DNA of 64,000 nucleotides from contig NC_012491.1 in assembly GCF_000010165.1 (NCBI RefSeq), positions 5,766,001-5,830,000 of the forward strand, read 5' to 3'. Below, one piece after another: positions 1 to 64,000 of the stretch. This DNA comes from Brevibacillus brevis NBRC 100599 (lineage in GTDB: Bacteria > Bacillota > Bacilli > Brevibacillales > Brevibacillaceae). Numbering within the stretch: position 1 is the stretch's first letter; every line of letters starts with the position of its first letter. The notes below the pieces were generated by a model. The model worked only from the letters and a program-made list of their open reading frames with translations. It was not told where the DNA came from and searched no databases. The position numbers and the translations under genes were made by a program.

Positions 1-72
1 GTGCGTAAGCACTTCCTTGCTAATTGCTTTACGAGAGTATCCCTTCCAATCCAAACAGGTGCTTTGCTCCAT
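1..72 (-). CDS. bioB: Biotin synthase BioB, N-terminal fragment (inferred)
   Basis: The first 24 codons of a minus-strand gene run off the window edge. The start is ATG at 72-70, preceded by a strong GAGGGGGAGA ribosome-binding sequence. It begins 20 bases after the bioD stop, so it is the third gene of the bioA-bioD operon. The visible residues start MEQSTCLDWKGYSRK; this N-terminal part of BioB is variable and holds none of the radical SAM cysteines. The identification rests on operon context (bioA, bioD, bioB is a common Bacillales order) and not on a motif. Another biotin gene such as bioF remains possible. Confidence 0.6.
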   Translation of the reverse strand, partial: MEQSTCLDWKGYSRKAISKEVLTH

Positions 73-92
73 TTTCTCGTCTCCCCCTCTTA

Positions 93-812
93 TTATTTAT
101 GGCTCCACTGACACAGCTGTCCGATGTCTACACATTCTTGGATCAGCTGCGTCAAGTGCTGGCGCTCTAACGGTTTGTTTATCCATGGAAGCACGCCCCA
201 TACGGGAACTCCCCCATAGCTCTCAATCATGCTCGCGTTTGTTTTGACACTCTCATCAATGACACCAGCTGAGTTGTTTTGATTCAGGATGACACCCACA
301 ACCTCGATCCCGAGTTCCCGTGCATACCAAACGGACAAGAGCGTATGGTTAATTGTGCCGAGCCCAGCCCGAGCCACGATGAGCATGGGCAGGTTCAGCC
401 GAGCAGCAAGATCCGCTATCGTTTCGGTTGGAGTCAATGGAACAAGCAGACCACCCGCTCCTTCGACAAGGAGTGCCGGATAACGTTCCATCAAGGGTCG
501 CCCGCAAGCGATTACTTCCTCCATAGTCAAGCTCTTCCCCTCTGCTTCCGCAGCCAGATAAGGGGTAAGCGGTGCTTCAAAACAAAGTGGGGCTATCTCC
601 TCACACGCGTCAGGCACTCCGCTCCACGATCTCAAGTGCATAGCGTCACTGCCCTCATCATGTGCTCGTGCTCCTGACTGGACTGGCTTCCAAACTCCGA
701 TGTCCACTCCTGTCTCACGCAACACGGATGCGATTCCGGCAGTCACAATCGTTTTGCCTACCCCAGTATCTGTTCCTGTGATGAACAATCCGGAAAAGGG
801 GCGATCAGCCAT
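93..812 (-). CDS. bioD: Dethiobiotin synthetase
   Basis: This cytoplasmic enzyme closes the ureido ring: 7,8-diaminopelargonate plus CO2 and ATP gives dethiobiotin, the penultimate step of biotin synthesis. The P-loop GTDTGVGKT is near residues 13-21, a KPVQSG motif follows at about residue 42, and EGAGG (about 115) is the typical BioD signature. The length of 239 residues is normal. A GTG at 821 overlaps the bioA stop, but the ATG at 812 has GAGGAG eight bases upstream inside the end of bioA and is the better start. The gene is translationally coupled to bioA and followed 20 bases later by the presumed bioB. Confidence 0.95.
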   Translation of the reverse strand: MADRPFSGLFITGTDTGVGKTIVTAGIASVLRETGVDIGVWKPVQSGARAHDEGSDAMHLRSWSGVPDACEEIAPLCFEAPLTPYLAAEAEGKSLTMEEVIACGRPLMERYPALLVEGAGGLLVPLTPTETIADLAARLNLPMLIVARAGLGTINHTLLSVWYARELGIEVVGVILNQNNSAGVIDESVKTNASMIESYGGVPVWGVLPWINKPLERQHLTQLIQECVDIGQLCQWSHK

Positions 813-817
813 ATCAA

Positions 818-2176
818 TCACTCCTCTACTTCACCTGTCGTTACATCCTGAATCGATTCCGCCAAAATCCGAACCATGTCAGCCAATTCTTCCGTTGTAG
901 ATACAAGCGGTGGGATAAAAACGATGACGTTGCCCAACGGTCGTGTCAAAAGCCCTTTTTCTCTCGCTACCTGACAGACACGCACACCGATCCGCTCATT
1001 CCAGTGATAAGGCTCCTTGGTCTCTTTATCCCGAACCAGCTCGATTCCCGCCATCAAGCCTTTTTGCCGGATATCTCCTACATGAGGTAGGTCGTACAGC
1101 GGCCCTAGCAATTGCTCCAAAACGATTGCCTTTTGTGCTACTTGTTGAACAACTCCGCGCTCCTCCATCAGCCGCAGGTTGGCGAGAGCAACTGCACAGC
1201 CGAGTGGATTTCCTGTAAACGAATGTCCGTGGAAAAAGGTTTTCTGTTCCTCATAGTCAGCGAAAAAGGCATCATAAATCTGCTCGGTTACTAAGGTAGC
1301 CGCTACAGGCAAATACCCTCCTGTAAGCCCTTTTGCAACTGCCATGATGTCTGGCACGACCCCATCATGCTCACAAGCGAACATTTTGCCCGTACGTCCA
1401 AATCCTGTCGCTACTTCGTCTGCGATCAGCAATACATCATGGGCGCGCAACATCTCCGCGATTTTTTTCAAGCAACCATCCGGCATGATAATCATTCCGC
1501 TTGCTCCCTGCACGACAGGCTCTACGATCATCGCCGCAATCTCATGAGCTCTATCCCTAAGCAAACTTTCCAGGCTGCTCAATGTGGCCTGAACGGCTGC
1601 TTCTTCACCGCCTTGCCTGTACGGATAAGGGTATGGAATGACATGTGGAGAAAAGAGCAGCGGTTTATAGACCTGATGGTAGAGGGGAATAGCTCCCACA
1701 CTTGTGGCTCCAATCGTATCCCCGTGATAGGCATTGTTCATCGTGATAAACGAATGCTTTCCGGTATGTCCGCGATTTTGCCAGTATTGGAACGCCATTT
1801 TCAGTGAGATTTCGACCGCAGTTGCCCCGTTGTCAGAGTAAAAAACTTTACTCAATCCTTTTGGAGCGAGATTGATCAGCTTTTCCGCTAATAAAATGGA
1901 TGGGACGTTTGCCATGCCGAGCAAAGTAGAATGGGCAATCTGGTCAAGCTGCTCCGTGATCGCCTGATTCAGCTCGGGAACGTTGTGGCCATGGACGTTC
2001 AACCACACAGAGGAAAAACCGTCGTAGTAAGCTTTGCCGTTCACATCGAATAGCTTGATCCCTTCTCCTCTCGCAATAATGAGTGGCTCCTGTGCGACGT
2101 AGTCTTTCATTTGGGTGAAGGGATGCCAAACATATTGCTTGTTTTTGGCAGATAGTTCTTCATAGTTATTTAACAA
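818..2176 (-). CDS. bioA: Adenosylmethionine-8-amino-7-oxononanoate aminotransferase
   Basis: This PLP enzyme converts 7-keto-8-aminopelargonate to 7,8-diaminopelargonate in biotin synthesis. The motif HPFTQMKDY near the N-terminus, [11 protein letters not shown] in the middle and the Schiff-base lysine in AVAKGLTGG (about residue 282) identify a class III aminotransferase of the BioA type. The open frame reaches an ATG at 2200, but no ribosome-binding site precedes it and the BirA-type operator ends only four bases away. A TTG at 2176 has GAGGT ten bases upstream and gives 452 residues, close to B. subtilis BioA. I prefer that start. It is the first gene of the bioA-bioD-bioB operon. Confidence 0.94.
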
Positions 2177-2204
2177 CCAAATCACAACCTCGGTTAACAT
2201 ATAT

Positions 2205-2234
2205 TTGTTAACCGTTATTTTAAAATGGTTAACC
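2205..2234 (-). promoter_or_regulatory. BirA-type biotin operator
   Basis: The inverted repeat TTGTTAACC (2205-2213), 13 bases, GGTTAACC (2227-2234) matches the known Bacillales BirA operator architecture of GTTAAC half-sites separated by about 14 bases. A third GGTTAAC half-site lies at 2192-2198, inside the untranslated region if bioA starts at TTG 2176. BirA with biotinoyl-AMP would repress bioA-bioD-bioB here. Confidence 0.8.
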
Positions 2235-2324
2235 TATTTTGGCAAAGCTTTTTTCTCGACTTTGAAAAATCAGTAACATCTAACCTCTAAGAAGGGCCTT
2301 CTAGTTTGAGTCAACATAGTGGAG

Positions 2325-2536
2325 GAGAAGAAAAAGCGCAGTTCTCTTCGACTCTGACACGCTCGCAAGGGGGACTTACTGTCCGTCTCCACTTCCAAAA
2401 GGGGACCGTCGAGCCAAAGCCACCCTACGGGCGGAAGGTTCTCGGGGAAGAAGTGTTCGACAAGCGTGGTCCCCTTTTGGAAGTTCCGACTGGGTAAGCG
2501 TTGTCAAGGTCTACGAGCCCTGCGCTTTTTCTTCTC
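2325..2536. repeat. 212-base nested inverted-repeat element (MITE-like or structured RNA)
   Basis: Two pairs of perfect 17-base arms are nested. The outer pair is 2325-2341 with 2520-2536 (arm GAGAAGAAAAAGCGCAG). The inner pair is 2391-2407 with 2468-2484 (arm ACTTCCAAAAGGGGACC). Between them are weaker pairings: GACACGCT 2356-2363 with AGCGTTGTC 2497-2505, and GTCGA 2408-2412 with TCGAC 2457-2461. No credible reading frame covers it and no target-site duplication is visible. It lies between the bioA operator and the terminator of the next gene, and either strand could be transcribed. It could be a miniature inverted-repeat element or a long-hairpin RNA, and the layout loosely resembles 6S RNA. 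The function is unknown. Confidence 0.75.
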
Positions 2537-2574
2537 ATCAGCTTTGTCCGTTCATCGATTCCTTCTAAAACTCA

Positions 2575-2615
2575 AAAAGGTCAAGCTCCTCTTTGTTAGA
2601 GGAGCTTGACCTTTT
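2575..2615. terminator. Intrinsic terminator after the SLH glycosidase gene
   Basis: An 18-bp perfect stem (2575-2592 with 2598-2615) has a five-base loop and A- and T-rich flanks on both sides. It lies just after the stop at 2627 of the minus-strand gene and could work in both directions. Confidence 0.9.
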
Positions 2616-2626
2616 ATATTCCGATT

Positions 2627-5600
2627 CTATTTAACTTGATGCAGAATGCGATAAAGCGCTACGACACACACTGCTCTCGTCGTCGGTTTATTCGGCTGAT
2701 AATTTCCTCCAACTGGATCAATCAGACCAAGTCCGACCATGTTGTTGATGGATGTCGATGCCCAGGAAGGCCAGGTTCCTTTATCGGAGACCTTTTTCGT
2801 CGCTCCCTTTTTATTCACGAGACGATCGAGAATGACTGCGGCCTCTGCGCGAGTCACCGGCTGATCCGGACGGAAGGTATTATCGTTATACCCCTTCACC
2901 AGACCTTTGGAAACGGCAACCTGTACGGCACCTTGCGCATAGGAAGGCACCTTATCCTTGAATTTCAGCTTTGGTGAGGAAGGGAGCTCCCATTCAAAAG
3001 AGCGCGCGAGCAGGGTGACGAACTGTGCTCTTGTCAGGGAAACCTCTGGTCCAAACGTCGTCTCTGTCAAACCCTTCACGTAACCCTTTTCCGCCATGTA
3101 GGTGATTTCTGCCTTGGCTGGATGCTTCGTGATATCTGTAAATCCAGCGTTGCTCGTGCCTGCATTGTCCAGGTAGTACGGAATGTACTTGCCGTAGCTA
3201 TTGACTTCATATACCCACTGACCTTGAGCATTCATGGTTCCCAGAAGCGGATCCAACGTATTGTTTACTTGGTTTACGTACAAGAGTCCAACGCCTTTTC
3301 CAGCGAGCCATTGCTTCGGTGCCAAGGTCAATCGAATCGACGAGGTTGATATCGCGTCCTCTTGCCCTGCTTTTAGTTCGCCCGGCTTAATCGTAAACGA
3401 GTAATCAGCAGGTACATATCCTGGCATTGGCTGGGTCACGATCGACTCCACATCAATCAGTGCACTATCCAGATAAGATGCGGTATTTTCAAAGGAGTAA
3501 TGGAGATCAAGCTCCGCTCCGAGTGACATGCTGCCTGGCAGTTCAGGGACAACGGCCACATCGCTCGGTTGACCTGTCTTGTTGCCTAAGAGGAGCGAGA
3601 ATTCGTCGAAGTACAGTGTTCCTTTGTCGTGTGTAATGCCATCATTGGCTTGGTCAACGACATACACACTCTTCAGATGCAATGGATAGGCAACATTGCT
3701 CGGGAAGTAGCCTTTCACTTGCTTCCAGCCTGTCCAATTGATCTCTTTTGCCAGATCGACGTAGACCGACTTGCCGTTTGCATCAATTGCTTCTGCACGG
3801 AGCCAATGTCCGCTGTTGTCCCCATTGACCCATAAGCCCAATCCGAGCGGCTTGCCAGGAATCGTCACAGGGTTTGCCCCCAGCATACCGTACGAAATCC
3901 GCATGTTGTTCGCTGGTGCTCCTGAGAAGTTGTACACTAGCTTCGCTGCTTTTTTCGTGCGGAACGTCTGATCGGAGACGAGCGCGAACGAACCAGCCGA
4001 ACTGATGCTAGACGGATTTGCCGCATGGTACATGCCTGCCTGATTATCGAAGGTGAGCCATGGCTGCTCAAATTGTCCAACGGCAAATGGTACGGTTGTC
4101 GCCACGCCATCATACGTAATCGTCAGGTTTCCGTTGCCCGGCTCATTGCCTGCTACCAATTGCAGATTGTCGTTAATTGTCGCTACAGAAGAATCGACAC
4201 TCGCTTTTACGCTAAGTGGCGTCGCTTGTACGGTAGAGCCCTTTTTCGTTTTGATTTTGACATCGAGAGTAATGGATTGTCCCGGTGCAATGGTAATCGG
4301 ATTCGGGGAAACGATGATTTGCTGCACATCGATGCCGGAAATGACTTGAATGTCTTTATTTTGCGTCACATTGCCCAATCGCGCAGTCAATGTGATTTTG
4401 CCGGAGCGAGCTGGTGTGAAGTGTTTGCCATTTACGGAGCCCGCTTCGGACTGACTAGCATCCCAGCTCACATCGCCGGCATTGATCGCATACGGTTGGA
4501 AATGCACATCATAACCTTTGGATGCGCTGAGCGGGATAGATTGTCCGATAAGCACATCTGCCGGTACATCGATTTGGAAGCCTCTCAATTCTCCAGCAGG
4601 TGCTGTATTGTATACGGCCAGTCCAGTAGGCACTCGACGCTCAGCACCGCCGCTCGGCTTATTCGCCAGATTCGCGTGTGTCTCACCCAGCATGCGAGTT
4701 GCCATGGTCGTAGAGCCACCACCGTCAAAGTTTACAGCCCGATAAGAGCCGAGCTCCGCCATGATTTTTGCCAGCTCGTCCAAATAAACGCCTTGGCTCG
4801 CATCGATCGTGACCATGTACAAGGTCTTCCCATCCTGCGAAACTCCGACCGATGTGCGTGCCGTCTTGCTGGTGATGGACTTGTCCGCTTGAAAGGAAGT
4901 GAGCGCTTTCCCTTGATCAACCAAAATCACATTGCCGCCTACCGCTTGCTTTAGGTTGAGTGTCTGTGGTGTCGTTTGGTACTCAACCGCTGCAGTAGCG
5001 CCGACAGGGAAGTTTTGCTTGAGGAATGCTCCCGCTGCTCCATGTCCCCAAAGGACATAGCCGTTGTAAGGTATGTATACGCCAGGTTGATTCACACGAA
5101 CTTCTTTGGCTACGTTGTCTACAAACAGAATCTCGACGACATCTTTGTAGCCCGGTATCGTCCCCAAGCTGGTTTTGCCAAAGGAAGGGGTATAGACGTT
5201 CAGTTGGTTCTGGTGACTTTTTCGTCCGTCACTTGGGTTGTACTCTTCCTTGTTGACACCCTGAATCGAATAGGTAGCACCATTAGGGGCAGTAACCTTT
5301 CCGCCAAAGCCAAACTTGTCGACAATGGCCATCTTGTCTCCGGTCAAGCCCAGCGCGTACCAGTAGGAGACCAAGCCCATGGAAGAAATGAGTTCATCGT
5401 CTTTCATGACAATGCCAAACGGCGCTCCCCGCTTCGTCATGTGAAAAAAGTCGGCATTGATCGCTGCTATAGCTCCGGTTTCACGCGCCATTTGTGTAAC
5501 CGTCTGCTTATCTGTCAGCTTGCCTTTCGTTCCGTATACCGGTTTTACCTCAACATAAGGATTGTTCAAATCAACCTTTGTTACCATGATCGTGACTACT

Positions 5601-5791
5601 TGATTGGCAAATGATTTCGTATATTTCTGCAAAGTGGTCCCCTCACCAATTGGGGTTTGCCACATCATATTCAATGCACTTGTCTCCGCTCTGGCGTGTG
5701 CGACATTGGTCGCAAACGGCACAAACGGAACAAAAGCTCCCCAGGCCATGGTCGTAGCCGTGAGCAGCGTCACTATCCTTTGCGCTCTCAT
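2627..5791 (-). CDS. Exported phosphodiester glycosidase-like protein with three C-terminal SLH domains
   Basis: This is a 1054-residue exported protein. A signal peptide covers about the first 35 residues (start MRAQRIVTLLTATTMAWGAF). The catalytic part (about 60-395) belongs to the NAGPA/phosphodiester glycosidase family: it holds RTSVGVSQDG and the signature DGGGSTTM near residues 356-363. Bacterial Ig-like and carbohydrate-binding-like segments follow. The last 190 residues hold three SLH repeats (for example GYVKGLTETTFGPEVSLTR and GLVKGYNDNTFRPDQPVTR), which bind secondary cell-wall polymer. The enzyme is therefore displayed on the S-layer face and probably acts on a phosphodiester-linked sugar or exopolysaccharide; its substrate is unknown. 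The ATG at 5791 has GAGAGGAG eight bases upstream. The longer frame to 5848 lacks one. Confidence 0.85.
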   Translation of the reverse strand: MRAQRIVTLLTATTMAWGAFVPFVPFATNVAHARAETSALNMMWQTPIGEGTTLQKYTKSFANQVVTIMVTKVDLNNPYVEVKPVYGTKGKLTDKQTVTQMARETGAIAAINADFFHMTKRGAPFGIVMKDDELISSMGLVSYWYALGLTGDKMAIVDKFGFGGKVTAPNGATYSIQGVNKEEYNPSDGRKSHQNQLNVYTPSFGKTSLGTIPGYKDVVEILFVDNVAKEVRVNQPGVYIPYNGYVLWGHGAAGAFLKQNFPVGATAAVEYQTTPQTLNLKQAVGGNVILVDQGKALTSFQADKSITSKTARTSVGVSQDGKTLYMVTIDASQGVYLDELAKIMAELGSYRAVNFDGGGSTTMATRMLGETHANLANKPSGGAERRVPTGLAVYNTAPAGELRGFQIDVPADVLIGQSIPLSASKGYDVHFQPYAINAGDVSWDASQSEAGSVNGKHFTPARSGKITLTARLGNVTQNKDIQVISGIDVQQIIVSPNPITIAPGQSITLDVKIKTKKGSTVQATPLSVKASVDSSVATINDNLQLVAGNEPGNGNLTITYDGVATTVPFAVGQFEQPWLTFDNQAGMYHAANPSSISSAGSFALVSDQTFRTKKAAKLVYNFSGAPANNMRISYGMLGANPVTIPGKPLGLGLWVNGDNSGHWLRAEAIDANGKSVYVDLAKEINWTGWKQVKGYFPSNVAYPLHLKSVYVVDQANDGITHDKGTLYFDEFSLLLGNKTGQPSDVAVVPELPGSMSLGAELDLHYSFENTASYLDSALIDVESIVTQPMPGYVPADYSFTIKPGELKAGQEDAISTSSIRLTLAPKQWLAGKGVGLLYVNQVNNTLDPLLGTMNAQGQWVYEVNSYGKYIPYYLDNAGTSNAGFTDITKHPAKAEITYMAEKGYVKGLTETTFGPEVSLTRAQFVTLLARSFEWELPSSPKLKFKDKVPSYAQGAVQVAVSKGLVKGYNDNTFRPDQPVTRAEAAVILDRLVNKKGATKKVSDKGTWPSWASTSINNMVGLGLIDPVGGNYQPNKPTTRAVCVVALYRILHQVK

Positions 5792-5962
5792 GTTGATAAC
5801 TCCTCTCCGTATTCCAAACTCTGTCTTTCTACCATCTAAGCTAAGCAACTAAATATTAGACGCAATAGGTCATGGATAGTTTCGCCAATTCTCTCGATTC
5901 TCTCTTAGAAAAACATACCAAATCGTCAGTCATAGAAAACAACAATATCCCTCTACAACAAG

Positions 5963-6002
5963 AAACCCGCCCGGTTTTGACGAACGGAACCTGGCGGGTT
6001 TT
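5963..6002 (-). terminator. Hairpin terminator after wecB
   Basis: AAACCCGCC (5963-5971) pairs with GGCGGGTTT (5993-6001), and an inner GGTTTTG/GGAACC part extends the stem. It lies 12 bases after the wecB stop. The downstream T-run on the minus strand is short. Confidence 0.65.
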
Positions 6003-6014
6003 CCTAGCTGTATG

Positions 6015-7163
6015 TTACTGACCTGGTTGGAACGGCTCTGGTTGTTCAGCCCGCAAACCAAAATGATAGAGGATTGCTTCTACAATACGGCGTGAAGCCT
6101 CGCCATCCCCATATGGGTTGACAGCATGCGCCATTGCATCGTAAGCCGCTTGGTTGGTCAGCAATTCTTTTGCCATTGCATACACTTGCTCTTCGTCGGT
6201 TCCCACGAGCTTCAACGTGCCTGCTTCAATCCCCTCAGGACGTTCTGTCGTATCGCGCAGAACCAGGACTGGTACGCCAAGAGACGGCGCTTCCTCCTGT
6301 ACCCCGCCGGAATCGGTCAGGATGAGATGGGAACGACGAGCGAAGTTGTGGAAATCAAGGGCATCCAATGGTTCGATCAATGAAATGCGATCATGGTTTC
6401 CGAGAATCTCCTGCGCCACTTCTTGTACAGCAGGATTCAAGTGAACCGGATACACAACAGAAATCTCGGGATGCTCATCCACCAGTCTTCGAACTGCACG
6501 GAAAATACGGCGCATTGGCTCGCCCAAATTTTCGCGGCGGTGTGCCGTCATCAGCACCAGCTTCTGACCAGCTACGCGATCAAGCACCGGATGCGTGTAA
6601 TCCTCGCGAACCGTTGTTTTCAACGCGTCAATCGCTGTGTTTCCTGTCACGTAGATGCTCTTTTCCGGCTTTGCTTCGCGACGAAGATTGTCAGCCGATC
6701 CATTGGTCGGAGAGAAATGAAGGTCAGCCATTACACCTGTCAACTGACGGTTCATCTCTTCCGGGAACGGCGAGTACTTGTCCCATGTGCGCAAGCCCGC
6801 TTCCACGTGGCCAATCGCGACTTGATTATAAAAAGCAGCCAGACTCGCCACAAAAGTGGTTGTCGTATCCCCGTGTACGAGGACGATGTCCGGTTTTACT
6901 TCCTTCATTGTTTCATCCAGGCTCTCCAATGCGCGCGTGGTCACGCCCACCAGCGTTTGGCGATCCTTCATAATGTTCAAATCAATGTCTGGTTGAATAT
7001 CAAAAATGTCCAAAACCTGATCGAGCATTTGACGATGCTGGGCCGTCACGCAAACGACAGATTCGATCTGCTCGCTGTACTTGTTCAATTCATGGACAAG
7101 CGGTGCCATTTTGATCGCTTCTGGACGTGTGCCGAATACCGTCATTACTTTTACAGTTTTCAT
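6015..7163 (-). CDS. wecB: UDP-N-acetylglucosamine 2-epimerase (non-hydrolysing)
   Basis: It interconverts UDP-GlcNAc and UDP-ManNAc in the cytoplasm, supplying ManNAc for teichoic acid linkage units or secondary cell-wall polysaccharide. In an SLH-bearing organism that polymer is the S-layer anchor. The 382 residues show GTRPEAIKMAPLV at the N-terminus, GDTTTTF near 97, HVEAGLRT near 120 and SDSGGVQEEAP near 285, all typical of WecB/MnaA. It starts 18 bases after the upp stop and is probably co-transcribed with upp, an order also seen in the Bacillus cereus group. mnaA is an equally good name. Confidence 0.94.
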   Translation of the reverse strand: MKTVKVMTVFGTRPEAIKMAPLVHELNKYSEQIESVVCVTAQHRQMLDQVLDIFDIQPDIDLNIMKDRQTLVGVTTRALESLDETMKEVKPDIVLVHGDTTTTFVASLAAFYNQVAIGHVEAGLRTWDKYSPFPEEMNRQLTGVMADLHFSPTNGSADNLRREAKPEKSIYVTGNTAIDALKTTVREDYTHPVLDRVAGQKLVLMTAHRRENLGEPMRRIFRAVRRLVDEHPEISVVYPVHLNPAVQEVAQEILGNHDRISLIEPLDALDFHNFARRSHLILTDSGGVQEEAPSLGVPVLVLRDTTERPEGIEAGTLKLVGTDEEQVYAMAKELLTNQAAYDAMAHAVNPYGDGEASRRIVEAILYHFGLRAEQPEPFQPGQ

Positions 7164-7181
7164 CCGTTTTTCCCTCTCCGA

Positions 7182-7811
7182 CTACTTCGTGCCGTACAAG
7201 CGGTCACCCGCATCGCCCAAGCCTGGCACGATGTATCCATGGTCGTTTAAATATTCATCAACAGCCGCTACGTAAATATCTACATCAGGATGCTCGTCCT
7301 GAACTAGCTTGATACCTTCTGGAGCAGCGATGAGGCACATCAGTTTCAAGTTTTTCGCTCCACGTTTTTTCAAAGCAGTAAGAGCGGCAACAGCAGAGCC
7401 ACCAGTCGCCAGCATCGGGTCAGTTACGATCAACTCACGCTCAGCAACATCGGATGGCAGCTTCACATAATACTCAATAGGCTGTAGGGTTTCCGGATCA
7501 CGGTAAAGACCTACGTGTCCTACTTTGGCAGCAGGGATCAGCCTCATCAGGCCATCCACCATACCAAGACCAGCACGCAGAATCGGTACCAACCCTACTT
7601 TTTTACCAGCGATTACATTCGACTGACAGGTAGCCACTGGCGTTTCGATAGTGATTTCCTCCAAAGGCATATCACGGGTAATTTCATAGCCCATCAGAGT
7701 AGTCACTTCATCTACCAGTTCGCGAAATTCCTTGGTCCCTGTATTCTTGTCACGAATATACGTAACTTTATGCTGAATCAGCGGATGGTCAAACACATAT
7801 ACACGGCTCAT
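7182..7811 (-). CDS. upp: Uracil phosphoribosyltransferase
   Basis: This pyrimidine salvage enzyme makes UMP from uracil and PRPP in the cytoplasm. The 209 residues begin [20 protein letters not shown] and carry the PRPP-binding signature [11 protein letters not shown] near residues 130-140, which is diagnostic. GGAGG lies seven bases before the ATG. It follows glyA in the conserved Bacillus order but has its own promoter (7849-7877), and the glyA terminator lies in between. Confidence 0.97.
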
Positions 7812-7848
7812 GTCATTTCCTCCGTTTCCCTATCAATACATCCTTTCT

Positions 7849-7877
7849 ATAATAGCTGGTGAGAGTGACTCAGTCAA
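7849..7877 (-). promoter_or_regulatory. Sigma-A promoter of upp
   Basis: On the minus strand TTGACT (7877-7872), a 17-base spacer and TATTAT (7854-7849) fit the vegetative consensus. The -10 box lies 37 bases upstream of the upp ATG. Confidence 0.7.
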
Positions 7878-7941
7878 TTTGCCTAATCTTCGTACTTTTT
7901 CTCATCCTCGATCCCTACCTACAGCCGCGAAGTAAAGAAAA

Positions 7942-7980
7942 AAGCAGACCCGTATAGAAAAATTTCCACTGGGTCTGCTT
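7942..7980 (-). terminator. Intrinsic terminator after glyA
   Basis: AAGCAGACCC pairs with GGGTCTGCTT around an 18-base loop, and the minus strand continues into a run of T. It starts 14 bases after the glyA stop. Confidence 0.9.
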
Positions 7981-7994
7981 CACGTAGCCTTAAC

Positions 7995-9245
7995 TTAGAT
8001 ATTCAAGCCTTCATACATCGGGAAACGTTGGCACAAAGCTGCCACACGTTGGCGTGCTTCCTCATGTTTCGCAGCATCCTCTGGATTTTTCAATGTCAGA
8101 GCGATAATCGCTGCTACTTCTTTCATTGCTTCCTCATCAAAACCGCGGCTTGTCACTGCTGGCGTACCCATGCGCACACCGCTTGTAACAAACGGGCTTT
8201 GTGTATCGTAAGGAATCGTATTTTTATTCGTAGTAATGCTTACTTCGTCCAACAGATGTTCAGCTACTTTACCTGTCAGGCCGATTTTGCTTACATCAAT
8301 CAATACGAGGTGGTTATCCGTTCCGCCGGAGACAAGCGTCAGACCTTCAGCAGTTAAGCTTTCCGCAAATGCACGTGCATTCTTGATGATGCGTGCTGCG
8401 TAATCCTTGAATTCTGGTTGCAGGTTTTCACCGAAGGCAACCGCTTTTGCTGCGATGACGTGCATCAACGGACCACCTTGAACGCCTGGGAACACGGATT
8501 TGTCGATGCCTTTCGCGAACTCTTCCTTGCACAAAATCAAACCGCCACGTGGTCCACGCAGAGTCTTGTGCGTCGTAGAAGTAACGAAATGCGCGTGCGG
8601 TACTGGGTTTGGATGCAGACCTGCCGCAACCAGACCAGCGATGTGCGCCATGTCCACCATAAAGTACGCGCCCACTTCATCCGCAATCTCACGGAACTTG
8701 GCAAAATCAATCGTACGCGGATAGGCACTCGCACCAGCAACGATCAGCTTTGGCTTGTGCTCCAATGCTTTTGCACGAACATCTTCATAGTTGATCAGGT
8801 GAGTATCTTCGTCTACACCGTAGTCAACGAAATTGTACAGAGTACCGGAGAAGTTTACTGCACTACCATGCGTCAAGTGACCACCGTGGGACAGGTTCAT
8901 TCCCAGTACGGTGTCGCCAGGCTGAAGAATCGTGAAGTATACAGCCATGTTCGCCTGAGCACCAGAGTGTGGTTGTACGTTTGCATGCTCAGCGCCAAAA
9001 ATTTCTTTTACGCGGTCACGAGCGATGTTTTCCACGATATCCACATACTCGCAACCACCGTAATAGCGGCGACCTGGGTATCCTTCTGCGTATTTGTTCG
9101 TCAAAACGGTGCCCATTGCTTCCATAACTGCGCGGCTTACGAAGTTTTCAGAAGCAATCAGCTCAATTTTGTCGCGCTGTCTTCCGAGCTCCAGTTGAAC
9201 GGCTTCCATTACTTGCGGGTCTTGTTTACGCAAAAAATCTAGCAT
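7995..9245 (-). CDS. glyA: Serine hydroxymethyltransferase
   Basis: This PLP enzyme converts serine and tetrahydrofolate to glycine and methylene-tetrahydrofolate, the main one-carbon source for purine, thymidylate and methionine synthesis. The 416 residues are the usual length. The PLP lysine is in [14 protein letters not shown] (about K227), and IELIASENF and HGGHLTHG are typical motifs. The open frame extends to 9320 and into ywlG, but the ATG at 9245 has a strong GAGGAGGAG in front and matches the family N-terminus [10 protein letters not shown]. It is the last gene of rpiB-ywlG-glyA, 19 bases after ywlG. Confidence 0.97.
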
Positions 9246-9264
9246 AGTAGTTTCTCCTCCTCTT

Positions 9265-9834
9265 TTACGTGCAGCTTTCATTTGGTGGTGTCTTCTCATA
9301 CACAGCACGCGGTCCGCCAATCAGCTTGGGACGTGTGCGCGCTGCCGTAACATGTGCTTGTCCAACGAGACGCTGTGTCGGACGCACCGGTACTGCCACA
9401 TGCTTCAGATGCATGCCGATAAGCGTATGGCCGATATCTATGCCTGCATGCGCGCGAATTTCCTCTACAACAGCTGCATCCGTGAACTGTGTAAACGCAT
9501 GCGCAGCCATAGAGCCTCCAGCGGTCGGAACGGGAACAACCGAGACCTCTTCCAGTCCGTATCGCAATGCAACCTCGCGCTCGACGACCAAAGCCCTGTT
9601 CAAATGTTCACAACATTGAAAGGCAACAGCAAAGCCACGCTTCCCTACAGCAGATTGAATCCCACGATATAGAGCTTTCGCTACATCTTGGCTGCCAGCC
9701 TTTCCAATATGCTCCCCGAGCACCTCGCTGGTACTGCACCCAATCACCATAAGTTGTCCGGCTGCAAGCTCTGCCATATCAGCTACTTCTTCGACAATGT
9801 CACTGATTTGTTTTTCGATAGCGGATAAATCCAC
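9265..9834 (-). CDS. ywlG: YwlG family (UPF0340, TIGR01440) protein
   Basis: This 189-residue cytoplasmic protein belongs to a widespread but uncharacterised family. Its recognisable segments are [13 protein letters not shown] near residue 27 and [15 protein letters not shown] in the second half. The start is GTG 9834, immediately after the rpiB TAA, with GGAG eight bases upstream, so the two genes are translationally coupled. It sits between rpiB and glyA exactly as in B. subtilis. Its biochemical role is unknown. Confidence 0.9.
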
Positions 9835-10290
9835 TTACTTCACTCCCGCATGCTTCGCTTCGATTTGGGAAATCTTTTCCACGCGACGCTCGTGACGACC
9901 ACCTTGAAACTCTGTTTCCAACCAAATTTTCACGATATCAAGCGCAAGACCCGGTCCAATGACCCGCTCACCCATCGCCAACACATTCGTGTTGTTATGC
10001 TCACGAGTAGCGCGCGCGGAAAACGTATCATGCACAAGTGCACAACGGATGCCCGGAACCTTGTTGGCCGCGATCGACATGCCAATACCTGTTCCGCAAA
10101 CGAGAATGCCTCGATCAAACTCCCCCGCTGCTACCTTTTCCGCCACTGGCAAAGCATAATCGGGATAATCAACCGATTCCTCGCAGGTGCAGCCGAAATC
10201 TTCCGTCTGGATGTTCATGGAGGCCAGCAGAGTCTTGATCTCCTCTTTTAGCTTGTATCCACCGTGATCAGCAGCAAGTGCTACTTTCAT
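9835..10290 (-). CDS. rpiB: Ribose-5-phosphate isomerase B
   Basis: It interconverts ribose-5-phosphate and ribulose-5-phosphate in the pentose phosphate pathway. The 151 residues show the RpiB/LacAB fold markers ALAADHGGYKLKEEI at the N-terminus, SVDYPDYA near 40 (with the catalytic-region cysteine just before it) and CGTGIGMSIAANK near 66-78. GAGGGAT precedes the ATG. It is the first gene of rpiB-ywlG-glyA (ywlF in B. subtilis), and the -10-like box at 10325-10330 probably starts this transcript. Confidence 0.95.
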   Translation of the reverse strand: MKVALAADHGGYKLKEEIKTLLASMNIQTEDFGCTCEESVDYPDYALPVAEKVAAGEFDRGILVCGTGIGMSIAANKVPGIRCALVHDTFSARATREHNNTNVLAMGERVIGPGLALDIVKIWLETEFQGGRHERRVEKISQIEAKHAGVK

Positions 10291-10324
10291 CTGTCATCCC
10301 TCGCTTGTCTCATAATCTTCGTCT

Positions 10325-10330
10325 AGTATA
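10325..10330 (-). promoter_or_regulatory. Probable -10 box for rpiB-ywlG-glyA
   Basis: TATACT on the minus strand lies 34 bases upstream of the rpiB ATG in an AT-rich gap. No good -35 box is visible at 17 bases, so support is partial. Confidence 0.4.
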
Positions 10331-10395
10331 CATCAAAACACAATAAGTAAAAAGTGAACATTTTTATCAGGCAACTAAAAAATTGTTCGTACTCT

Positions 10396-10430
10396 CACAA
10401 AAAACAAGGTCCTGGCTATACACCAGCACC
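10396..10430 (-). terminator. Terminator after ywlE
   Basis: GGTGCTGG pairs imperfectly with CCAGGACC (10408-10430) around a seven-base loop and is followed on the minus strand by TTGTTTTTT. It begins at the last base before the ywlE stop codon, so ywlE and rpiB are separate transcription units. Confidence 0.7.
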
Positions 10431-10901
10431 CTATTCATCCACTGATTTACGAAGACCTGGGTCCTTAAGCATCAATGAGAGCCTTTCCAGTGACTCTTCG
10501 ATTTCTTCGGCACACCTGCGATAATCCATCAGTGATCCCCCATACGGATCAGCAATATCACTAAAGCCTTCTATCCCAACGAACTCTTGTAGGGTATGCA
10601 CCTTTTCAGTGGCTGAGGGGAAATACGTCAAGATCGCGCGCTTGTGACCATGCGTCATCGTCAAAATGACATCAGACCATTCGATCAACCCTTCGTCTAC
10701 CTTGCTGGCCTTATGATCGTGAGCAATTCCTCGCTCTTCTAATACTTGTTTAGCGTGCAAGGAAGCATCCTGACCAGCAGATGCCGCCACGCCAGCTGAG
10801 CGTATTTCAAGCCCCTGTCCGTCTGACTTCGCACGGAAAATCGCTTCTGCCATGGGGCTTCGGCACGTATTTCCCGTACAGACGAAAAGTATCCGTTTCA
10901 C
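10431..10901 (-). CDS. ywlE: Protein-arginine-phosphatase (low-molecular-weight PTP fold)
   Basis: It removes phosphate from protein arginine residues, opposing the McsB kinase in Gram-positive protein quality control. The active-site loop CTGNTCRS starts at C8, and the threonine at residue 12 corresponds to the residue known to give YwlE its arginine-phosphate selectivity over tyrosine. The general acid is in DPYGG near residue 122. The length is 156 residues. The start is GTG 10901 with GAGGAGGA upstream. The gene is downstream of mntP and ywlC as in B. subtilis. No mcsA or mcsB is in this window. Confidence 0.93.
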   Translation of the reverse strand: MKRILFVCTGNTCRSPMAEAIFRAKSDGQGLEIRSAGVAASAGQDASLHAKQVLEERGIAHDHKASKVDEGLIEWSDVILTMTHGHKRAILTYFPSATEKVHTLQEFVGIEGFSDIADPYGGSLMDYRRCAEEIEESLERLSLMLKDPGLRKSVDE

Positions 10902-10934
10902 GTATAGTTCCTCCTCACCTATTAATTAGTCCGG

Positions 10935-11495
10935 TTATATCATAAATTTTAACCCAAAACCAAACAAAATAAGTCCACCTATTAATTCGCTATAATCCCC
11001 AAGCCACCCTCCTACACTCCTGCCTAACAATAAACCGAAGTAGGACATCGTGGCACCCATTATTCCAAAAAGAGAGATGGCCAAAATTCTATTGACCTCG
11101 ATCAAGCCGAACGAGAAACCGACGGTGAAAGCATCCAGGCTAACACTAAATGCGAAGAGAAGGAGTCCGAACCCTTTTGTCTTCCATACACTTTTTTGTT
11201 CCCCTTGAACGAAGCCATTCCATAGCATATGCAAGCCGATGATCATCAGGACCCCGCCACCAATAAACACGGCAATATCTCCAACCAAATCGGACAAGTA
11301 CGCTCCAACGACAATCCCGATGATCGGCATCATAATATGAAACAGTCCGATGGTAATACTCACCTTGATAATCTCTCGTAACCGAATCCCAACCATTCCT
11401 ACGCCAATTCCTAACGAAAAGGCATCCATACTTAAGGCGAAAGCAATAATGAGCAAGGTCAAAAATTGCCCCCATTGGAATAACACCTGGTCCAA
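10935..11495 (-). CDS. mntP: Manganese efflux pump MntP
   Basis: This small integral membrane exporter of Mn(II) has six predicted helices in 186 residues and the duplicated family motif: ALSMDAFSLGIGVGM in the first half and SVSLDAFTVGFSFGL in the second, with the aspartates placed for metal binding. It is YwlD in B. subtilis. The frame reaches a GTG at 11519, but TTG 11495 has GGGAGGGGAG six bases upstream and starts just before the first helix, so I prefer it. It lies between ywlC and ywlE. mntP is often controlled by a manganese riboswitch or MntR; neither is visible in the 56-base upstream gap. Confidence 0.9.
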   Translation of the reverse strand: MDQVLFQWGQFLTLLIIAFALSMDAFSLGIGVGMVGIRLREIIKVSITIGLFHIMMPIIGIVVGAYLSDLVGDIAVFIGGGVLMIIGLHMLWNGFVQGEQKSVWKTKGFGLLLFAFSVSLDAFTVGFSFGLIEVNRILAISLFGIMGATMSYFGLLLGRSVGGWLGDYSELIGGLILFGFGLKFMI

Positions 11496-11551
11496 GCAGC
11501 TCCCCTCCCGTCTCTTCACCTTATGCGGACGAGGGGGAGTTTAGGACAGGT

Positions 11552-12631
11552 TTACACGGACAAGACACGGCCACCAGCAGCCTTTTCCAAGCGATTCATC
11601 ACGGCCATACCCAACCCGTTTCGCGGGAAAGTCTCACCGACAATATACTGCACTTCTTGATCGTCGAATTCTCGCAGTACTGCATACAACTGTTGGGCAA
11701 CCCCTTCCAGATCTGATTGTGATCCGACCACGAGAACAACATCTACCGATGCGTGGCTTTGCCAAAAGGGAGCTGTTTCTTCCGTTGCCAGCACGCCCGT
11801 TTTTTGACCGTGCTGCTTCGCCTGTTGCAGCATGTCTTCCATTTTTCCCCGGACTTTTTCACACTCTCCTGATACTAGCCACATTTCCCCTTCAGGAGCG
11901 TAATGCGTATATTTCATCCCTGGAGAGCGCGGTGCCTCGGCTGCTCCCACTTGAAAGGAAGGGTCCAGCTCCACATAGCCAATTACTGGTTCCATTTGCT
12001 CCCGTGTGATGCCGCCTGGGCGCAGAATCATGGGCGGGTCCTGTGTCACATCAATAACAGTAGACTCTACCCCAACACCTGTTGCCCCTCCATCGACCAC
12101 ACCCGCTACACGTCCATCCAGGTCAGCCAATACATGCGCCGCGGTCGTTGGACTCGGACGTCCTGAGCGATTGGCGCTCGGAGCCGCAATCGGTACCCCC
12201 GCTTCCTTGATCAAAGCCAAGGCAATCGGATGATCAGGCATGCGAACGCCGACTGAATCCAACCCTGCCGTTACTAGCGACGCTACCTGATCTGTTTTTG
12301 GCAAAATCACCGTCAAGGGTCCAGGCCAAAACGCCTCCATCAGCTTTTTCCCTTTCTCCGGAACCTCACTTGCTACTGTGGATAACTGGTCCCACGCTCC
12401 AATATGTACAATCAGCGGATTATCGCTGGGTCTGCCTTTTGCTGTAAATATCTTTTCCACTGCTTCATTCGATAATGCATTCGCTCCCAAGCCGTAAACG
12501 GTCTCCGTGGGAAACGCGACAACTGCCCCTTCTCGAAGAAAACGGGCTGCATCCACAATCTGTGCACAACTAGGCTGATTTTCCACATCGTTATCCACAG
12601 ACCAGACTTTTGTCACACCATTCATTTCCAT
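11552..12631 (-). CDS. ywlC: L-threonylcarbamoyladenylate synthase (Sua5/YrdC type)
   Basis: It makes threonylcarbamoyl-AMP from threonine, bicarbonate and ATP, the first step of the t6A37 modification of tRNAs reading ANN codons. The 359 residues hold the YrdC domain (about 20-215, with FPTETVYGLGANA and KGRPSDNPLIVH) followed by the smaller C-terminal Sua5 domain, so this is the long two-domain form. AAAGGA lies ten bases before the ATG. DnaA-box-like 9-mers overlap its first codons and promoter. Other names are tsaC2 and sua5. Confidence 0.95.
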   Translation of the reverse strand: MEMNGVTKVWSVDNDVENQPSCAQIVDAARFLREGAVVAFPTETVYGLGANALSNEAVEKIFTAKGRPSDNPLIVHIGAWDQLSTVASEVPEKGKKLMEAFWPGPLTVILPKTDQVASLVTAGLDSVGVRMPDHPIALALIKEAGVPIAAPSANRSGRPSPTTAAHVLADLDGRVAGVVDGGATGVGVESTVIDVTQDPPMILRPGGITREQMEPVIGYVELDPSFQVGAAEAPRSPGMKYTHYAPEGEMWLVSGECEKVRGKMEDMLQQAKQHGQKTGVLATEETAPFWQSHASVDVVLVVGSQSDLEGVAQQLYAVLREFDDQEVQYIVGETFPRNGLGMAVMNRLEKAAGGRVLSV

Positions 12632-12755
12632 CGTTAAAAAATCCTTTCTCTAGCTCGTTTCTTTGTAAGGAGTGCCTTAAGTATAGATGTGCACCAAAAA
12701 GTTTTCAACAGGCTGTGGGTAACTTGTGAATAACTTTTCAGAACAGCGTGGAAAA
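12579..12755. promoter_or_regulatory. Cluster of DnaA-box-like 9-mers
   Basis: Exact or near matches to the DnaA box TTATNCACA occur at TTTTCCACA 12579-12587, TTATCCACA 12591-12599 (perfect), TGTGGGTAA 12714-12722, TGTGAATAA 12725-12733 (perfect in reverse) and CGTGGAAAA 12747-12755. They span the start of ywlC and the divergent gap. From memory, the ywlC region is one of the DnaA-binding clusters mapped in B. subtilis. Confidence 0.6.
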
Positions 12756-12861
12756 GAGAACATTGTTACCTTTTTTTAACTTCCTGCGTCTTTCCCTTGT
12801 AGTAGAATGAACACGAAAACAACACAATAACTTTCCCTTTATCGAAAGGACCGTGAATGAA

Positions 12862-13659
12862 ATGTCATCTTTTAAATCCTTAGCTTCCAGCCTGCTTGGC
12901 ACAGCTGTATTGTTAACAGCCGTCGCTGCTCCAGTATTTGCAGCACCTGCTTCACCTGCAACCTCCACAAAGCCTGCTGTACAAGCGCCAAAGCCACAAG
13001 CTAACGGTGTCGTGTTCACACCAAAAACCATTACGGTCGATACGAAAGAATTTCAAGGTAAAGTATCCATCCCAGTGATTAGCGGGATGAAGGATAAAGC
13101 TTTTGAAGCAAAACTGAACGCTACTCTGCTGAAAGAAGCACAAACAGGCTTGGCAGAAGGACAAAAAGCCGGCAAAGAAGATGCGGCAGAAGCGAAAAAG
13201 AACGGCTGGGAGCTACGCCCTCATGCACTCGACATCTCCTATGAGGTACACAATGCCGGCAAGCTCGTTTCTTTCTCCGTACAGACATACATTTATACAG
13301 GCGGAGCACATGGCATGACGGATGTTACGTATTACACCATCGATAATCAGGCCAAGGCAAAACAACTGAAGCTGGCTGACCTGTTCCATCCTGGCTATGA
13401 CTACCGTACCATTCTCAATCAAATCATTGCACAGCAAATCAAAGCAGAGACTCAGGCGGATGGCTTTAACCCTTACGATGCATTCGAGGGCATCAGAGAG
13501 GATCAAGGCTTCTCCTTTAAAGACGGCAACCTGATGATCCATTTTGGTCAATACGAAATTGCCGCTTATGCAGCTGGAATGCCTGAGTTTGCGATCCCAG
13601 CTCATCGTTACCAAAGCCTGTTGAAGCCTGAGATTCGTGAGGCTTTGCTCAAAAAGTAA
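12862..13659 (+). CDS. Secreted DUF4163/DUF3298 (RsiV-like fold) protein
   Basis: This 265-residue exported protein has a signal peptide of about 30 residues ending near AAPVFAAPA. The C-terminal domain shows the DUF3298 signature YIYTGGAHGMTDVTYY followed by LKLADLF, and the preceding region resembles DUF4163. The same fold occurs in the extracellular parts of RsiV and PdaC, where it binds or acts on cell-wall ligands such as lysozyme. Here there is no deacetylase domain and no membrane anchor after the signal. An in-frame GTG lies at 12853, but AAAGGA is too close to it; ATG 12862 is better. It is monocistronic and divergent from ywlC. The function is unknown. Confidence 0.8.
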   Translation: MSSFKSLASSLLGTAVLLTAVAAPVFAAPASPATSTKPAVQAPKPQANGVVFTPKTITVDTKEFQGKVSIPVISGMKDKAFEAKLNATLLKEAQTGLAEGQKAGKEDAAEAKKNGWELRPHALDISYEVHNAGKLVSFSVQTYIYTGGAHGMTDVTYYTIDNQAKAKQLKLADLFHPGYDYRTILNQIIAQQIKAETQADGFNPYDAFEGIREDQGFSFKDGNLMIHFGQYEIAAYAAGMPEFAIPAHRYQSLLKPEIREALLKK

Positions 13660-13674
13660 TGGTGGCAATTCAAA

Positions 13675-13708
13675 ACGACACCTGCACATGCGGCGGGTGT
13701 CGTTTTTT
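13675..13708. terminator. Shared terminator between the DUF3298 gene and spoIIR
   Basis: ACGACACCTGC (13675-13685) pairs with GCGGGTGTCGT (13693-13703), followed by six T on the plus strand. The two genes converge here, and the reverse strand also has a short T-run. Confidence 0.88.
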
Positions 13709-13717
13709 ATGTCCGGC

Positions 13718-14476
13718 TTAGGAGAGCCAGCCCTCGATTTTTTCCCATAAGTAAAATCGCACTTCTACTTCAGGAGCAGAGGCAGTTACTTCTTCTGCTT
13801 CTTCTGCTTTTTCTACCTCTGAGGACTCTTCTTCCTCTGCTTTTGTTTGCTCAACGTCCACTCTATTTGTTTCGGAATGATTCCCTACTTCGTTCTCTTC
13901 CAGGGGTAAGACTGCTACTTCCTCGGATGCAGCTTCTGCCGTTGGCTCAGATTCTTCCGGCTTTGGAGTTGGCTCGGCTTTTACAGCGTCGCCATTGGAC
14001 ATGTCAATAAAGCAGAGCGGCGGGAACAGGACACACCACCAGTTTTGACCTTTTGCCTCTCCAATTTGTACACGGACCGCTCGGTAATTACCCGCAGGAT
14101 ACACATAGGAGCCGTACAGCTTCGTTGGAAAAGGAACTTCACCGAAATCGACTACCGCTTTGTATGAAAAACCTCGTTCCTTGACCGTCTTGTCCACGAC
14201 TTGTTGAAGGACAGGCAATTGTGTGTGAATCATTTGCTCTGCTTCCTCCAAAGTCTCGATATCGTCCGCCCACGTATTCATTTGAGCGACAATCGCATCT
14301 CTGACTTCGCGCTTTAACCATTGATCTTGGACAGAATCGCTGTTCGCAATAATGCGCAAGCGAACGGATTCCTGAGGGATCGGCCCATTATCCAACACAT
14401 TGGCCGAAGTAAGCTGCCCCTCCCAGCTCATCATAAGCATAAACAGGCTAAATGCCATTAACAACATCCGTTTCAT
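13718..14476 (-). CDS. spoIIR: Stage II sporulation protein R
   Basis: SpoIIR is made in the forespore and exported to the intermembrane space, where it triggers SpoIIGA to process pro-sigma-E in the mother cell. The start ATG 14476 has GGGAG ten bases upstream and opens a signal sequence of about 25 residues. Family segments are SVRLRIIANSDSVQDQWLKR near 35-55 and NWWCVLFPPLCF near 145. The 252 residues are longer than usual because about 80 residues rich in Glu and Ser, beginning after PTPKPEESEPT, separate the core from the C-terminal VEVRFYLWEKI segment. It sits beside prmC and prfA, as in Bacillus. Forespore (sigma-F) transcription is expected, but I could not assign a promoter. Confidence 0.93.
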   Translation of the reverse strand: MKRMLLMAFSLFMLMMSWEGQLTSANVLDNGPIPQESVRLRIIANSDSVQDQWLKREVRDAIVAQMNTWADDIETLEEAEQMIHTQLPVLQQVVDKTVKERGFSYKAVVDFGEVPFPTKLYGSYVYPAGNYRAVRVQIGEAKGQNWWCVLFPPLCFIDMSNGDAVKAEPTPKPEESEPTAEAASEEVAVLPLEENEVGNHSETNRVDVEQTKAEEEESSEVEKAEEAEEVTASAPEVEVRFYLWEKIEGWLS

Positions 14477-14587
14477 CGTTATCCGTCTCCCTCTATACTG
14501 ATCTTCTCTCTTTAGCAATCAGTATGGACGGATTCACACGATTTCAAACATTCATTCCCTATGTAAAAAAGGCGAGACGAGCTCTTG

Positions 14588-15478
14588 CTATCGTCTCACT
14601 CCGATAACAACCCGCTCGATCCCCGCCAAATCTGGAACAATCTCTACCTCATCCATGACACCGGATGCCCTCATCAATGCCGCTACATCCCTAGCCTGAT
14701 AAATGCCTACTTCAAACGCTACGACCGCTCTATCTTTCAATAGATTCGGCAGCGCCTCACACAGGCGACGATAGCAATCCAGCCCATCTTCACCGCCATC
14801 CAGAGCCAAGCGAGGTTCATGTACACGCACCTCATCGTCCAGCTCCTCGACATCACGACTCGGGATATATGGTGGATTGGATACGAGGACGTCTACCTTT
14901 TCGCCTGCTTCCAAAAGCGGCTGCACCAAATCCCCTTGTAGAAAGCGGACATCTGCCCCAAGACGACTTGCATTTTCCCGTGCAATTGCCGTTGCCTCAA
15001 GAGACAGGTCCACCGTAGTCACGCGCCATTGCGGTTTTTCTAGCGCGAGCGTAATGCAGATGGCTCCGCTCCCTGTGCCGATATCCACCACCGCTAGCTC
15101 TTCGCTCTCAGGCCAGAGCATTGTAGCGGCAGCCATCACTTGCTCTACCAGTATTTCCGTTTCCGGTCTGGGGATCAGCACGCCTGGTCGCACCGTAAAA
15201 GGACGCCCGTAAAACTCCTGTTCGCCAAACATGTATTGCAATGGCTCGTTATTCGCCCTACGCACGCACAGTCCGTCCAGCTTCACCAATGTTTCTGCAT
15301 CGATTGAATCCGGCATCGCCATTAAGAAGCGCGTCCGATCCCAGTCGAGACAATGACGAATCATTAGCTCCGCTTCGAACAAAGGATCCTTTGTCCCTTT
15401 TTCCCGCAAAAAGGAAGAAGCCCGTAATAGGGCTTCTCGAATCGTCGTGACATCAGACCAATCAAGCTGAGTGTGCAT
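14588..15478 (-). CDS. prmC: Peptide chain release factor N5-glutamine methyltransferase
   Basis: It methylates the glutamine of the GGQ motif in release factors 1 and 2 using S-adenosylmethionine, which raises termination efficiency. The 296 residues hold an N-terminal helical domain and a Rossmann methyltransferase domain with [11 protein letters not shown] near 122 and the catalytic [11 protein letters not shown] near 195. The ATG at 15478 lies inside the end of prfA (17-base overlap), so translation is coupled to its substrate protein, the usual bacterial arrangement. Confidence 0.96.
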
Positions 15479-16538
15479 GGCTTTTCAAAAGCTCCGTTTG
15501 TTCATGCATGATCAGGTTGTCGATCACTTCATCCATTTCGCCTTCCAATACCGATTCCAGTCGGTGCAGGGTCAGACCGATGCGGTGGTCAGTCACGCGG
15601 CTTTGTGGATAGTTGTACGTGCGGATGCGCTCGCTTCGGTCACCAGTACCCACCAAGCTTTTGCGCGTAGCATCTGCTTCCGCATTTTGTTGTTGCATGT
15701 AGAAATCATACAGACGAGCGCGCAATACACGCAACGCTTTGTCTTTGTTGGAATGCTGGGATTTCTCGTCCTGACAAGAAACCATGATCCCTGTAGGAAT
15801 ATGCGTTACGCGAACCGCAGACTTGGTCGTGTTAACGCTCTGACCGCCCGCACCACTGGAGCAGAACGTATCGATGCGGATATCTTTTTCGTGTACTTCC
15901 ACTTCCACGTCTTCTGCTTCTGGCAGAACCAGTACAGTCGCAGTAGAAGTATGGATGCGTCCACCGGACTCAGTAGCCGGGATACGTTGCACACGATGCG
16001 CGCCGCTTTCGAATTTCATTTTGCTGTAAGCACCGCGACCAGACAGCGAGAAGACAATTTCCTTGTATCCGCCGATATCGGTTGGGCTTGCCTCCAGCAC
16101 TTCAATTTTAAAAGCGTTACGCTCCGCAAAACGTGTGTACATACGGAAAAGCACGGCTGCAAACAGTGCGGCTTCATCGCCACCCGCAGCACCGCGGATT
16201 TCCACAATCACGTTTTTCTCATCGTTCGGGTCTTTTGGAAGCAACAGGATCTTCAAGCGATCTTCTAGTTGTTCCTTGCGTGCTGACAATTCATTGAGCT
16301 CGAGCTTGACCATTTCACGCATCTCGTCATCCAGCTTCTCTTCCAGCATCGCTTTGGCGTCATCGATTTGACTCACCACTGATTTATATTCACGGTATGT
16401 CGTTACCGTCTCTTCCAACGAAGATTGTTCCTTAGACAGTTCTCGCAAGCGTTTTGTATCACTAATGACGTCGGGGTCACATAGGAGGTTGGTTACTTCT
16501 TCAAAACGCTCTTCGACTGCAGATAAGCGTGTAAACAT
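15462..16538 (-). CDS. prfA: Peptide chain release factor 1
   Basis: RF1 recognises UAA and UAG in the ribosomal A site and triggers peptide release. The 358 residues contain the codon-recognition region with [12 protein letters not shown] and the catalytic [15 protein letters not shown] around residue 230, whose GGQ glutamine is modified by the adjacent PrmC. The long frame begins at 16559, but ATG 16538 follows GGGGTG with normal spacing and gives the family N-terminus [12 protein letters not shown]. It is the first gene of prfA-prmC. Confidence 0.97.
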
Positions 16539-16729
16539 TTTTATTTCACCCCATCGCAAAGAATAATTGCCTTTTGGCGCAGGCGAAGCCTTGGTAGCAT
16601 GTATGTTAGATATGAATTGCGATAAATATGCTATCTACCATAAAAACGGTTATAACAGATAAATTATAGGAGGAAAGGCGCAAGAAGTCAAAGTGCATTA
16701 TAACTGGAAATGTTTTACCGATGCCAAAC

Positions 16730-16750
16730 AGGCCCGGCAATGCCGAGCCT
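16730..16750 (-). terminator. Weak hairpin after the YhcN/YlaJ lipoprotein gene
   Basis: AGGCCCGGCAATGCCGAGCCT forms an imperfect stem with a three-base loop, 24 bases past the stop. There is no T-run, so termination is uncertain. The rest of 16560-16774 holds no gene that I can support. Confidence 0.4.
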
Positions 16751-16774
16751 TGCTACATACGTCCTGCTCACCTG

Positions 16775-17278
16775 TCAGCGATGGTAACCGTCATGCGAGG
16801 TTAAATGAAAATCGTAACGCGGGAGTCTTTCCTGAAGAAGCGAAATCACCTGCTGCTCGATGGTTCGCGCCTGATTCGCAGTGATGTTATGCACAAGGTC
16901 AAGAGTAACATATGCATTGGCATCGCTGAGTGTGATGCGAGCGTTTTCCACACCTTTTACAGACATGGCCATTCTCTCCATATTAGTCACGTCGACTGGG
17001 GTATTACGTGAGTTCCAATGGCCGATAATCATGTTCGGATTTTGGTTGCGTCCCATTAACGAGTCACGATCCGCTGCAACAGGCGCACGGCCTTGAAGTG
17101 TATGGCCGCTTTGATCTCCTCTGATCTTCATATTGTGCTGCGTATTCCTCACATCCGTACTATAGCTCTGTTGCTTAGCCGTATTTCCCCCGCATCCGAC
17201 AGTTAGGACAGTTGTAAGTACAACCAAGCCCAGAACGACACGTGATCTGCTCAAAAGCCAATTAGGCTGTGTCCGCAT
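16775..17278 (-). CDS. Sporulation lipoprotein, YhcN/YlaJ family
   Basis: This is a 167-residue lipoprotein. The lipobox LTVGC sits at the end of a hydrophobic signal of about 28 residues, so the mature protein begins with a lipidated cysteine in the outer leaflet of the membrane. The C-terminal domain, with VEDARIT-like GVENARITLSDANAYVTLDL, matches YhcN/YlaJ proteins found in spore or forespore membranes. An ideal AGGAGGTGG precedes the ATG at 17278. That ribosome-binding site lies in the 3' arm of a long hairpin that starts just after tdk. A weak hairpin (16730-16750) follows the gene. Confidence 0.82.
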   Translation of the reverse strand: MRTQPNWLLSRSRVVLGLVVLTTVLTVGCGGNTAKQQSYSTDVRNTQHNMKIRGDQSGHTLQGRAPVAADRDSLMGRNQNPNMIIGHWNSRNTPVDVTNMERMAMSVKGVENARITLSDANAYVTLDLVHNITANQARTIEQQVISLLQERLPRYDFHLTSHDGYHR

Positions 17279-17282
17279 GAAA

Positions 17283-17355
17283 AAGCCACCTCCTGTTTTG
17301 CTTAGTCTGTGCATCGCCTCTAGGGCTCATGCACGGGACAAACAGGGGGTGGCTT
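17283..17355 (-). promoter_or_regulatory. Hairpin that sequesters the lipoprotein ribosome-binding site
   Basis: On the minus strand the arm 17355-17340 (AAGCCACCCCCTGTTT) pairs with 17298-17283 (AAACAGGAGGTGGCTT): 16 pairs with one G-U. The 3' arm contains the whole ribosome-binding site and ends five bases before the start codon. An inner GTGCAT/ATGCAC stem closes the loop. TTTTT follows the 3' arm, so it may also terminate tdk transcripts. Confidence 0.7.
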
Positions 17356-17372
17356 ATGCTTGCTTTCTTTAT

Positions 17373-17948
17373 TTATTCGACAACTGGAGGGGTGTAGTAA
17401 TGCTTGCGACAGACGCTGCTGTATGTATCATTCCCAGCAATTTCAATCGTTTCCCCAGAGTAGACGGGCTGTCCATTTTTGAACTTGAGAATATGCGTCG
17501 CCTTTTTATTGCAATACACACAAACTGTTTTAATTTCTTCTACTTTATCAGCCTCGCACAAAAGGGCGGCGCTGCCAGGGAAGAGCTCATTCTTGAAGTT
17601 TTTCAACAAGCCATAGACGATGACGGGGATTCCCAGCTTGTCCACGATCCTGACGAGCTGATCCACATGATGGCGGCTGATGAACTGAGCCTCGTCAACC
17701 AACACGCAATGCGGCTTGACTGATTCTGCCTCTACGATTTGGTACAAATCGGTCTCTTCGCTAATCGGAATCGCTTCTCGGCTAATCCCCACACGTGAAG
17801 CAACTTTTCCCACGCCATAGCGATCATCAACTGCTGGAGTAAACACTACTACTTTTTTCCCCGATTGCTCGTAGTTGTGGGCAACGGTCAATAATTGAAT
17901 GGATTTGGAAGCATTCATCGCTCCATACCGAAAATATAGTTGTGCCAC
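17373..17948 (-). CDS. tdk: Thymidine kinase
   Basis: It phosphorylates thymidine to dTMP in pyrimidine salvage. The 191 residues have a P-loop in RYGAMNASKS near residue 8, the DEAQF motif near 85 and a zinc lasso made of CVYC (about 142-145) and the C-terminal CRKH. These make it a type II (tetrameric) thymidine kinase. The start is GTG 17948 with AAGGGAG upstream. phrB ends 28 bases before it, and the two could be co-transcribed. Confidence 0.96.
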   Translation of the reverse strand: MAQLYFRYGAMNASKSIQLLTVAHNYEQSGKKVVVFTPAVDDRYGVGKVASRVGISREAIPISEETDLYQIVEAESVKPHCVLVDEAQFISRHHVDQLVRIVDKLGIPVIVYGLLKNFKNELFPGSAALLCEADKVEEIKTVCVYCNKKATHILKFKNGQPVYSGETIEIAGNDTYSSVCRKHYYTPPVVE

Positions 17949-17976
17949 GTCTCTATCTCCCTTTGCCTAAAAGTTG

Positions 17977-19431
17977 TTACTCAGTCTTTGCATGGCGATC
18001 TTTTGCCTCCTGGAACAAGGCCATGGCCAGCTTTCTTCTTTGTGCATGGTCCACACAAGGAAGCGGGTAGTCGAAGCCAATCTTGCAGCCTGCTTGCTCT
18101 TGGATATGCTCCGGCATGTCCCATGGTTTATGAATATATTGTAGAGGTACTTCACGCAGTACGGGAAGATATTTTTTGACGAAAACACCATCTCGATCAA
18201 ACTTTTCCCCTTGTGTGACAGGATTAAAAATCCGGAAATACGGTTGCGCATCGGTACCAGTCGAAGCACTCCACTGCCAGCCCCCGATGTTTGCCGCTTC
18301 ATCGAAATCAATCAACTGCTGTGCAAAATAGGCCATTCCCCAACGCCAATCCACAAGCAAATCCTTTGTCAAAAAAGAAGCAGTAATCATCCGCAGCCGA
18401 TTGTGCATCCATCCTGTCTCATTCAACTGCTTCATAGCAGCATCCACAATCGGATAGCCCGTCTCCCCTTGACACCAACGGACAAACAAATCCTTCTTGT
18501 TTTCCCAAGCGACCTCTTCAAATTGTGGCAGGTAGGCATGGTTAGTCGTGTGCGGATGGAAATAAAGCACCTGCTGATAAAATTCTCTCCAAATGAGCTC
18601 TGTAAGAAAAGCTTCAATTGAGGTAACCTGCTCACCCCGCGCGGAAGCAAGCACTTCCTGTACGCGATGATACACCGTTCGTATAGACAGCGTACCAGCG
18701 TTTAAGGCAAAAGACAGCCGAGATGTCGCATTCACCCCTGGCATGTCGCGTTTTTCTTTGTACGTATAAATGTCTCTATCTAAAAATTGCTGCAATCGTT
18801 TACGTGCGGCTCTCTCCCCGAACTGCTCCATTTCCCACTCGGTGCCCATCGGTCGGTTTCGTCCAAACGCTTCCACAGTAGGAACTGGCTCACTCGGCAA
18901 CTCCTTCAACCGATCAAATAGAATCCATTCTGTCGGCTGAGGGAATGGCCGGTCTTTGGGAAGCGTCTGCCAAACACGGCGATACGGGGTAAAAACCGCA
19001 TACGGCGTTCGCTGCTTCGTCATTATTTCCCCAGGCTCATGCAAAACCAAATCCTTGCATGCATGGACAAACACGCCGTGCCTGCTCAACACTTCTGATA
19101 CGAGCTCGTCTCGCTTGCGAGCGTCTGGCGTATAATCCCGATTGAAAAACAGCTTTTCTGCACCCGTCTCTTGCGCTAATTGACAGAGCACTTGCTGTGG
19201 TTCACCGCGGCGAATCAATAGACGACCTCCCAGTTGAACCAAAGCGTCGTCGAGTGCAGCTATTGCGGAAAAATGCGCATGGAGTCGCTTATCCCCTACA
19301 GCCGCAGAAAGACAAAGCGAATCCTCCACTATATAAACAGGAATAATCGGATCACCTGTGAGCATGGCTGCGTGCAGAGCAGCATGGTCGTGCAAGCGCA
19401 GATCCCGACGGAACCAGACTATGGCAGTCAT
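17977..19431 (-). CDS. phrB: Deoxyribodipyrimidine photolyase
   Basis: This light-dependent DNA repair enzyme splits UV-induced cyclobutane pyrimidine dimers. The 484 residues hold the N-terminal antenna-binding alpha/beta domain (TAIVWFRRDLRLHDHAAL) and the C-terminal FAD domain, with TSRLSFALNAGTLSIR, WMHNRLRMI near 375 and the DWRWGM segment near 395 of class I photolyases. The frame extends to 19509, but ATG 19431 has GGAGG seven bases upstream and gives the family N-terminus. It follows the rpmE terminator, so it needs its own promoter or read-through; a UV-damage response site was not visible. Confidence 0.95.
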   Translation of the reverse strand: MTAIVWFRRDLRLHDHAALHAAMLTGDPIIPVYIVEDSLCLSAAVGDKRLHAHFSAIAALDDALVQLGGRLLIRRGEPQQVLCQLAQETGAEKLFFNRDYTPDARKRDELVSEVLSRHGVFVHACKDLVLHEPGEIMTKQRTPYAVFTPYRRVWQTLPKDRPFPQPTEWILFDRLKELPSEPVPTVEAFGRNRPMGTEWEMEQFGERAARKRLQQFLDRDIYTYKEKRDMPGVNATSRLSFALNAGTLSIRTVYHRVQEVLASARGEQVTSIEAFLTELIWREFYQQVLYFHPHTTNHAYLPQFEEVAWENKKDLFVRWCQGETGYPIVDAAMKQLNETGWMHNRLRMITASFLTKDLLVDWRWGMAYFAQQLIDFDEAANIGGWQWSASTGTDAQPYFRIFNPVTQGEKFDRDGVFVKKYLPVLREVPLQYIHKPWDMPEHIQEQAGCKIGFDYPLPCVDHAQRRKLAMALFQEAKDRHAKTE

Positions 19432-19471
19432 CGTTTGTCCTCCCGAAAAAATCAGTGCCAGAAAAAGACAA

Positions 19472-19497
19472 AACCAGGCAGATTGCTCTACCTGGTT
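19472..19497 (-). terminator. Intrinsic terminator after rpmE
   Basis: AACCAGG pairs with CCTGGTT around a 12-base loop, with TTTTGTCTTTTT on the minus strand. It begins 20 bases after the rpmE stop. Confidence 0.85.
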
Positions 19498-19517
19498 GCT
19501 CCCATACATTCTGATTA

Positions 19518-19715
19518 TTACAGATTGTATTTGCGTTTGAAACGGTCTACACGGCCGCCTGCATCAACGAATTTTTGTTTTCCTGTGAAGAAAGGATGGC
19601 AGTTGGAGCAGATCTCCACTTTCAACGCTTGTTTCACGGAACCGGATTCAAATTCGTTACCGCATGCGCAGCTAACTGTTACTACGTTGTACTTAGGATG
19701 AATGTCTTGTTTCAT
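19518..19715 (-). CDS. rpmE: 50S ribosomal protein L31 (zinc-binding form)
   Basis: This 65-residue ribosomal protein of the large subunit also bridges to the small subunit. CACG (residues 16-19) and CSNCH (36-40) supply the zinc ligands, so this is the C+ paralogue (RpmEA) and not the zinc-free YtiA type. GAGGTG precedes the ATG. It lies upstream of phrB and downstream of rho, following the B. subtilis order, but a radical SAM gene and a LysM-M23 gene are placed between rho and rpmE here. Confidence 0.97.
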
Positions 19716-19821
19716 CTCTTCTACACCTCTTTCCGCCCTGAATCGTTTGCCGAAACAGAGTTATATAAACACATATCAGATAGTAGCATGAAACACTGTC
19801 GAAATGCAACTGGTTGACCGA

Positions 19822-21087
19822 TTACGCCATGTTTTTCCTACGCTGGAGTTGATCTGGTGGAATATGTGTAAACGAACCGATCACGACATCTGGCAGTTCC
19901 TGCTGATAAATTTCAATAGCTTGCTTCATGCCGAATACTTCGCCTTGCGCTTTTGGAATCATCGCCAAGTAGCTCTCTGGATCGATATTCAGATTTCGCA
20001 ACTGAATCAACTTAATGCCTGTTCTGCGGATGAACTCGATCATTGCTTCCATTTCCTCTTCGCGGTCAAACACGCCAGGGAAGCACAAGTAGTTAATGGA
20101 CGTATACACACCTTTGGATGCAGCGTACTCAGCAGAACGCGCTACATTTTCCAACGTGTAGTTGCGTGGGCGGTAGTAGGCATTATAGTGTTCGTCAATC
20201 GCACTGATAATACTCACGCGCATCAGATCAAGTCCGGCATCGACAATGCCCTTGATATGATCCGTCAAGCCCGCATTCGTATTGATGTTGATAAAGCCCA
20301 TATCTGTCGTTTCCCTTACTCGACGCATAGCAGGAACAATGATGGAGGCCATCGTAGAAGGCTCACCCTCACAGCCCTGTCCGAAGCTGATGATGCTCTC
20401 CGGTGTCTTCAGGTGGTGCAGCATGACTTCCACCAGCTCGTCCTCTGTCGGCTTGAAGTTCATCCGCGTCTGTGGAGAAGGGAATCCACTGTCATCTGGT
20501 TGCTCGGAAATACAGCCGTAGCAACCGGCGTTACAGGTATAGGAAACAGGTAAGCTGCCTTCCCAGCGGTTGAAAAAGTTATTGGAGGCCGTCAAGCATT
20601 CGTACTCCAACGCACAGTGGGACAAGTGGTTCAAAATGCGGTTTTGCGGAAACGTCTCCAACGTCTTTGCCACTCGCTGGCGCAGCTCATCCATCGGGAA
20701 GTTCAATGGGTCCCATTTGTAAATATCGTCACTGGCACGTCCCGTTACCCAGAAACGGTTATCCTTCCAGACGACTGCGGAGTAACCAAACAAAGGCAGC
20801 TTGCTTTCCTTGTTCGTTTTCACGTAGCCTGGCAGCAAGAGCCTTGTAATTCCTTGTGGCACAAGTGCACCTACTGCTGTACAACCATCCAACTTGACCA
20901 TTTCACCTGTGTCAGGGTCCATTCCGATCGGCTCGGTGTCCGGCAAACTGACCAACGTCGATCCTTCCGGGAGCGGGATCAGTTCTTCTTCCAGAATTTC
21001 TGTCAATATATCTCCGTTACGAGCCACTGCAAAAAGACCTGGGTGGTCGTATACATTACCTTTTTCATCTGCGTAAACTAAATACAT
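19822..21087 (-). CDS. Radical SAM protein of unknown substrate
   Basis: This 421-residue cytoplasmic protein has a radical SAM [4Fe-4S] motif CNAGCYGC near residues 186-193, placed after an N-terminal domain of about 180 residues that starts MYLVYADEKGNVYDH. The GCEGEPS segment about 75 residues later fits the SAM-binding GGE-like position. I cannot assign a substrate. The N-terminal extension, which reads like a small beta-rich domain, may be the best handle. The open frame reaches 21270 inside the LysM-M23 gene, but ATG 21087 has AGGCG eight to nine bases upstream. The gene follows the LysM-M23 gene by 70 bases. Confidence 0.8.
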   Translation of the reverse strand: MYLVYADEKGNVYDHPGLFAVARNGDILTEILEEELIPLPEGSTLVSLPDTEPIGMDPDTGEMVKLDGCTAVGALVPQGITRLLLPGYVKTNKESKLPLFGYSAVVWKDNRFWVTGRASDDIYKWDPLNFPMDELRQRVAKTLETFPQNRILNHLSHCALEYECLTASNNFFNRWEGSLPVSYTCNAGCYGCISEQPDDSGFPSPQTRMNFKPTEDELVEVMLHHLKTPESIISFGQGCEGEPSTMASIIVPAMRRVRETTDMGFININTNAGLTDHIKGIVDAGLDLMRVSIISAIDEHYNAYYRPRNYTLENVARSAEYAASKGVYTSINYLCFPGVFDREEEMEAMIEFIRRTGIKLIQLRNLNIDPESYLAMIPKAQGEVFGMKQAIEIYQQELPDVVIGSFTHIPPDQLQRRKNMA

Positions 21088-21157
21088 GGGAAAATCGCCT
21101 CGCTTCTTTGCTTTGCCCATTGTATCGCATTGAAAAAGTAATGTAAATTGTATAGGG

Positions 21158-22060
21158 TTACCTGCCAAGATAGGGAAGTGGATTGATTGGCACATCATCC
21201 TGTCGTACTTCAAAGTGCAAATGGTAGCCCGTAGAGTTCCCCGTTTGCCCCATGTATCCCAATACCTCACCCGCTTCTACGGTTTGACCTGGTGACACCA
21301 GCAGTAGACGCATATGCGCATAAAAGGTTTGCAAACCATCTCCGTGATCTATCACAATCATCCGCCCGTACCCTGACCGATTGGCGCCAGCCTCCACAAC
21401 AACTCCTGCCCTCGCTGCCAAAATTGGGGTCTTTGATTCCTGTTCATTCCACAAATCCACACCCTTATGTGTTTTTCCCCAACGCGCTCCAAATCCACTT
21501 GTAATCGTAGCTTCTCTGACAGGCCAACTTAGACCGCCGCGAATCCTCGTGATAACTTGCCGACTTGCTGCTTGAACCGCACTTCGCTTCTGCTCCGGAT
21601 CATTGCCCAACATCGGATTGCCTTTAGCGATAGGAACATACACGACCTGTCCTACATACAGGTTGTCCGACAGCCATTTTAGCAGCGGATTTCGTTCGAT
21701 TAACGATTCCCGACTCACACCGTACCGCCTTGCTATGTAATCCAGCGTTTCTCCCTGTTTCACCATATGTCCGACTTCATCACGCTTGATGATTAGCTTC
21801 ATGCCTACGCTTAACAGATGGGGATTCGTAATGCTATTAGCTTCTACCAGATTTTTCAAAGAAAGGCCGTAGCGCTGGGCGATACTGGATAGCGTATCTC
21901 CTTGCCGAACAGCGTACACCACTGAATTTCCTTTCGTTGCTGGTGCAGGTGAAGCCAGACTGGCATAGGGATTAAACGCTTGAAATAGCGCTTGCTCCAC
22001 GACCGCTTGTTTCGCTTCCATCTGTGACTCCACCGGAGCGCTAACTTGCACGTACTCCAT
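21158..22060 (-). CDS. LysM-LysM-M23 peptidase without a signal peptide
   Basis: This 300-residue protein has two LysM domains (about 47-92 and 98-143; VRQGDTLSSIAQRYGLSL and VKQGETLDYIARRYGVSR) and a C-terminal M23 endopeptidase domain (about 185-300). The zinc and catalytic residues are in THKGVDLW, the YAHM histidine and HLHFE, so the enzyme looks active against peptidoglycan cross-bridges. The first 45 residues (MEYVQVSAPVESQ...) are neither hydrophobic nor a signal peptide, and no alternative start adds one. That suggests mother-cell cytoplasmic synthesis and placement in the spore coat or cortex, as for SafA-type LysM proteins, but this is inference. The gene follows rho after a strong terminator. 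Confidence 0.88.
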   Translation of the reverse strand: MEYVQVSAPVESQMEAKQAVVEQALFQAFNPYASLASPAPATKGNSVVYAVRQGDTLSSIAQRYGLSLKNLVEANSITNPHLLSVGMKLIIKRDEVGHMVKQGETLDYIARRYGVSRESLIERNPLLKWLSDNLYVGQVVYVPIAKGNPMLGNDPEQKRSAVQAASRQVITRIRGGLSWPVREATITSGFGARWGKTHKGVDLWNEQESKTPILAARAGVVVEAGANRSGYGRMIVIDHGDGLQTFYAHMRLLLVSPGQTVEAGEVLGYMGQTGNSTGYHLHFEVRQDDVPINPLPYLGR

Positions 22061-22115
22061 GAAGCATCTCCTCCTTCTTTTCCAGCTCCCTTCCTAACGG
22101 TATGCCAACACCACA

Positions 22116-22151
22116 AAAAAAATGACGGTGAGTCATCATGAACTCACCGTC
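22116..22151 (-). terminator. Terminator whose stem encodes the end of Rho
   Basis: GACGGTGAGT (minus strand 22151-22142) pairs perfectly with ACTCACCGTC (22133-22124), followed by eight T. The rho stop codon lies in the loop, so the 5' arm is also coding sequence. Confidence 0.93.
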
Positions 22152-23416
22152 GTGCTAGCTGCTTTCCCTCTGCCTTGTTGCTTAGACTCTAGGGTTTGCA
22201 AAAATTCTTCGTTTGTTTTTGTATCTGCCAACTTTTTAATAAAGGAGTCTACAAACTCATTTGTTTCATTCATGTTTTTCCGGATCATCCACAGCTTATC
22301 CAGCTCTTCTTTGGTGAGCAGAAGCTCTTCGCGGCGCGTACCCGAACGGCGGATATCGATCGCCGGGAAAATCCTGCGCTCCGCCAGTTTGCGATCCAAA
22401 TGAAGCTCCATGTTTCCGGTTCCTTTGAACTCCTCGTAAATCACATCGTCCATACGGGAGCCGGTCTCAACCAAAGCAGTCGCCAAAATGGTCAAGCTGC
22501 CGCCTTCTTCAATATTGCGCGCTGAACCAAAAAAGCGCTTCGGACGATGGAAGGCTGCCGGATCAATACCACCGGACAACGTTCGACCACTTGGAGGAAT
22601 TACCAAGTTGTAGGCACGAGCGAGACGTGTAATAGAATCCAGCAGGATCACCACGTCTTTTTTGTGCTCAACCAATCGCTTTGCACGCTCCAAGACAAGC
22701 TCAGCAACTTTGATGTGATTCTCAGGCAACTCGTCAAAAGTCGAGGCCACTACCTCTCCTTTGACAGATCGCTGCATATCCGTTACCTCTTCCGGGCGTT
22801 CATCAATGAGCAAGACAAACAAGTGGATATCCGGGCGGCTTTCGGTAATGCTGTTGGCAATTTCTTTGATCAGCATGGTTTTCCCCGCTTTTGGCGGAGC
22901 CACAATCAATCCACGCTGACCCAGTCCAACAGGAGAGAGAAGATCCATCAGGCGAGTGGAAACACGTTCAGGGGCTGTCTCCAGTACGAGCTTGGTTTGA
23001 GGATACAACGGTGTCAATGCGGGGAAATGAAGACGCTCTGCGGCTGTCTCAGGGTCTTCTCCGTTCACTGCCTCTACTTGAAGGAGTCCAAAATAACGTT
23101 CATTCTCCTTCGGTGGTCTTGCTTTTCCTGATACCACATCCCCCATCCGCAGATCAAAACGGCGAATCTGCGACTGGGAGATGTAGATATCTTCTGAGCT
23201 GGGTAGATAGTTAATGGGGCGGAGGAAGCCGTATCCCTCCGGCAATATTTCGAGAACCCCCTCCATAAACATAAGACCATCCCGCTCCGCTCTTGCCCGA
23301 AGAATCGCGAAAATCAATTCCTTCTTCTTCAGCTGGGAGTAGTACGGAATATGGTATTCCTTAGCCAGCTTATAGAGGTCGGTCAGCTTCTTTTCTTCTA
23401 GTTCAGAAAGTAACAT
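22136..23416 (-). CDS. rho: Transcription termination factor Rho
   Basis: This hexameric RNA helicase terminates transcription of untranslated RNA. The 426 residues contain an N-terminal helical domain, the cold-shock-like RNA-binding domain with [13 protein letters not shown] near 55 and the ATPase domain with Walker A APPKAGKT near 178 and Walker [13 protein letters not shown]. No insertion is seen in the N-terminal domain. The ribosome-binding site before the ATG is weak (GGTGG). The gene lies between glpX and the LysM-M23 gene, next to glpX as in B. subtilis. Confidence 0.97.
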
Positions 23417-23483
23417 ACATCCACCACTCTTTATTTACTCTTGAAAAAACCTAGCTCAACTAATACATGCAAAAATGATTTTC

Positions 23484-24437
23484 TTACAAACCGTTGCGTT
23501 CTAAGCGGTGGTTCCCTTCAATGAAACGTACCGTTCCGGTTTTCGCACGCATAACAACGGAATTGGTTGTCGCACGAGTTCCCTGGAAGCGAACCCCTTT
23601 GAGCAATTCACCATCCGTTACACCTGTCGCTGCAAAAATGGCGTCATCACCTTTTACCAAATCATCCATGAACAGTACTTGATGAGGATTCGTCAATCCC
23701 ATTTTGACACAGCGTTTAATCTCATCTTCATTTTGTGGCAGGAGCTTGCCCTGAATTTCTCCCCCGAGACATTTCAAGGCAACTGCAGCCAGAACACCTT
23801 CAGGAGCTCCTCCAGAACCGAACAAAATGTCTACACCTGTATCAGGGAAAGCGGTATTGATCGCAGCGGCTACGTCTCCGTCAGAGATGAGTCGAATACG
23901 CGCACCTGCCTCACGAATTTCGTGGATCACCTTAGAATGACGATCACGGTCAAGTACAATAGCAACCAAATCGCTGATATCTTTCCCTTGTGCCTGCGCT
24001 ACCGCCTTCAGGTTATCGCGAATCGGTGCGTTGATATCGACCTTGCCGACTGCTTTAGGCCCTACTGCCATTTTCTCCATATACATGTCTGGAGCATGCA
24101 ACAAATTTCCCCGGTCTGCGATTGCAATGACCGAAATCGCTCCCCACGTACCTTTTGCGAGGATATTTGTTCCCTCCAAAGGGTCTACAGCCACATCGAC
24201 TGCCGGAGCCACTCCCTGGCCCAGACGTTCACCGATGTACAGCATTGGCGCTTCGTCCATTTCGCCCTCACCAATTACTACGACGCCATCCATCGGCACT
24301 TTCATAAATTCATTGCGCATTGCGGTCGTTGCCGCATCGTCAGCCTCATCTTTTTTTCCGAGACCCATCCAACTGGCAGAAGCCAAAGCAGCAGCTTCAG
24401 TCACACGTACCAGTTCAAGTGTTAAACTGCGTTCCAT
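23484..24437 (-). CDS. glpX: Fructose-1,6-bisphosphatase, class II
   Basis: This gluconeogenic enzyme hydrolyses fructose-1,6-bisphosphate to fructose-6-phosphate. The 317 residues are the usual GlpX length, with [15 protein letters not shown] near 57-71 and [12 protein letters not shown] near 87-98 as the metal- and phosphate-binding signatures. GGAGAGGAG lies upstream of the ATG. It is 28 bases after murA2 and probably in the same transcript. With fba and the transaldolase nearby it forms a small carbon-metabolism neighbourhood. Confidence 0.96.
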
Positions 24438-24465
24438 TCTGGAAGACTCCTCTCCTGGTGATTGG

Positions 24466-25749
24466 TTAACGCTGGTGGTTTTCCATGCTCTGCAGGCCTA
24501 CCCGAGTAATATCGGCTCCCAAGGCTTGCAGCTTGCCCACCAAGTTTTCGTAGCCACGATCTATATGTTCGAGTCCTTCTAATTCTGTCGTGCCGTTCGT
24601 TGCCAAGCCGGCAATGAACAAAGCTGCTCCCGCACGCAAATCTGAAGCTATCACCTTGGCACCATTCAGTTTGCTGCCGCCTTCGATGACAGCGGATCTT
24701 CCTTCAATCTTCAAGGAAGCTCCCATGCGGCGCAGTTCATCTACATGTCGAAAACGCGAGCTGTAAATATTGTCCGTCACGATGCTTGAGCCTTTGGCAA
24801 GAGTCAGCAAGGTCGTGATCGGCTGCTGGAGATCCGTTGGAAAACCCGGATACGGACTCGTTTTCACATCGATTGATCGATAAGAATCATGTCCGATGAC
24901 TTGAATACTGTCATCCTGCTCTACCACTTGCGCACCGATTTCGCGTAGCTTGGCCGTTACAGACTCCAAATGTTTCGGAATAACATTCTCCACCAACACA
25001 TTGCCGTTCGTAGCCGCTGCCGCAATCATGTACGTCCCCGCTTCGATCCGATCAGGGATAATCGTATGACGGCATCCGCGCAAACGTTCTACGCCTTGAA
25101 TGCGGATCATGTCCGTTCCGGCACCTTTGATGTTTGCTCCCATATTGTTGAGCAAGGTTGCGACATCGACGATCTCAGGCTCACGGGCAGCGTTTTCAAT
25201 AATGGTCACACCGTCTGCTTTGGCAGCAGCCAGCATGATGTTAATGGTCGCACCCACACTGACCAGATCGAGATAAATTCTTGCACCCTGCAAACGTCCA
25301 TTTTGAGCACGGATAGTCATGACGCCGTTTTTGTTCTCCACTTCGGCGCCCATCGCTTCAAAGCCTTTGATATGCAAATCTACTGGACGCGGGCCCAAAT
25401 CACAGCCACCTGGCAAGCCAACCTGGGCTTCGCCGAACTTGGCGAGCAAGGCTCCCCACAAATAGTACGAGGCACGAAGCTTTTTGATGCGACCATTTGG
25501 CATGAGCATGAGCCTCATACTGCGTCCGTCTACTTCCATCCAGTCTTCTTCGAACAGCACGTCAGCTCCCATTTCCTGCAAGAGCTCGTGATAAATACCT
25601 ACATCCTGAATACGGGGGAGATTCTCAATAACAACGGGTCCATCTGCCAGCAACGCTGCTGGTATGAGTGCGACTGCGCTGTTTTTTGCTCCGCTGATGG
25701 TCACCGTCCCCGCGAGCGGTTTTCCACCGTTGATGATCAGCTTATCCAT
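24466..25749 (-). CDS. murAB: UDP-N-acetylglucosamine 1-carboxyvinyltransferase (MurA2/MurZ)
   Basis: It transfers enolpyruvate from PEP to UDP-GlcNAc, the first committed step of peptidoglycan synthesis. The 427 residues show [17 protein letters not shown] near 22 and the flexible loop [13 protein letters not shown] near 114-126 with the catalytic (fosfomycin-target) cysteine. Placement between a transaldolase gene and glpX/rho is that of the second MurA copy (murAB/murZ) of low-GC Gram-positives, so a murAA gene should exist elsewhere. GAGGAG lies eight bases before the ATG. Confidence 0.94.
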
Positions 25750-25780
25750 GCTTTGCTCTCCTCAGGCGTAATCGGGAAAG

Positions 25781-25809
25781 AAGCACCTTCCCCAATGGAA
25801 AAGGTGCTT
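25781..25809 (-). terminator. Terminator after the transaldolase gene
   Basis: AAGCACCTT pairs with AAGGTGCTT around an 11-base loop, followed on the minus strand by CTTTC. It lies 20 bases after the stop and separates fba-tal from murAB-glpX. Confidence 0.75.
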
Positions 25810-25828
25810 GGACTTTCAACACGTGTCC

Positions 25829-26473
25829 TTATTTTTGCATGCTTGCCCAGTCAGCTAGGAATTTCTCCAAGCCACTGTCTGTCAGTGGATGGGCAATGAG
25901 TTGTTTGAAAACTTTCGCTGGAATGGTAGCGAAATGAGAACCACGGCGGGCTGCCTCCGTTACGTGAACAGGGTGGCGCACAGATGCCGCAATGATTTCG
26001 GTATCGATACCGTGAACGGAAAAGATTTCTGCAATATCTTCGATCAATTGCATACCATCTTGACCAATATCATCCAAGCGTCCCAAGAACGGAGACACGA
26101 AGCTCGCACCTGCGCGCGCAGCCAAAAGTGCCTGGTTCGCGGAGAACACCAATGTTACGTTTGTTCTGATTTTGCGTTTGGCAAAATACTTGGTTGCCTT
26201 CAAACCTTCTGCGGTCATTGGCAGCTTGATGACGATGTTTTTCGAGAGAGCAGCGAGCTTCTCTCCCTCTTCGATCATGCCTTTTGCATCTGTACTGATG
26301 ACTTCGGCACTGATCGGACCGTCAACAATATCGAGAATTTCTTTCAGGGTTTCTACAAAATCGCGTCCTTCTTTGGCAACCAGAGACGGATTTGTCGTTA
26401 CGCCCGCTAGAACTCCCCATTCGTGAATTTCGCGGATTTCTTCAACGTTTGCTGTATCAATCAAAAAACGCAT
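25829..26473 (-). CDS. tal: Transaldolase / fructose-6-phosphate aldolase family
   Basis: This short (214-residue) transaldolase-fold enzyme has the Schiff-base lysine in [15 protein letters not shown] near residue 84 and [13 protein letters not shown] near 25-37. Proteins of this subfamily act either as transaldolases in the pentose phosphate pathway or as fructose-6-phosphate aldolases, and sequence reading alone does not settle which. In B. subtilis the equivalent gene is ywjH. GGGAGG precedes the ATG. It starts 14 bases after fba and is co-transcribed with it. Confidence 0.92.
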
Positions 26474-26487
26474 GATTATCCTCCCAG

Positions 26488-27342
26488 TTACGCGCGGTTG
26501 CTGCTTCCGAACAAGCGCATTTTTCCTTTGACTACTTCCTTGATCGCATCGCGAGCAGGGCCTAGGTATTTGCGTGGGTCGATCTCATTCGGCTTGGCAG
26601 CCAGCACTTTGCGAACTGTTTCCGTGCATGCGACTTGGCTTTCTGTATTTACATTGATTTTTCCTACGCCCAAACGAATGGATTCGATAATCGCTTCGTC
26701 TGGTACGCCGGAACCACCATGAAGAACGATCGGCGCTCCAATGTTGCTCGCTACTTTTTCGATAATGTCGTAGCGGATTTTTGGAACCCCTTTGTACATA
26801 CCGTGTGCTGTACCTACAGCAATCGCTACGTAGTCTACTTTTGTTTCTTCCCAGAAGCGGATTGCTTCCTCAGGATTTGCCAGAGTGGCATCTTCCTCGT
26901 CAACAGACAAGTCGTCTTCCACTCCGCCGATGGTACCGAGTTCACCTTCTACCGATACGCCAACAGCGTGAGCAGCCTCTACAACCTGTTTGGTCAGGCG
27001 AAGGTTATCTTCAAACGAATGATGGGAACCATCGAACATAACAGAAGAGAACCCTGCACGAATGCACTTCATAACCATGTCGAAATTGCTACCATGGTCA
27101 AGATGCAAAGCAACAGGAACTCCTGCGCGTTCAGCAGCCACTCTTGCAATCGCTACTGTATAATCGATCCCCATGTATTTCAATGCACCCTCAGAAACAC
27201 CAAAGATCACAGGCGATTTTTCTTCCATCGCAGCTTCCGTAATCGCTTGAGTAAACTCCAGATTGTTCAGGTTAAATTGTCCGACGGCGTATTTATGCTT
27301 TTTGACGTCTTCGGTAAAAGCGGTCATAGGTACCAGTGGCAT
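26488..27342 (-). CDS. fbaA: Fructose-bisphosphate aldolase, class II
   Basis: This zinc-dependent aldolase of glycolysis and gluconeogenesis cleaves fructose-1,6-bisphosphate to dihydroxyacetone phosphate and glyceraldehyde-3-phosphate. The 284 residues contain [11 protein letters not shown] near 80 (zinc histidine), [11 protein letters not shown] near 105 and [12 protein letters not shown] near 208. GAGGAGG precedes the ATG, and the -10 box TATAAT at 27383-27388 is well placed for it. It leads fbaA-tal downstream of spo0F, as in B. subtilis. Confidence 0.96.
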
Positions 27343-27382
27343 TTTGTAAATCCTCCTCTAGCAGACTTCAGTCATGTGGCTT

Positions 27383-27388
27383 ATTATA
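27383..27388 (-). promoter_or_regulatory. -10 box of the fbaA-tal promoter
   Basis: A perfect TATAAT on the minus strand lies 40 bases before the fbaA ATG. The -35 region (TGTTAA at 17 bases) is poor. Confidence 0.55.
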
Positions 27389-27445
27389 CCACAGACAAGC
27401 ATTTGTTAACAGGGACGCTTGTACCCTGACCTTTGCAGTCTGTTC

Positions 27446-27820
27446 CTAACAAGCTAATTGCTGATGTACTGCCATTCGTAGTTCATCAATATCAAACGGC
27501 TTTGTAAAATGAGTCAATGCTCCCAGTTGTGTTGCTTCTTTGATCATGTCCAGCTCTCCGTAAGCTGTCATCATGATGACTTTGATTTCTTGATTGATCT
27601 TCTTGATGTGTTTCAAGATCTCAATACCATCCATCCCAGGGATCTTCATGTCGAGGATAACCAAATCTGGTGATTCTTTTTCCACGATTTCCAATGCCAT
27701 TTTCCCGTTTGCTGCCTGAAAGGTCTTGTACCCTTCTTTTCCCAGCACCTCATACAGTAAAATGCGAATCCCATACTGGTCATCCACAACCAGTACCTTT
27801 TTATCTTGTTTGTCGAACAT
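27446..27820 (-). CDS. spo0F: Sporulation initiation phosphotransferase Spo0F
   Basis: This single-domain response regulator carries phosphate from sporulation kinases to Spo0B in the phosphorelay. The 124 residues have the acidic pocket DD near 13-14, the phosphorylated aspartate in VILDMKIPG near residue 57, the conserved threonine in MMTAYGE and the lysine in FTKPFD. No output domain follows. Position between fbaA and pyrG is that of B. subtilis spo0F. A sigma-H-like sequence lies upstream (27872-27895). Confidence 0.95.
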
Positions 27821-27871
27821 TCTGATTCCCCCCTGACGAATGCGTTTTCTTAATTATTATGGGTTCGCCTA

Positions 27872-27895
27872 AAATCAGGAAACTCCTTCACGTTT
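27872..27895 (-). promoter_or_regulatory. Possible sigma-H promoter of spo0F
   Basis: On the minus strand AGGAGTT, about 12 bases and GGCGAAC resemble the sigma-H consensus (RnAGGAwWW and RnnGAAT). spo0F is sigma-H dependent in B. subtilis. The -10 part deviates at its last base. Confidence 0.4.
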
Positions 27896-27940
27896 TTTGC
27901 TGAACGTCAACTTAAAATTTCCTATAGGCTTCTTTTCGAG

Positions 27941-27946
27941 TATAAT
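27941..27946 (+). promoter_or_regulatory. -10 box for amj
   Basis: TATAAT lies 45 bases before the amj ATG. No clear -35 box is seen at 17 bases. The promoter region is divergent from and close to that of spo0F. Confidence 0.45.
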
Positions 27947-27991
27947 GGGAAAAACCAATTTCCCCTACACACAAGGAGCCAGATACTCACT

Positions 27992-28786
27992 ATGGATGCT
28001 CTGTGGCTGATTTGCTTGTTAACTTTTATTATCCATACGACAGAGACACTTACCTTCGGAATCCGTTTTGCAGGGGTACAAACGGGCAGGATCGCTGTAG
28101 CGTTGTCTCTGGTCGGGATTGTATTGCTCCTCTCCCGTACTTCCAACCTGATTCAAGGACCATTCACTGGGGGATTTATGGACCAAGCTGCAATCCAACA
28201 CTTTGATCCTAGCATGTATTTGCACGTGATTATTGCAGCGTCCTCGCTCGGAACCTTAGCAGCTATCGTACTGTTTCCCACTTTTGTCCAAATATCGAAA
28301 CGAATGATCTCGCACTTGGAGACAGCGGGCTCGATTCCGCAAATGATTCGGACGGCAGTTACGGTAGAAACTATCCGACGCGTCCACCATCATGTCCGGA
28401 TTCCTAGCTGGCAAGCCATCTCACGCTTTCGAATCAAAGGCGTTCCCAAACGATTGCTGTTATTAAATGCATTGGGGACAGCGATCTACACAAGCAGCGT
28501 ACTGTCTGTGTTGTACGCGACATTGCTAGCCCCTGATTACAAAGCAACCGTTCTAATGTCTTCCGGATTAATCAACGGTTTTGCCACGATTTTCATGACG
28601 ATTCTGGTAGACCCGCAAATCGCCCTTTTGACAGAAAAAGCGATGCAAGGGAAAACCACGCAGGAATCGATTCGCGACATGTACCTGTGGCTGATGATCT
28701 CACGTTTTATCGGAACGATTTTGGCTCAATTCCTGCTCATTCCTGCGGCCTACTGGGTTGCTTGGCTATCTCCCTTGTTCCATTGA
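27992..28786 (+). CDS. amj: Lipid II flippase, Amj family (DUF2837)
   Basis: This 264-residue polytopic membrane protein has about six to seven hydrophobic segments. The N-terminal IIHTTETLTFGIRFAGVQTG and SRTSNLIQGPFTGGFMDQ segments fit DUF2837/Amj (YdaH in B. subtilis), which can replace MurJ in moving lipid-linked peptidoglycan precursor across the membrane. AAGGAG lies 13 bases before the ATG. It is a single-gene unit on the plus strand inserted between spo0F and pyrG, a position held by ywjG in B. subtilis. In B. subtilis amj is induced by sigma-M; no sigma-M promoter was found here. The assignment rests on recalled family features. Confidence 0.72.
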   Translation: MDALWLICLLTFIIHTTETLTFGIRFAGVQTGRIAVALSLVGIVLLLSRTSNLIQGPFTGGFMDQAAIQHFDPSMYLHVIIAASSLGTLAAIVLFPTFVQISKRMISHLETAGSIPQMIRTAVTVETIRRVHHHVRIPSWQAISRFRIKGVPKRLLLLNALGTAIYTSSVLSVLYATLLAPDYKATVLMSSGLINGFATIFMTILVDPQIALLTEKAMQGKTTQESIRDMYLWLMISRFIGTILAQFLLIPAAYWVAWLSPLFH

Positions 28787-28803
28787 TCTGCTTTTAAAAA
28801 CAC

Positions 28804-28840
28804 AAGACGCACCTGCGACCATACATCGCGGGTGCGTCTT
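28804..28840. terminator. Bidirectional terminator between amj and pyrG
   Basis: A 15-pair stem (one G-U) runs from AAGACGCACC to GGTGCGTCTT around a seven-base loop, with T-rich flanks on both strands. The two genes converge here. Confidence 0.9.
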
Positions 28841-28858
28841 TCTATTTATCGACCTATG

Positions 28859-30655
<1,797 letters not shown>

Positions 30656-30659
30656 GGAC

Positions 30660-31220
30660 CTATTTCTCGTCTTCGGCGTCGAGCTCTTCGTCGGATTCCT
30701 CTTCCTCAAGCTCTTCGTCCTCTTCGAACATCTCATCCTCTTCGTCTTCGAGTTCTTCCTCGTCGATTTCTCCATCGATTTCTTCTTCTTCGATTTCAGA
30801 ATCTTCGTCGACGAATTCCTCTTCGTCCTCAAAGATGACAACATCGTCGTCTTCGTATTCTTCGACAGCTTCGTCTTCGGAATCGTAATCGTCGAAGTCG
30901 TCTTCCGTGACGATTTTCTTCTTCTTCGTTCCGCCACCCTCTTGAGTTTCCTCCACGGTGTCAGTTGGGTACCAACGTTTCAATCCCCATACATTGTCAC
31001 CAAGGCACACGAAACGGCCATCAATGTTAATTTCTGTGTATACTTGCGCGATGATTGCCATGAGTTGTTCATCTGTCAGCTTGCGTACTGCAACCAGTTC
31101 ATTCATCAGCTCGCGGAAGTTGTAAGTGCGGTTAGTTTTACGCAAAATTTCATACGCAATGTCAACTAACGCCATCTCACTCAGTTTCTCGGAATCAATA
31201 TGAGCAAACAATTGACTCAC
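30660..31220 (-). CDS. rpoE: RNA polymerase delta subunit
   Basis: This Gram-positive-specific subunit increases polymerase recycling and transcription specificity. The 186 residues have a folded N-terminal domain (about 1-90, ending near DNVWGLKRWYPTD) and a long unstructured tail of nearly pure Asp and Glu, the family hallmark. The start is GTG 31220 with AAGGA nine bases upstream. It lies upstream of pyrG as in B. subtilis. Confidence 0.96.
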   Translation of the reverse strand: MSQLFAHIDSEKLSEMALVDIAYEILRKTNRTYNFRELMNELVAVRKLTDEQLMAIIAQVYTEINIDGRFVCLGDNVWGLKRWYPTDTVEETQEGGGTKKKKIVTEDDFDDYDSEDEAVEEYEDDDVVIFEDEEEFVDEDSEIEEEEIDGEIDEEELEDEEDEMFEEDEELEEEESDEELDAEDEK

Positions 31221-31440
31221 TCAGGGCACGTCCTTTCCATATGAAAACGATTGATTTGAATACTGACCCGGTGCCCTGTTCGGGGGACGCAGGCTTGTAT
31301 AAGTCATTCATAAATGATATCGATTTCTTTGATTGTACATCGTACAACATAAGAAGGCTATCATACAGTATTCCTTATTTTAGACGAAAATGCAAGGCTT
31401 TCAAACGGGGGCCGCCTAATTCTTGTCGACATCAAAACCA

Positions 31441-31479
31441 AAGACATCCCTCGGCAATCGCTACCGAGGGATTTGTCTT
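31441..31479 (-). terminator. Terminator overlapping the icmF stop
   Basis: ATCCCTCGG pairs with CCGAGGGAT around a nine-base loop, extended by GTCTT/AAGAC. The TAA of icmF is the first base-paired region. A short T-rich tail follows on the minus strand. Confidence 0.75.
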
Positions 31480-34400
31480 ACATATTTCTGCGGTATTGGC
31501 CGCCCACTTCATACAAGGCAGCACTGATTTGTCCAAGCGATGCTACTTTTACCGTCTCCATCAGCTCGGCAAAGATGTTCTCTCCCGCCATAGCCACTTC
31601 CTGCAAGCGCCGCAATGCAGCCGCAGACACATCCTTGTGGCGCTCCTGGAATGCACGGAGATTTATGATTTGCTGTTCTTTTTCCTCTTCGGTCGCACGA
31701 GCCAATTCAATCTCGTAATCGTCCTCAGACGCATTCGGATTAATAAACGTGTTCACCCCAATAATTGGCAGCTCACCCGTATGCTTTTTCATTTCGTAAT
31801 ACATGGACTCGTCTTGAATTTTGCCGCGCTGGTATTGAGTCTCCATCGCCCCCAGCACGCCTCCGCGAGAACTGATCCGCTCAAACTCTTGCATAACTGC
31901 CTCTTCTACCAGATCAGTCAACTCGTCGATGATGAATGCCCCTTGAAGCGGGTTCTCATTTTTCGCGAGGCCCATTTCCTTGTTGATGATCATCTGAATT
32001 GCCATTGCACGCCGCACAGAGTTCTCTGTTGGGGTCGTAATCGCTTCGTCGTATGCATTCGTATGGAGAGAATTACAGTTGTCATAAATAGCAACCAAGG
32101 CTTGCAAGGTCGTTCTGATGTCGTTGAAATCCATCTCCTGCGCGTGCAAGGAACGGCCAGATGTCTGGATGTGGTACTTCAGCTTTTGGCTGCGGTCATT
32201 TGCACCATACCGATTTTTCATCACCGTTGCCCAAATCCGGCGAGCCACACGTCCAATCACGGTGTATTCCGGATCGAGACCGTTGGAGAAGAAGAAGGAC
32301 AGGTTCGGCGCAAAGTCATCGATGTTCATGCCGCGGCTCAAATAGTACTCGACATAGGTAAATCCGTTAGACAGCGTAAACGCAAGCTGCGTAATCGGAT
32401 TCGCCCCCGCTTCCGCAATATGGTAGCCGGAAATGGACACGGAGTAGTAGTTCCGCACTTTCTGGTCGATAAAATACTGCTGGATATCCCCCATCATCCG
32501 CAAGGCAAATTCTGTCGAGAAGATGCACGTGTTTTGCCCCTGATCTTCTTTCAAAATATCTGCCTGAACGGTTCCACGAACAGTCGACAGCGTGTACGCT
32601 CTGATCTGCTTTGCTTCGTCCTCGGTAGGCTGACGCCCTTCTTTTTGAACAAAAGCATCCAGCTGCTGCTCAATCGCCGTATTCATGAACATGGCCAAAA
32701 TCATGGGCGCAGGACCGTTGATCGTCATGGACACAGAGGTGCTAGGTGCACAAAGGTCAAAGCCGGCGTACAGCTTTTTCATGTCATCCAAGGTGCAAAT
32801 GCTGACCCCACTCGTACCGATTTTTCCGTAAATATCCGGGCGGTAGTCAGGGTCTTCACCATACAGCGTTACCGAGTCAAAAGCCGTACTGAGTCGCTTC
32901 GCTTCATCATTTTGAGACAGGAAGTGAAAGCGTCTGTTCGTCCGCTCTGGAGTACCTTCGCCTGCAAATTGTCGCTTGGGATCTTCTCCCTCGCGTTTAA
33001 ACGGAAATACTCCTGCGGTGTACGGGAATTCCCCTGGGACATTTTCTTTTAACGACCACTTTAAAATTTCGCCCCAATCCTCGTAATCAGGGACAGCTAC
33101 TTTTGAAATGCGTGTACCGGACAAAGATACGCTGAACAGCTGGGTAACCAATTCCTTGTCACGAATTTTCGTGACGAATTGATCCTTCCGATACGCTTCC
33201 TTCAGCTTCGGCCAATTTTCGAGAATACGTCGGCACTCTGGATGCAGCTTTTCTTCAAAGAGAACGATTTGTTTATCGAGTACCGCTACCAGCTCGGCAG
33301 CGGCAGAATCTCCAGAGGCAAGTACGGTCTCCTTTGCACCCTGCAATTGGAACAGCTTGCGGGCAATCAACGACTGCTCTTCGGCATAGGCACGGTATTG
33401 GCGGACGGTGTTGGCAATGTCCTGCAAATAATTGATTCTCTCTGTCGGAATCAACGAAGTTTTATGAATCTTTACAGGAGTCGTATCCAAATGCTCTACA
33501 GACCAGTCAACGCCAGTTTTTTCTACAATTCGATGCATCAGGGCAGCAAACAACACATTCGTTCCCGGATCGTTGAATTGGCTCGCAATCGTACCATACA
33601 CAGGAACCTTCTCATCCGGCAGCTCAAAAAGCTGATGATTGCGTCGATATTGCTTGCGAACCTCGCGGAGAGCGTCCTCTGAGCCTTTGCGCTCAAATTT
33701 GTTGATCGCGATCACATCAGCGAAGTCGAGCATATCAATCTTTTCCAGCTGAGATGGTGCCCCGAATTCACTGGTCATGACGTACATGGAGACGTCGCAC
33801 ACTTCTGTGACCTGCGCATCCCCCTGACCAATCCCGCTCGTTTCCACAATAATCAGATCAAAATGGGCAGAACGCGTTACTTGAATTGCGTCTTTTAATG
33901 CAGCAGACAGCTCCATGCCTGATTTGCGAGTAGCGAGACTGCGCATGTAAACACGCGGTGTCGAATTGGCATTCATGCGGATGCGGTCGCCAAGTAAAGC
34001 TCCACCTGATTTTTGCTTGGATGGATCGACGGACAAGATCGCAACCGTCTTCTCGGGATAAACGCGAATAAATCGACGAACAAGCTCATCGGTTAATGAG
34101 CTTTTTCCTGCTCCACCCGTACCTGTAATCCCTAATACCGGTATGGTTGAATCAGCTTCCACTAAGCTTTCTCGGAGAGGTTCTGTCCATACAGGCTGGT
34201 CCACTGCATACTCCGCAACGGAAATAAGCCGGGCAATCGCCTGATGGTTTTGCTCGCGCAAGCCTGCTACTTCTTCCTCCAGCTGCTTAACGGTTGGGAA
34301 GTCGCTACGTCTGATCATGTCGTTGATCATGCCCTGCAAGCCCAATCGTCTGCCGTCATCTGGCGAGTAAATTTTACAGACTCCGTACTCTTCCAATTCC

Positions 34401-34729
34401 CTTATCTCGCGTGGAACGATAACGCCGCCACCGCCACCAAAAACACGGATATGCTCTGCTCCCCGCTCGCGTAATAGATCAATTACGTATTTGAAATACT
34501 CCACATGACCGCCTTGGTAGGAACTGATGGCAATCCCTTGCACATCCTCCTGGACAGCGGCTGTTACAATATCGTCAACAGAGCGGTTGTGTCCGAGATG
34601 GATAACCTCTACTCCCGACGATTGTAAAATACGGCGCATGATATTAATCGAGGCATCGTGACCATCATACAGACTGGCTGCGGTCACAAAGCGAACCTTG
34701 TTTTGCGGACGATACACTTCCGTTTCCAT
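31478..34729 (-). CDS. icmF: Fused isobutyryl-CoA mutase IcmF
   Basis: This 1083-residue adenosylcobalamin-dependent mutase interconverts isobutyryl-CoA and n-butyryl-CoA, and related acyl-CoA pairs. The domain order is that of IcmF: B12-binding domain (about 1-140, with the cobalt-ligand motif YDGHDAS near 22-28), a MeaI-type G-protein chaperone (P-loop GTGGAGKSS near 198) and a C-terminal substrate-binding TIM barrel (about 540-1083, with [10 protein letters not shown]). Fusion of mutase and its GTPase is the IcmF signature and differs from plain methylmalonyl-CoA mutase. GGAGAG precedes the ATG. It follows tetR and a hairpin terminator, but the acyl-CoA gene context supports a role in branched-chain amino acid and fatty acid degradation. 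Confidence 0.93.
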
Positions 34730-34763
34730 CGTTCCACTCTCCTTTTTATAAGTTTAAAAAGGA

Positions 34764-34820
34764 GGAAAAACAGGGCCAAGCAGATCAAGGCGCAGTAGAC
34801 GCGAAGTATGCTTGGCACCC
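34764..34820 (-). terminator. Hairpin terminator between tetR and icmF
   Basis: GCCAAGCA and TGCTTGGC (34775-34782 with 34809-34816), plus flanking GGG/CCC, form a stem with a G+C-rich inner hairpin, followed by TTTTT on the minus strand. Part of the operon transcript may read through. Confidence 0.7.
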
Positions 34821-34850
34821 TATGTTTTCCAGACTTTTCAAACTCTCTTC

Positions 34851-35483
34851 TTAATCGGAGACACTGATTTCGCGAAGCAACAGGGCAATTTGCTTCTCTG
34901 TGTACTCCTCAATGGTATAGTGTTTTTTCAATGCCCAGCGGCGGAAGACCCACATTTCGCCCAGCACCATGATATTGTCCGCCATCAGCTTGACATTCTT
35001 TTCGTCAATGCGCAACGAACCATCAGCAATCCCTTTTTCCAGGATTTCGACGAAAATATGCGAAATGGCTTCTTCACGCCCTAATACGTAGCGGAGTGTT
35101 TCTTTTGGCAATGATTTGGCTTCCTGATAAATAAGCAAAACGCGGTCGCTCATCTGATCCATCACGCGGATCAGACTTTTAAGTGCTACCTTTAATGTTT
35201 TCAAGCCAGTTCCGTTGAAATTGATTGCTTCACGCAAGCGCGTCTCCATCTCCGCATGAATGGCATCGCAAACAAGATAGAGAACGTCTTCTTTTGACTC
35301 GATATACTCGTACAACGTACCAATACTAAATCCAGACGCCCGGGCAATCTCCCTTGTCGTCGTTTTATGAAAACCTTTATTAACGAAGAGATGAACGGCA
35401 GCCTCAATAATCTGCTCTCGTCTTCTTTCGATCAGCTTTGGGTCCTTTACCAGGGACGGTATCGTTTTTCTCTTGTCAGACAC
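34851..35483 (-). CDS. TetR-family regulator of acyl-CoA catabolism (predicted)
   Basis: This 210-residue regulator has an N-terminal helix-turn-helix (about 20-66; TTTREIARASGFSIGTLYEYI) and a ligand-binding helical C-terminal domain. Similar proteins (FadR/YsiA, PsrA, LiuR types) release DNA on binding acyl-CoA. GTG 35483 with AAGGTGG seven bases upstream is a better start than the 35531 frame end. It lies inside the acyl-CoA dehydrogenase-icmF cluster, and a putative operator (35508-35521) sits in its own leader. The same motif recurs before the thiolase gene and fadF. The ligand is unknown. Confidence 0.85.
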   Translation of the reverse strand: MSDKRKTIPSLVKDPKLIERRREQIIEAAVHLFVNKGFHKTTTREIARASGFSIGTLYEYIESKEDVLYLVCDAIHAEMETRLREAINFNGTGLKTLKVALKSLIRVMDQMSDRVLLIYQEAKSLPKETLRYVLGREEAISHIFVEILEKGIADGSLRIDEKNVKLMADNIMVLGEMWVFRRWALKKHYTIEEYTEKQIALLLREISVSD

Positions 35484-35507
35484 TCCAAATCCACCTTTCC
35501 AACCGAC

Positions 35508-35521
35508 TGAGCGTTTGGTCA
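35508..35521. promoter_or_regulatory. Putative TetR operator, tetR leader
   Basis: TGAGCGTTTGGTCA is a degraded inverted repeat sharing 11 of 14 bases with the palindrome before fadF. It lies 25 bases before the tetR GTG, suggesting autoregulation. Confidence 0.5.
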
Positions 35522-35575
35522 GACGCCTCATAGAAAAGAAGGCGCAAACACTCTACTTTTGTATCATCGCAGATC

Positions 35576-35604
35576 ATTATACGCGAGTAAGAGCACAAAG
35601 CCAA
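35576..35604 (-). promoter_or_regulatory. Sigma-A promoter of tetR
   Basis: TTGGCT (35604-35599), 17 bases and TATAAT (35581-35576) on the minus strand. It gives a leader of about 85 bases containing the putative operator. Confidence 0.65.
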
Positions 35605-35652
35605 ACTTTTCTTTTCTATGTGTGTAATCGTGTTGGAAGACGGGATAGCTTC

Positions 35653-36795
35653 CTACTCTTTTAGCAGGAAATTGCTGATCACGACACGTTGGATTTCATT
35701 TGTTCCTTCATAGATTTGTGTAATTTTAGCATCACGCATAAAGCGCTCCACAGGATACTCTCGGGTGTAGCCGTAACCTCCGAAAACTTGAACAGCCTCG
35801 GTTGTCACTTCCATTGCTGTATCTCCTGCAAATACTTTGGACATCGCAGATGCTTTGCCATATGGTAGACCTTGATCCTCCAGCCACGCTGCTTGGTAAG
35901 TGAGCAAACGGGATGCCTCAATCTTGGTTGCCATGTCTGCCAGCTTGAACTGGATTGCCTGCAAGGAAGCGATTGGTTTGCCGAACTGACTGCGTTCTTT
36001 GGCATAATTCCGTGCATGCTCGTACGCCCCTTGTGCAATTCCCAATGCTTGAGCGGCGATACCGTTTCTTCCACCGTCCAATGTCATCATCGCGATCTTG
36101 AAGCCTTGGCCTTCTTCGCCCAGTCTATTTTCTACCGGTACGCGCACATCTTCAAAGTTGACCGCAAGTGTTGGCGAGGAACGGATACCCAGTTTTTTCT
36201 CCTTTTTCCCCATCGTGAAGCCATCCATGCCCTTTTCAACGATAAAAGCCGTGATGCCCTTATGATTCAATTCTGGTTGAGTGACCGCAAATACGATGTA
36301 GATTTCTGCTTCACCTGCATTGGTAATGAAGATTTTGGTGCCATTTAAAATGTAGTGATCGCCATCGCGTACGGCTGTCGTGCGCATTCCAGCAGAATCA
36401 GAGCCAGACCCCGCTTCGGTCAAACAGTACGCGCCCATCTTCTTGCCTTCTGCTAATGGACGCAAAAACGTTTGCTTTTGCTCCTCTGTCCCGAATTTGT
36501 AAATCGGCCAGCTCGCCAAGGAAACATGTGCAGACAGTGTTACACCGATGGAGGCATCCACACGGGAGAGTTCTTCCACTGCAATGACGTAGCTCAGGTA
36601 ATCTGCACCTGCTCCGCCGTATTGCTCCGGCCAAGGAATCCCTGTCAGTCCAAGCTCAGCCATTTGCTCAAAAATGGAACGATCAAAGCACTCTTCTTCA
36701 TCGCGCTCGGCTGCTGTCGGAGCTACTTGATTCTCTGCAAAGTCGCGAATCATTTTGCGCATCATGTCATGTTCTTCCGTCAGTTGGAAATTCAT
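35653..36795 (-). CDS. Acyl-CoA dehydrogenase (copy 1)
   Basis: This FAD enzyme introduces the trans-2 double bond into short- or branched-chain acyl-CoA and passes electrons to ETF. The 380 residues show [19 protein letters not shown] near 125-143, the FAD/substrate region [19 protein letters not shown] near 342-360 and a catalytic glutamate in YEGTNEIQR near 364-372. ATG 36795, nine bases after GGGGGA, is preferred to an in-frame GTG at 36804. It is a paralogue of the gene just upstream, and both belong to the thiolase-hbd-acd-acd operon. The precise chain length is not readable from sequence. Confidence 0.92.
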
Positions 36796-36830
36796 ATGGC
36801 TCACTCCCCCATGTGCTTTTCATTTTTCTA

Positions 36831-37973
36831 TTAATCAGCAAGCAAATGCTTGGCGATAACGATTCGCTGAATTTCGTTGGTGCCCTCATAGATTTGCGTT
36901 ACTTTCGCATCCCGGAATAGACGCTCAACCGGATATTCTCTGGTGTAGCCGTAGCCACCGAAGATTTGTACGGCTTCTGTGGCGAGCTCCATCGCGGAGT
37001 CAGTGGCAAAGCGTTTTGCCATCGAGGCTTCCATTCCACAAGCAATTCCTTGACTGCGCAACCACGCAGCTCGGTATACCAGCAATCGGGCTACTTCTGC
37101 TTTCGTCGCCATGTCAGCCAGCTTGAAAGCGATGGCTTGCTGCTTGGCAATCGATTGTCCGAACTGCTTGCGTTCCTGCGCGTACTCTGTCGCGTATTGG
37201 ACTGCGGCTTCGCAAATACCAAGCGCTTGTGCAGCAATCCCGATGCGACCGGAATCCAGATTCGCCATCGCGATACAGAAGCCTTCCCCTTCCTGTCCAA
37301 GCAGGTTGGCAGCCGGTACACGGGCATTGTCGAATACGAGCTCTGTTGTATAGGAACCATGAAGTCCCATCTTCTTTTCCTTTTTCCCAACCGTGAAGCC
37401 CGGTGTATCCTTGTCTACGATAAAGGCCGATATTCCCTTGGGTCCTTTTGTCGAGTCAGTAACGGCAAAGGCGATATACGTATCTGCCTCCCCGCCGTTC
37501 GTGATGAACACCTTGTTTCCGTTCAGGATGTATTCATCGCCTTTTTTCACGGCTGTGGTTCGGATACTGCTCGCATCAGAACCTGCATGCGGCTCAGTCA
37601 AGGCAAAAGCCCCGAGGTATTCCCCACTCGCAAGCTTGGTCACGTATTTGCGTTTTTGCTCCTCGGTACCGAAGTAGAGAATCGGGTTCGTCCCGACGGA
37701 GGTATGCACGGACAAAATGACACCTACTGTCGCACTCACTTTGGAAATCTCGTGAATGGCCAAAATGTAGGAAATAAAGTCCGCTCCAGCTCCTCCCCAC
37801 TCTTCGGCAATCGGAATGCCCATGAGCCCCATTTCGCCCATCTTTTTGAGGATCTGACGTGGGAACTGGTCCGTCTCCTCCATCACCGGGACGAATGGTG
37901 CGATCTCTTTCTGGGCAAAGTCTCGCACCATGCGGCGCATCATCTCTTGCTCTTCGTTCAATCGAAAATCCAT
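36831..37973 (-). CDS. Acyl-CoA dehydrogenase (copy 2)
   Basis: This second 380-residue acyl-CoA dehydrogenase in tandem with copy 1 has the same landmarks: [19 protein letters not shown] near 125, [19 protein letters not shown] and [11 protein letters not shown] near the C-terminus. It differs clearly from copy 1 in the N-terminal half, so the pair probably covers different acyl chains, for example butyryl-CoA and isobutyryl-CoA, which fits a neighbouring isobutyryl-CoA mutase. AGGTAGG precedes the ATG. It lies 30 bases after hbd and 35 bases before copy 1. Confidence 0.92.
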
Positions 37974-38003
37974 GTCCGTCCTACCTTTCTGCGAAATCTT
38001 CGG

Positions 38004-38855
38004 TTAGCTGTACACGTAGAAACCACGACCGGATTTTTTGCCTAGCCATCCTGCTTTGACGTACTTGCGCAGCAATGGGCATGGGCGGTATTTCGAATCA
38101 CCGAACCCTTCGTGCAGTACTTCCATAATGTAGAGGCAAGTGTCCAGCCCGATGAAGTCAGCCAACTGAAGCGGCCCCATCGGATGGTTCATGCCCAGCT
38201 TCATCACTTCATCGATTGCTTCCGGTGTTGCAACTCCTTCGTACACGCAATAAATCGCTTCATTTAACATGGGCATCAGTACCCGATTGGACACAAACCC
38301 GGGGAAATCGTTGACGCTCACGGGTACCTTGCTCATTTGTTTGGACAAATCTTCTGTCAGCTGATAGACCTCATCGGATGTTTGCAGCCCGCGGATGATC
38401 TCAACCAACTTCATCACTGGAACGGGGTTCATGAAATGCATCCCGATTACTTTTTCCGGCCGCTTTGTAACTGCCGCAATCTCAGTAATCGGCAGCGAGG
38501 ATGTATTGCTCGCGAGCACCGTATGCGGCGGACATACTTCATCCAGCTTGGAAAAGATTTGCGTTTTGACCGCCATGTTTTCTGTCACCGCTTCTACCAC
38601 AAAATCTGCTTCAGACGCATCTGCCAGATCAGTAGACAGTGTCAAACGGCCGAGAATCGCTTCCTTTTCTGCTTCGCTGAGCTTGCCTTTTTCCACGTTG
38701 CGCGACAAGTTTTTCGTAATCGTGGCCAGACCGCGCTCTACAAATGCTTGCTGGACGTCGTTCAGAAAAACGCGAAAGCCAGCCTGCGCCGCTACTTGGG
38801 CAATCCCGCTGCCCATTTGTCCTGCCCCGATGACCATAATCGTTTGTACGTTCAT
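38004..38855 (-). CDS. hbd: 3-hydroxybutyryl-CoA dehydrogenase
   Basis: This NAD-dependent enzyme oxidises 3-hydroxyacyl-CoA to 3-ketoacyl-CoA. The 283 residues begin with a Rossmann motif [19 protein letters not shown]; the catalytic histidine is in [15 protein letters not shown] near residue 137, and [14 protein letters not shown] near 185 is the C-terminal domain entry. B. subtilis MmgB is a close relative. AGGGAGG precedes the ATG. It starts 15 bases after the thiolase gene. Confidence 0.94.
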
Positions 38856-38870
38856 GCAAAAAGGCCTCCC

Positions 38871-40049
38871 TTAGTCTACTTTAATCAAGATGGCGTCACC
38901 CTGTGCGGCACCGCTGCAAATTGCCGCGATCCCTAAGCCGCCGCCTCGTCTTTTCAATTCATAGGCGAGGTGCATAATGATCCGAGCGCCACTCGCGCCA
39001 ATCGGGTGTCCGAACGCAATCGCTCCCCCGTTTACATTCACTTTCTCTGCGTCCCAGCCAACAATTTTGCCACTGGTCAAAATTACCGCGGCAAATGCTT
39101 CGTTTACCTCAAATAGATCGATCTCCGAAAGCGAGACACCTGTCTTTTCCAAGAGCTTGTTGATCGCAAGCCCCGGAGTTGTCGCGATATAAGGAGCCTC
39201 TGCGCCGACCGCGGCGTGTCCCAGTATCGTCGCAAGCGGCTTGATGCCCAGCTGTTGTGCTTTCGCTTCTGACATCAGCACCATTGCTGCCGCCCCGTCG
39301 TTGATTCCCGGTGCATTGCCTGCCGTGATTGTTCCGTCCTTTTTGTACACGGGTGGCAGCTTCGCCAATCCTTCCTCGGTGGTATCCGGACGTGGTCCTT
39401 CATCGACGGTTACTTGCAGCGGCTCCCCTTTTCTTTGCGGAATGGAAACCGAGACAAGCTCGTCGGCAAAAAGTCCTTTTTCCATCGCTTGTGCGGCTCT
39501 CTGCTGGCTGCGCAGCGCCCACGCATCCTGCTCTTCTCGCGTAATCCCGTTCTCTTCCGCCACATTGCTGCCGTGAACAGCCATCGCCACTTGATGAAAC
39601 GGGCAAGTGAGGCCGTCGTACATCATGAGATCACGTACGGTCGAATCTCCCATCCGCATTCCGTTACGTGCATCTGGCAGTGCATACGGTGCGTTGCTCA
39701 TGCTCTCCATGCCGCCAGCGACGATGATTTCTCCGTCCCCGGCCCGAATGATCTGGTCCCCCATCGTCACTGCACGCATCCCGGACGCGCATACTTTGTT
39801 GATCGTCTCACTCGCTACATTCCACGGCAAACCAGCTTTGCGAGCTGCCTGGCGTGAGGGCACCTGACCCGCACCTGCCTGCAAGACCATACCCATGATC
39901 ACTTCGTCCACCTGATCGCCGGAAATACCAGCGCGCTCTACCGCTTCCTTGATCACGATAGAGCCGAGCTCTACTGCCGATAGCGCTTTCAAAGAGCCAC
40001 CAAACTTACCAAAAGGGGTACGCGCTGCCCCTACAATGACCGTTTTCAT
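38871..40049 (-). CDS. Acetyl-CoA acetyltransferase (thiolase)
   Basis: It cleaves acetoacetyl-CoA to two acetyl-CoA, or condenses them. The 392 residues carry the nucleophilic cysteine in [11 protein letters not shown] (about C88), the histidine in [13 protein letters not shown] near 348 and the second cysteine in [11 protein letters not shown] near 378, so all catalytic residues are present. ATG 40049 has TGGAGGG six bases upstream; the longer frame to 40157 runs through the promoter. It is the first gene of thiolase-hbd-acd-acd-tetR, and a putative TetR operator lies just after its promoter. Confidence 0.94.
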
Positions 40050-40100
40050 CGAATGCCCTCCATTCGGATGATGTTTTACATTAATAAAAACTAAATTGAT

Positions 40101-40114
40101 CGAGCGTTCGTTCA
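40101..40114. promoter_or_regulatory. Putative TetR operator, thiolase operon
   Basis: CGAGCGTTCGTTCA shares 11 of 14 bases with the fadF palindrome TGAGCGGTCGCTCA. It lies just downstream of the predicted start site, where a bound repressor would block elongation. Confidence 0.6.
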
Positions 40115-40128
40115 TTTTGCATACTTTT

Positions 40129-40157
40129 ATTTTGCCGTCTTCCGTACGAATAGTCAA
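40129..40157 (-). promoter_or_regulatory. Promoter of the thiolase operon
   Basis: TTGACT (40157-40152), 17 bases and CAAAAT (40134-40129) on the minus strand. The -10 box matches four of six consensus bases. Confidence 0.5.
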
Positions 40158-40171
40158 TCAATATTGAAAAA

Positions 40172-40209
40172 AAGAACAGCCTGACTTTTGTGAGAGCCAG
40201 GCTGTTCTT
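40172..40209 (-). terminator. Terminator of the sigma/anti-sigma operon
   Basis: AAGAACAGCCTG pairs perfectly with CAGGCTGTTCTT around a 14-base loop, followed by seven T on the minus strand, directly after the anti-sigma stop. Confidence 0.92.
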
Positions 40210-40210
40210 T

Positions 40211-41329
40211 CTATTGTCGTGCCATCCAGCTTAGTTTCCAGATGCCTTGCTTGTTTTTCTGCATTTTATAGGCAACCTTATCCCTGTTGTCCTTGAAAGT
40301 CACCCAGACAACCGCTTCCTTGTCAGACGTTTGCTCAAGCGTTATGTCACTTGCCCATTCTTGCATCGATTTCAGCTGCTTCCAGCTATTTCGTGCTCCA
40401 ACCGGATCTTTCTTCCTATCTTCCAAGTATTGCTCCTGTGTTGGCTTCTCAAATCCATCGTCCTCGATATGCAAAGCGTACTGCATTTCGAGCTGACCCT
40501 CTTGCTGTGCTTTCACATACAGCTTCAACACATCGATTGGAGATAATCCACGCAAAAGCCCATCTTTTTTCTCATACATGTAATTGTAAAAACGATCCTC
40601 TTCCTCTGACTTTAAATCGAATATAGACGTAGCCGGAGGTGTTTGTATGCCATCCTGGGGAACATCTACGATATCCTCAGTAACGGTACCGTTACTATTC
40701 AGTTTGAAAAGATAGACCTCTTTGCCTTGGACATAGCTTATCGTATACCAATAAAGCTTTTTATCCTTCCATCCAACTAACATCGCCAAGCCCACGTCTC
40801 TTTTTAGCAGAGCCTCCGTATCGATCATTGTCCAGTCTTTTCGCTGATATCCTTCTTTTGCGAGAATCGAATAGCCCCAGTACTCTTCTGTGCCATCGTC
40901 CCCGCTTCCGCCATAATCGTCTACAACTGTGTAAGGGAACGAAATCTTTGCTTTGATTTGGTCTTGTGTCATCCCAACACGCAAGACATCGATGATCTCA
41001 TCTACCGTTCCCATAATCACCTGATCATCAGAAGCTGGGTGAGCCTTTGGATCAGGCTTTTGATGGGTCCCTGGCTCGGCAGACGTTCCCTTCGGCGTAT
41101 GTGTACTCGTCGTGCTTTCCTTTTGCAGTATATAAGGGGTAAACCCGATGACAAGCGCAACCGCAACAAGTGCTGCGCTTACAGGGTAGATGAAACGAAA
41201 CCTTTTCTTGCCTTTCTTCTCGATATTCATGCGAATCCGCTCCTCCAAGCCAGTCGTATCGTCCATTCCGCGCAACAGTGTCCGGTCAGCCGTTTCCTTG
41301 AATTCCACGAGCCATTTGTCCAGGTTCAT
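40211..41329 (-). CDS. Probable anti-sigma factor with one membrane span and a large outer domain
   Basis: This is a 372-residue protein with a cytoplasmic N-terminal region of about 45 residues, one transmembrane helix (about 46-66, FIYPVSAALVAVALVIGFTP), a Pro/Thr-rich linker and about 270 outer residues. The outer part starts with a segment like VGMTQDQIKAKISFPYTVVD that recalls small SmpA-like lipoprotein domains; the rest is unassigned. The start codon overlaps the sigma gene stop by four bases (ATGA), the usual sign of a co-translated sigma/anti-sigma pair. No zinc HxxxCxxC motif is seen, so it is not a ZAS-type anti-sigma. Role inferred from architecture and coupling. Confidence 0.75.
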   Translation of the reverse strand: MNLDKWLVEFKETADRTLLRGMDDTTGLEERIRMNIEKKGKKRFRFIYPVSAALVAVALVIGFTPYILQKESTTSTHTPKGTSAEPGTHQKPDPKAHPASDDQVIMGTVDEIIDVLRVGMTQDQIKAKISFPYTVVDDYGGSGDDGTEEYWGYSILAKEGYQRKDWTMIDTEALLKRDVGLAMLVGWKDKKLYWYTISYVQGKEVYLFKLNSNGTVTEDIVDVPQDGIQTPPATSIFDLKSEEEDRFYNYMYEKKDGLLRGLSPIDVLKLYVKAQQEGQLEMQYALHIEDDGFEKPTQEQYLEDRKKDPVGARNSWKQLKSMQEWASDITLEQTSDKEAVVWVTFKDNRDKVAYKMQKNKQGIWKLSWMARQ

Positions 41330-41865
41330 TCGATCCCCTCCTTTTCCAGGAGCGCTTTGAGCTTCTGGCGTGCGCGGTGCATTTTCGTATAAATCGCTCT
41401 TGCGGACGTGTCTAAAATGACCGCGATCTCCTCTACGGACAACTCCTCGTAGTAGTGAAGGATAATCAATTGACGATAGCTATGCGGCAGCTTCATGACC
41501 AGATGGGCAAAACGGGCGCGAAGGTCATTTTGCAAAACAGCCGACTCTGCCCCCTCGACTACCTCTATGTCCACTTCCGATTTGAAAAACAAGTGACGGA
41601 ACGACCACGAGCGTAGATGCTTTTTCGCTTCGTTGACGGCGATTCGGTACACCCATGTTTGCATCGAGCTCTCTTGGCGGAATTTGCCCAAGTTTTTGTA
41701 AGCTAACAGGAACACTTCCTGGGTAATATCCTCAGCAAGACTGCGGTCCTTGACCATCAAATACACGAGGCGCAGCACCTTTTTCAAGTAGTGCCGGATC
41801 AATTCATCAAATAATGCTTCCTTTGTTTTGGTTAAGCTTTTCTCTGTAAGCTCCAGCTTCCTCAC
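41326..41865 (-). CDS. ECF-family RNA polymerase sigma factor
   Basis: This 179-residue sigma factor has region 2 (about 25-90, with DRSLAEDITQEVFLLAYKNL and a W-containing QTWVYRIAVNEAKKHLR) and region 4 (about 120-175, with HYYEELSVEEIAVILDTS and KMHRARQKLK). It is followed by the overlapping anti-sigma gene. The only upstream start is GTG 41865; its ribosome-binding sequence GGGAAGGGA is unusually close. The pair is inserted between fadF and the thiolase operon. I could not identify its target promoters. Confidence 0.9.
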   Translation of the reverse strand: MRKLELTEKSLTKTKEALFDELIRHYLKKVLRLVYLMVKDRSLAEDITQEVFLLAYKNLGKFRQESSMQTWVYRIAVNEAKKHLRSWSFRHLFFKSEVDIEVVEGAESAVLQNDLRARFAHLVMKLPHSYRQLIILHYYEELSVEEIAVILDTSARAIYTKMHRARQKLKALLEKEGIE

Positions 41866-41929
41866 TCCCTTCCCACTCTTTTTGATTCAGCTGGCTCCAT
41901 TATCTTACAGTTTTTTTGCAAAAAAATAA

Positions 41930-41970
41930 TGCGCAAGCCTCGTCGCTTGATTAGCACCGAGACTTGCGCA
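41930..41970 (-). terminator. Terminator after fadF
   Basis: TGCGCAAG pairs with CTTGCGCA around an inner CTCG/CGAG stem, followed by TTATTTTTTT on the minus strand. It begins 11 bases after the fadF stop. Confidence 0.88.
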
Positions 41971-41980
41971 TGGTATAAAC

Positions 41981-44056
41981 CTAGATGGCGTCTGCGAGAA
42001 TTTCCGCGACGTCGCGTGTTTTGACGTGATCTTCCTGCTCTTTGGTCTTGATTCCGTCGTTCATCATCGTCAGGCAGTATGGGCATGCACTCGCGATTTC
42101 CGTGGGGTTAACCTCCAGAGCTTGCTCCGTACGTGTGACATTGATACGAGAGCCCTCATGTTCCTCCATCCACATCAAGCCACCGCCTGCGCCGCAGCAC
42201 ATACTGTCGCAGCCGCTGCGCTTCATTTCGACCACCTCTACGCCAGGGATGGCTTCGAGGATCACGCGTGGCTTGTCGTAAATTTCGTTGTAGCGGCCCA
42301 AGTAGCAGGAATCGTGGTAGGTGATGCGCTCCTTGACTTCCTTGGTTGGCTTCAATTTGCCTTCCTTCACCCACTCCGCCAACAGCTCAGAGTGGTGATA
42401 CACCTCTGCGTTCAACCCGAATTCTGGATATTCGTTCTTGAACGTATTGAACGCATGCGGATCGCAGGTGACGATTTTTTTGACTTCATATGATTCAAAC
42501 AGGGCGATATTTTCTTGGGCGAGCTGTTGGAACAAGAATTCATTACCGATACGGCGAGCCGTATCACCAGAGTTCTTTTCCTCGTTACCCAAAATGGCGA
42601 ACTTCACGCCTGCTTCATGCATAAGCTTCACGAATGCCTGCGAAATTTTTTGGCTGCGCAAGTCAAATGATCCCATCGAGCCTACCCAGAACAAGTACTC
42701 GAATTCCTCGACCTGCTTCACAGTTGGCACCTCGTACTCACCGTTCAGACCTTCAATCCATTTCGTCCGGTCTTTTCGGTTGATTCCCCACGGGTTGCCC
42801 TGACGCTCGATATTGTTCAAGGCGCGCTGCGCTTCTGCTGGCATGCTACCTTCCGTCATCACCAAATAGCGGCGCATATCGATGATTTTATCGACATGCT
42901 CATTCATTACCGGGCATTGGTCTTCGCAGTTGCGACAGGTCGTACAAGCCCACAGCTCCTGCTCGGTAATGACATCGCCGATCAAGCTTTTCTCATAGAC
43001 CGCAGTTGCTCCTTCCGCCGTCGCCGCTACTTCAGATGCTTGGAACGCAATCTGGTTGGCAGTCGTCTGCGAAAAAGCGAAGCTCGGCATCCATGGCGTA
43101 CGCGATGTCACCGACGCGCCTTTTTCGGTCAAATGGTCGCGCATTTTCGTAATCAGATCCATCGGGGAGAGCATTTTTCCCGTTCCAGAGGCCGGGCACA
43201 TATTCGTGCAGCGACCGCACTCCACACAAGCATACAGGTCGATGAGCTGCGTTTGTGTAAAATCCTCGATCTTGCCGACACCGAATTCTTCCTGTGTCTC
43301 GTCCTCGAAGTTAATGCTGGTCAGCTTGCCTGGCGGGTCCAGCTTTTTGAACCACACATTGACAGGCGCAAACAGCAAATGCGCGTGCTTGGACTGCGGC
43401 ACGTAAACCGCAAAGCCGAGCAAGATGATCAGATGCAGCCACCAGAAAACGTAAAAGCCTACCACTGCTCCCGTTGTCCCTACTCCAATCGCAGATAATA
43501 CGATCGCAAAAACAGAAGAGATCGGAGCGAACGCCGATGGCTCATGTCCGAGCCAAATTTGTTCAAAAGCGAGCGAGAGCAAGACAGTCGCCATCAGGGA
43601 GGAAATCAGCAAGAGAACAATCCCTGACTTGAAGCCGCGCTTCAGACGCTTGAGCTTTTCGATATAGCGGCGGTAAAATGCGTAGCCGACCGCAGCCAAA
43701 ATGAGAAACGTGGTGATCTCCTGCATGACAGAGAAGTATTTGTGAGCGCTGCCAAAAGGAAGCTCGTAGCCTTTCGAAAGCCCTTTGATAATCAGCTCGA
43801 TGGCTCCGAATTGCAGGGTGATAAAACCGTAAAACATCACGACGTGCATCACGCCGCTCTTCTTATCCTTCAGCAGCTTCTTGTGGAAAATGACGTTGTC
43901 CAGCATCAGATTGATGCGTGCCCCAAAGTCATTTTTCACATCCGGCTTTTTCCCCAGCTTGATAAACAAGTATCTGCTGTACACGACATGTCCGGCTAAA
44001 TAAAGCCCGTAAGCAAGAACCAGGAAAAAGGCGATCAAATTAATGAGTGCCAGCAT
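41981..44056 (-). CDS. fadF: FadF-type membrane iron-sulfur oxidoreductase
   Basis: This 691-residue membrane protein probably carries electrons from acyl-CoA dehydrogenases and ETF into the quinone pool. The N-terminal 240 residues hold about six transmembrane helices related to the heme/quinone domain of nitrate reductase gamma-type subunits. Then come two [4Fe-4S] motifs, CVECGRCTNMCP near 275 and CTTCRNCEDQCP near 380, and two C-terminal CCG-type domains with HDSCYLGRYN and DSMCCGAGGG. B. subtilis FadF (YwjF) has this layout and neighbourhood. GAGGGGAG precedes the ATG. A FadR-like box and a TetR-like palindrome lie upstream. Confidence 0.92.
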   Translation of the reverse strand: MLALINLIAFFLVLAYGLYLAGHVVYSRYLFIKLGKKPDVKNDFGARINLMLDNVIFHKKLLKDKKSGVMHVVMFYGFITLQFGAIELIIKGLSKGYELPFGSAHKYFSVMQEITTFLILAAVGYAFYRRYIEKLKRLKRGFKSGIVLLLISSLMATVLLSLAFEQIWLGHEPSAFAPISSVFAIVLSAIGVGTTGAVVGFYVFWWLHLIILLGFAVYVPQSKHAHLLFAPVNVWFKKLDPPGKLTSINFEDETQEEFGVGKIEDFTQTQLIDLYACVECGRCTNMCPASGTGKMLSPMDLITKMRDHLTEKGASVTSRTPWMPSFAFSQTTANQIAFQASEVAATAEGATAVYEKSLIGDVITEQELWACTTCRNCEDQCPVMNEHVDKIIDMRRYLVMTEGSMPAEAQRALNNIERQGNPWGINRKDRTKWIEGLNGEYEVPTVKQVEEFEYLFWVGSMGSFDLRSQKISQAFVKLMHEAGVKFAILGNEEKNSGDTARRIGNEFLFQQLAQENIALFESYEVKKIVTCDPHAFNTFKNEYPEFGLNAEVYHHSELLAEWVKEGKLKPTKEVKERITYHDSCYLGRYNEIYDKPRVILEAIPGVEVVEMKRSGCDSMCCGAGGGLMWMEEHEGSRINVTRTEQALEVNPTEIASACPYCLTMMNDGIKTKEQEDHVKTRDVAEILADAI

Positions 44057-44137
44057 GTTTTCTACTCCCCTCTATTGCGAGTTTGTCTTTGGACGTGGAA
44101 ATCGTTTTTTCTATCTTATCAGAATCATGGAAATAAA

Positions 44138-44155
44138 TGAATGAGTATTCAGTCA
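44138..44155. promoter_or_regulatory. FadR-like operator before fadF
   Basis: TGAATGAGTATTCAGTCA matches the B. subtilis FadR box TGAATGANTANTCATTCA at all but one of its specified bases. It overlaps the predicted -35 region of fadF. Confidence 0.7.
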
Positions 44156-44189
44156 GTCTGTTTATTTTTTTCGAAAAATGAAACGATAC

Positions 44190-44203
44190 TGAGCGACCGC
44201 TCA
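44190..44203. promoter_or_regulatory. Putative TetR operator before fadF
   Basis: TGAGCGACCGCTCA is a perfect 6-2-6 palindrome, the best copy of the motif found also at 40101-40114 and 35508-35521. It lies 134 bases upstream of fadF. The remainder of the 265-base gap 44057-44321 holds the kamA terminator and nothing else that I can identify. Confidence 0.6.
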
Positions 44204-44283
44204 TAATGGGTACAACTCGATCTTAACACACAAGTTGCGAATCATCCATCCTCTTCGAAGAGTTGGAAATATTCTTACGAAAA

Positions 44284-44312
44284 AAAACAGCTACCTTTAT
44301 ACGGGTAGCTGT
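44284..44312 (-). terminator. Terminator after kamA
   Basis: AACAGCTACC pairs with GGTAGCTGTT around a seven- to eight-base loop, followed by a run of T on the minus strand. It starts ten bases after the kamA stop. Confidence 0.92.
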
Positions 44313-44321
44313 TGATCCTGC

Positions 44322-45686
44322 TTATTTTCCTGAAGCTTCCTTGGTCTCGGCAGTGGTGTGCTCTTTCTTGGACTTTTGCTCCGAGCGTACGTCCGCGAGT
44401 GATTTGACCTTGGTTGCTTTGATACGCTTGTTGCGCGGCAGATCAGTCGGCTCCAGATTGTCTACCTCGTCTTGCATGAGTGCTGCGATACCAACTGCTT
44501 TGCCTTTTGCAGCCTTACAGTATTCGCAGTTTTCTTCATCATGCTCGTGGTATTGCTTCGGCTCTGGATAGGACGTGATAACGCCTTCAAAATTACGCAG
44601 GACGACTTTATCGGACGCTTGCGAAATGATGTAATTCGGGCTGACAGGAATTTTACCGCCGCCGTGTGGAGCGTCTACTACAAAGGTCGGAACTGCATAG
44701 CCGGAAGTATGGCCGCGCAGGTGCTCAATGATTTCGATACCTTTGCTGACAGGTGCGCGGAAGTGTCCAATTCCCTCTGACAGGTCGCATTGATAGATGT
44801 AATACGGGCGAACGCGGATTTTCACCAGGTCCTGCACCAGCTTTTTCATTGTATTCGCGCAATCGTTGATGCCGGCCAAAATAACTGCCTGGTTTCCGAG
44901 CGGAACACCAGCATTAGCGAGCATCTCGCAAGCCAGCTTTGCTTCCGGTGTAATTTCTTTTGGATGGTTGAAGTGTGTATTAAGCCAAACCGGATGGTAT
45001 TTTTTCAGGATATTGCACAGGTTTTCTGTAATGCGTTGCGGGAATACAACAGGTGCACGCGTTCCGATCCGAATAATTTCAACATGCGGGATATCGCGCA
45101 GGCTGCTGATGATGTACTCCAGTACGCGGTCATTGATCAACAGACCGTCTCCACCGGAGAGCAGTACATCGCGGACTTCTGGTCTTGAGCGAATATAATC
45201 GATACAGGCATCCAGCTGTTTCTTTGGCACGCCCATGCCGATCTGGCCAGAAAAGCGACGACGCGTACAGTAACGGCAATACATGGAGCATTGGTTCGTC
45301 ACCAGAAAAAGCACGCGATCTGGATATCGATGCGTCAGACCAGGTACAGGAGAATCGGTATCCTCGTGGAGTGGGTCTTCCATGTCGTATTTGGTACGAA
45401 CCATCTCAGAGGACAAAGGTACAGACTGCATGCGAACCGGATCGCTTGGATCGTCTGGATCCATCAGATGAGCATAGTACGGTGTGATGTTGAGTGGAAT
45501 CGTTTGCGTAGAAATACGTACGCCCTCTTCCTCTTCCGGTGTCAGGTTGATTACCTGCTTCAAATCATCGACCGTCTTAATGGTGTGCGTAAGCTGCCAC
45601 ATCCAGTCATTCCATTGCTCGTCCGTGACATCCTTCCAAAGTTCTATCGAACGCCAATCGCGTTTTGTCGCTACTGTCATGTGCAT
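44322..45686 (-). CDS. kamA: Lysine 2,3-aminomutase
   Basis: This radical SAM, PLP-dependent enzyme converts L-alpha-lysine to L-beta-lysine. The 454 residues carry the cluster motif CSMYCRYCTRRRFSG near 133-147, LLSGGDGLLINDRVLE near 175 and the PLP lysine region DAPHGGGKIPVSPNY near 340. The C-terminal 65 residues are charged and include CEYC, a putative zinc-binding pair. GAGGAG lies five bases before the ATG. A -24/-12 promoter (45741-45758) and an enhancer-like palindrome (45835-45850) lie upstream, next to a sigma-54 activator gene, so expression is probably sigma-54 dependent. No beta-lysine acetyltransferase is adjacent. Confidence 0.94.
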   Translation of the reverse strand: MHMTVATKRDWRSIELWKDVTDEQWNDWMWQLTHTIKTVDDLKQVINLTPEEEEGVRISTQTIPLNITPYYAHLMDPDDPSDPVRMQSVPLSSEMVRTKYDMEDPLHEDTDSPVPGLTHRYPDRVLFLVTNQCSMYCRYCTRRRFSGQIGMGVPKKQLDACIDYIRSRPEVRDVLLSGGDGLLINDRVLEYIISSLRDIPHVEIIRIGTRAPVVFPQRITENLCNILKKYHPVWLNTHFNHPKEITPEAKLACEMLANAGVPLGNQAVILAGINDCANTMKKLVQDLVKIRVRPYYIYQCDLSEGIGHFRAPVSKGIEIIEHLRGHTSGYAVPTFVVDAPHGGGKIPVSPNYIISQASDKVVLRNFEGVITSYPEPKQYHEHDEENCEYCKAAKGKAVGIAALMQDEVDNLEPTDLPRNKRIKATKVKSLADVRSEQKSKKEHTTAETKEASGK

Positions 45687-45740
45687 CCCGTCTCCTCTCG
45701 TCTTATGGTGAACCTCTTCGCTTCACTCAATCAACAAGAG

Positions 45741-45758
45741 ATGCAAGTGCCATGCCAA
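45741..45758 (-). promoter_or_regulatory. Sigma-54 promoter of kamA
   Basis: TTGGCATGGCACTTGCAT on the minus strand has the invariant GG and GC dinucleotides separated by ten bases, close to TGGCAC-N5-TTGCA. It lies 55 bases upstream of the kamA ATG. Confidence 0.85.
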
Positions 45759-45834
45759 CAAATCAAAAGATTTAGAAAATAAGGAATAGAGCGTTTTGTG
45801 AGCGCTTCTTATCCATTTGATCCTTCGCGAGTCT

Positions 45835-45850
45835 GCCGAATTTTCGGCAC
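45835..45850. promoter_or_regulatory. Enhancer-like palindrome upstream of kamA
   Basis: On the minus strand GTGCCGAAAATTCGGC; the core TGCCGAA-TTCGGCA is palindromic. It lies 77 bases upstream of the -24 box, immediately after the activator stop codon, and matches 47321-47336 at 15 of 16 bases. Confidence 0.75.
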
Positions 45851-47269
45851 TCAACAGGGAGGGATCATCCGTTGCGAGAGCTTGTATTGCAGCGTCTGTC
45901 TTGGGATGCCCAAGAGCTTGGCGGCGCGAAGTACATTGCCGTCCGTTTGCTGCATCGCCTCTTTGATCACCTTTTCCTCTACCTCACGCAAAATTTCGGG
46001 CAGCGTACAGCCTTCCTTGGGTAGGATTTGAGCTGAAATTGGCGCTTCCTTTTTCTCAGACTGCGAGCGTTCCAGCAAATGAGCCGGAAGATGATCCAAC
46101 AAAATCATGTCCGACTCCACCATATTCATGGCTGCTTCTATGACATGCTCCAGTTCACGGACATTCCCCGGCCACTCATACGCAGCAAACAAACTAGCCA
46201 CTTCACTGCTGATTCCACGCACATTCATACCGAAGATCTGGTTGAACTTTTCCAAGAAATGATCGATCAGCATATCCACATCTTCTCTGCGCTCTCGCAA
46301 TGGAGGCAGTTCAAAAGAGACGACGTTGATCCGATAGTATAGGTCGGTTCGCATGACCCCTCGTTCCACGAGTGACTGCGGTGCTTCGTTGACTGCTGCG
46401 ATTACCCGTACGTCCACTTTGGTCGAATGGCTCCCACCGATCCGTCTGATCTGACCGTCCTGGAGGACTCGTAGCAGCTTTGCTTGCAAATCGAGCGGCA
46501 TACTGTTTAGTTCATCCAGAAATAGAGTACCACCGTCCGCCAGCTCGAATAACCCTGGTCGATCATCGGCTCCCGTGAAGCTTCCTTTTGTCGTGCCAAA
46601 CAGCAAGCTTTCGAGCAATGCGGCCGGAAGCGCGGCACAGTTTTGCGCGATGAATGGCTTACTACTGCGGACAGATGCGTGGTGAATAGATTGGACAAAC
46701 AGTTCTTTTCCCGTCCCGGTTTCGCCGTATATCAACACAGGAGAACTTGTCCGAGCAGCTTTTCGAGCGCGTTCTTTGAGGCGTTTCATTTTTTCACTCA
46801 TCGTCAAAATATCTTCGAAATGGAAAGTCGTTTCATCTACCGTGCGTTTTGTCCGTTTCGGCTTGCTAATTTGGGCCTGAAGATCAACCAAGCGCTCCGA
46901 CAGTTCTTTTAGCTTGCCGATATCCTTCGCCACCTCGACTGCACCGACTAACCGTTTGCCTACTCTCACCGGAAGTGTCGTGTTGATTGTCTCTACACGC
47001 ATTCCCTTCCAATTCTTATATGTCTGTGTCTGGTTGTAGATTGATTCGCCACTATCGATAACACGTAGCAGAGTACTCGACTGTCGATCAAGTGAAGGAA
47101 AAACCTCCAACAATGGCTTTCCCAACACCTCTTCTGAGGTCAATCCATCGAGCTTGGCTGCGACGTGATTGTAGAAAATCGTAATGCCATTTGCGTCCAC
47201 AACGTGAATTCCTTCATCGATAGCACCCAAGATCGCCTGCAACATTTCTACCGTATCTGACAACGGCAT
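45851..47269 (-). CDS. Sigma-54 activator (PAS-AAA+-Fis), predicted kamA regulator
   Basis: This 472-residue enhancer-binding protein has a PAS sensor (about 5-115), a AAA+ domain with Walker A GETGTGKE near 185 and the sigma-54 contact loop written GSFTGAD (GAFTGA with Ala to Ser), and a C-terminal Fis-type helix-turn-helix ([20 protein letters not shown]). It should open sigma-54 promoters when its PAS domain senses a signal, perhaps lysine or a breakdown product. ATG 47269 follows AAGGAG by 11 to 12 bases; the frame to 47317 lacks a site. It lies upstream of kamA in the same direction. Palindromes 45835-45850 and 47321-47336 are its likely binding sites. Confidence 0.92.
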
Positions 47270-47320
47270 CCTGGCTTTCACTCCTTCCTTCCATCCATGC
47301 TGCCAAAAAATCATCACTTC

Positions 47321-47336
47321 GCCGAATATTCGGCAC
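47321..47336. promoter_or_regulatory. Palindrome upstream of the activator gene
   Basis: On the minus strand GTGCCGAATATTCGGC; 14 bases are a perfect palindrome. It lies 52 bases upstream of the activator ATG. No -24/-12 promoter is seen here, so it may serve autoregulation. Confidence 0.7.
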
Positions 47337-47346
47337 TTTTACGCTA

Positions 47347-47739
47347 TTATCGATTACGCCCTACCTGAATGGCAAGCATAGCGGTATACAGTAAATGTCC
47401 CAATATCCAAATGAGGAACGCTGTCATACTAATCGGGGATTTACTTAACACACTAAATGGGAAAAACGCGACAGAAAAACCGAGCATCCAGTACAGCAAG
47501 TATCGTACCGATCGGGCTTTTCGTTCCCAAGGGTAAAAGTGCATGAGAAAAAAGGCGACGATCACACTAATAAGCAGATGAATCAATAGTTCTACAATAG
47601 AGGGCAGGTTTTCCATGCCCGGTACATAGCTGACATCAATTAAAACGGGAAAGGTATTGGTATCAAACAAACCATCCCCGAGTGCCAAAAAAGCAGCAAG
47701 ACCCAAACCGGCTATTAGTCCATTTGTGAGTACAAACAT
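47347..47739 (-). CDS. Small four-helix membrane protein
   Basis: This 130-residue integral membrane protein has about four hydrophobic segments, an extracellular-looking loop after the first (LFDTNTFPVLIDVSYVPGME) and a cytoplasmic PWERKARS loop. I do not recognise the family. ATG 47739 follows GAGGGGG by seven bases; the longer frame is not needed. It is placed between ywiB, whose terminator precedes it, and the sigma-54 activator, whose palindrome 47321-47336 lies only ten bases after its stop. Confidence 0.75.
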   Translation of the reverse strand: MFVLTNGLIAGLGLAAFLALGDGLFDTNTFPVLIDVSYVPGMENLPSIVELLIHLLISVIVAFFLMHFYPWERKARSVRYLLYWMLGFSVAFFPFSVLSKSPISMTAFLIWILGHLLYTAMLAIQVGRNR

Positions 47740-47793
47740 GCTGTATCCCCCTCTCACTTCAGCCGCAAGTACTCCTATTGTACGTGCAAAAAA

Positions 47794-47813
47794 CCGCCCT
47801 TGCAAAGGGCGGC
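47794..47813 (-). terminator. Terminator immediately after ywiB
   Basis: CCGCCCTTTGCAAAGGGCGG-type stem with a minimal loop, followed by six T on the minus strand. The stem begins at the base after the stop codon. Confidence 0.92.
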
Positions 47814-48227
47814 TTATTTTCCTAGCTCTATTTTCAGCTCATGCTCACCAGCGTACTGCTCATTCATCCATAGCTGGTATGCGATTTCTACCTGTACAGG
47901 AACCTCTGCCTCGTAGCGAATTCGCAGCTTGTTCGTAAGCGTCTCCATTGCAAACGGTCCATAGGGACTTTGATAGGTAGAATGGGTGCTGGCTCCTTTT
48001 TCGAATTGCTGCCTGGTTGAAACACCACCCTGACGGACCAGCGTAATAGACGTATCTGTCAGCTTCAGTGTCGTGCTTACTTCGCCTACGCCTTCCATCT
48101 GCTCTTTGTAGGTCAAGTACCACGCGGATGCTTTTTGTACGCGCTTGCCTTCATAGCTGTGGGTCGTTTCTTCCCAGTTGCCTTCGACATGATGCCGTGC
48201 CGTCAATTTCACTTGTATGTCTTGCAT
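47814..48227 (-). CDS. ywiB: DUF1934 family protein YwiB
   Basis: This is a cytoplasmic beta-barrel-like protein of 137 residues, a lipocalin/calycin-like family of unknown function conserved in Firmicutes. The family features are the WYLTYKEQ segment near 37, TTLKLTDTSITLVRQG and FEKGASTHSTYQSPYGPF. An in-frame GTG at 48245 with GGGA seven bases upstream would add six residues; the ATG at 48227 matches the B. subtilis length better, but I cannot decide firmly. It is a single gene ended by its own terminator. Confidence 0.85.
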   Translation of the reverse strand: MQDIQVKLTARHHVEGNWEETTHSYEGKRVQKASAWYLTYKEQMEGVGEVSTTLKLTDTSITLVRQGGVSTRQQFEKGASTHSTYQSPYGPFAMETLTNKLRIRYEAEVPVQVEIAYQLWMNEQYAGEHELKIELGK

Positions 48228-48282
48228 GCTGCTTCCACACTCCACTTTCTTTCGCTTCCCTTTTATCCCTACATTCTACCCT

Positions 48283-49527
48283 TCACCGCTCTTCTGTGGC
48301 AACCGCCGCCTCCGATTTGGCATCCGCCAGCAGGTATTTCATGGTAGCAGCAACCCCAATCGCCGCAAGCAACAGCAGACCCGCCAACACCAAGTATCCG
48401 ACTCCTGCCCCCGTGTAATCGATCATCGCCGTAAACAAACCGATCAGGACCAGACGCATCATCATGCCGATGGAGTTGAAAAAGCTCATCACCCGCCCCA
48501 TCTGATGCTTCGGCACAACTGTCATATAGAGCGATTGCCGAATCAATCGCACAGAAGCGTTACTCCACCCGTAAAACGTGTACGCCGCAATCAGCGCCCA
48601 GCCATACGGCAAAGCAATCATGACGACAATGGCAATCGCGAATAGCAACGTATTGCCGATCATGGCTGCCAGCTGCCCCATCTTGCGTACGACGATCGCA
48701 ACGAGTAAACCTGCCGCCACAGCACCTAGTGCATACGTGACCTCTCCTAGCGAATAAACCGAGACACCCGCCTGCAACGTTTGGCTTATGTAAACCGGCT
48801 TCAATAAGTTCGTCGCCATAACAGCAATGAAGGGCATAAGTGCGGATATACCAAACAGAAGAAATCCTTTCTTTTGCCGAATGTACCGCCAGCTTTCCAT
48901 CAGCTGCGCCGTCCACGCGACACCCTGGTTTTGCTTCGCTTCTTTTTCCAGTGTGAAGGTATACGTCATGGTAGACAGCAGGGTAAAGGCGAACAAGTAC
49001 GTAATCGCATTGAAAATAATCACCACATGCAGCCCGTAGGAGCTCAGCAAAATCCCCGCAAACGCGCCAGCAAGAACGGATGCCGTCTGTCCTTCGATCT
49101 CGAGCAGACTGTTGATGCTATTGTAGTGCTTGGGCTCAAACGTCTCCTGAACCAACGCGGACTGGGTCGGGTAATGAATCTGGTACATAAAAGTCGTCGT
49201 CAAATAGATAACAATCAGCATCCACTCGGTGTACTCTCCGAAAAAGCCCCAGATCGCGAGCAGGCCAAGTACGCCAAATCCGATCAAGTTTTCGATTAGA
49301 AGCATTTTTTTGCGGGAGTAACGATCGATGAGCGTCCCGATATACGGCCCAATAAAAAACATCAGTACCGCAGAAGTAAACATCGTGGAGCCCAAAAGTT
49401 GAGCAGAGCCTGTCGTTTCCACGAGGAACCAGGCAATCCCGATCATCGTCATGCCTTGCCCAAAACCGGAGAACAAATTGGAAAAGAACAGCTTTCGAAA
49501 TGGTGCGTAGGCAAATACCTCTCTCAT
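48283..49527 (-). CDS. MFS transporter (MFS_3 exporter type)
   Basis: This 414-residue transporter has 12 predicted helices and the family landmark YIGTLIDRYSRKKML between helices 2 and 3. The FRKLFFSNLFSGFGQGM start is typical of enterobactin or macrolide exporter-like MFS_3 proteins. The substrate cannot be told from sequence. AAAGGAG lies nine bases before ATG 49527; the frame to 49569 extends upstream without a site. It stands alone between ywiB and speB, and the 180 bases up to the speB stop hold only the speB terminator and AT-rich sequence. Confidence 0.88.
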   Translation of the reverse strand: MREVFAYAPFRKLFFSNLFSGFGQGMTMIGIAWFLVETTGSAQLLGSTMFTSAVLMFFIGPYIGTLIDRYSRKKMLLIENLIGFGVLGLLAIWGFFGEYTEWMLIVIYLTTTFMYQIHYPTQSALVQETFEPKHYNSINSLLEIEGQTASVLAGAFAGILLSSYGLHVVIIFNAITYLFAFTLLSTMTYTFTLEKEAKQNQGVAWTAQLMESWRYIRQKKGFLLFGISALMPFIAVMATNLLKPVYISQTLQAGVSVYSLGEVTYALGAVAAGLLVAIVVRKMGQLAAMIGNTLLFAIAIVVMIALPYGWALIAAYTFYGWSNASVRLIRQSLYMTVVPKHQMGRVMSFFNSIGMMMRLVLIGLFTAMIDYTGAGVGYLVLAGLLLLAAIGVAATMKYLLADAKSEAAVATEER

Positions 49528-49658
49528 GCAGACAACTCCTTTGTAAGAAAACCTCCGTCGACTTTTCAATCATCTCACTATTATGATTGTACTGACTATT
49601 TTATACTTTGTAAACTAAAATGTTTATTAATTTAATTCAATCTCTCTCACCAATAGAA

Positions 49659-49693
49659 AAAGCCTCCGGTTCTTTTCCAAAACCGGAGGCTTA
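49659..49693 (-). terminator. Terminator after speB
   Basis: AGCCTCCGGT pairs with ACCGGAGGCT around an 11-base loop, followed by TTTTT on the minus strand, 15 bases after the speB stop. Confidence 0.93.
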
Positions 49694-49707
49694 CTTACGT
49701 AGATATC

Positions 49708-50577
49708 TTATTTTACAAAGCTCAAGAGCAGCTCGCGAACGAATTTGGACGCCGCGATTTGCGTCATTTCACTGTGGTCATACACAGGAGCAACCTCCAC
49801 CAGGTCACAACCGACGACATTCGCACCGTTGTTTGCCATGAAGTGAATCGTATCGAGCAGCTCACGAGATGTAATGCCGCCTGCTTCTGTTGTACCTGTT
49901 CCTGGAGCGTGCGCAGGGTCCAATACATCGATGTCAATCGTCAGGTAGATCGGACGGTTGCCGATGGTAGGCAGCACTTGCTTCACTGGCTCCAGTACAT
50001 CGTATTTGTACAGGTGCATGTTTTCTTTTGCCCACTCAAACTCGTCCTTCATCCCGCTGCGAATTCCGAAAGAGTATACATTTTTACCGCCGATCAGATT
50101 GCATACCTTTTTGATCGGGGTGGAGTGGGAGTATTCGTATCCCTCGTAGTTGTCACGCAGGTCTGTATGCGCGTCAAAGTGGAATACGACCATGTCTTTG
50201 TACTTTTCATAAACCGCTTGGAATACTGGCCAGGAAACCAAGTGCTCTCCGCCAAGACCCAATGGGAATTTGCCATCTGCCAATACTTTTGCCACGAATG
50301 TACGGATCGCGTCCAGACTACCTTCCACGTTTCCAAAAGGAAGTGGAATATCGCCAGCATCAAAGTATTTGATGTCTTCCAACAGCCTGTCCAAGTACGG
50401 GCTGTACTCTTCCAGTCCGATAGAAACCTCACGAATACGGGCAGGACCAAAACGAGATCCCGGGCGGAAGCTCACTGTCCAGTCCATCGGCATACCGTAA
50501 ATAACCGCTTGGCTTTCTTCGTAATTCCCGTGACTACGGATAAAGACATTTCCAGAGTATGCTTCGTCAAAACGCAT
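49708..50577 (-). CDS. speB: Agmatinase
   Basis: This binuclear manganese ureohydrolase splits agmatine to putrescine and urea in polyamine synthesis. The 289 residues carry metal ligands in GGEHLVSWP near 112, HFDAHTDLRDNY near 136-147 and TIDIDVLDPAHAPGTGTTE near 211. GGGGGAG precedes the ATG. It starts 20 bases after speE, so putrescine made here feeds spermidine synthase from the same transcript, the B. subtilis speE-speB arrangement. Confidence 0.97.
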   Translation of the reverse strand: MRFDEAYSGNVFIRSHGNYEESQAVIYGMPMDWTVSFRPGSRFGPARIREVSIGLEEYSPYLDRLLEDIKYFDAGDIPLPFGNVEGSLDAIRTFVAKVLADGKFPLGLGGEHLVSWPVFQAVYEKYKDMVVFHFDAHTDLRDNYEGYEYSHSTPIKKVCNLIGGKNVYSFGIRSGMKDEFEWAKENMHLYKYDVLEPVKQVLPTIGNRPIYLTIDIDVLDPAHAPGTGTTEAGGITSRELLDTIHFMANNGANVVGCDLVEVAPVYDHSEMTQIAASKFVRELLLSFVK

Positions 50578-50596
50578 AGGTGTAGTTCTCCCCCGA

Positions 50597-51436
50597 TTAG
50601 TCGCGGGTCAGCTCAGCCACAAAGTTAGGCAGTTTGAAAGCAGCGTGGTGAACTTCCGCATTGTAGTATTTGGTGCCCAGATCTTTGATTTTCGCTGGGT
50701 CTACTTCCAACGGATCATGTTGCTTGGAAGCGATAGTGAAGCTCCACAGTCCGGATGGATAAGTAGGGATGCTGCAAGTGTAGAGACGAGTAACCGGGAA
50801 GATCGATTTCAGGTCTTTGAACACACGCTTGATCAGTTCACGGTTGAACCAAGGAGATTCCGTTTGAGCAACCATGATACCGTCTGGTTTCAAAGCATCG
50901 TGGATGCCTTGGTAGAAACCTTTTTCGAACAAACCTACAGCAGGTCCTACTGGCTCTGTAGAGTCGACCATGATCACATCGTACTCACCTTTGTGGTCAT
51001 GAATATGTTTAATACCATCGATGACTTGTACATCTACACGCGGATTACCTGTCAATGCACTCGCAATCTCAGGGAAATATTTTTTGCAAGACTCAATGAC
51101 GCCACCGTCGATTTCAGCCAGAACTGCTTTTTCTACAGACGCGTGCTTTACGATTTCACGAATAGCACCGCCATCGCCGCCGCCTACAACCAGAACCTTC
51201 TTCGGGTTTGGATGCGTATTCAGCGCGATATGAGAAATCATTTCATGGTAGACAAACTCATCGACATCGGTAGTCATAACCATGCCGTCGAGCACTAACA
51301 TGCGACCAAACTGCTTCGTATGAATTACGTCGATTTGTTGAAACTCGGATTTCTCACTGTATAGGGTCTCTGTAATTTTCGTTGTTATCCCGTGATTTTC
51401 CGTCTGTTTTTCGGTGTACCACAATTCCATGTTCAT
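50597..51436 (-). CDS. speE: Spermidine synthase
   Basis: This aminopropyltransferase makes spermidine from putrescine and decarboxylated S-adenosylmethionine. The 279 residues show [15 protein letters not shown] at the start, [15 protein letters not shown] near 78-92 and the catalytic region [11 protein letters not shown] near 152. The frame reaches 51532, but ATG 51436 follows a perfect AAGGAGGT with nine-base spacing. It heads speE-speB and is divergent from pbpG. I saw no speD or speA here. Confidence 0.97.
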
Positions 51437-51559
51437 GGCTATGTAACCTCCTTCAATTAACCGCATGAAAATACAATATAACAAGAAAATTATAGTAGCT
51501 GTCTTCCAAATTGCAAGATATTTTTCTAGCAAGGAAAGTTTAACCAGCTTGCAAGCGAC

Positions 51560-51583
51560 ACATACTACTAGTAACTAGTATGT
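51560..51583. promoter_or_regulatory. Inverted repeat in the speE-pbpG divergent gap
   Basis: ACATACTA (51560-51567), eight bases, TAGTATGT (51576-51583) is a perfect 8-8-8 inverted repeat, with an overlapping direct repeat ACTAGTA. It is 43 bases before the pbpG ATG and could be an operator or a palindromic promoter element. No known regulator motif is recognised. Confidence 0.55.
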
Positions 51584-51625
51584 CCTATTTTATTTATTCA
51601 ACCGCAGAAAGGAGGAGAGGCACAC

Positions 51626-53677
51626 ATGGAAGTCATTCGCGAAGCCCCATTGCTGCGCTATTTGCGTTGGGCTAAGAAATTCGTAAAATTTACCATTCTC
51701 AGCCTATTATGTTTCTCTTTTGCCATCTTGCTGCTCATTTTGTACTTACGCTCACAACCACTCCCGGAAACATTTGTAAAGCAAACCACGACAATTTACG
51801 CTTCCAATGGAGAGGTTTTGGATACGATGCACCGTGGCGAGAACCGGATTTCTGTGCCGCTTGCAGAGATTTCACCAGCATTGCTTGATGCGACCATTGC
51901 TATCGAGGATCGTTCGTTCCGCGAGCATTTCGGTTTTGATTGGAAACGATTAGCCATGGCTGCTTATGTCGATGTCGTTAACATGGACATGCGTCAAGGT
52001 GCCAGTACCATCACCCAACAATTGGCGAGAAATCTGTACCTCAGCTTGGACAAGACATGGGAGCGAAAAATCAAGGAAGCCCTGCTTGCGATTCAGCTTG
52101 AACTGAATTACAGCAAGGATGAAATATTAGAAATGTACGTGAATCAGATTTATTACGGTCATTCAGCCTATGGCGTACAAGCTGCTGCCCAAACCTATTT
52201 CGGCAAGGACGCCAAAGATTTGACGGTTGCAGAGAGCGCCATGCTCGCAGGCATCCCTAAGGGTCCTACTTATTATTCACCATTTGTCGATTTAGAACGC
52301 GCCAAAGCCAGACAAAAGCTCATTTTGGATGCGATGGAGCGCGACAATCTACTGACATCGAAGGAAGCAGAGCAAGCCTACGCGGAACCAATCAAGCTGA
52401 AACAGCGAGCAAACGATAAGGTAACCGAGCCAGCTCCTTATTTCCGTGATTACATCGCTACTTTGGTAAAAAACAAATATGGCATTGACGAAGAAAAATT
52501 TATTCATGGCGGTCTCAAAATCCACACGACCCTTGATCCAGTTGTACAAAAAAAGGCCGAGGATATTGTTGCCTCCGTCTTACCGAAGAATAATCCGAAT
52601 TTGCAGGTTGCCCTCGTCGCCATGGACCCTGCTACCGGCTATATCAAAGCGATGGTAGGTGGACGTGACTACAAGGCGAGTCAGTTCAATCGCGTGCTTG
52701 GCAAGCGCCAGCCCGGTTCCTCCTTCAAGCCGATCATGTATTTGTCAGCCTTGCAAAACGGCTATACACCGCTCACGTTGATGAAAAGCGAACCGACCGT
52801 TTTTACCTACGATAACAATAAGCAGTACATTCCCGGCAATTTTGGTGGAAAATATCCAAACGCACTGATCAACATGCGTGAAGCAATCAAAACCTCCGAC
52901 AATATTTATGCCGTCAAGACCATTGATTTTCTCGGGCCGCAAAAAGTGGTTGATCAGGCAAAGCAATTAGGTATTACCAGCTCAATGCAAGCAGTTCCCT
53001 CTCTCGCACTAGGAACTTCACCTGTCTCTCCCTTAGAGCTAAACGCAGCTTATGCAGCAATCGTCAACAAGGGACAAGCAGTGAAGCCCATTGCGATCAC
53101 TTCCATCGAGGACAGCGAGGGCAACCTTTTGGTTGAAGAAAAACCAGAGAAAACGCAGGTAGCCGATCCTGTCGCATCTGCTCTCTTAGTCAATATGATG
53201 CAAAGTGTATTTGAACAAGGCGGTACGGGATATCGCGTAGCTGGTGAAATGAACCGACCAGTAGCAGGGAAAACAGGATCTACGGATTATGACGCTTGGC
53301 TGAGCGGATTCACTCCGCAGCTGGTTTCGACCGTATGGGTAGGTTACGACAAAAATCAAAAAGTCGATGACGTAAAGGAAGGCTATCTGTCCAAAAAAAT
53401 CTGGTCCCAGTTCATGGAAAGTGCGCTCAAAGGTCAGCCCCCTGCCCTCTTTGACATGCCTGCTGGTGTTGTTTCTGTCTATATCGATCCCGCTTCTGGA
53501 AAACTGGCGACCGAGCATTGTCCGAATCCACAGCTATTTTATTTCGCCAGCGGAACAGAGCCTCAAGATTATTGCATGAATCACATCCCCAAAAATGAGA
53601 CACCAACACCTTTAAAGCCGCCGGATTCTTCGACCTTTTGGCAGCGCATGGGCAGTTGGTGGAAACCAGATCACTAA
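51626..53677 (+). CDS. pbpG: Bifunctional penicillin-binding protein, PBP1A family
   Basis: This 683-residue membrane-anchored peptidoglycan synthase has a signal anchor near 25-47, a glycosyltransferase domain (about 60-235) with EDRSFREHFGFDWKRL and GASTITQQLARNLYLS, and a transpeptidase domain with SSFK (active serine, about residue 367), SDN near 426 and KTGSTDY near 552. A tail after 610 is Pro-rich. The neighbourhood speB-speE-pbpG is that of B. subtilis PBP2d (ywhE), a sporulation-specific class A PBP active in the forespore. AAAGGAGG precedes the ATG. A forespore sigma promoter could not be confirmed. Confidence 0.93.
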   Translation: MEVIREAPLLRYLRWAKKFVKFTILSLLCFSFAILLLILYLRSQPLPETFVKQTTTIYASNGEVLDTMHRGENRISVPLAEISPALLDATIAIEDRSFREHFGFDWKRLAMAAYVDVVNMDMRQGASTITQQLARNLYLSLDKTWERKIKEALLAIQLELNYSKDEILEMYVNQIYYGHSAYGVQAAAQTYFGKDAKDLTVAESAMLAGIPKGPTYYSPFVDLERAKARQKLILDAMERDNLLTSKEAEQAYAEPIKLKQRANDKVTEPAPYFRDYIATLVKNKYGIDEEKFIHGGLKIHTTLDPVVQKKAEDIVASVLPKNNPNLQVALVAMDPATGYIKAMVGGRDYKASQFNRVLGKRQPGSSFKPIMYLSALQNGYTPLTLMKSEPTVFTYDNNKQYIPGNFGGKYPNALINMREAIKTSDNIYAVKTIDFLGPQKVVDQAKQLGITSSMQAVPSLALGTSPVSPLELNAAYAAIVNKGQAVKPIAITSIEDSEGNLLVEEKPEKTQVADPVASALLVNMMQSVFEQGGTGYRVAGEMNRPVAGKTGSTDYDAWLSGFTPQLVSTVWVGYDKNQKVDDVKEGYLSKKIWSQFMESALKGQPPALFDMPAGVVSVYIDPASGKLATEHCPNPQLFYFASGTEPQDYCMNHIPKNETPTPLKPPDSSTFWQRMGSWWKPDH

Positions 53678-53680
53678 AGA

Positions 53681-53717
53681 AAAAAGGACGTTTCTCTTAA
53701 TCGAGTACGTCCTTTTT
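53681..53717. terminator. Bidirectional terminator after pbpG
   Basis: AAAAAGGACGT pairs perfectly with ACGTCCTTTTT around a 15-base loop. It ends ten bases before the stop of the opposite-strand small gene and probably serves both. Confidence 0.92.
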
Positions 53718-53726
53718 GTATGCCTA

Positions 53727-53984
53727 TTAACCTAGCGTGCTCTGATTGTCTCCGCCGCCCACGACTCCATCTCCATCGGCAAAAACATGGTCGTTGACGA
53801 TCGTAATCAGACCGGCATGATCAAGCTGTTCCAGTACTTCAAACAAGCTGTCCCTTTTTCCAGCAGGGAGCTTGCGTACAAAATTGTTTATCTCGGTCGG
53901 AGTCACATGTGTGCGGAAATGGACGCCACCGTGCCTCACAAAATGATCATGCGATTGTTCATTACCACGGAGATCTTCTTCCAA
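53727..53984 (-). CDS. Small protein of unknown function
   Basis: This is an 85-residue hydrophilic frame with a helical-looking middle (VRKLPAGKRDSLFEVLEQLD) and a Gly/Asp-rich end. The start would be TTG 53984 with a GGGCGG six to seven bases upstream, and an in-frame stop lies close above. It shares a terminator with convergent pbpG, which supports a real gene. A plus-strand frame overlaps it but reads less like protein. There is no cysteine, no signal peptide and no family I know. Confidence 0.5.
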   Translation of the reverse strand: MEEDLRGNEQSHDHFVRHGGVHFRTHVTPTEINNFVRKLPAGKRDSLFEVLEQLDHAGLITIVNDHVFADGDGVVGGGDNQSTLG

Positions 53985-54082
53985 TGGGTACCGCCCCTTC
54001 CGTCAAACAGTTTGGTTCAATCCCCATTAGTGTTCCGCGATTTCCCAAAAACTATGATGAACGCTGACAATTATATAAGACA

Positions 54083-54115
54083 AACAGGGAAAGAGTGACG
54101 GCTCTCTCCCTGTTT
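54083..54115 (-). terminator. Terminator downstream of ywhD
   Basis: AACAGGGAAAGAG pairs with CTCTCCCTGTT (one bulge) around a seven- to eight-base loop, with a T-rich tail on the minus strand. It lies about 110 bases after the ywhD stop, past a set of TTCAC repeats. Confidence 0.65.
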
Positions 54116-54172
54116 GTTGACCAAGTGTACATGTAACACAATATGGAAATAAGTTTACCTGACTTCAATTGT

Positions 54173-54217
54173 GTGAACAATTCATTTCACGATTTGTTCA
54201 CAGACCGTTCACGATTT
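54173..54217. repeat. Phased TTCAC repeats after ywhD
   Basis: TTCAC occurs at 54186, 54197 and 54208, exactly 11 bases apart, and its inverse GTGAA at 54173. TTCACGATTT is repeated at 54186-54195 and 54208-54217. Helical phasing suggests a protein-binding array, but no regulator is known. Apart from this and the ywhD terminator, I see nothing in 53985-54223. Confidence 0.55.
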
Positions 54218-54223
54218 CCAACT

Positions 54224-54721
54224 TTAGGACAAATTTTGCTTTAATTCTTCGGTAGAATTCTCATACATAGCCTCGTTATTTTCAATCAAAAGCTTTTTCA
54301 GAGCGGCTTTTTCCTTCTCGGATAGATCGGTCAACATAATACGTCTCTTCATGGAGTAATCCATGCGATTCACGTGATCCGCCAAAATTTTGTAGCCCCT
54401 ACGCGCTTCCCGATCGATTTCCATGTAGCACGCAGTCGCCCCTGCATAGTAAGGACCGGCTTCATTGCGATCGACTGTTACCCAAACGAGCCAATAAGGC
54501 TTTCCATTTGGTACTTCTTCTTTATTTGTCGTCCATTTGATGCCCTTTTCAACAGAACTTTTGGCATGTAAGGCACCCATGTCAATGTACGCTTCGTCCC
54601 CATCGATAATGACCGAGGACACAGCATTCAGGTCGAGCACACCTTGACCAAAACCGCCGTGTACATCGGTTTTTCCACTCATGATGGTAAAGCCGCCTTT
54701 TTTATTATCAAAAATATCCAT
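54224..54721 (-). CDS. ywhD: YwhD family protein
   Basis: This 165-residue soluble protein belongs to a Bacillales family without known function. The landmark AYIDMGALHAKSSVEKGI near 43-60 is followed by EVPNGKPYWLVWVTVDR and GPYYAGATACYMEIDRE. GGAGG lies eight bases before the ATG. It is next to pbpG in B. subtilis as well. Here it marks the conserved border of the surface-protein cluster that starts just upstream. Confidence 0.92.
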   Translation of the reverse strand: MDIFDNKKGGFTIMSGKTDVHGGFGQGVLDLNAVSSVIIDGDEAYIDMGALHAKSSVEKGIKWTTNKEEVPNGKPYWLVWVTVDRNEAGPYYAGATACYMEIDREARRGYKILADHVNRMDYSMKRRIMLTDLSEKEKAALKKLLIENNEAMYENSTEELKQNLS

Positions 54722-54831
54722 TTGAATAACCTCCAGACAATCATTCTCCTTCCTTTTATTCTACTCGAAAAACGTACGATGACGCAATTTGCCTATGTGC
54801 CCAGTTATTTATCCATGGGCTTTTGGGTGTT

Positions 54832-55137
54832 TCATTTTTTGTTTATGAGCTGGATGATTTTTTCGATGCCCCACATGATCAGGATCGTTACGATCGCTGT
54901 ATGGACGGCCATGGCAACCTTCATGACTAACAGTTCACCTAGCATCGTGTCAGAGGGAACAATAAACAGGTAGTACACAAAGCTGATACAAAGAACACTT
55001 AGAAAGATCAACCAGCCTCGAAAGCCTAGCGTGAAGCGAATGAAAGCACCGATGAGCAAACCAATCAAAGGCCCCGCAAACATCAATGAGAATACGAAAG
55101 GACCGAGTATGAACCAAACAATCCAGTTATCATCCAT
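54832..55137 (-). CDS. Small three-helix membrane protein
   Basis: This 101-residue protein has about three hydrophobic helices (about 5-33, 40-62 and 75-97) and a basic C-terminus ENKK-like LINKK. I do not recognise a family. AAAGGGTG precedes the ATG. It begins 26 bases after the lipase-like gene, so it is probably the last gene of the surface cluster operon. The 110 bases to ywhD show no clear terminator. Confidence 0.7.
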   Translation of the reverse strand: MDDNWIVWFILGPFVFSLMFAGPLIGLLIGAFIRFTLGFRGWLIFLSVLCISFVYYLFIVPSDTMLGELLVMKVAMAVHTAIVTILIMWGIEKIIQLINKK

Positions 55138-55163
55138 TGTCTTACACCCTTTGCTTTTGATGA

Positions 55164-57965
55164 TTACACATCATTGGAATCCGTAGTTTGTTCTACCTCA
55201 GCCAGTCCACGCTCATCAAGCACGTAACGTCTACCTGTTTCTTTGTAACGCTCCGAATCATCTGATGAGAAGCGTTTGATCAGAAAGCGCGCTGGCTCCG
55301 CACCCTCTACAGCTACAGGCGGCTGGAATTCCAAGTCTTCACCATCTCGAACATGGATAACAACGATACGATCGTGATACTCAATAGACAGGTCTTCCCG
55401 TACTTCTTTTTTATTGACGTCAAGCGTAAAGGTCTGTCCGGACTTGTGTATCGTCACTTCAGGAAAGCTTTTGTCATCTTGTGCAATGATGTAATACAGG
55501 TAGTCCGCATTTTGATCCGGAGCATTGCGTAACCCTGGTTGTAATTCGTCATCTCCCTGTAGCAATCGCGTTACTTGGTCGATGACCTCTGGTATGGTCG
55601 GCAGCTTGGCGTGTTCGCCTTTCACGTAGTATCGTTTTTTCATATCCTTCTGGGCGTAATTGGCACTCATATACGGAACGGTACCGTCCCCAACGCCAGG
55701 ATCCAGAATCGGGGACCATTCGTTATAAAAAGAATCATAAAAGTAACCGAGCAGTGTTACTTGGCCGGTACCCACGATGGAATACTGTGGAACATTGATC
55801 GTTTTGTTATCCCACTTTTCATGCATCTGGCCGCCATGTCTGACGAGCGGCGCATAGTCGAGGCGAATATTTTTGTCCTTTAAAAAATCGTCATAGGTGT
55901 AGTACTGAATGTTACTCCTTTTCAGGAAGCCAACCGATTCAAAGTATTTTTTAGAGGGTAGTAGCTCGTAAACAGCAGGTGCATAGGAGGAAATCACTTT
56001 CCCTGTTTCCTCATCCAGCCAAGGGATTGAAAAATTGTATCCGTGCTTAAGAGCCTGATATGCCCGTGGAGAGCCAAGGAAGGGTGTGCCCATGTATACG
56101 ACACGATTCACTTTGCGCTGGTAGGACACATTGGATAGAAGTGTTTCTTTTACCAAGAGCCCACCCATGCTATGTGCCACCAAATGCACCTGGTTTGCCC
56201 CACTTGCCTTAAGTGCAGCATCGATTTTCTCTTTTAGAAGCTTGGCATTTTTGGTGCTGCTGTACCGCCAATCGTACGGTAGTGCAAATAAGGTGCGGTG
56301 CTTTTTGTATCCCGCCTTCTCCAGTTCCTTTACCATGCTGTAATACTGTTCAGTAAGTTCTTTTAAAAATGGTGCATAGGAAAGATATTCGATGGCGTAA
56401 AAATCATCCTTTTCCGGGTGGATCGTCGCATCACGGGCGACTGGCTGTACATCTATACTATTTGGCTTGATCGGCTCCAAAGAGAGTAGCCGGCGGTGTT
56501 TAGGATCATTAATACCAATGAGACTATCACCAAGTCCCAACCATATTTCCGATCTCTTTCCATTCTGCTCTACTTCGAGTCGGGATCCACCCACTCCCGG
56601 GATTAAAATAACCGGAATCGTTCTGTCTCCTATATAAAGACTGTACGAGTTAGCAGTAAAACCCGAGCGTTTGCTGGCCATAACCTTGACTATGTAGGTG
56701 CCAGGATAGGCATTGAAGATAATATGTTCATCCGAATTCTTCGCTTTCGCGGAACTAGCGACTACTTTTCCAGCCTCGTCGAGCAGAAATACGTCCATAT
56801 CCATTCCAGTAGGGATATCCTTGAGAGAGACCTCCACAGTAGAAGAGAGCGGAAAGGATAAGCTGTAAAAATCTACATCCGTCTTTGAATGAAGATTTCC
56901 TACGATCTTTCGGTTATATGCATCCAGCTTGTATGCCGCTTCCCTTGTGTCGTTCGGCTCGTATCCATCTGCCTTGCCGCCTCCTCCATGATCCGCGGAA
57001 AAATCAGCTCGCAAGCGGTAGTAGTAATTTTTCGAAAACGAGCCCTGCTTTCCAACTACCTTGATGTAGTACCATTTGTCTTTTTCCAGTGTCAGTCCCT
57101 CGATGAGCTCAGACTCATTTCCATGCTGCTCTGAACGGGCAAGCTCCCCTTCCCCCTCATCATACACATACAGATCGTAGTCTTCGTTTGCCGGAATATC
57201 TGTGAGGGAAATATTCATCTGTCCCTTTGTTGTTCCTCTGATTTTCCAAAAATCCACATCATCTTTGCTGCTAATCTTTCCATGACTGTCCTTTCCATCA
57301 AATAGCCAATCCGATTTGCTGCCCAAAGTATCATTCGGTTCTACCTCAAAGCGAACTTCTCTATTTCGCAGTTCCGCTTCTCCTGGCTTATTCTCGCTTG
57401 AAAAATGCGCATAAAATTCCTCTGCTAGCCGCGAAAGCTCTTCATCGGAGGCATCCTGATCCTGATCCTGTTTGTGTTCTGCCTCTTCTGCCGGAGCCTC
57501 GTTTTTGTTTTTGTCTTCGCCCTCTCGTTCGACCAACGTTAACGGCTCTTCCTGATCGGAACCCATTTCATCCCAAGGCGCCTTTTTGATTTTTATTATT
57601 TCTACGGTCGGCTCTATGTGTTCAGGTAACGATAACTCCCAGCTACGTAACGGCCCTTCCGCATCATCTATGGACATCGTTATCTGGATAGGGCTATCAT
57701 CCATAGGCATGACAGCGAGGGAAATCTGAGACTCCTCGTGAAAAGAACGGATTTTACTGACGCTGCCCTGACTGACAGAAAGCTCGACTTTATCCGGAGT
57801 ACCTGATAATTGTGCCTGAAAACGCACCTCTCCCTCGTCGATCCATGCCCACGCCTCCTCTACGAATATTTCCCGTTCTTTTGCCCAGCCCTGTTCCACT
57901 GTATTTCCCAAGCATAAAGCGAATAGGAGAAGCACACAAAGCAAGCGTCGCGTGATTATTCCCAC
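55164..57965 (-). CDS. Exported lipase/acyltransferase-like hydrolase (LCAT fold) with two PPC domains
   Basis: This is a 933-residue exported protein. A signal peptide occupies about residues 1-30 (GTG 57965 after GAGGGGG, giving VGIITRRLLCVLLLFALCLG); the frame to 58025 lacks a good site. An acidic, low-complexity linker follows near 130-200. Two pre-peptidase C-terminal (PPC) beta domains come next (about 205-325 and 330-450; FEVEPNDTLGS and DGYEPNDTREA). The alpha/beta-hydrolase domain starts at VILIPGVGGSRLEVEQNG, with nucleophile in HLVAHSMGGLL (about residue 605) and an acid region DGTVPYMS near 762. The fold is that of LCAT-like lipases or acyltransferases acting on lipid esters; the substrate is unknown. 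It follows the giant protein gene by 66 bases. Confidence 0.82.
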   Translation of the reverse strand: MGIITRRLLCVLLLFALCLGNTVEQGWAKEREIFVEEAWAWIDEGEVRFQAQLSGTPDKVELSVSQGSVSKIRSFHEESQISLAVMPMDDSPIQITMSIDDAEGPLRSWELSLPEHIEPTVEIIKIKKAPWDEMGSDQEEPLTLVEREGEDKNKNEAPAEEAEHKQDQDQDASDEELSRLAEEFYAHFSSENKPGEAELRNREVRFEVEPNDTLGSKSDWLFDGKDSHGKISSKDDVDFWKIRGTTKGQMNISLTDIPANEDYDLYVYDEGEGELARSEQHGNESELIEGLTLEKDKWYYIKVVGKQGSFSKNYYYRLRADFSADHGGGGKADGYEPNDTREAAYKLDAYNRKIVGNLHSKTDVDFYSLSFPLSSTVEVSLKDIPTGMDMDVFLLDEAGKVVASSAKAKNSDEHIIFNAYPGTYIVKVMASKRSGFTANSYSLYIGDRTIPVILIPGVGGSRLEVEQNGKRSEIWLGLGDSLIGINDPKHRRLLSLEPIKPNSIDVQPVARDATIHPEKDDFYAIEYLSYAPFLKELTEQYYSMVKELEKAGYKKHRTLFALPYDWRYSSTKNAKLLKEKIDAALKASGANQVHLVAHSMGGLLVKETLLSNVSYQRKVNRVVYMGTPFLGSPRAYQALKHGYNFSIPWLDEETGKVISSYAPAVYELLPSKKYFESVGFLKRSNIQYYTYDDFLKDKNIRLDYAPLVRHGGQMHEKWDNKTINVPQYSIVGTGQVTLLGYFYDSFYNEWSPILDPGVGDGTVPYMSANYAQKDMKKRYYVKGEHAKLPTIPEVIDQVTRLLQGDDELQPGLRNAPDQNADYLYYIIAQDDKSFPEVTIHKSGQTFTLDVNKKEVREDLSIEYHDRIVVIHVRDGEDLEFQPPVAVEGAEPARFLIKRFSSDDSERYKETGRRYVLDERGLAEVEQTTDSNDV

Positions 57966-58031
57966 AAAAATCCCCCTCATCCTTTTTCTAGCTTTACAGT
58001 AGAAAAAGACAGAGAGGGGGTGCAAATATTT

Positions 58032-61000
58032 TTACTGCGTCGTATGGTTGCGGATTCCTTGTCGTTCCCATGCATTTGCAATGATACGGAAGGGTAGCGC
58101 ATAATCTTTTATTTCGTGCCCTTGCCCAGAAGCTTTATTTTGATAAGGGAAGCCCTTGTTCACGTCAAAACGAAAGGAAACAGAGTAATAGACTGCGTAG
58201 CTCGCATCCTTTTGGAAGCCATGCTGTTTATCCCCCATCAAAGGCGTATCTACACCCACTTCACGAGCTCCTAGCTTGGAAGCGGAATAGGAAGGGCCTC
58301 TCCATAGCTGAGGACTCGCTTGTTGCAGGGCTAACAACGACTGTAACGGCGTTTGGCGTAAGCCTGTTTCTGAAATCCATGCCCGCGCAGCTGTCACGAC
58401 AGGAAACTGATTACTCACGGGATGGCGGTGTCGAGCCTGTAGCTCCACTTGTGTCAAGATGCGCTCTCCCGCGTAGTAATCATTTGGCTGGCTGTTTGGA
58501 TATCGGTCTCTGGTATGATACGCTTCCCATTCGGCCGTATGGCGAATCGAGCCTGTTGCATTCGGCTCAAAGACTTCAAAGGAGCGCTCTCCCCCTTTTA
58601 CCGTAATGGTATAGCGTCCTGCCATCGTTTTGGAGAGGTTCCGAGGCTCACACACCTCTTCATCTTCGTCGTTCATAGCGCAGCTCTCGTAGGACAGTTC
58701 AAAATCGACCTGATAATCCATCACGATGACAAAGCCGTTGATTTCAGCCTTGTATTTTTGCGATTGGAGTACTTGGCGCCAAGTCGTCTGTGTTGGGACC
58801 GTGGTTCCTGTATACACGACCTCTGAGCCTGTAGATGCACTGCTTACCTGCCATTGCATCGGGGCTCCCGGGCCTGTCAGCTTTAAATCAAGCTGTGGTG
58901 GCGTATAAACCGCCATGCTCTTGGCATCTGAAATCCACCCCGGATTGGCAGTGACAGTTACGTTTTTGATCGTGTCCCCGCTGACTGAACTCTCCAATTG
59001 CGCTTTAAATTGCGTGATTTTTTGATTGATCTCCTGTTCTGTTTTTTGGAAGCCTTCGTTTATTTTCGTCTGATCAATGACCACGCGAATCGTCGCAGGC
59101 TCACGTTCCCACACGCCATCTGCATGTAGCGGCAGTTTTTGTAGCTGTCTACCATCACTGTCATAAATCTCTAACCCAATTTCACCGCCATCAAAATCTC
59201 CTCCACCACCAGGCGGCTCCGGAACTTCTCCACCGACAATTTTCACTGGCCAAGCCGCACGATTGTCTGTCCAGATCGTCTCGTTTTCCGGCATGGATTT
59301 CCCAGGGTTGATATGGGCAATAAAATCCTCGGATTTTTGCGGATACTTCGTCGGAATCGTGATCTTACGCACCTCACCCGGCTTGAATTCATTCACGTCC
59401 AAGCGAGTTTCCTTTTCTGAGCTCGCCCAGCGAACAGCCAATTTCGTATCATGCGTTACTTTCCCGGCATTCTTCACGCTGAATGTAATCGTCGCATCGG
59501 TTCCTGCGGCTTGAGGGCTCTTCGGGTCAATTTGAAAGCTCGATTTCACAATCAGTAAATTCTCTCCATCCGGTTTTGGAACGCCTTTGCCGATTTGCAC
59601 AAAAAAATGACCGTCGCAGCCGTCACTCTGGGTCGAATAAAATTGCACCTTGTACAGTCCTTCTAAAAGAAGACCATTTTCGTCTCTCGGGAAATACACC
59701 CAGTGGCTATTTGTGGAGGTATTTGAGCTATCGAGTGCCTTTCCGTTTCGCTTTCTTTCCCAGGAGCCAGACGCAGGATCAAACCACCTCATCGAAAAGT
59801 GACTATCATCCGACAAAAACATCCGAAACCGATACTTGTCTGGAATCTCCTCTGCTGCCATTTCAATGGTTTCACCACGTTGAATATCCTTGCTCCACTT
59901 TTGGTTGTTTCGATCGATTTCTACTGACGCGAGAATATCCCAGCATTTTTGGTCGGATTCAATGGTGAATCGCACCTCACCCGTGCAGCCCGTCTCGGAC
60001 TCGAACAGCAGTACGATTTCATCGCCAACATCTACGCTTGCCGGCAACATGAGCCTGAATCGCTCGTCCACTGCAAGCTTGTCGGTTAACGCTGTTTTTC
60101 CTTCAGGGCTCTTCCAATACCAAGTACCAGATACCTTTGAGGAAAACGATAGATTAGTATCGTATTGATCTCCAGCCTTCGAAAAATACTTGATGTATAC
60201 GGGGTCTTTCAATGTAAATCCTGAGCTGACCGATCCATTCATGCCTTCACCTTCAGGAGAAAATGGCAGAGGTGGCTCGCTATGTACTAAAAATGAAACC
60301 TTTTTTTGATCAGCGATCGAGCAGGAAGCATCTTTTACCACAATCGTTATTTCCCAATTGCATTCAGGTCGCTCCCTCCACTTTGTCCCATCGAGGTTTA
60401 GCTTTAGTTTGTACGTTTTTCCTCGCTCGAATGGAAAATAGTACGGGTTATAAACATTTCCGAACGGAAGCTTTAAACTGGAGGAATCATAGGGTCCCCA
60501 TCTGCCATTGTCATTTTCCCTGACTGGCAAGGTATAAGTTTTTCCGTTTGGAAGGGATACATCCCACTTGAGCGATGCCTCCGAGCTATCTCCGTATTTG
60601 GTTGTGTATTTAGCCCGGAACGTAAGCGTATCGAACGGCATAATCTCAATGGTTTGACCGTTTCTTACTGCAGATGCCGACAGCGTAACGATGGGGCATG
60701 AGTCTTCGCCATCTGGCGACTCCACTCTAAAATATTTCTCCCAGCACTCTGTTCCATCATCACTGGTGTAGACGACTTTTACCCGTCCAGAGCTACCGAT
60801 GCTTCCTGTCCCGACTTTCCTGTTGCCATTCGCTCCAGGCTTCATGTCATAACCATTCATCGTGTATTTTCCTGGTTTATTGGCAGAGAGAGTGATATCT
60901 GCATTTTTTTCGACAGCAATATCCGAGCCGCCGCTGGCAACAGCATTGTGGTCTTTAATATCCTTGTCGCCAACGACTTGAATGTTCAGTTTGGTTTTTG

Positions 61001-62021
61001 TTGACCCGATTGAACATGCTGGACCTGGATCAGGCTTTTCGGGATCAGGCTTTTCCGGTGAGGTTACATCACCCACTGTGAATAGTGCTGTATAAGGTGT
61101 CGAAACGCTTATGCTGCTTGATCCTTGGCGGCTTCTTTGATGCAGGTCAGTGATGGTTAGCGATATTTCATACAGGCCTGGCTCGGTAGGCTTATAGTCG
61201 GTATTTTTAAAGGTCCACTTGTAGCCTGGGGGACTGCTTGTCTCGTTTACTTTGGGAACGGCAGTGCTTGGATCGTTGAATTTTTGATTAGACAAGATGC
61301 TCTTGTATCCACGTCCTGTTGTCTTGTTGATCACGCTTAAAGACCATACAAAAATGCCGCGGTCATAGTAAGAAAAGTCCGTGGCATTTGCATGGATCTC
61401 AACTGTTTCGTTGAGGTTGTATTTTGTTTTGTTGGTGGTTATGCTGCCGCTGGGTTGTGGGGTGGTTCGGAAGTGGCCTACCGAGATGTACCCGCCTTTG
61501 CCGTCTGGGACGAGGTTGTCTCCTTTGGTGTAGCCTGCGCCGCCTGAGGCGGAGGCTAGTTCTGCGAGGTTGTAGGCTTGGTACTCTTTGAAATCTCTTA
61601 TAGTACTACTAGAAACAGTTTTACTATAAACATTAGCAGTTCCCCCCAAGATATAATTGGGATTTCCACCAAACCGTTTGATCCAGTAGTTTGTTTCATT
61701 TTCGTCTACGAAGTACCATCCTCTGTCTGCTTTTTTGTTGATATCAGCGAATCCTAGTACTCTATTTCCATCAATGACCCTATCTACTTCAATTTGTGAT
61801 ACTGTTGCACCGAGTTCTCCATCTATTCCTGAGATCGCAAGAATGTCAAACTGATTTTTCGGTGCAAGCTCTTTTTGTGAATCTACAGTAGCAACACCAA
61901 TGCCGTGGTAGTTTGGTGTTGCACCTGCAAAATTTGAATAAATAGTAAGTAGCCCGCTTAAGAGACAAAAGGAGAGCACAGAAAAAATTAATTTCCTGTG
62001 CTTCATTATAAGTTTTATCAT
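58032..62021 (-). CDS. Giant exported multi-domain protein with paired cysteines
   Basis: This is a 1329-residue exported protein with a signal peptide near 1-34 ending FAGA. Residues 35-190 are a unique domain. A Pro/Asp/Glu-rich linker (SPEKPDPEKPDPGPA) leads to four Ig-like repeats of 110-125 residues, each holding two cysteines: 336/426, 442/554, 567/679, 693/802. A CARDB-like domain covers 823-930, a Gly-rich linker follows, and a fifth pair, 1114/1124, lies near the C-terminus. There is no SLH or LPXTG anchor. The start overlaps the SLH gene stop by one base (TAATG) with AAGGG nine bases upstream, so translation is coupled. No family is recognised. G+C drops sharply in its first 440 bases (see findings). 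Confidence 0.8.
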   Translation of the reverse strand: MIKLIMKHRKLIFSVLSFCLLSGLLTIYSNFAGATPNYHGIGVATVDSQKELAPKNQFDILAISGIDGELGATVSQIEVDRVIDGNRVLGFADINKKADRGWYFVDENETNYWIKRFGGNPNYILGGTANVYSKTVSSSTIRDFKEYQAYNLAELASASGGAGYTKGDNLVPDGKGGYISVGHFRTTPQPSGSITTNKTKYNLNETVEIHANATDFSYYDRGIFVWSLSVINKTTGRGYKSILSNQKFNDPSTAVPKVNETSSPPGYKWTFKNTDYKPTEPGLYEISLTITDLHQRSRQGSSSISVSTPYTALFTVGDVTSPEKPDPEKPDPGPACSIGSTKTKLNIQVVGDKDIKDHNAVASGGSDIAVEKNADITLSANKPGKYTMNGYDMKPGANGNRKVGTGSIGSSGRVKVVYTSDDGTECWEKYFRVESPDGEDSCPIVTLSASAVRNGQTIEIMPFDTLTFRAKYTTKYGDSSEASLKWDVSLPNGKTYTLPVRENDNGRWGPYDSSSLKLPFGNVYNPYYFPFERGKTYKLKLNLDGTKWRERPECNWEITIVVKDASCSIADQKKVSFLVHSEPPLPFSPEGEGMNGSVSSGFTLKDPVYIKYFSKAGDQYDTNLSFSSKVSGTWYWKSPEGKTALTDKLAVDERFRLMLPASVDVGDEIVLLFESETGCTGEVRFTIESDQKCWDILASVEIDRNNQKWSKDIQRGETIEMAAEEIPDKYRFRMFLSDDSHFSMRWFDPASGSWERKRNGKALDSSNTSTNSHWVYFPRDENGLLLEGLYKVQFYSTQSDGCDGHFFVQIGKGVPKPDGENLLIVKSSFQIDPKSPQAAGTDATITFSVKNAGKVTHDTKLAVRWASSEKETRLDVNEFKPGEVRKITIPTKYPQKSEDFIAHINPGKSMPENETIWTDNRAAWPVKIVGGEVPEPPGGGGDFDGGEIGLEIYDSDGRQLQKLPLHADGVWEREPATIRVVIDQTKINEGFQKTEQEINQKITQFKAQLESSVSGDTIKNVTVTANPGWISDAKSMAVYTPPQLDLKLTGPGAPMQWQVSSASTGSEVVYTGTTVPTQTTWRQVLQSQKYKAEINGFVIVMDYQVDFELSYESCAMNDEDEEVCEPRNLSKTMAGRYTITVKGGERSFEVFEPNATGSIRHTAEWEAYHTRDRYPNSQPNDYYAGERILTQVELQARHRHPVSNQFPVVTAARAWISETGLRQTPLQSLLALQQASPQLWRGPSYSASKLGAREVGVDTPLMGDKQHGFQKDASYAVYYSVSFRFDVNKGFPYQNKASGQGHEIKDYALPFRIIANAWERQGIRNHTTQ

Positions 62022-62920
62022 TATTTTGTACCCTTCACTTTATAAAATTTCCGCGTGTTATCAACTCTCTCAAAAGTAGGTAATTTGGGATACATAAAAG
62101 CACCAGCATCCGTTGAATCGTTATTATTTATTATTACTAAAGACATATAGTCTGCACCGTTTATTGAAATACTGAAGGATTCATTATTTAAAAAACCTTC
62201 TTTAACATTTTGTTTTGAGACAAACATCGCCCTTATCATAAAATCACCATCACCCTTAGGCACCTTCCCACTAATCTTCCCATTCACAACCTTCAAGCTC
62301 TTATGAAACTCATCCGCATATTTCGCCCCTTGCTCAAGCTGCCATTTATCCTTCCACAAATAACGCAAAATTTCCGCCGCTTCCCCTCGCGTCACAGGCA
62401 AATCCTCACGAAATTTAGGCTGACCACTAGGTGCTGGCTTCATCCATCCCCACGTGATAAGCGCCCCAGTATTGGTTAAATTGGGATTCTTTTCACCCCG
62501 AATCGGCTTCCACGCTGCATACACCAGCGCTGCCGTTTCTTCCTTCGTCAACAGCCTGTTCGGCTCTACCTTCACCCCCGCCAAAATCCCCGCCTTCTGC
62601 GCCTGCTCATAGCTCACCTTCGCCCAATGCCCTACCGGGAGCTCCGGAACGGGGGCTACCTCCTTCAATCCGCGAATCGCTCCTAAACTCGCGATAAACT
62701 GCCCTTGCGTGATTTGACTATTCGGATAAAAGTTCCCCTTGCTATCCAGCCATAAGTATTTCTTCTGTACACCGAAATCAATGGCTGCCTTTGCTGTATG
62801 TGAAGCGTAATCGTTCGCTGACGCAGCAGCCTGTACGGTTTGACTATTAGCTACTCCAGTAAGCCCTGCCACTGCGAGAACAGCTGCTAGTAGGTATGAC
62901 ATGATTGCACGTTTGTTCAT
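62021..62920 (-). CDS. S-layer-homology protein with a small unique C-terminal domain
   Basis: This is a 299-residue exported protein. The signal peptide is near 1-33 (MNKRAIMSYLLAAVLAVAGL), ending VQAAASA. Residues 35-210 hold three SLH-like repeats (YPNSQITQGQFIASLGAIRG; GILAGVKVEPNRLLTKEET; FREDLPVTRGEAAEILRYL), partly degenerate. Residues 215-299 are a beta-rich C-terminal domain without cysteine. ATG 62920 follows GAGGGGGG by seven bases; the frame to 62965 overlaps the thioredoxin gene. It probably anchors its neighbours' products to the cell-wall polymer. It is coupled to the giant protein gene (TAATG). Confidence 0.83.
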   Translation of the reverse strand: MNKRAIMSYLLAAVLAVAGLTGVANSQTVQAAASANDYASHTAKAAIDFGVQKKYLWLDSKGNFYPNSQITQGQFIASLGAIRGLKEVAPVPELPVGHWAKVSYEQAQKAGILAGVKVEPNRLLTKEETAALVYAAWKPIRGEKNPNLTNTGALITWGWMKPAPSGQPKFREDLPVTRGEAAEILRYLWKDKWQLEQGAKYADEFHKSLKVVNGKISGKVPKGDGDFMIRAMFVSKQNVKEGFLNNESFSISINGADYMSLVIINNNDSTDAGAFMYPKLPTFERVDNTRKFYKVKGTK

Positions 62921-62957
62921 GGAATGACCCCCCTCTTTACTGGACATTTTACCTATA

Positions 62958-63347
62958 TTATCCATTTTTAGAAAGAGTCTGATTTAGGTTCCTTTGCAAA
63001 AAGCTTCGCAACGTATTCTCGGGCACCGCCCCTTCCAGCTTGTCGATCACCTTACCTTGTTCGACGACAAAAACAGTGGGGGTTGCCTCTGCCCCGAGGC
63101 GCGACGCTTCATCTAGCTCTTTCTGCTCATGGATATCCAGTCGTTGGATCATTTCAGGTGGATACTCCTTCACGACTTTCTCAAATGTCGGGCCGAACTC
63201 CGTACAATATCCGCAGCTATCACTATAGACGTACACCACTTTTACTTCTTCTTGTGCACTGGCTGTACCCCACCACGCACTTATACCGACGGCAAGCATA
63301 ACAACACCGAGCAGGATCCACAGCCACCATTGCTTGCTTCTACTCAC
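62958..63347 (-). CDS. Membrane-anchored thioredoxin-like protein
   Basis: This is a 129-residue protein. One N-terminal transmembrane helix (about 6-28, WWLWILLGVVMLAVGISAWW) places a thioredoxin fold outside the membrane. The redox motif CGYC is at about residues 45-48 within YVYSDSCGYCTEFGPTFEK, and the cis-proline lies in EATPTVFVV near 90, so the active site is complete. An ATG at 63353 sits directly on its ribosome-binding sequence; GTG 63347 with GGGAG six bases upstream is better. It is the first gene of the surface cluster, 37 bases before the SLH gene. I infer thiol-disulfide exchange on the cysteine-paired giant protein. Confidence 0.85.
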   Translation of the reverse strand: MSRSKQWWLWILLGVVMLAVGISAWWGTASAQEEVKVVYVYSDSCGYCTEFGPTFEKVVKEYPPEMIQRLDIHEQKELDEASRLGAEATPTVFVVEQGKVIDKLEGAVPENTLRSFLQRNLNQTLSKNG

Positions 63348-63393
63348 GTCCATCTCCCTTTCGCGAATCAGAATGTTTCATAACGTATGCACT

Positions 63394-63399
63394 TGTCAA
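63394..63399 (-). promoter_or_regulatory. Possible -35 box of the surface cluster operon
   Basis: A perfect TTGACA on the minus strand lies 46 bases before the thioredoxin start. No convincing -10 box is seen at 16 to 18 bases, so an activator or other sigma factor may be needed. Confidence 0.35.
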
Positions 63400-63436
63400 A
63401 GAACGATGCCCGTATTATGCAGCTCCGAGCTGAGAC

Positions 63437-63516
63437 AAAAAAAGCCAGCCCCATTGGACTGGCTGACATGTATAAAAAAAAAAAGACGTACCACAACTCT
63501 TGCAAGTTCGTACGCC
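63437..63516 (-). terminator. Tandem terminators after ywgA
   Basis: The first hairpin (63484-63516, GGCGTACGAACT...AGTTGTGGTACGTC) is followed on the minus strand by 11 T. The second (AGCCAG/CTGGCT, about 63443-63464) is followed by seven T. They insulate the surface cluster from ywgA. Confidence 0.88.
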
Positions 63517-63540
63517 GTGCTTTTCCTCGTATGATGTTTC

Positions 63541-64000
63541 CTATTGCATAAGTAAACTGCCGCCGTCTTCCTTCATCAACGCACGCAGTTCTTCAATAAA
63601 CGCCTGCCCTTTTTGAATCTCTTCCTCGGTGTAGCGCTGCTTGCTCTTAAACGTAAAGATTTTGCCCTTCATTTCCTCATAGGGCAAGTGGTTGAAATAC
63701 AGAATCGTAGAAACCAGCTCGAGGAAACGGGAATTCTCCTCGTTCATACGCAAAATCGCACGTTCTCCACTACCGAAGTCAACCTCATGAAACTTGAGAA
63801 AATCATGACCGGTTTCGTTCAAAGAGTAACGATACATATGAATGGCACCTTTACTCTCCATTTGCTCATCCAGAAGCCCCATGTTGCACAGCTCATCTAC
63901 TCTGAGCGTCAGCTCTTCCGAATATGGACCGTACATGTGAAACTCGTAGCGCTCATCGAAATCCATCTCCAGATGTTTTCCTATGTACACCATCTTTTGT
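63541..64000 (-). CDS. ywgA: YwgA family protein, N-terminus cut by the window edge
   Basis: At least 153 residues are visible and the frame continues past 64000 (…QKMVYIGKHLEMDF), so the ATG at 63993 is internal. The YwgA landmarks are FHMYGPYSEELTLRVDELCN near the visible start and YRYSLNETGHDFL. This is a Bacillales family distantly like phage- and toxin-associated Panacea/SocA-type proteins; I give that comparison low weight. The function is unknown. About 15 to 20 N-terminal residues are probably missing. Confidence 0.85.
   Translation of the reverse strand, partial: QKMVYIGKHLEMDFDERYEFHMYGPYSEELTLRVDELCNMGLLDEQMESKGAIHMYRYSLNETGHDFLKFHEVDFGSGERAILRMNEENSRFLELVSTILYFNHLPYEEMKGKIFTFKSKQRYTEEEIQKGQAFIEELRALMKEDGGSLLMQ

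Follow-up and report, generated by a model that had tools for sequence, protein, structure and literature searches.

In the single-contig genome of Brevibacillus brevis NBRC 100599 (6,296,436 bases; G000 here, G- and L-numbers labelling the genomes and loci compared), an intergenic palindromic element is flanked by bioD-/bioA-like genes and, across from them, by an SLH/phosphodiester-glycosidase (NAGPA) gene. The neighbours were assigned from Pfam domains, and their bio gene names are our assumption. Positions are those of the window, the whole stretch of 64,000 nucleotides that was analysed. As the original prediction had it, the element is bounded by an intrinsic terminator, found at approximately 2575-2616; on the other side, beside bioA, stands the palindrome GGTTAACATATATTTGTTAACC at 2192-2213, which we take to be a BirA operator. 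Both nested pairs of arms are perfect over their whole length (Table 1), and none of 200 dinucleotide shuffles matches the fold energy of the 212 nt on either strand, in keeping with the claim that the arms are not due to chance. The element had also been described as unexplained by any protein frame, and the 63-aa frame that runs across it indeed has no Pfam match. Its extent needed revision: the 212 bases form the conserved core, and the repeated unit is larger, approximately 270 bp (~2304-2573). Read in the fork-codirectional sense (- strand), this unit runs from the terminator side (2573) to the bioA side (2304) and begins directly where the T-tract of the NAGPA-side terminator ends.

Table 1 Features of the element and its boundary in the window
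Feature	Position	Strand	Basis
Whole repeated unit, subfamily A	2304..2573	-	Edges to which copies agree; absent in G018 and G022
Conserved structured core (model R1)	2325..2536	.	Fold, covariance model, conservation, covariation
Outer arm 5' side, helix 1	2325..2341	+	Exact reverse complement of 2520-2536
Outer arm 3' side, helix 1	2520..2536	+	Exact reverse complement of 2325-2341
Core motif ACTGTCCGTCTCC, consensus ACTGnCCG(g)CTCC	2378..2390	+	Common to A, B, C and Thermoactinomycetaceae copies
Inner arm 5' side, helix 7	2391..2407	+	Exact reverse complement of 2468-2484
Inner arm 3' side, helix 7	2468..2484	+	Exact reverse complement of 2391-2407
Core motif CCGACTGGGTAAG, consensus CCGC(C)TnGGTAGG	2486..2498	+	Second conserved motif of the core
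Intrinsic terminator of NAGPA/SLH-domain gene	2575..2616	-	Sequence; filled/empty sites; rule over 59 loci

Copies, subfamilies and taxonomic range

The BLASTN copy check proposed with the original prediction revealed a dispersed intergenic repeat. At E <= 0.001 it is present 24 times in its own genome, in 23 cases at 88-100% identity (two of these truncated) and in one as a diverged copy at 78%. These 24 copies make up subfamily A, one of three (A, B and C) in a G000 catalogue of 106 elements in 59 loci, which blastn of the fetched loci sorts into 24 A, 36 B1, 34 B2 and 12 C-like elements. An A element consists of one foldback, whereas a B element, approximately 500 bp long, combines two inverted foldbacks and is often tandem with a period of ~520 bp; C resembles half of B. 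A covariance model built from 40 copies (R1) returns 94 rows on G000 at E <= 10, many of which are reverse-strand echoes of the palindromic A copies. Direct tandem arrays of up to five units, with a period of ~352 bp, were seen at L156, L158 and L159 (G007) and at L164 (G009).

Of the 26 genomes examined from the genus, 24 match at E <= 0.001, G003 joins them as the 25th at 4.4e-6 with deeper scoring, and G025 yields no element even at E 0.1. At least 31 of 39 genomes of the order match, in 5 of its 7 genera, further genera of the family among them. In the class sample at least 18 of 299 genomes match at E <= 1e-4; 16 of these are from the same family as Brevibacillus and the remaining two from a single different one. 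The order and class counts are lower bounds because the distant searches used R1. The pattern of the two core motifs occurs in 34 stretches of genome contigs, mostly from Brevibacillus, of which 14 were folded. Its matches in Kroppenstedtia, Melghirimyces (two species) and Paludifilum, presumably all Thermoactinomycetaceae, fold as members, and L292, L293, L300, L305 and L307 fold no better than z -2 and were taken as chance. Plasmids, phages and viral contigs gave no match with the queries used. At L266 and L267 (G307 and G236) a further conserved stretch, TTAATCAACAGCCCTGA, lies downstream, beyond the modelled core.

A fold conserved while sequence diverges

Folded as RNA, the 212 nt reach -107.4 (+) and -108.5 (-) kcal/mol, with z-scores of -7.8 and -8.3. 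Copies share a plan of ~192-225 nt in which a closing stem is followed by internal loops, a small hairpin, the motif ACTGnCCGCTCC and then a long inner stem with an asymmetric bulge, an A-rich loop and the motif CCGCTnGGTAGG. The covariation check bore the structure out: across 47 diverged copies (alignment A3) both sides change at all 69 of 69 pairs and 90.5% of cells pair. For the outer arms (helix 1) this means 16 of 16 modelled pairs, with 97.8% of cells paired, and for the inner arms (helix 7) 17 of 17, with 86.8% paired. The covariation score of 0.565, compared with 0.171 +/- 0.006 for shuffled and <=0.14 for slid alignments, leans towards structure because A3 was aligned by the model. 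Some of the covariation may also stem from template switching rather than from selection on the fold, given that on the 3' side of the inner arm of L021 (the G000 copy at 1922377) a change of several bases turns an imperfect continuation of the stem into a perfect palindrome. This change looks like a template-switching event, and perfect arms can arise in that way without selection.

The long arms are almost pure Watson-Crick, with 5282 such pairs against 18 G.T and 50 A.C in an unbiased arm alignment (mismatches ~1% together). The model-fitted pairs instead hold 117 G.T against 44 A.C, with G-U tolerated by some inner helices, and reading the functional strand from the two mismatch types was abandoned because the alignments disagree (18/50 versus 117/44). 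The idea that the better-folding DNA strand is the lagging template seemed true for A, B1 and B2, but it was rejected when the control failed: random windows show a similar bias (151/216) and G021 contradicts it.

Related species have copies at orthologous positions, and these copies evolve under constraint. Among the fetched loci of relatives, an ortholog can be assigned to 22 of the 24 A copies from one flank or more, and to 20 of them from both flanks. In a comparison of 44 ortholog pairs, drawn from 17 loci, identity is 88-98% in the 11 core bins (93-98% in 9 of them), falls to 71-85% in the adjacent intergenic bins, the least conserved stretch, with indels counted as differences, and is ~93-95% in the distal left flank, which is largely coding. 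For 53 copies, similarity is 94.6% between orthologs, 92.1% between paralogs of one genome and 92.3% between paralogs of different genomes. Concerted evolution was thus discarded as the cause of conservation, since sharing a genome does not make paralogs more alike, and without genome-specific homogenisation each copy seems to be constrained. The interval between psd and gatC (gene names that we assume) holds diverged elements in G000 and G014, and likewise in G008 and G007 as judged by shared flanking proteins.

Replication polarity, terminators and candidate enzymes

GC skew and coding strand in sampled 20-kb stretches place the G000 origin near 0 and the terminus near 3.15-3.25 Mb. All 24 A loci and all 24 B loci of this genome have one polarity relative to replication (48/48). 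Counted by element, A (24/24) and B1 (36/36) face against the fork, B2 (34/34) faces with it, and the C-like copies are mixed (9 with, 3 against); relative to the fork, the strand that bears the core motif in A/B1 is the opposite of that in B2/C. Coding in the sampled stretches is 79% leading-strand, and gene-strand bias alone would give 48/48 with P ~1.4e-5. At 8 of the 59 loci, all A or B, the gene call on the fork-arrival side is lagging and the polarity still holds, some of these calls being doubtful, given the codirectional terminator on that side at L212 and L009. The 1.27 Mb around the G000 terminus contains neither an A nor a B locus (P ~2e-5).

Among the matches listed, the A copies of G005, G006, G022 and G023 fall into two strand-uniform arcs, which are not independent because the loci are orthologous. 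In G034, which belongs to another genus and has its origin near 4.28 Mb and its terminus near 2.0 Mb, all 7 fetched copies, of at least 13 matches, share the polarity seen in G000. Exceptions occur: hand counts give 23 copies against and 6 with the fork in G007, 7 and 1 in G009, and 8 and 2 in G010 outside the terminus region, and several G021 copies have no single polarity because they are inverted pairs.

Read on the fork-codirectional strand, which is the lagging-strand template sequence, units begin just after the T-tracts of intrinsic terminators. A terminator-like hairpin with a T-run lies upstream on this strand at 37 of 59 loci, compared with 10, 10 and 14 of 59 for the other combinations of side and strand and 38 of 200 random windows; relative to ordinary gene 3' ends followed by a gap (51/114) the excess is modest (p 0.04). 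The distance from stem to arm is 35-58 nt in 12 of 15 A cases, 24-40 nt in 13 of 15 for B and 21-47 nt in 7 of 7 for C. An empty site at the window locus exists in G018 and G022, in which the flanks adjoin and ~300 bp are missing; both genomes carry many copies at other places. In this comparison, the one clean locus, the target is A-rich and there is no clear target-site duplication, a second empty site (the L005 locus) not being clean because its flanks are rearranged. Imperfect inverted ends lie beyond the arms.

For the Y1 transposase domain (PF01797), 10 of the 26 genus genomes have no match and 8 of these carry elements (E <= 0.001); for reverse transcriptase (RT; RVT_1) the figures are 11 of 26 and 10. 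A Y1/RAYT transposase or a resident RT as a necessary mobiliser was therefore rejected, being absent from several carriers, although such an enzyme may once have been present and since been lost. Group II-type RT genes have the same polarity in 13 of 13 cases in G021, 5 of 6 in G000 and 14 of 15 in G010 outside its terminus region (hand counts, with the RT type checked for one G000 copy). All RT gene matches together number 27 in G010 and 13 in G021, nearly all codirectional with replication. At L190 (1-1285; G000:C1:861500-862784) a group II intron (RT TIGR04416, RF00029 domain) lies directly upstream of a B unit, and the two occupy the same terminator niche. In G021, a 118-aa frame at L148 624-980 sits between two inverted elements and by eye resembles, as we presume, a fragment of an IS1595/ISXO2-type transposase.

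Origin and role of the repeat

The likeness to 6S RNA that had been suggested fell away. The element shares with 6S RNA (ssrS) a long, interrupted, closing hairpin, but there is no 6S match in cmscan of 2100-2700 at E up to 5, and the element occurs in dozens of copies (24 of subfamily A alone, versus one or two). At permissive thresholds Rfam offers no credible match in the window or in A, B, C and distant copies; a Thr_leader match in L024 was set aside, as it is below the gathering score and looks like a terminator. REPINs are palindromic intergenic repeats kept vertically, and the Bacillus cereus bcr repeats are short dispersed non-coding intergenic repeats in Bacilli. The element resembles REPIN/RAYT systems in its vertical retention, but it differs from them and from IS200/IS605 in its far greater length, in the nesting of its arms, in its asymmetric core and in having 8 carriers without Y1. 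It is short, non-coding and present in many dispersed copies like a MITE, yet its strict polarity relative to replication, its docking at terminators and a fold kept from genus to genus set it apart from MITEs and probably from bcr repeats. Unlike a retron or another RT-encoding retroelement, it has no reverse transcriptase linked to it.

According to PMC8919778, group IIC (bacterial class C) introns are inserted directly behind rho-independent terminators and in the lagging-strand template, and the review PMC5371812 describes IS200/IS605 insertion as single-stranded and coupled to the lagging strand, with an orientation that follows replication. With group IIC introns the element has in common its docking behind intrinsic terminators and its lagging-strand-template polarity (48/48 for A and B, 9/12 for C). 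Unlike them, it is only ~200-270 nt long (~500 nt for B), is palindromic overall, has no RT gene, has long been kept at orthologous sites and occurs in genomes without an RVT_1 match. The elements also give no match to RF00029 domain V, by which the neighbouring L190 intron is recognised. From this class C-like polarity and docking, seen without domain V, an RT or a Y1 partner, we infer single-strand docking by an enzyme that was not found.

Our preferred reading, held with modest confidence, is that of an ancient foldback element without a protein of its own that entered the lagging-strand template behind terminators and was later kept by selection. Units would have entered as single-stranded DNA, or as RNA copied in place, behind the fork, by docking beside the terminator hairpin as group IIC introns do. 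The conserved core may be the recognition target of a trans-acting factor, and copies would since have been retained by purifying selection, possibly as DNA hairpins.

The original prediction had left a choice between a MITE-like repeat and a structured RNA, and it is partly supported. The element is a dispersed intergenic repeat, as a MITE would be; it is short, non-coding and multi-copy, has imperfect inverted ends beyond the arms and, in G021, forms composite inverted pairs. That it is an ordinary MITE of a DDE transposon, with orientation and place as by-products of purifying selection against harmful insertions, is nevertheless very unlikely: target choice by a transposase does not give a polarity of 48/48, docking would be left unexplained, the filled/empty comparison at one site lacks a clear target-site duplication, and a cognate transposon was not seen. 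Were the element instead a multi-copy structured non-coding RNA, each copy would be transcribed, its folded RNA would be functional, and its leading-strand orientation would be selected as in rRNA and tRNA genes. The constant length, the covariation of every modelled pair and the strongly conserved unpaired core motifs fit such an RNA, as do the agreement of orientation with the gene majority and the acceptance of G-U by some inner helices in the model-fitted pairs. We find it rather improbable, considering that Rfam has no match, that in the nearly pure Watson-Crick long arms G.T is rarer than A.C, that the sequence outside the arms, where promoters would lie, is the least conserved, that copies are positioned behind terminators and that A/B1 and B2/C carry the core motif on opposite strands relative to the fork.

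That last point also weighs against a chromosome-maintenance DNA element, a hairpin or cruciform acting at the fork in primosome loading, fork restart or gyrase/SMC recruitment, for which polarity and the absence of copies around the terminus would themselves be selected. The strict polarity of A and B, the 1.27 Mb free of both, the constraint on each copy, the near-pure Watson-Crick arms and the psd-gatC position kept across the genus all agree with such a role. The simple expectation from this role, better DNA folding of the lagging-template strand, was not borne out, as random windows show a similar bias and G021 contradicts it, and some genus members have few or no copies. We regard it as an unlikely explanation.

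Returning to the foldback element that entered behind terminators, a bolder form of this reading is possible, if doubtful. Eukaryotic SINEs use LINE enzymes, and the element might likewise belong to a new class of mobile element that has no protein and is coupled to replication. It would be a folded module of 200 nt, single or in composite pairs, that docks next to terminator hairpins on the lagging-strand template, is perhaps copied in trans by group IIC RTs and is kept as a chromosome-wide set of oriented hairpins. Searches of the open-access literature, PMC2864571, PMC8919778 and PMC5371812 included, gave no description of the element. We place the repeat among the dispersed palindromes, as a variant; proof of the docking mechanism would make it a class of its own.

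Such palindromic repeats are commonly regarded as junk or as transposase-driven MITEs. Here a repeat without a protein is uniform in polarity across all A and B loci, occupies a defined position behind terminators and is under selection in each of its copies. If the preferred reading is true, group II introns are not alone in docking at terminator hairpins on the lagging-strand template, and whether a bacterial chromosome carries a set of hairpins that is oriented and selected becomes a testable question.

Follow-up and report, generated by a model that had tools for sequence, protein, structure and literature searches.

The outer, adhesive parts of Tad-like pili in monoderm bacteria are poorly known. 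In the diderm Myxococcus, KilLMN of the Tad/Flp pilus tip complexes are pilin-fold minor pilins (PMC12075869). PrgB of pCF10 and the thioester adhesin of pLS20 are long surface adhesins (PMC8092201), and in Actinobacteria the general oxidoreductase MdbA is a membrane thiol oxidoreductase that folds pilus proteins (PMC5478893). Here we describe a gene cluster from Brevibacillus brevis NBRC 100599 that can be compared with all of these systems and with SLH-domain S-layer proteins. We propose, with a probability of about 50%, that this cluster makes a wall-docked rod or adhesin of many Ig-like domains that works with the Tad-like pilus of Brevibacillus. The family of its giant protein (below, the giant) is a concrete candidate for the outer adhesive parts of such pili.

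The cluster lies in a window of 64,000 nucleotides (NC_012491.1, positions 5,766,001 to 5,830,000), which is the whole stretch of DNA that we analyzed. All five open reading frames were found on the minus strand, in the order thioredoxin, SLH protein, giant, LCAT protein, small membrane protein. The features, by position in the window, are:

63443..63464, minus strand: terminator-like hairpin of the upstream gene (consensus match only)
62958..63353, minus strand: membrane-anchored thioredoxin, 131 aa, with CGYC at aa 47-50 and a Thr-cisPro-Thr loop at aa 91-93 (Pfam Thioredoxin, 2.3e-12)
62021..62965, minus strand: exported SLH-domain protein, 314 aa, no cysteines (Pfam SLH, 1.1e-5)
58032..62021, minus strand: giant multi-Ig protein, exported, 1329 aa, with a signal peptide and 10 mature cysteines
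60744..61016, minus strand: Cys-paired Ig-like repeat 1 of the giant (C336-C426), from conserved cysteines and strand layout
60360..60698, minus strand: Cys-paired Ig-like repeat 2 (C442-C554), from conserved cysteines and strand layout
59985..60323, minus strand: Cys-paired Ig-like repeat 3 (C567-C679), from conserved cysteines and strand layout
59616..59945, minus strand: Cys-paired Ig-like repeat 4 (C693-C802), from conserved cysteines and strand layout
58035..59225, minus strand: most conserved part of the giant, at its C-terminus (aa 933-1329), including the cysteine pair 1114/1124
55164..58025, minus strand: exported LCAT-fold hydrolase with two PPC domains (Pfam LCAT, 4.9e-69)
54832..55137, minus strand: small membrane protein, 101 aa, no family

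Like KilLMN, the giant would be a modular surface part of a Tad system, with several paralogous clusters per genome and many predicted intramolecular disulfides. Unlike KilLMN, it has an ordinary signal peptide, an SLH partner, and a monoderm host, and it has neither a type III prepilin leader nor a hydrophobic pilin helix. Since the prepilin leader is missing, the giant itself is not a pilin. As with PrgB and the pLS20 adhesin, it is predicted to be a long surface adhesin, and one of its copies is carried by a plasmid that also has conjugation genes. However, no sortase motif or thioester domain was recognised in the giant, which is chromosomal and core in its family, and its docking to the wall is apparently via the separate SLH protein. 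The adjoining SLH partner recalls SLH-domain S-layer and S-layer-associated proteins, but Pfam finds no SLH domain in the giant, nor was any anchor of its own found; anchoring would be in trans. The thioredoxin, like MdbA, is a predicted membrane thiol oxidoreductase for disulfide-bearing surface or pilus proteins, but it is small, locus-specific and thioredoxin-like, and it does not accompany the giants that have still more cysteines.

An earlier note on this DNA had described five same-strand genes, a CGYC thioredoxin, and ten mature cysteines in the giant, and the open reading frames and their sequences agree with all of these. Pfam searches with the five products recovered the Thioredoxin, SLH, and LCAT domains and both PPC domains. 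The thioredoxin gene is present as that note described, but its upper end is at 63353 instead of 63347, and its overlap with the SLH gene hinges on the choice of start (in close relatives, about 36 bp lie between the two genes). The SLH protein may in fact start at codon 16, an ATG. The LCAT protein is listed with a TTG start but more probably begins at a later ATG. Judging from the sequence, the hairpin is likely to be the 5' border of the cluster. The order thioredoxin-SLH-giant-LCAT is kept across Brevibacillus, where the cluster is chromosomal and syntenic. The SLH gene adjoins the giant in all complete loci from the genus, as the earlier note would lead one to expect, and its product probably anchors the giant to the cell wall. 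The small membrane protein is kept less regularly (it was not detected in L044, L046, L053, or L054).

The giant begins with an ordinary cleavable signal peptide ending in ...SNFAGA, which contains one further cysteine (C19). The mature cysteines are exactly 336, 426, 442, 554, 567, 679, 693, 802, 1114, and 1124. All ten are invariant within the genus. The giant's homologues do have conserved cysteine pairs, and the claim that the giant is exported and cysteine-paired is upheld. The cysteine columns are among the few invariant columns of an alignment whose mean identity is 33%; because of this and the genus-wide gene order, the pattern is beyond chance. Giants from other genera have 14-20 cysteines, almost always an even number, and each extra repeat adds one pair. 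(The number of mature cysteines is even in 36 of the 39 homologues.) In the predicted strand layout, the first cysteine of each pair is near the start of strand A and the second is just ahead of strand G. Disulfides within the repeats are likely. Pairing between repeats (C426-C442 and so on) is unlikely because the whole of strand G would separate those cysteines.

No family was assigned to the giant by Pfam, NCBIfam, or PHROGs; there was only a sub-threshold match to CARDB. PDB sequence searches with two giant profiles and a look-up of the domain name 'Athe_2463' gave nothing useful, and phage records had no match. AlphaFold2 models, made as two pieces (mean pLDDT of 82 and 80), are beta-sandwich arrays like those of Ig/FnIII proteins such as RbmA (Z 8.1). 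There is also a weak likeness to AgI/II C domains (Z 7.8) and to PrgB (Z 7.6). All these structural matches are generic, and values below about 8 may be chance. For the C-terminal region, the comparison to a streptococcal AgI/II-type C domain was likewise weak (VIA, Z 7.8, rmsd 4.8 over 211 residues), and a sequence search of PDB at E 1 found nothing. Whole-model Foldseek matches to complement, macroglobulin, and Ig receptors were dropped as potential kin, as these are generic beta-sandwich arrays. In a class-wide search of 399 genomes, the C-terminal region was confined to its own family except for one weak match (G054, E 6.9e-5), from another family of Bacilli. We kept this protein as a probable distant relative because a conserved stretch aligns and an SLH gene adjoins.

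The thioredoxin has the features of a Dsb-type extracytoplasmic thiol oxidoreductase: a thioredoxin fold, a CxxC, a cis-Pro loop, and a predicted outward-facing membrane anchor (a hydrophobic N-terminal segment, read from the sequence). In the alignment of locus-type thioredoxins, both active-site cysteines are kept in 27/27 rows and the TPT in 26/27, and the dipeptide within the CxxC varies (GY, VY, RY, PY, or GF). As the earlier note had it, a dedicated membrane thioredoxin goes with the giant: it is present in 26/26 genomes of the genus (in G023, at the end of a different contig) and with two relocated copies. However, none of the orthologous clusters that were examined from other genera has it. 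All 28 locus-type copies, from 39 genomes, go with one giant subfamily, while the sister subfamily, with more cysteines, lacks such a thioredoxin. A thioredoxin of this kind is therefore not a general requirement. A single giant family with and without its own thioredoxin offers a clean natural comparison for asking why certain exported proteins come with an oxidoreductase of their own.

Under any model of the cluster, the thioredoxin might reduce or isomerise disulfides rather than form them, although we consider this somewhat unlikely. Its conserved CGYC and TPT match the CGYC plus Thr-cisPro pattern of DsbC-type isomerases. There is no DsbB/BdbC partner at the locus, and oxidation would be covered elsewhere in the genome: the only DsbB-family match, a BdbC homologue at 2.05 Mb, adjoins another thioredoxin (with CEHC). 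One CcdA/DsbD_TM protein is at 3.41 Mb. On the other hand, the thioredoxin has no dimerisation domain, and the variable CxxC dipeptide does not settle its redox role.

The giant is present in 26 of 26 genomes of the genus and in 37 of 39 genomes of the family. All five substantial non-core copies (L125-L129) lie in Tad (Flp) pilus-like clusters, near pilin-like genes and in varied backgrounds. These clusters hold TadA (T2SSE, 3e-30 in L125), TadB, TadC, SAF/CpaB, TadZ-like, and pilin-like genes, and they are homologous, gene by gene, to the chromosomal Tad cluster of the B. brevis genome studied (L163). That cluster is at 161-168 kb while the giant is at 5.82 Mb, or about 0.6 Mb apart on the circle, and no Tad gene is adjacent to the giant within the window. 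TadA of the type in these clusters is found in 36 of the 39 genomes, and both genomes without the giant lack TadA and the Tad cluster. The three genomes without Tad are from one genus, so this co-occurrence is phylogenetically weak, with few independent events. The giant's recurrent link to Tad clusters was missed in the first reading of this DNA.

It is unlikely that the giant is a structural protein of the wall, or one associated with the S-layer, that has nothing to do with pili and is linked to Tad clusters only through joint carriage on mobile islands. The constant SLH partner in the genus, the SLH gene beside the G054 relative (which has no Tad gene nearby), and the one genome with the giant and no locus-type TadA (G062) would fit. 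However, this does not account for the Tad linkage of five of five substantial relocated copies in varied backgrounds, or for the absence of Tad from both giant-less genomes.

If the giant is instead an adhesin that works with the pilus, as we propose, then each Ig repeat would be stapled by one internal disulfide, from the start of strand A to the start of strand G, and the thioredoxin would help to form or reshuffle these disulfides outside the membrane. The giant would be held in the wall by the SLH protein. Together with the Tad-like pilus, the giant would serve as an adhesin, a tip, or a collar on the outside, binding to other cells or to surfaces, and the chromosomal version would have the LCAT enzyme as a co-encoded accessory. 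More speculatively, and against the odds as we see them, the cluster might represent a new class of monoderm Tad-pilus partner: a giant adhesin built as an Ig array, with a separate SLH protein to dock it to the wall and a dedicated, subfamily-specific thioredoxin to fold it. Chromosomal Tad pili would use the giant for contact, and conjugative plasmids would carry the giant and their own Tad pilus to hold mating cells.

The giant's family is conserved in nearly all Brevibacillaceae. It has a chromosomal form and another that is carried, next to conjugation genes, by a sequenced plasmid, pBbsI, which is the only match in PLSDB. On pBbsI, thioredoxin-SLH-giant is next to Tad genes and a type IV secretion system; the plasmid also carries VirD4, TraC, TrbL, M23, and relaxase-like genes and an A24 prepilin-type peptidase. 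We considered whether pBbsI uses Tad instead of the type IV system, for lack of VirB4, and rejected this, as TraC and TrbL are annotated. (G001 gave no match to Pfam AAA_10, a result that shows no more than the failure of this profile to pick up TraC there.) The thin pilus of R64 helps mating. The giant could have arisen as a recipient-binding adhesin of conjugative elements with a Tad-like pilus, with the chromosomal copy being a domesticated descendant for general cell-cell contact. The gene content of pBbsI, the VirD4/TraG-like ATPase beside Tad genes at L128/L137, the MobA/MobL relaxase near L066, and the weak fold likeness to PrgB, a conjugation adhesin, are consistent with this origin. 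We consider it quite unlikely, given that the chromosomal copy is more widespread and more syntenic than the others, that pBbsI is classed as non-mobilizable in PLSDB, and that we recognised no transfer genes when reading the stretches around L126 and L129.

The earlier note's own model, in which all five genes build one S-layer-anchored complex with disulfides made by the co-encoded thioredoxin and an LCAT-type lipase or esterase as its working part, fits the genus-wide orientation and order and the LCAT genes that adjoin giants from several further genera (L057-L059, L062, and L064), but it is very doubtful, as no LCAT homologue was detected next to the relocated giants (L056, L065-L067) or in L060 and L061, and the thioredoxin is absent from other genera despite more cysteines. 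From gene content, the LCAT hydrolase appears to be an accessory that is tied to the chromosomal locus only, because it is missing beside every relocated copy. The enzyme itself is a predicted hydrolase of the LCAT family (PF02450), with a profile match of 4.9e-69 and a catalytic triad, assigned by motif (Ser619/Asp780/His805), that is intact in 31/31 rows.

The five-gene cluster lies in a single-contig genome of 6,296,436 bases (the window is 5766001-5830000), and checking the window sequence bore out the five genes and all of the giant's cysteine positions as described in the earlier note. Pfam matched Thioredoxin, SLH, LCAT, and two PPC domains within the cluster, and its scan of the giant gave no accepted domain. 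The features needed here are:

54224-54721: ywhD, downstream of the five-gene cluster (Pfam scan of the window)
58032-62021, minus strand: the giant, an exported multi-Ig protein of 1329 amino acids

Also downstream, as we read the ORFs, are genes for a penicillin-binding protein and a spermidine synthase-like protein. Upstream is a protein of 150+ amino acids that extends past the window edge, with a terminator-like hairpin (a consensus match only) between its gene and the thioredoxin gene (trx).

The cluster stands up as a genuine surface system that is conserved and specific to the family. The giant is present in 26/26 same-genus genomes and in 11/13 further genomes of the family, and a search of 399 genomes of the class gave a single weak match outside the family. 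Within the genus, the gene order is upstream gene, trx, SLH, giant, LCAT, (small membrane protein), ywhD, penicillin-binding protein, spermidine synthase; at locus L049, a contig end interrupts the locus before SLH and trx. In other genera, the giant is at the equivalent place, LCAT is usually kept, and trx is absent. The partner gene there encodes an SLH protein or one with a Cu_amine_oxidN1 domain (2.6e-37 at L057), and a single-span membrane protein that has no Pfam match often comes before it. By its sequence (DLEWA...ITQAEFLKM), this membrane protein looks SLH-like. At L057:13194-14617 and L127:8112-9543, the SLH partner is replaced by these two proteins, which seem to be an alternative pair for anchoring the same giant.

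In G054, from another Bacilli family, an exported 1736-amino-acid protein (L161:13247-19723) has a giant-like C-terminal stretch (E = 1.5e-4). It directly adjoins an SLH-domain protein, has six cysteines only, and has no Tad genes nearby. Degenerate or short remnants of the giant gene at L131:11222-12207 (G009:C6), G013:C8, G023:C67, and L070 (G008:C2) suggest that extra copies were gained and decayed repeatedly.

We propose, at about even odds, that the giant is a Tad-pilus-linked adhesin, and that this is a better reading than a lipid-acting effector complex. Leaving out degenerate or short fragments (L069, L070, and others), five full-length or contig-cut giants lie outside the conserved locus: L125 (on plasmid pBbsI), L126, L127, L128/L137, and L129, whose giant is truncated by the contig end. 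All five are within clusters that encode SAF/CpaB-like, TadZ-like, TadA, TadB, and TadC-like proteins, along with two to three proteins that we call pilin-like from their position, size, and N-terminal hydrophobic segment (none of them matches a Pfam family). TadA matched T2SSE in the four clusters scanned (E from 3e-30 to 0.0035). These clusters correspond gene by gene to a chromosomal cluster of the source genome (L163, about 161-168 kb), with E from 1e-33 to 1e-87 for TadA and from 1e-6 to 1e-36 for the pilin-like proteins. In L126, L127, and L129, the pilin-like genes are followed by the giant and its partners on one strand. The relocated giants are scattered over different parts of the family's tree, so their association with Tad genes either recurs or is ancient. 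Neither of the genomes without a giant (G029 and G061) has the locus-type TadA, and G062 has the giant and lacks this TadA; the naive chance of the coinciding absences is 3/741 (0.004), which is weak evidence because the genomes concerned belong to one genus.

In L163 (G000:C1:150000-169900), two different Tad-like sets adjoin (second T2SSE at L163:3107-4621, E = 8.9e-32), and a third set, with a Flp-like pilin, is near 592 kb (L164). In G033, an RHS-repeat protein (L137:1-4175; Pfam, 2e-23) is downstream of the relocated Tad/giant island.

Plasmid pBbsI (NZ_CP134052.1; L166/L170) carries relaxase-like, VirD4-like, Tad cluster, pilin-like, Trx, SLH, and giant genes on one strand, and TraC, TrbL, M23 peptidase, topoisomerase, and A24 peptidase elsewhere. 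PLSDB classes it as non-mobilizable, despite the annotated VirD4, TraC, and TrbL genes. The thin pilus of R64 helps mating, and the type IV-like pilus of pBbsI, being next to a T4SS, is reminiscent of it. This plasmid also has a Fic/VbhA-type pair and restriction-modification genes.

Structural comparisons suggest, on the basis of predicted models, nothing more specific than that the giant is a protein of the surface-adhesin kind. Residues 188-317 are similar to the biofilm scaffold RbmA (Z = 8.1; 103 residues, rmsd 2.3), and the closest likeness of the CARDB-like region given here is to transglutaminase beta domains (Z = 8.8; 93 residues, rmsd 2.6). For the C-terminal region, the likeness is weak, both to AgI/II C domains (Z = 7.8; 211 residues, rmsd 4.8) and to PrgB Ig domains (Z = 7.6; 295 residues, rmsd 17.6), and the tool itself warns that Z under 8 may be due to chance. 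Among the papers searched, none dealt with the giant. As precedents, there are a conjugation adhesin in B. subtilis (PMC8092201) and Myxococcus Tad tips with many predicted disulfides (PMC12075869); in Paenibacillus, Tad clusters adjoin T7SS variants (PMC11217815).

The earlier note had instead proposed a lipid- or ester-acting enzyme as the effector of an S-layer-anchored complex. The LCAT catalytic residues are conserved in 31/31 alignment rows. Next to the relocated giants, however, no LCAT gene was detected in any case, which leaves the effector complex unsupported, and LCAT is best regarded as accessory to the chromosomal locus.

The giant has ten mature cysteines, as the earlier note observed, and they are invariant across the genus, with identities falling to about 45-48%. 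Giants of other genera have 14-20, each extra repeat bringing one pair. The number is even in 36/39 homologues (counting beyond residue 60), and the three exceptions have one common extra cysteine near residue 176-181. The AF2 model covering residues 30-830 places each repeat's first cysteine before strand A (with low confidence there in repeat 1) and its second directly before the last strand, G. Because these two points are at one end of an Ig-type fold, pairing within repeats is the likeliest arrangement in this model.

In a tree of 39 giants, all Trx-bearing loci form one clade, comprising 25/26 core copies, plasmid copy L067, and relocated copy L056 from another genus (the last two giants are long branches whose exact placement is unsure). 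The 26th core copy (G023) sits at a contig end; the Trx of that genome is on a second contig, ~1 kb from its end, which fits a split locus. All 28 strong Trx matches in the family (E <= 1e-22) are at giants of this clade, and searching the genomes of other genera throughout found the locus-type Trx in none except G033 (relocated copy). Trx thus goes with a single subfamily of giants, in support of a functional link between the two, whereas the other subfamily can dispense with it even though its giants have more cysteines. The earlier note's observation of Trx was correct. The locus Trx may oxidize, isomerize, or reduce disulfides. Elsewhere, the genome encodes a CcdA-type protein and a BdbC homologue that has a CEHC thioredoxin of its own. 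In Actinomyces, pilus folding depends on MdbA (PMC5478893). In G007, the trx gene shows up as two overlapping ORFs (L055, around 13778-14279) and aligns to residues 4-91 only of the window's Trx, so it may have a frameshift or an assembly error.
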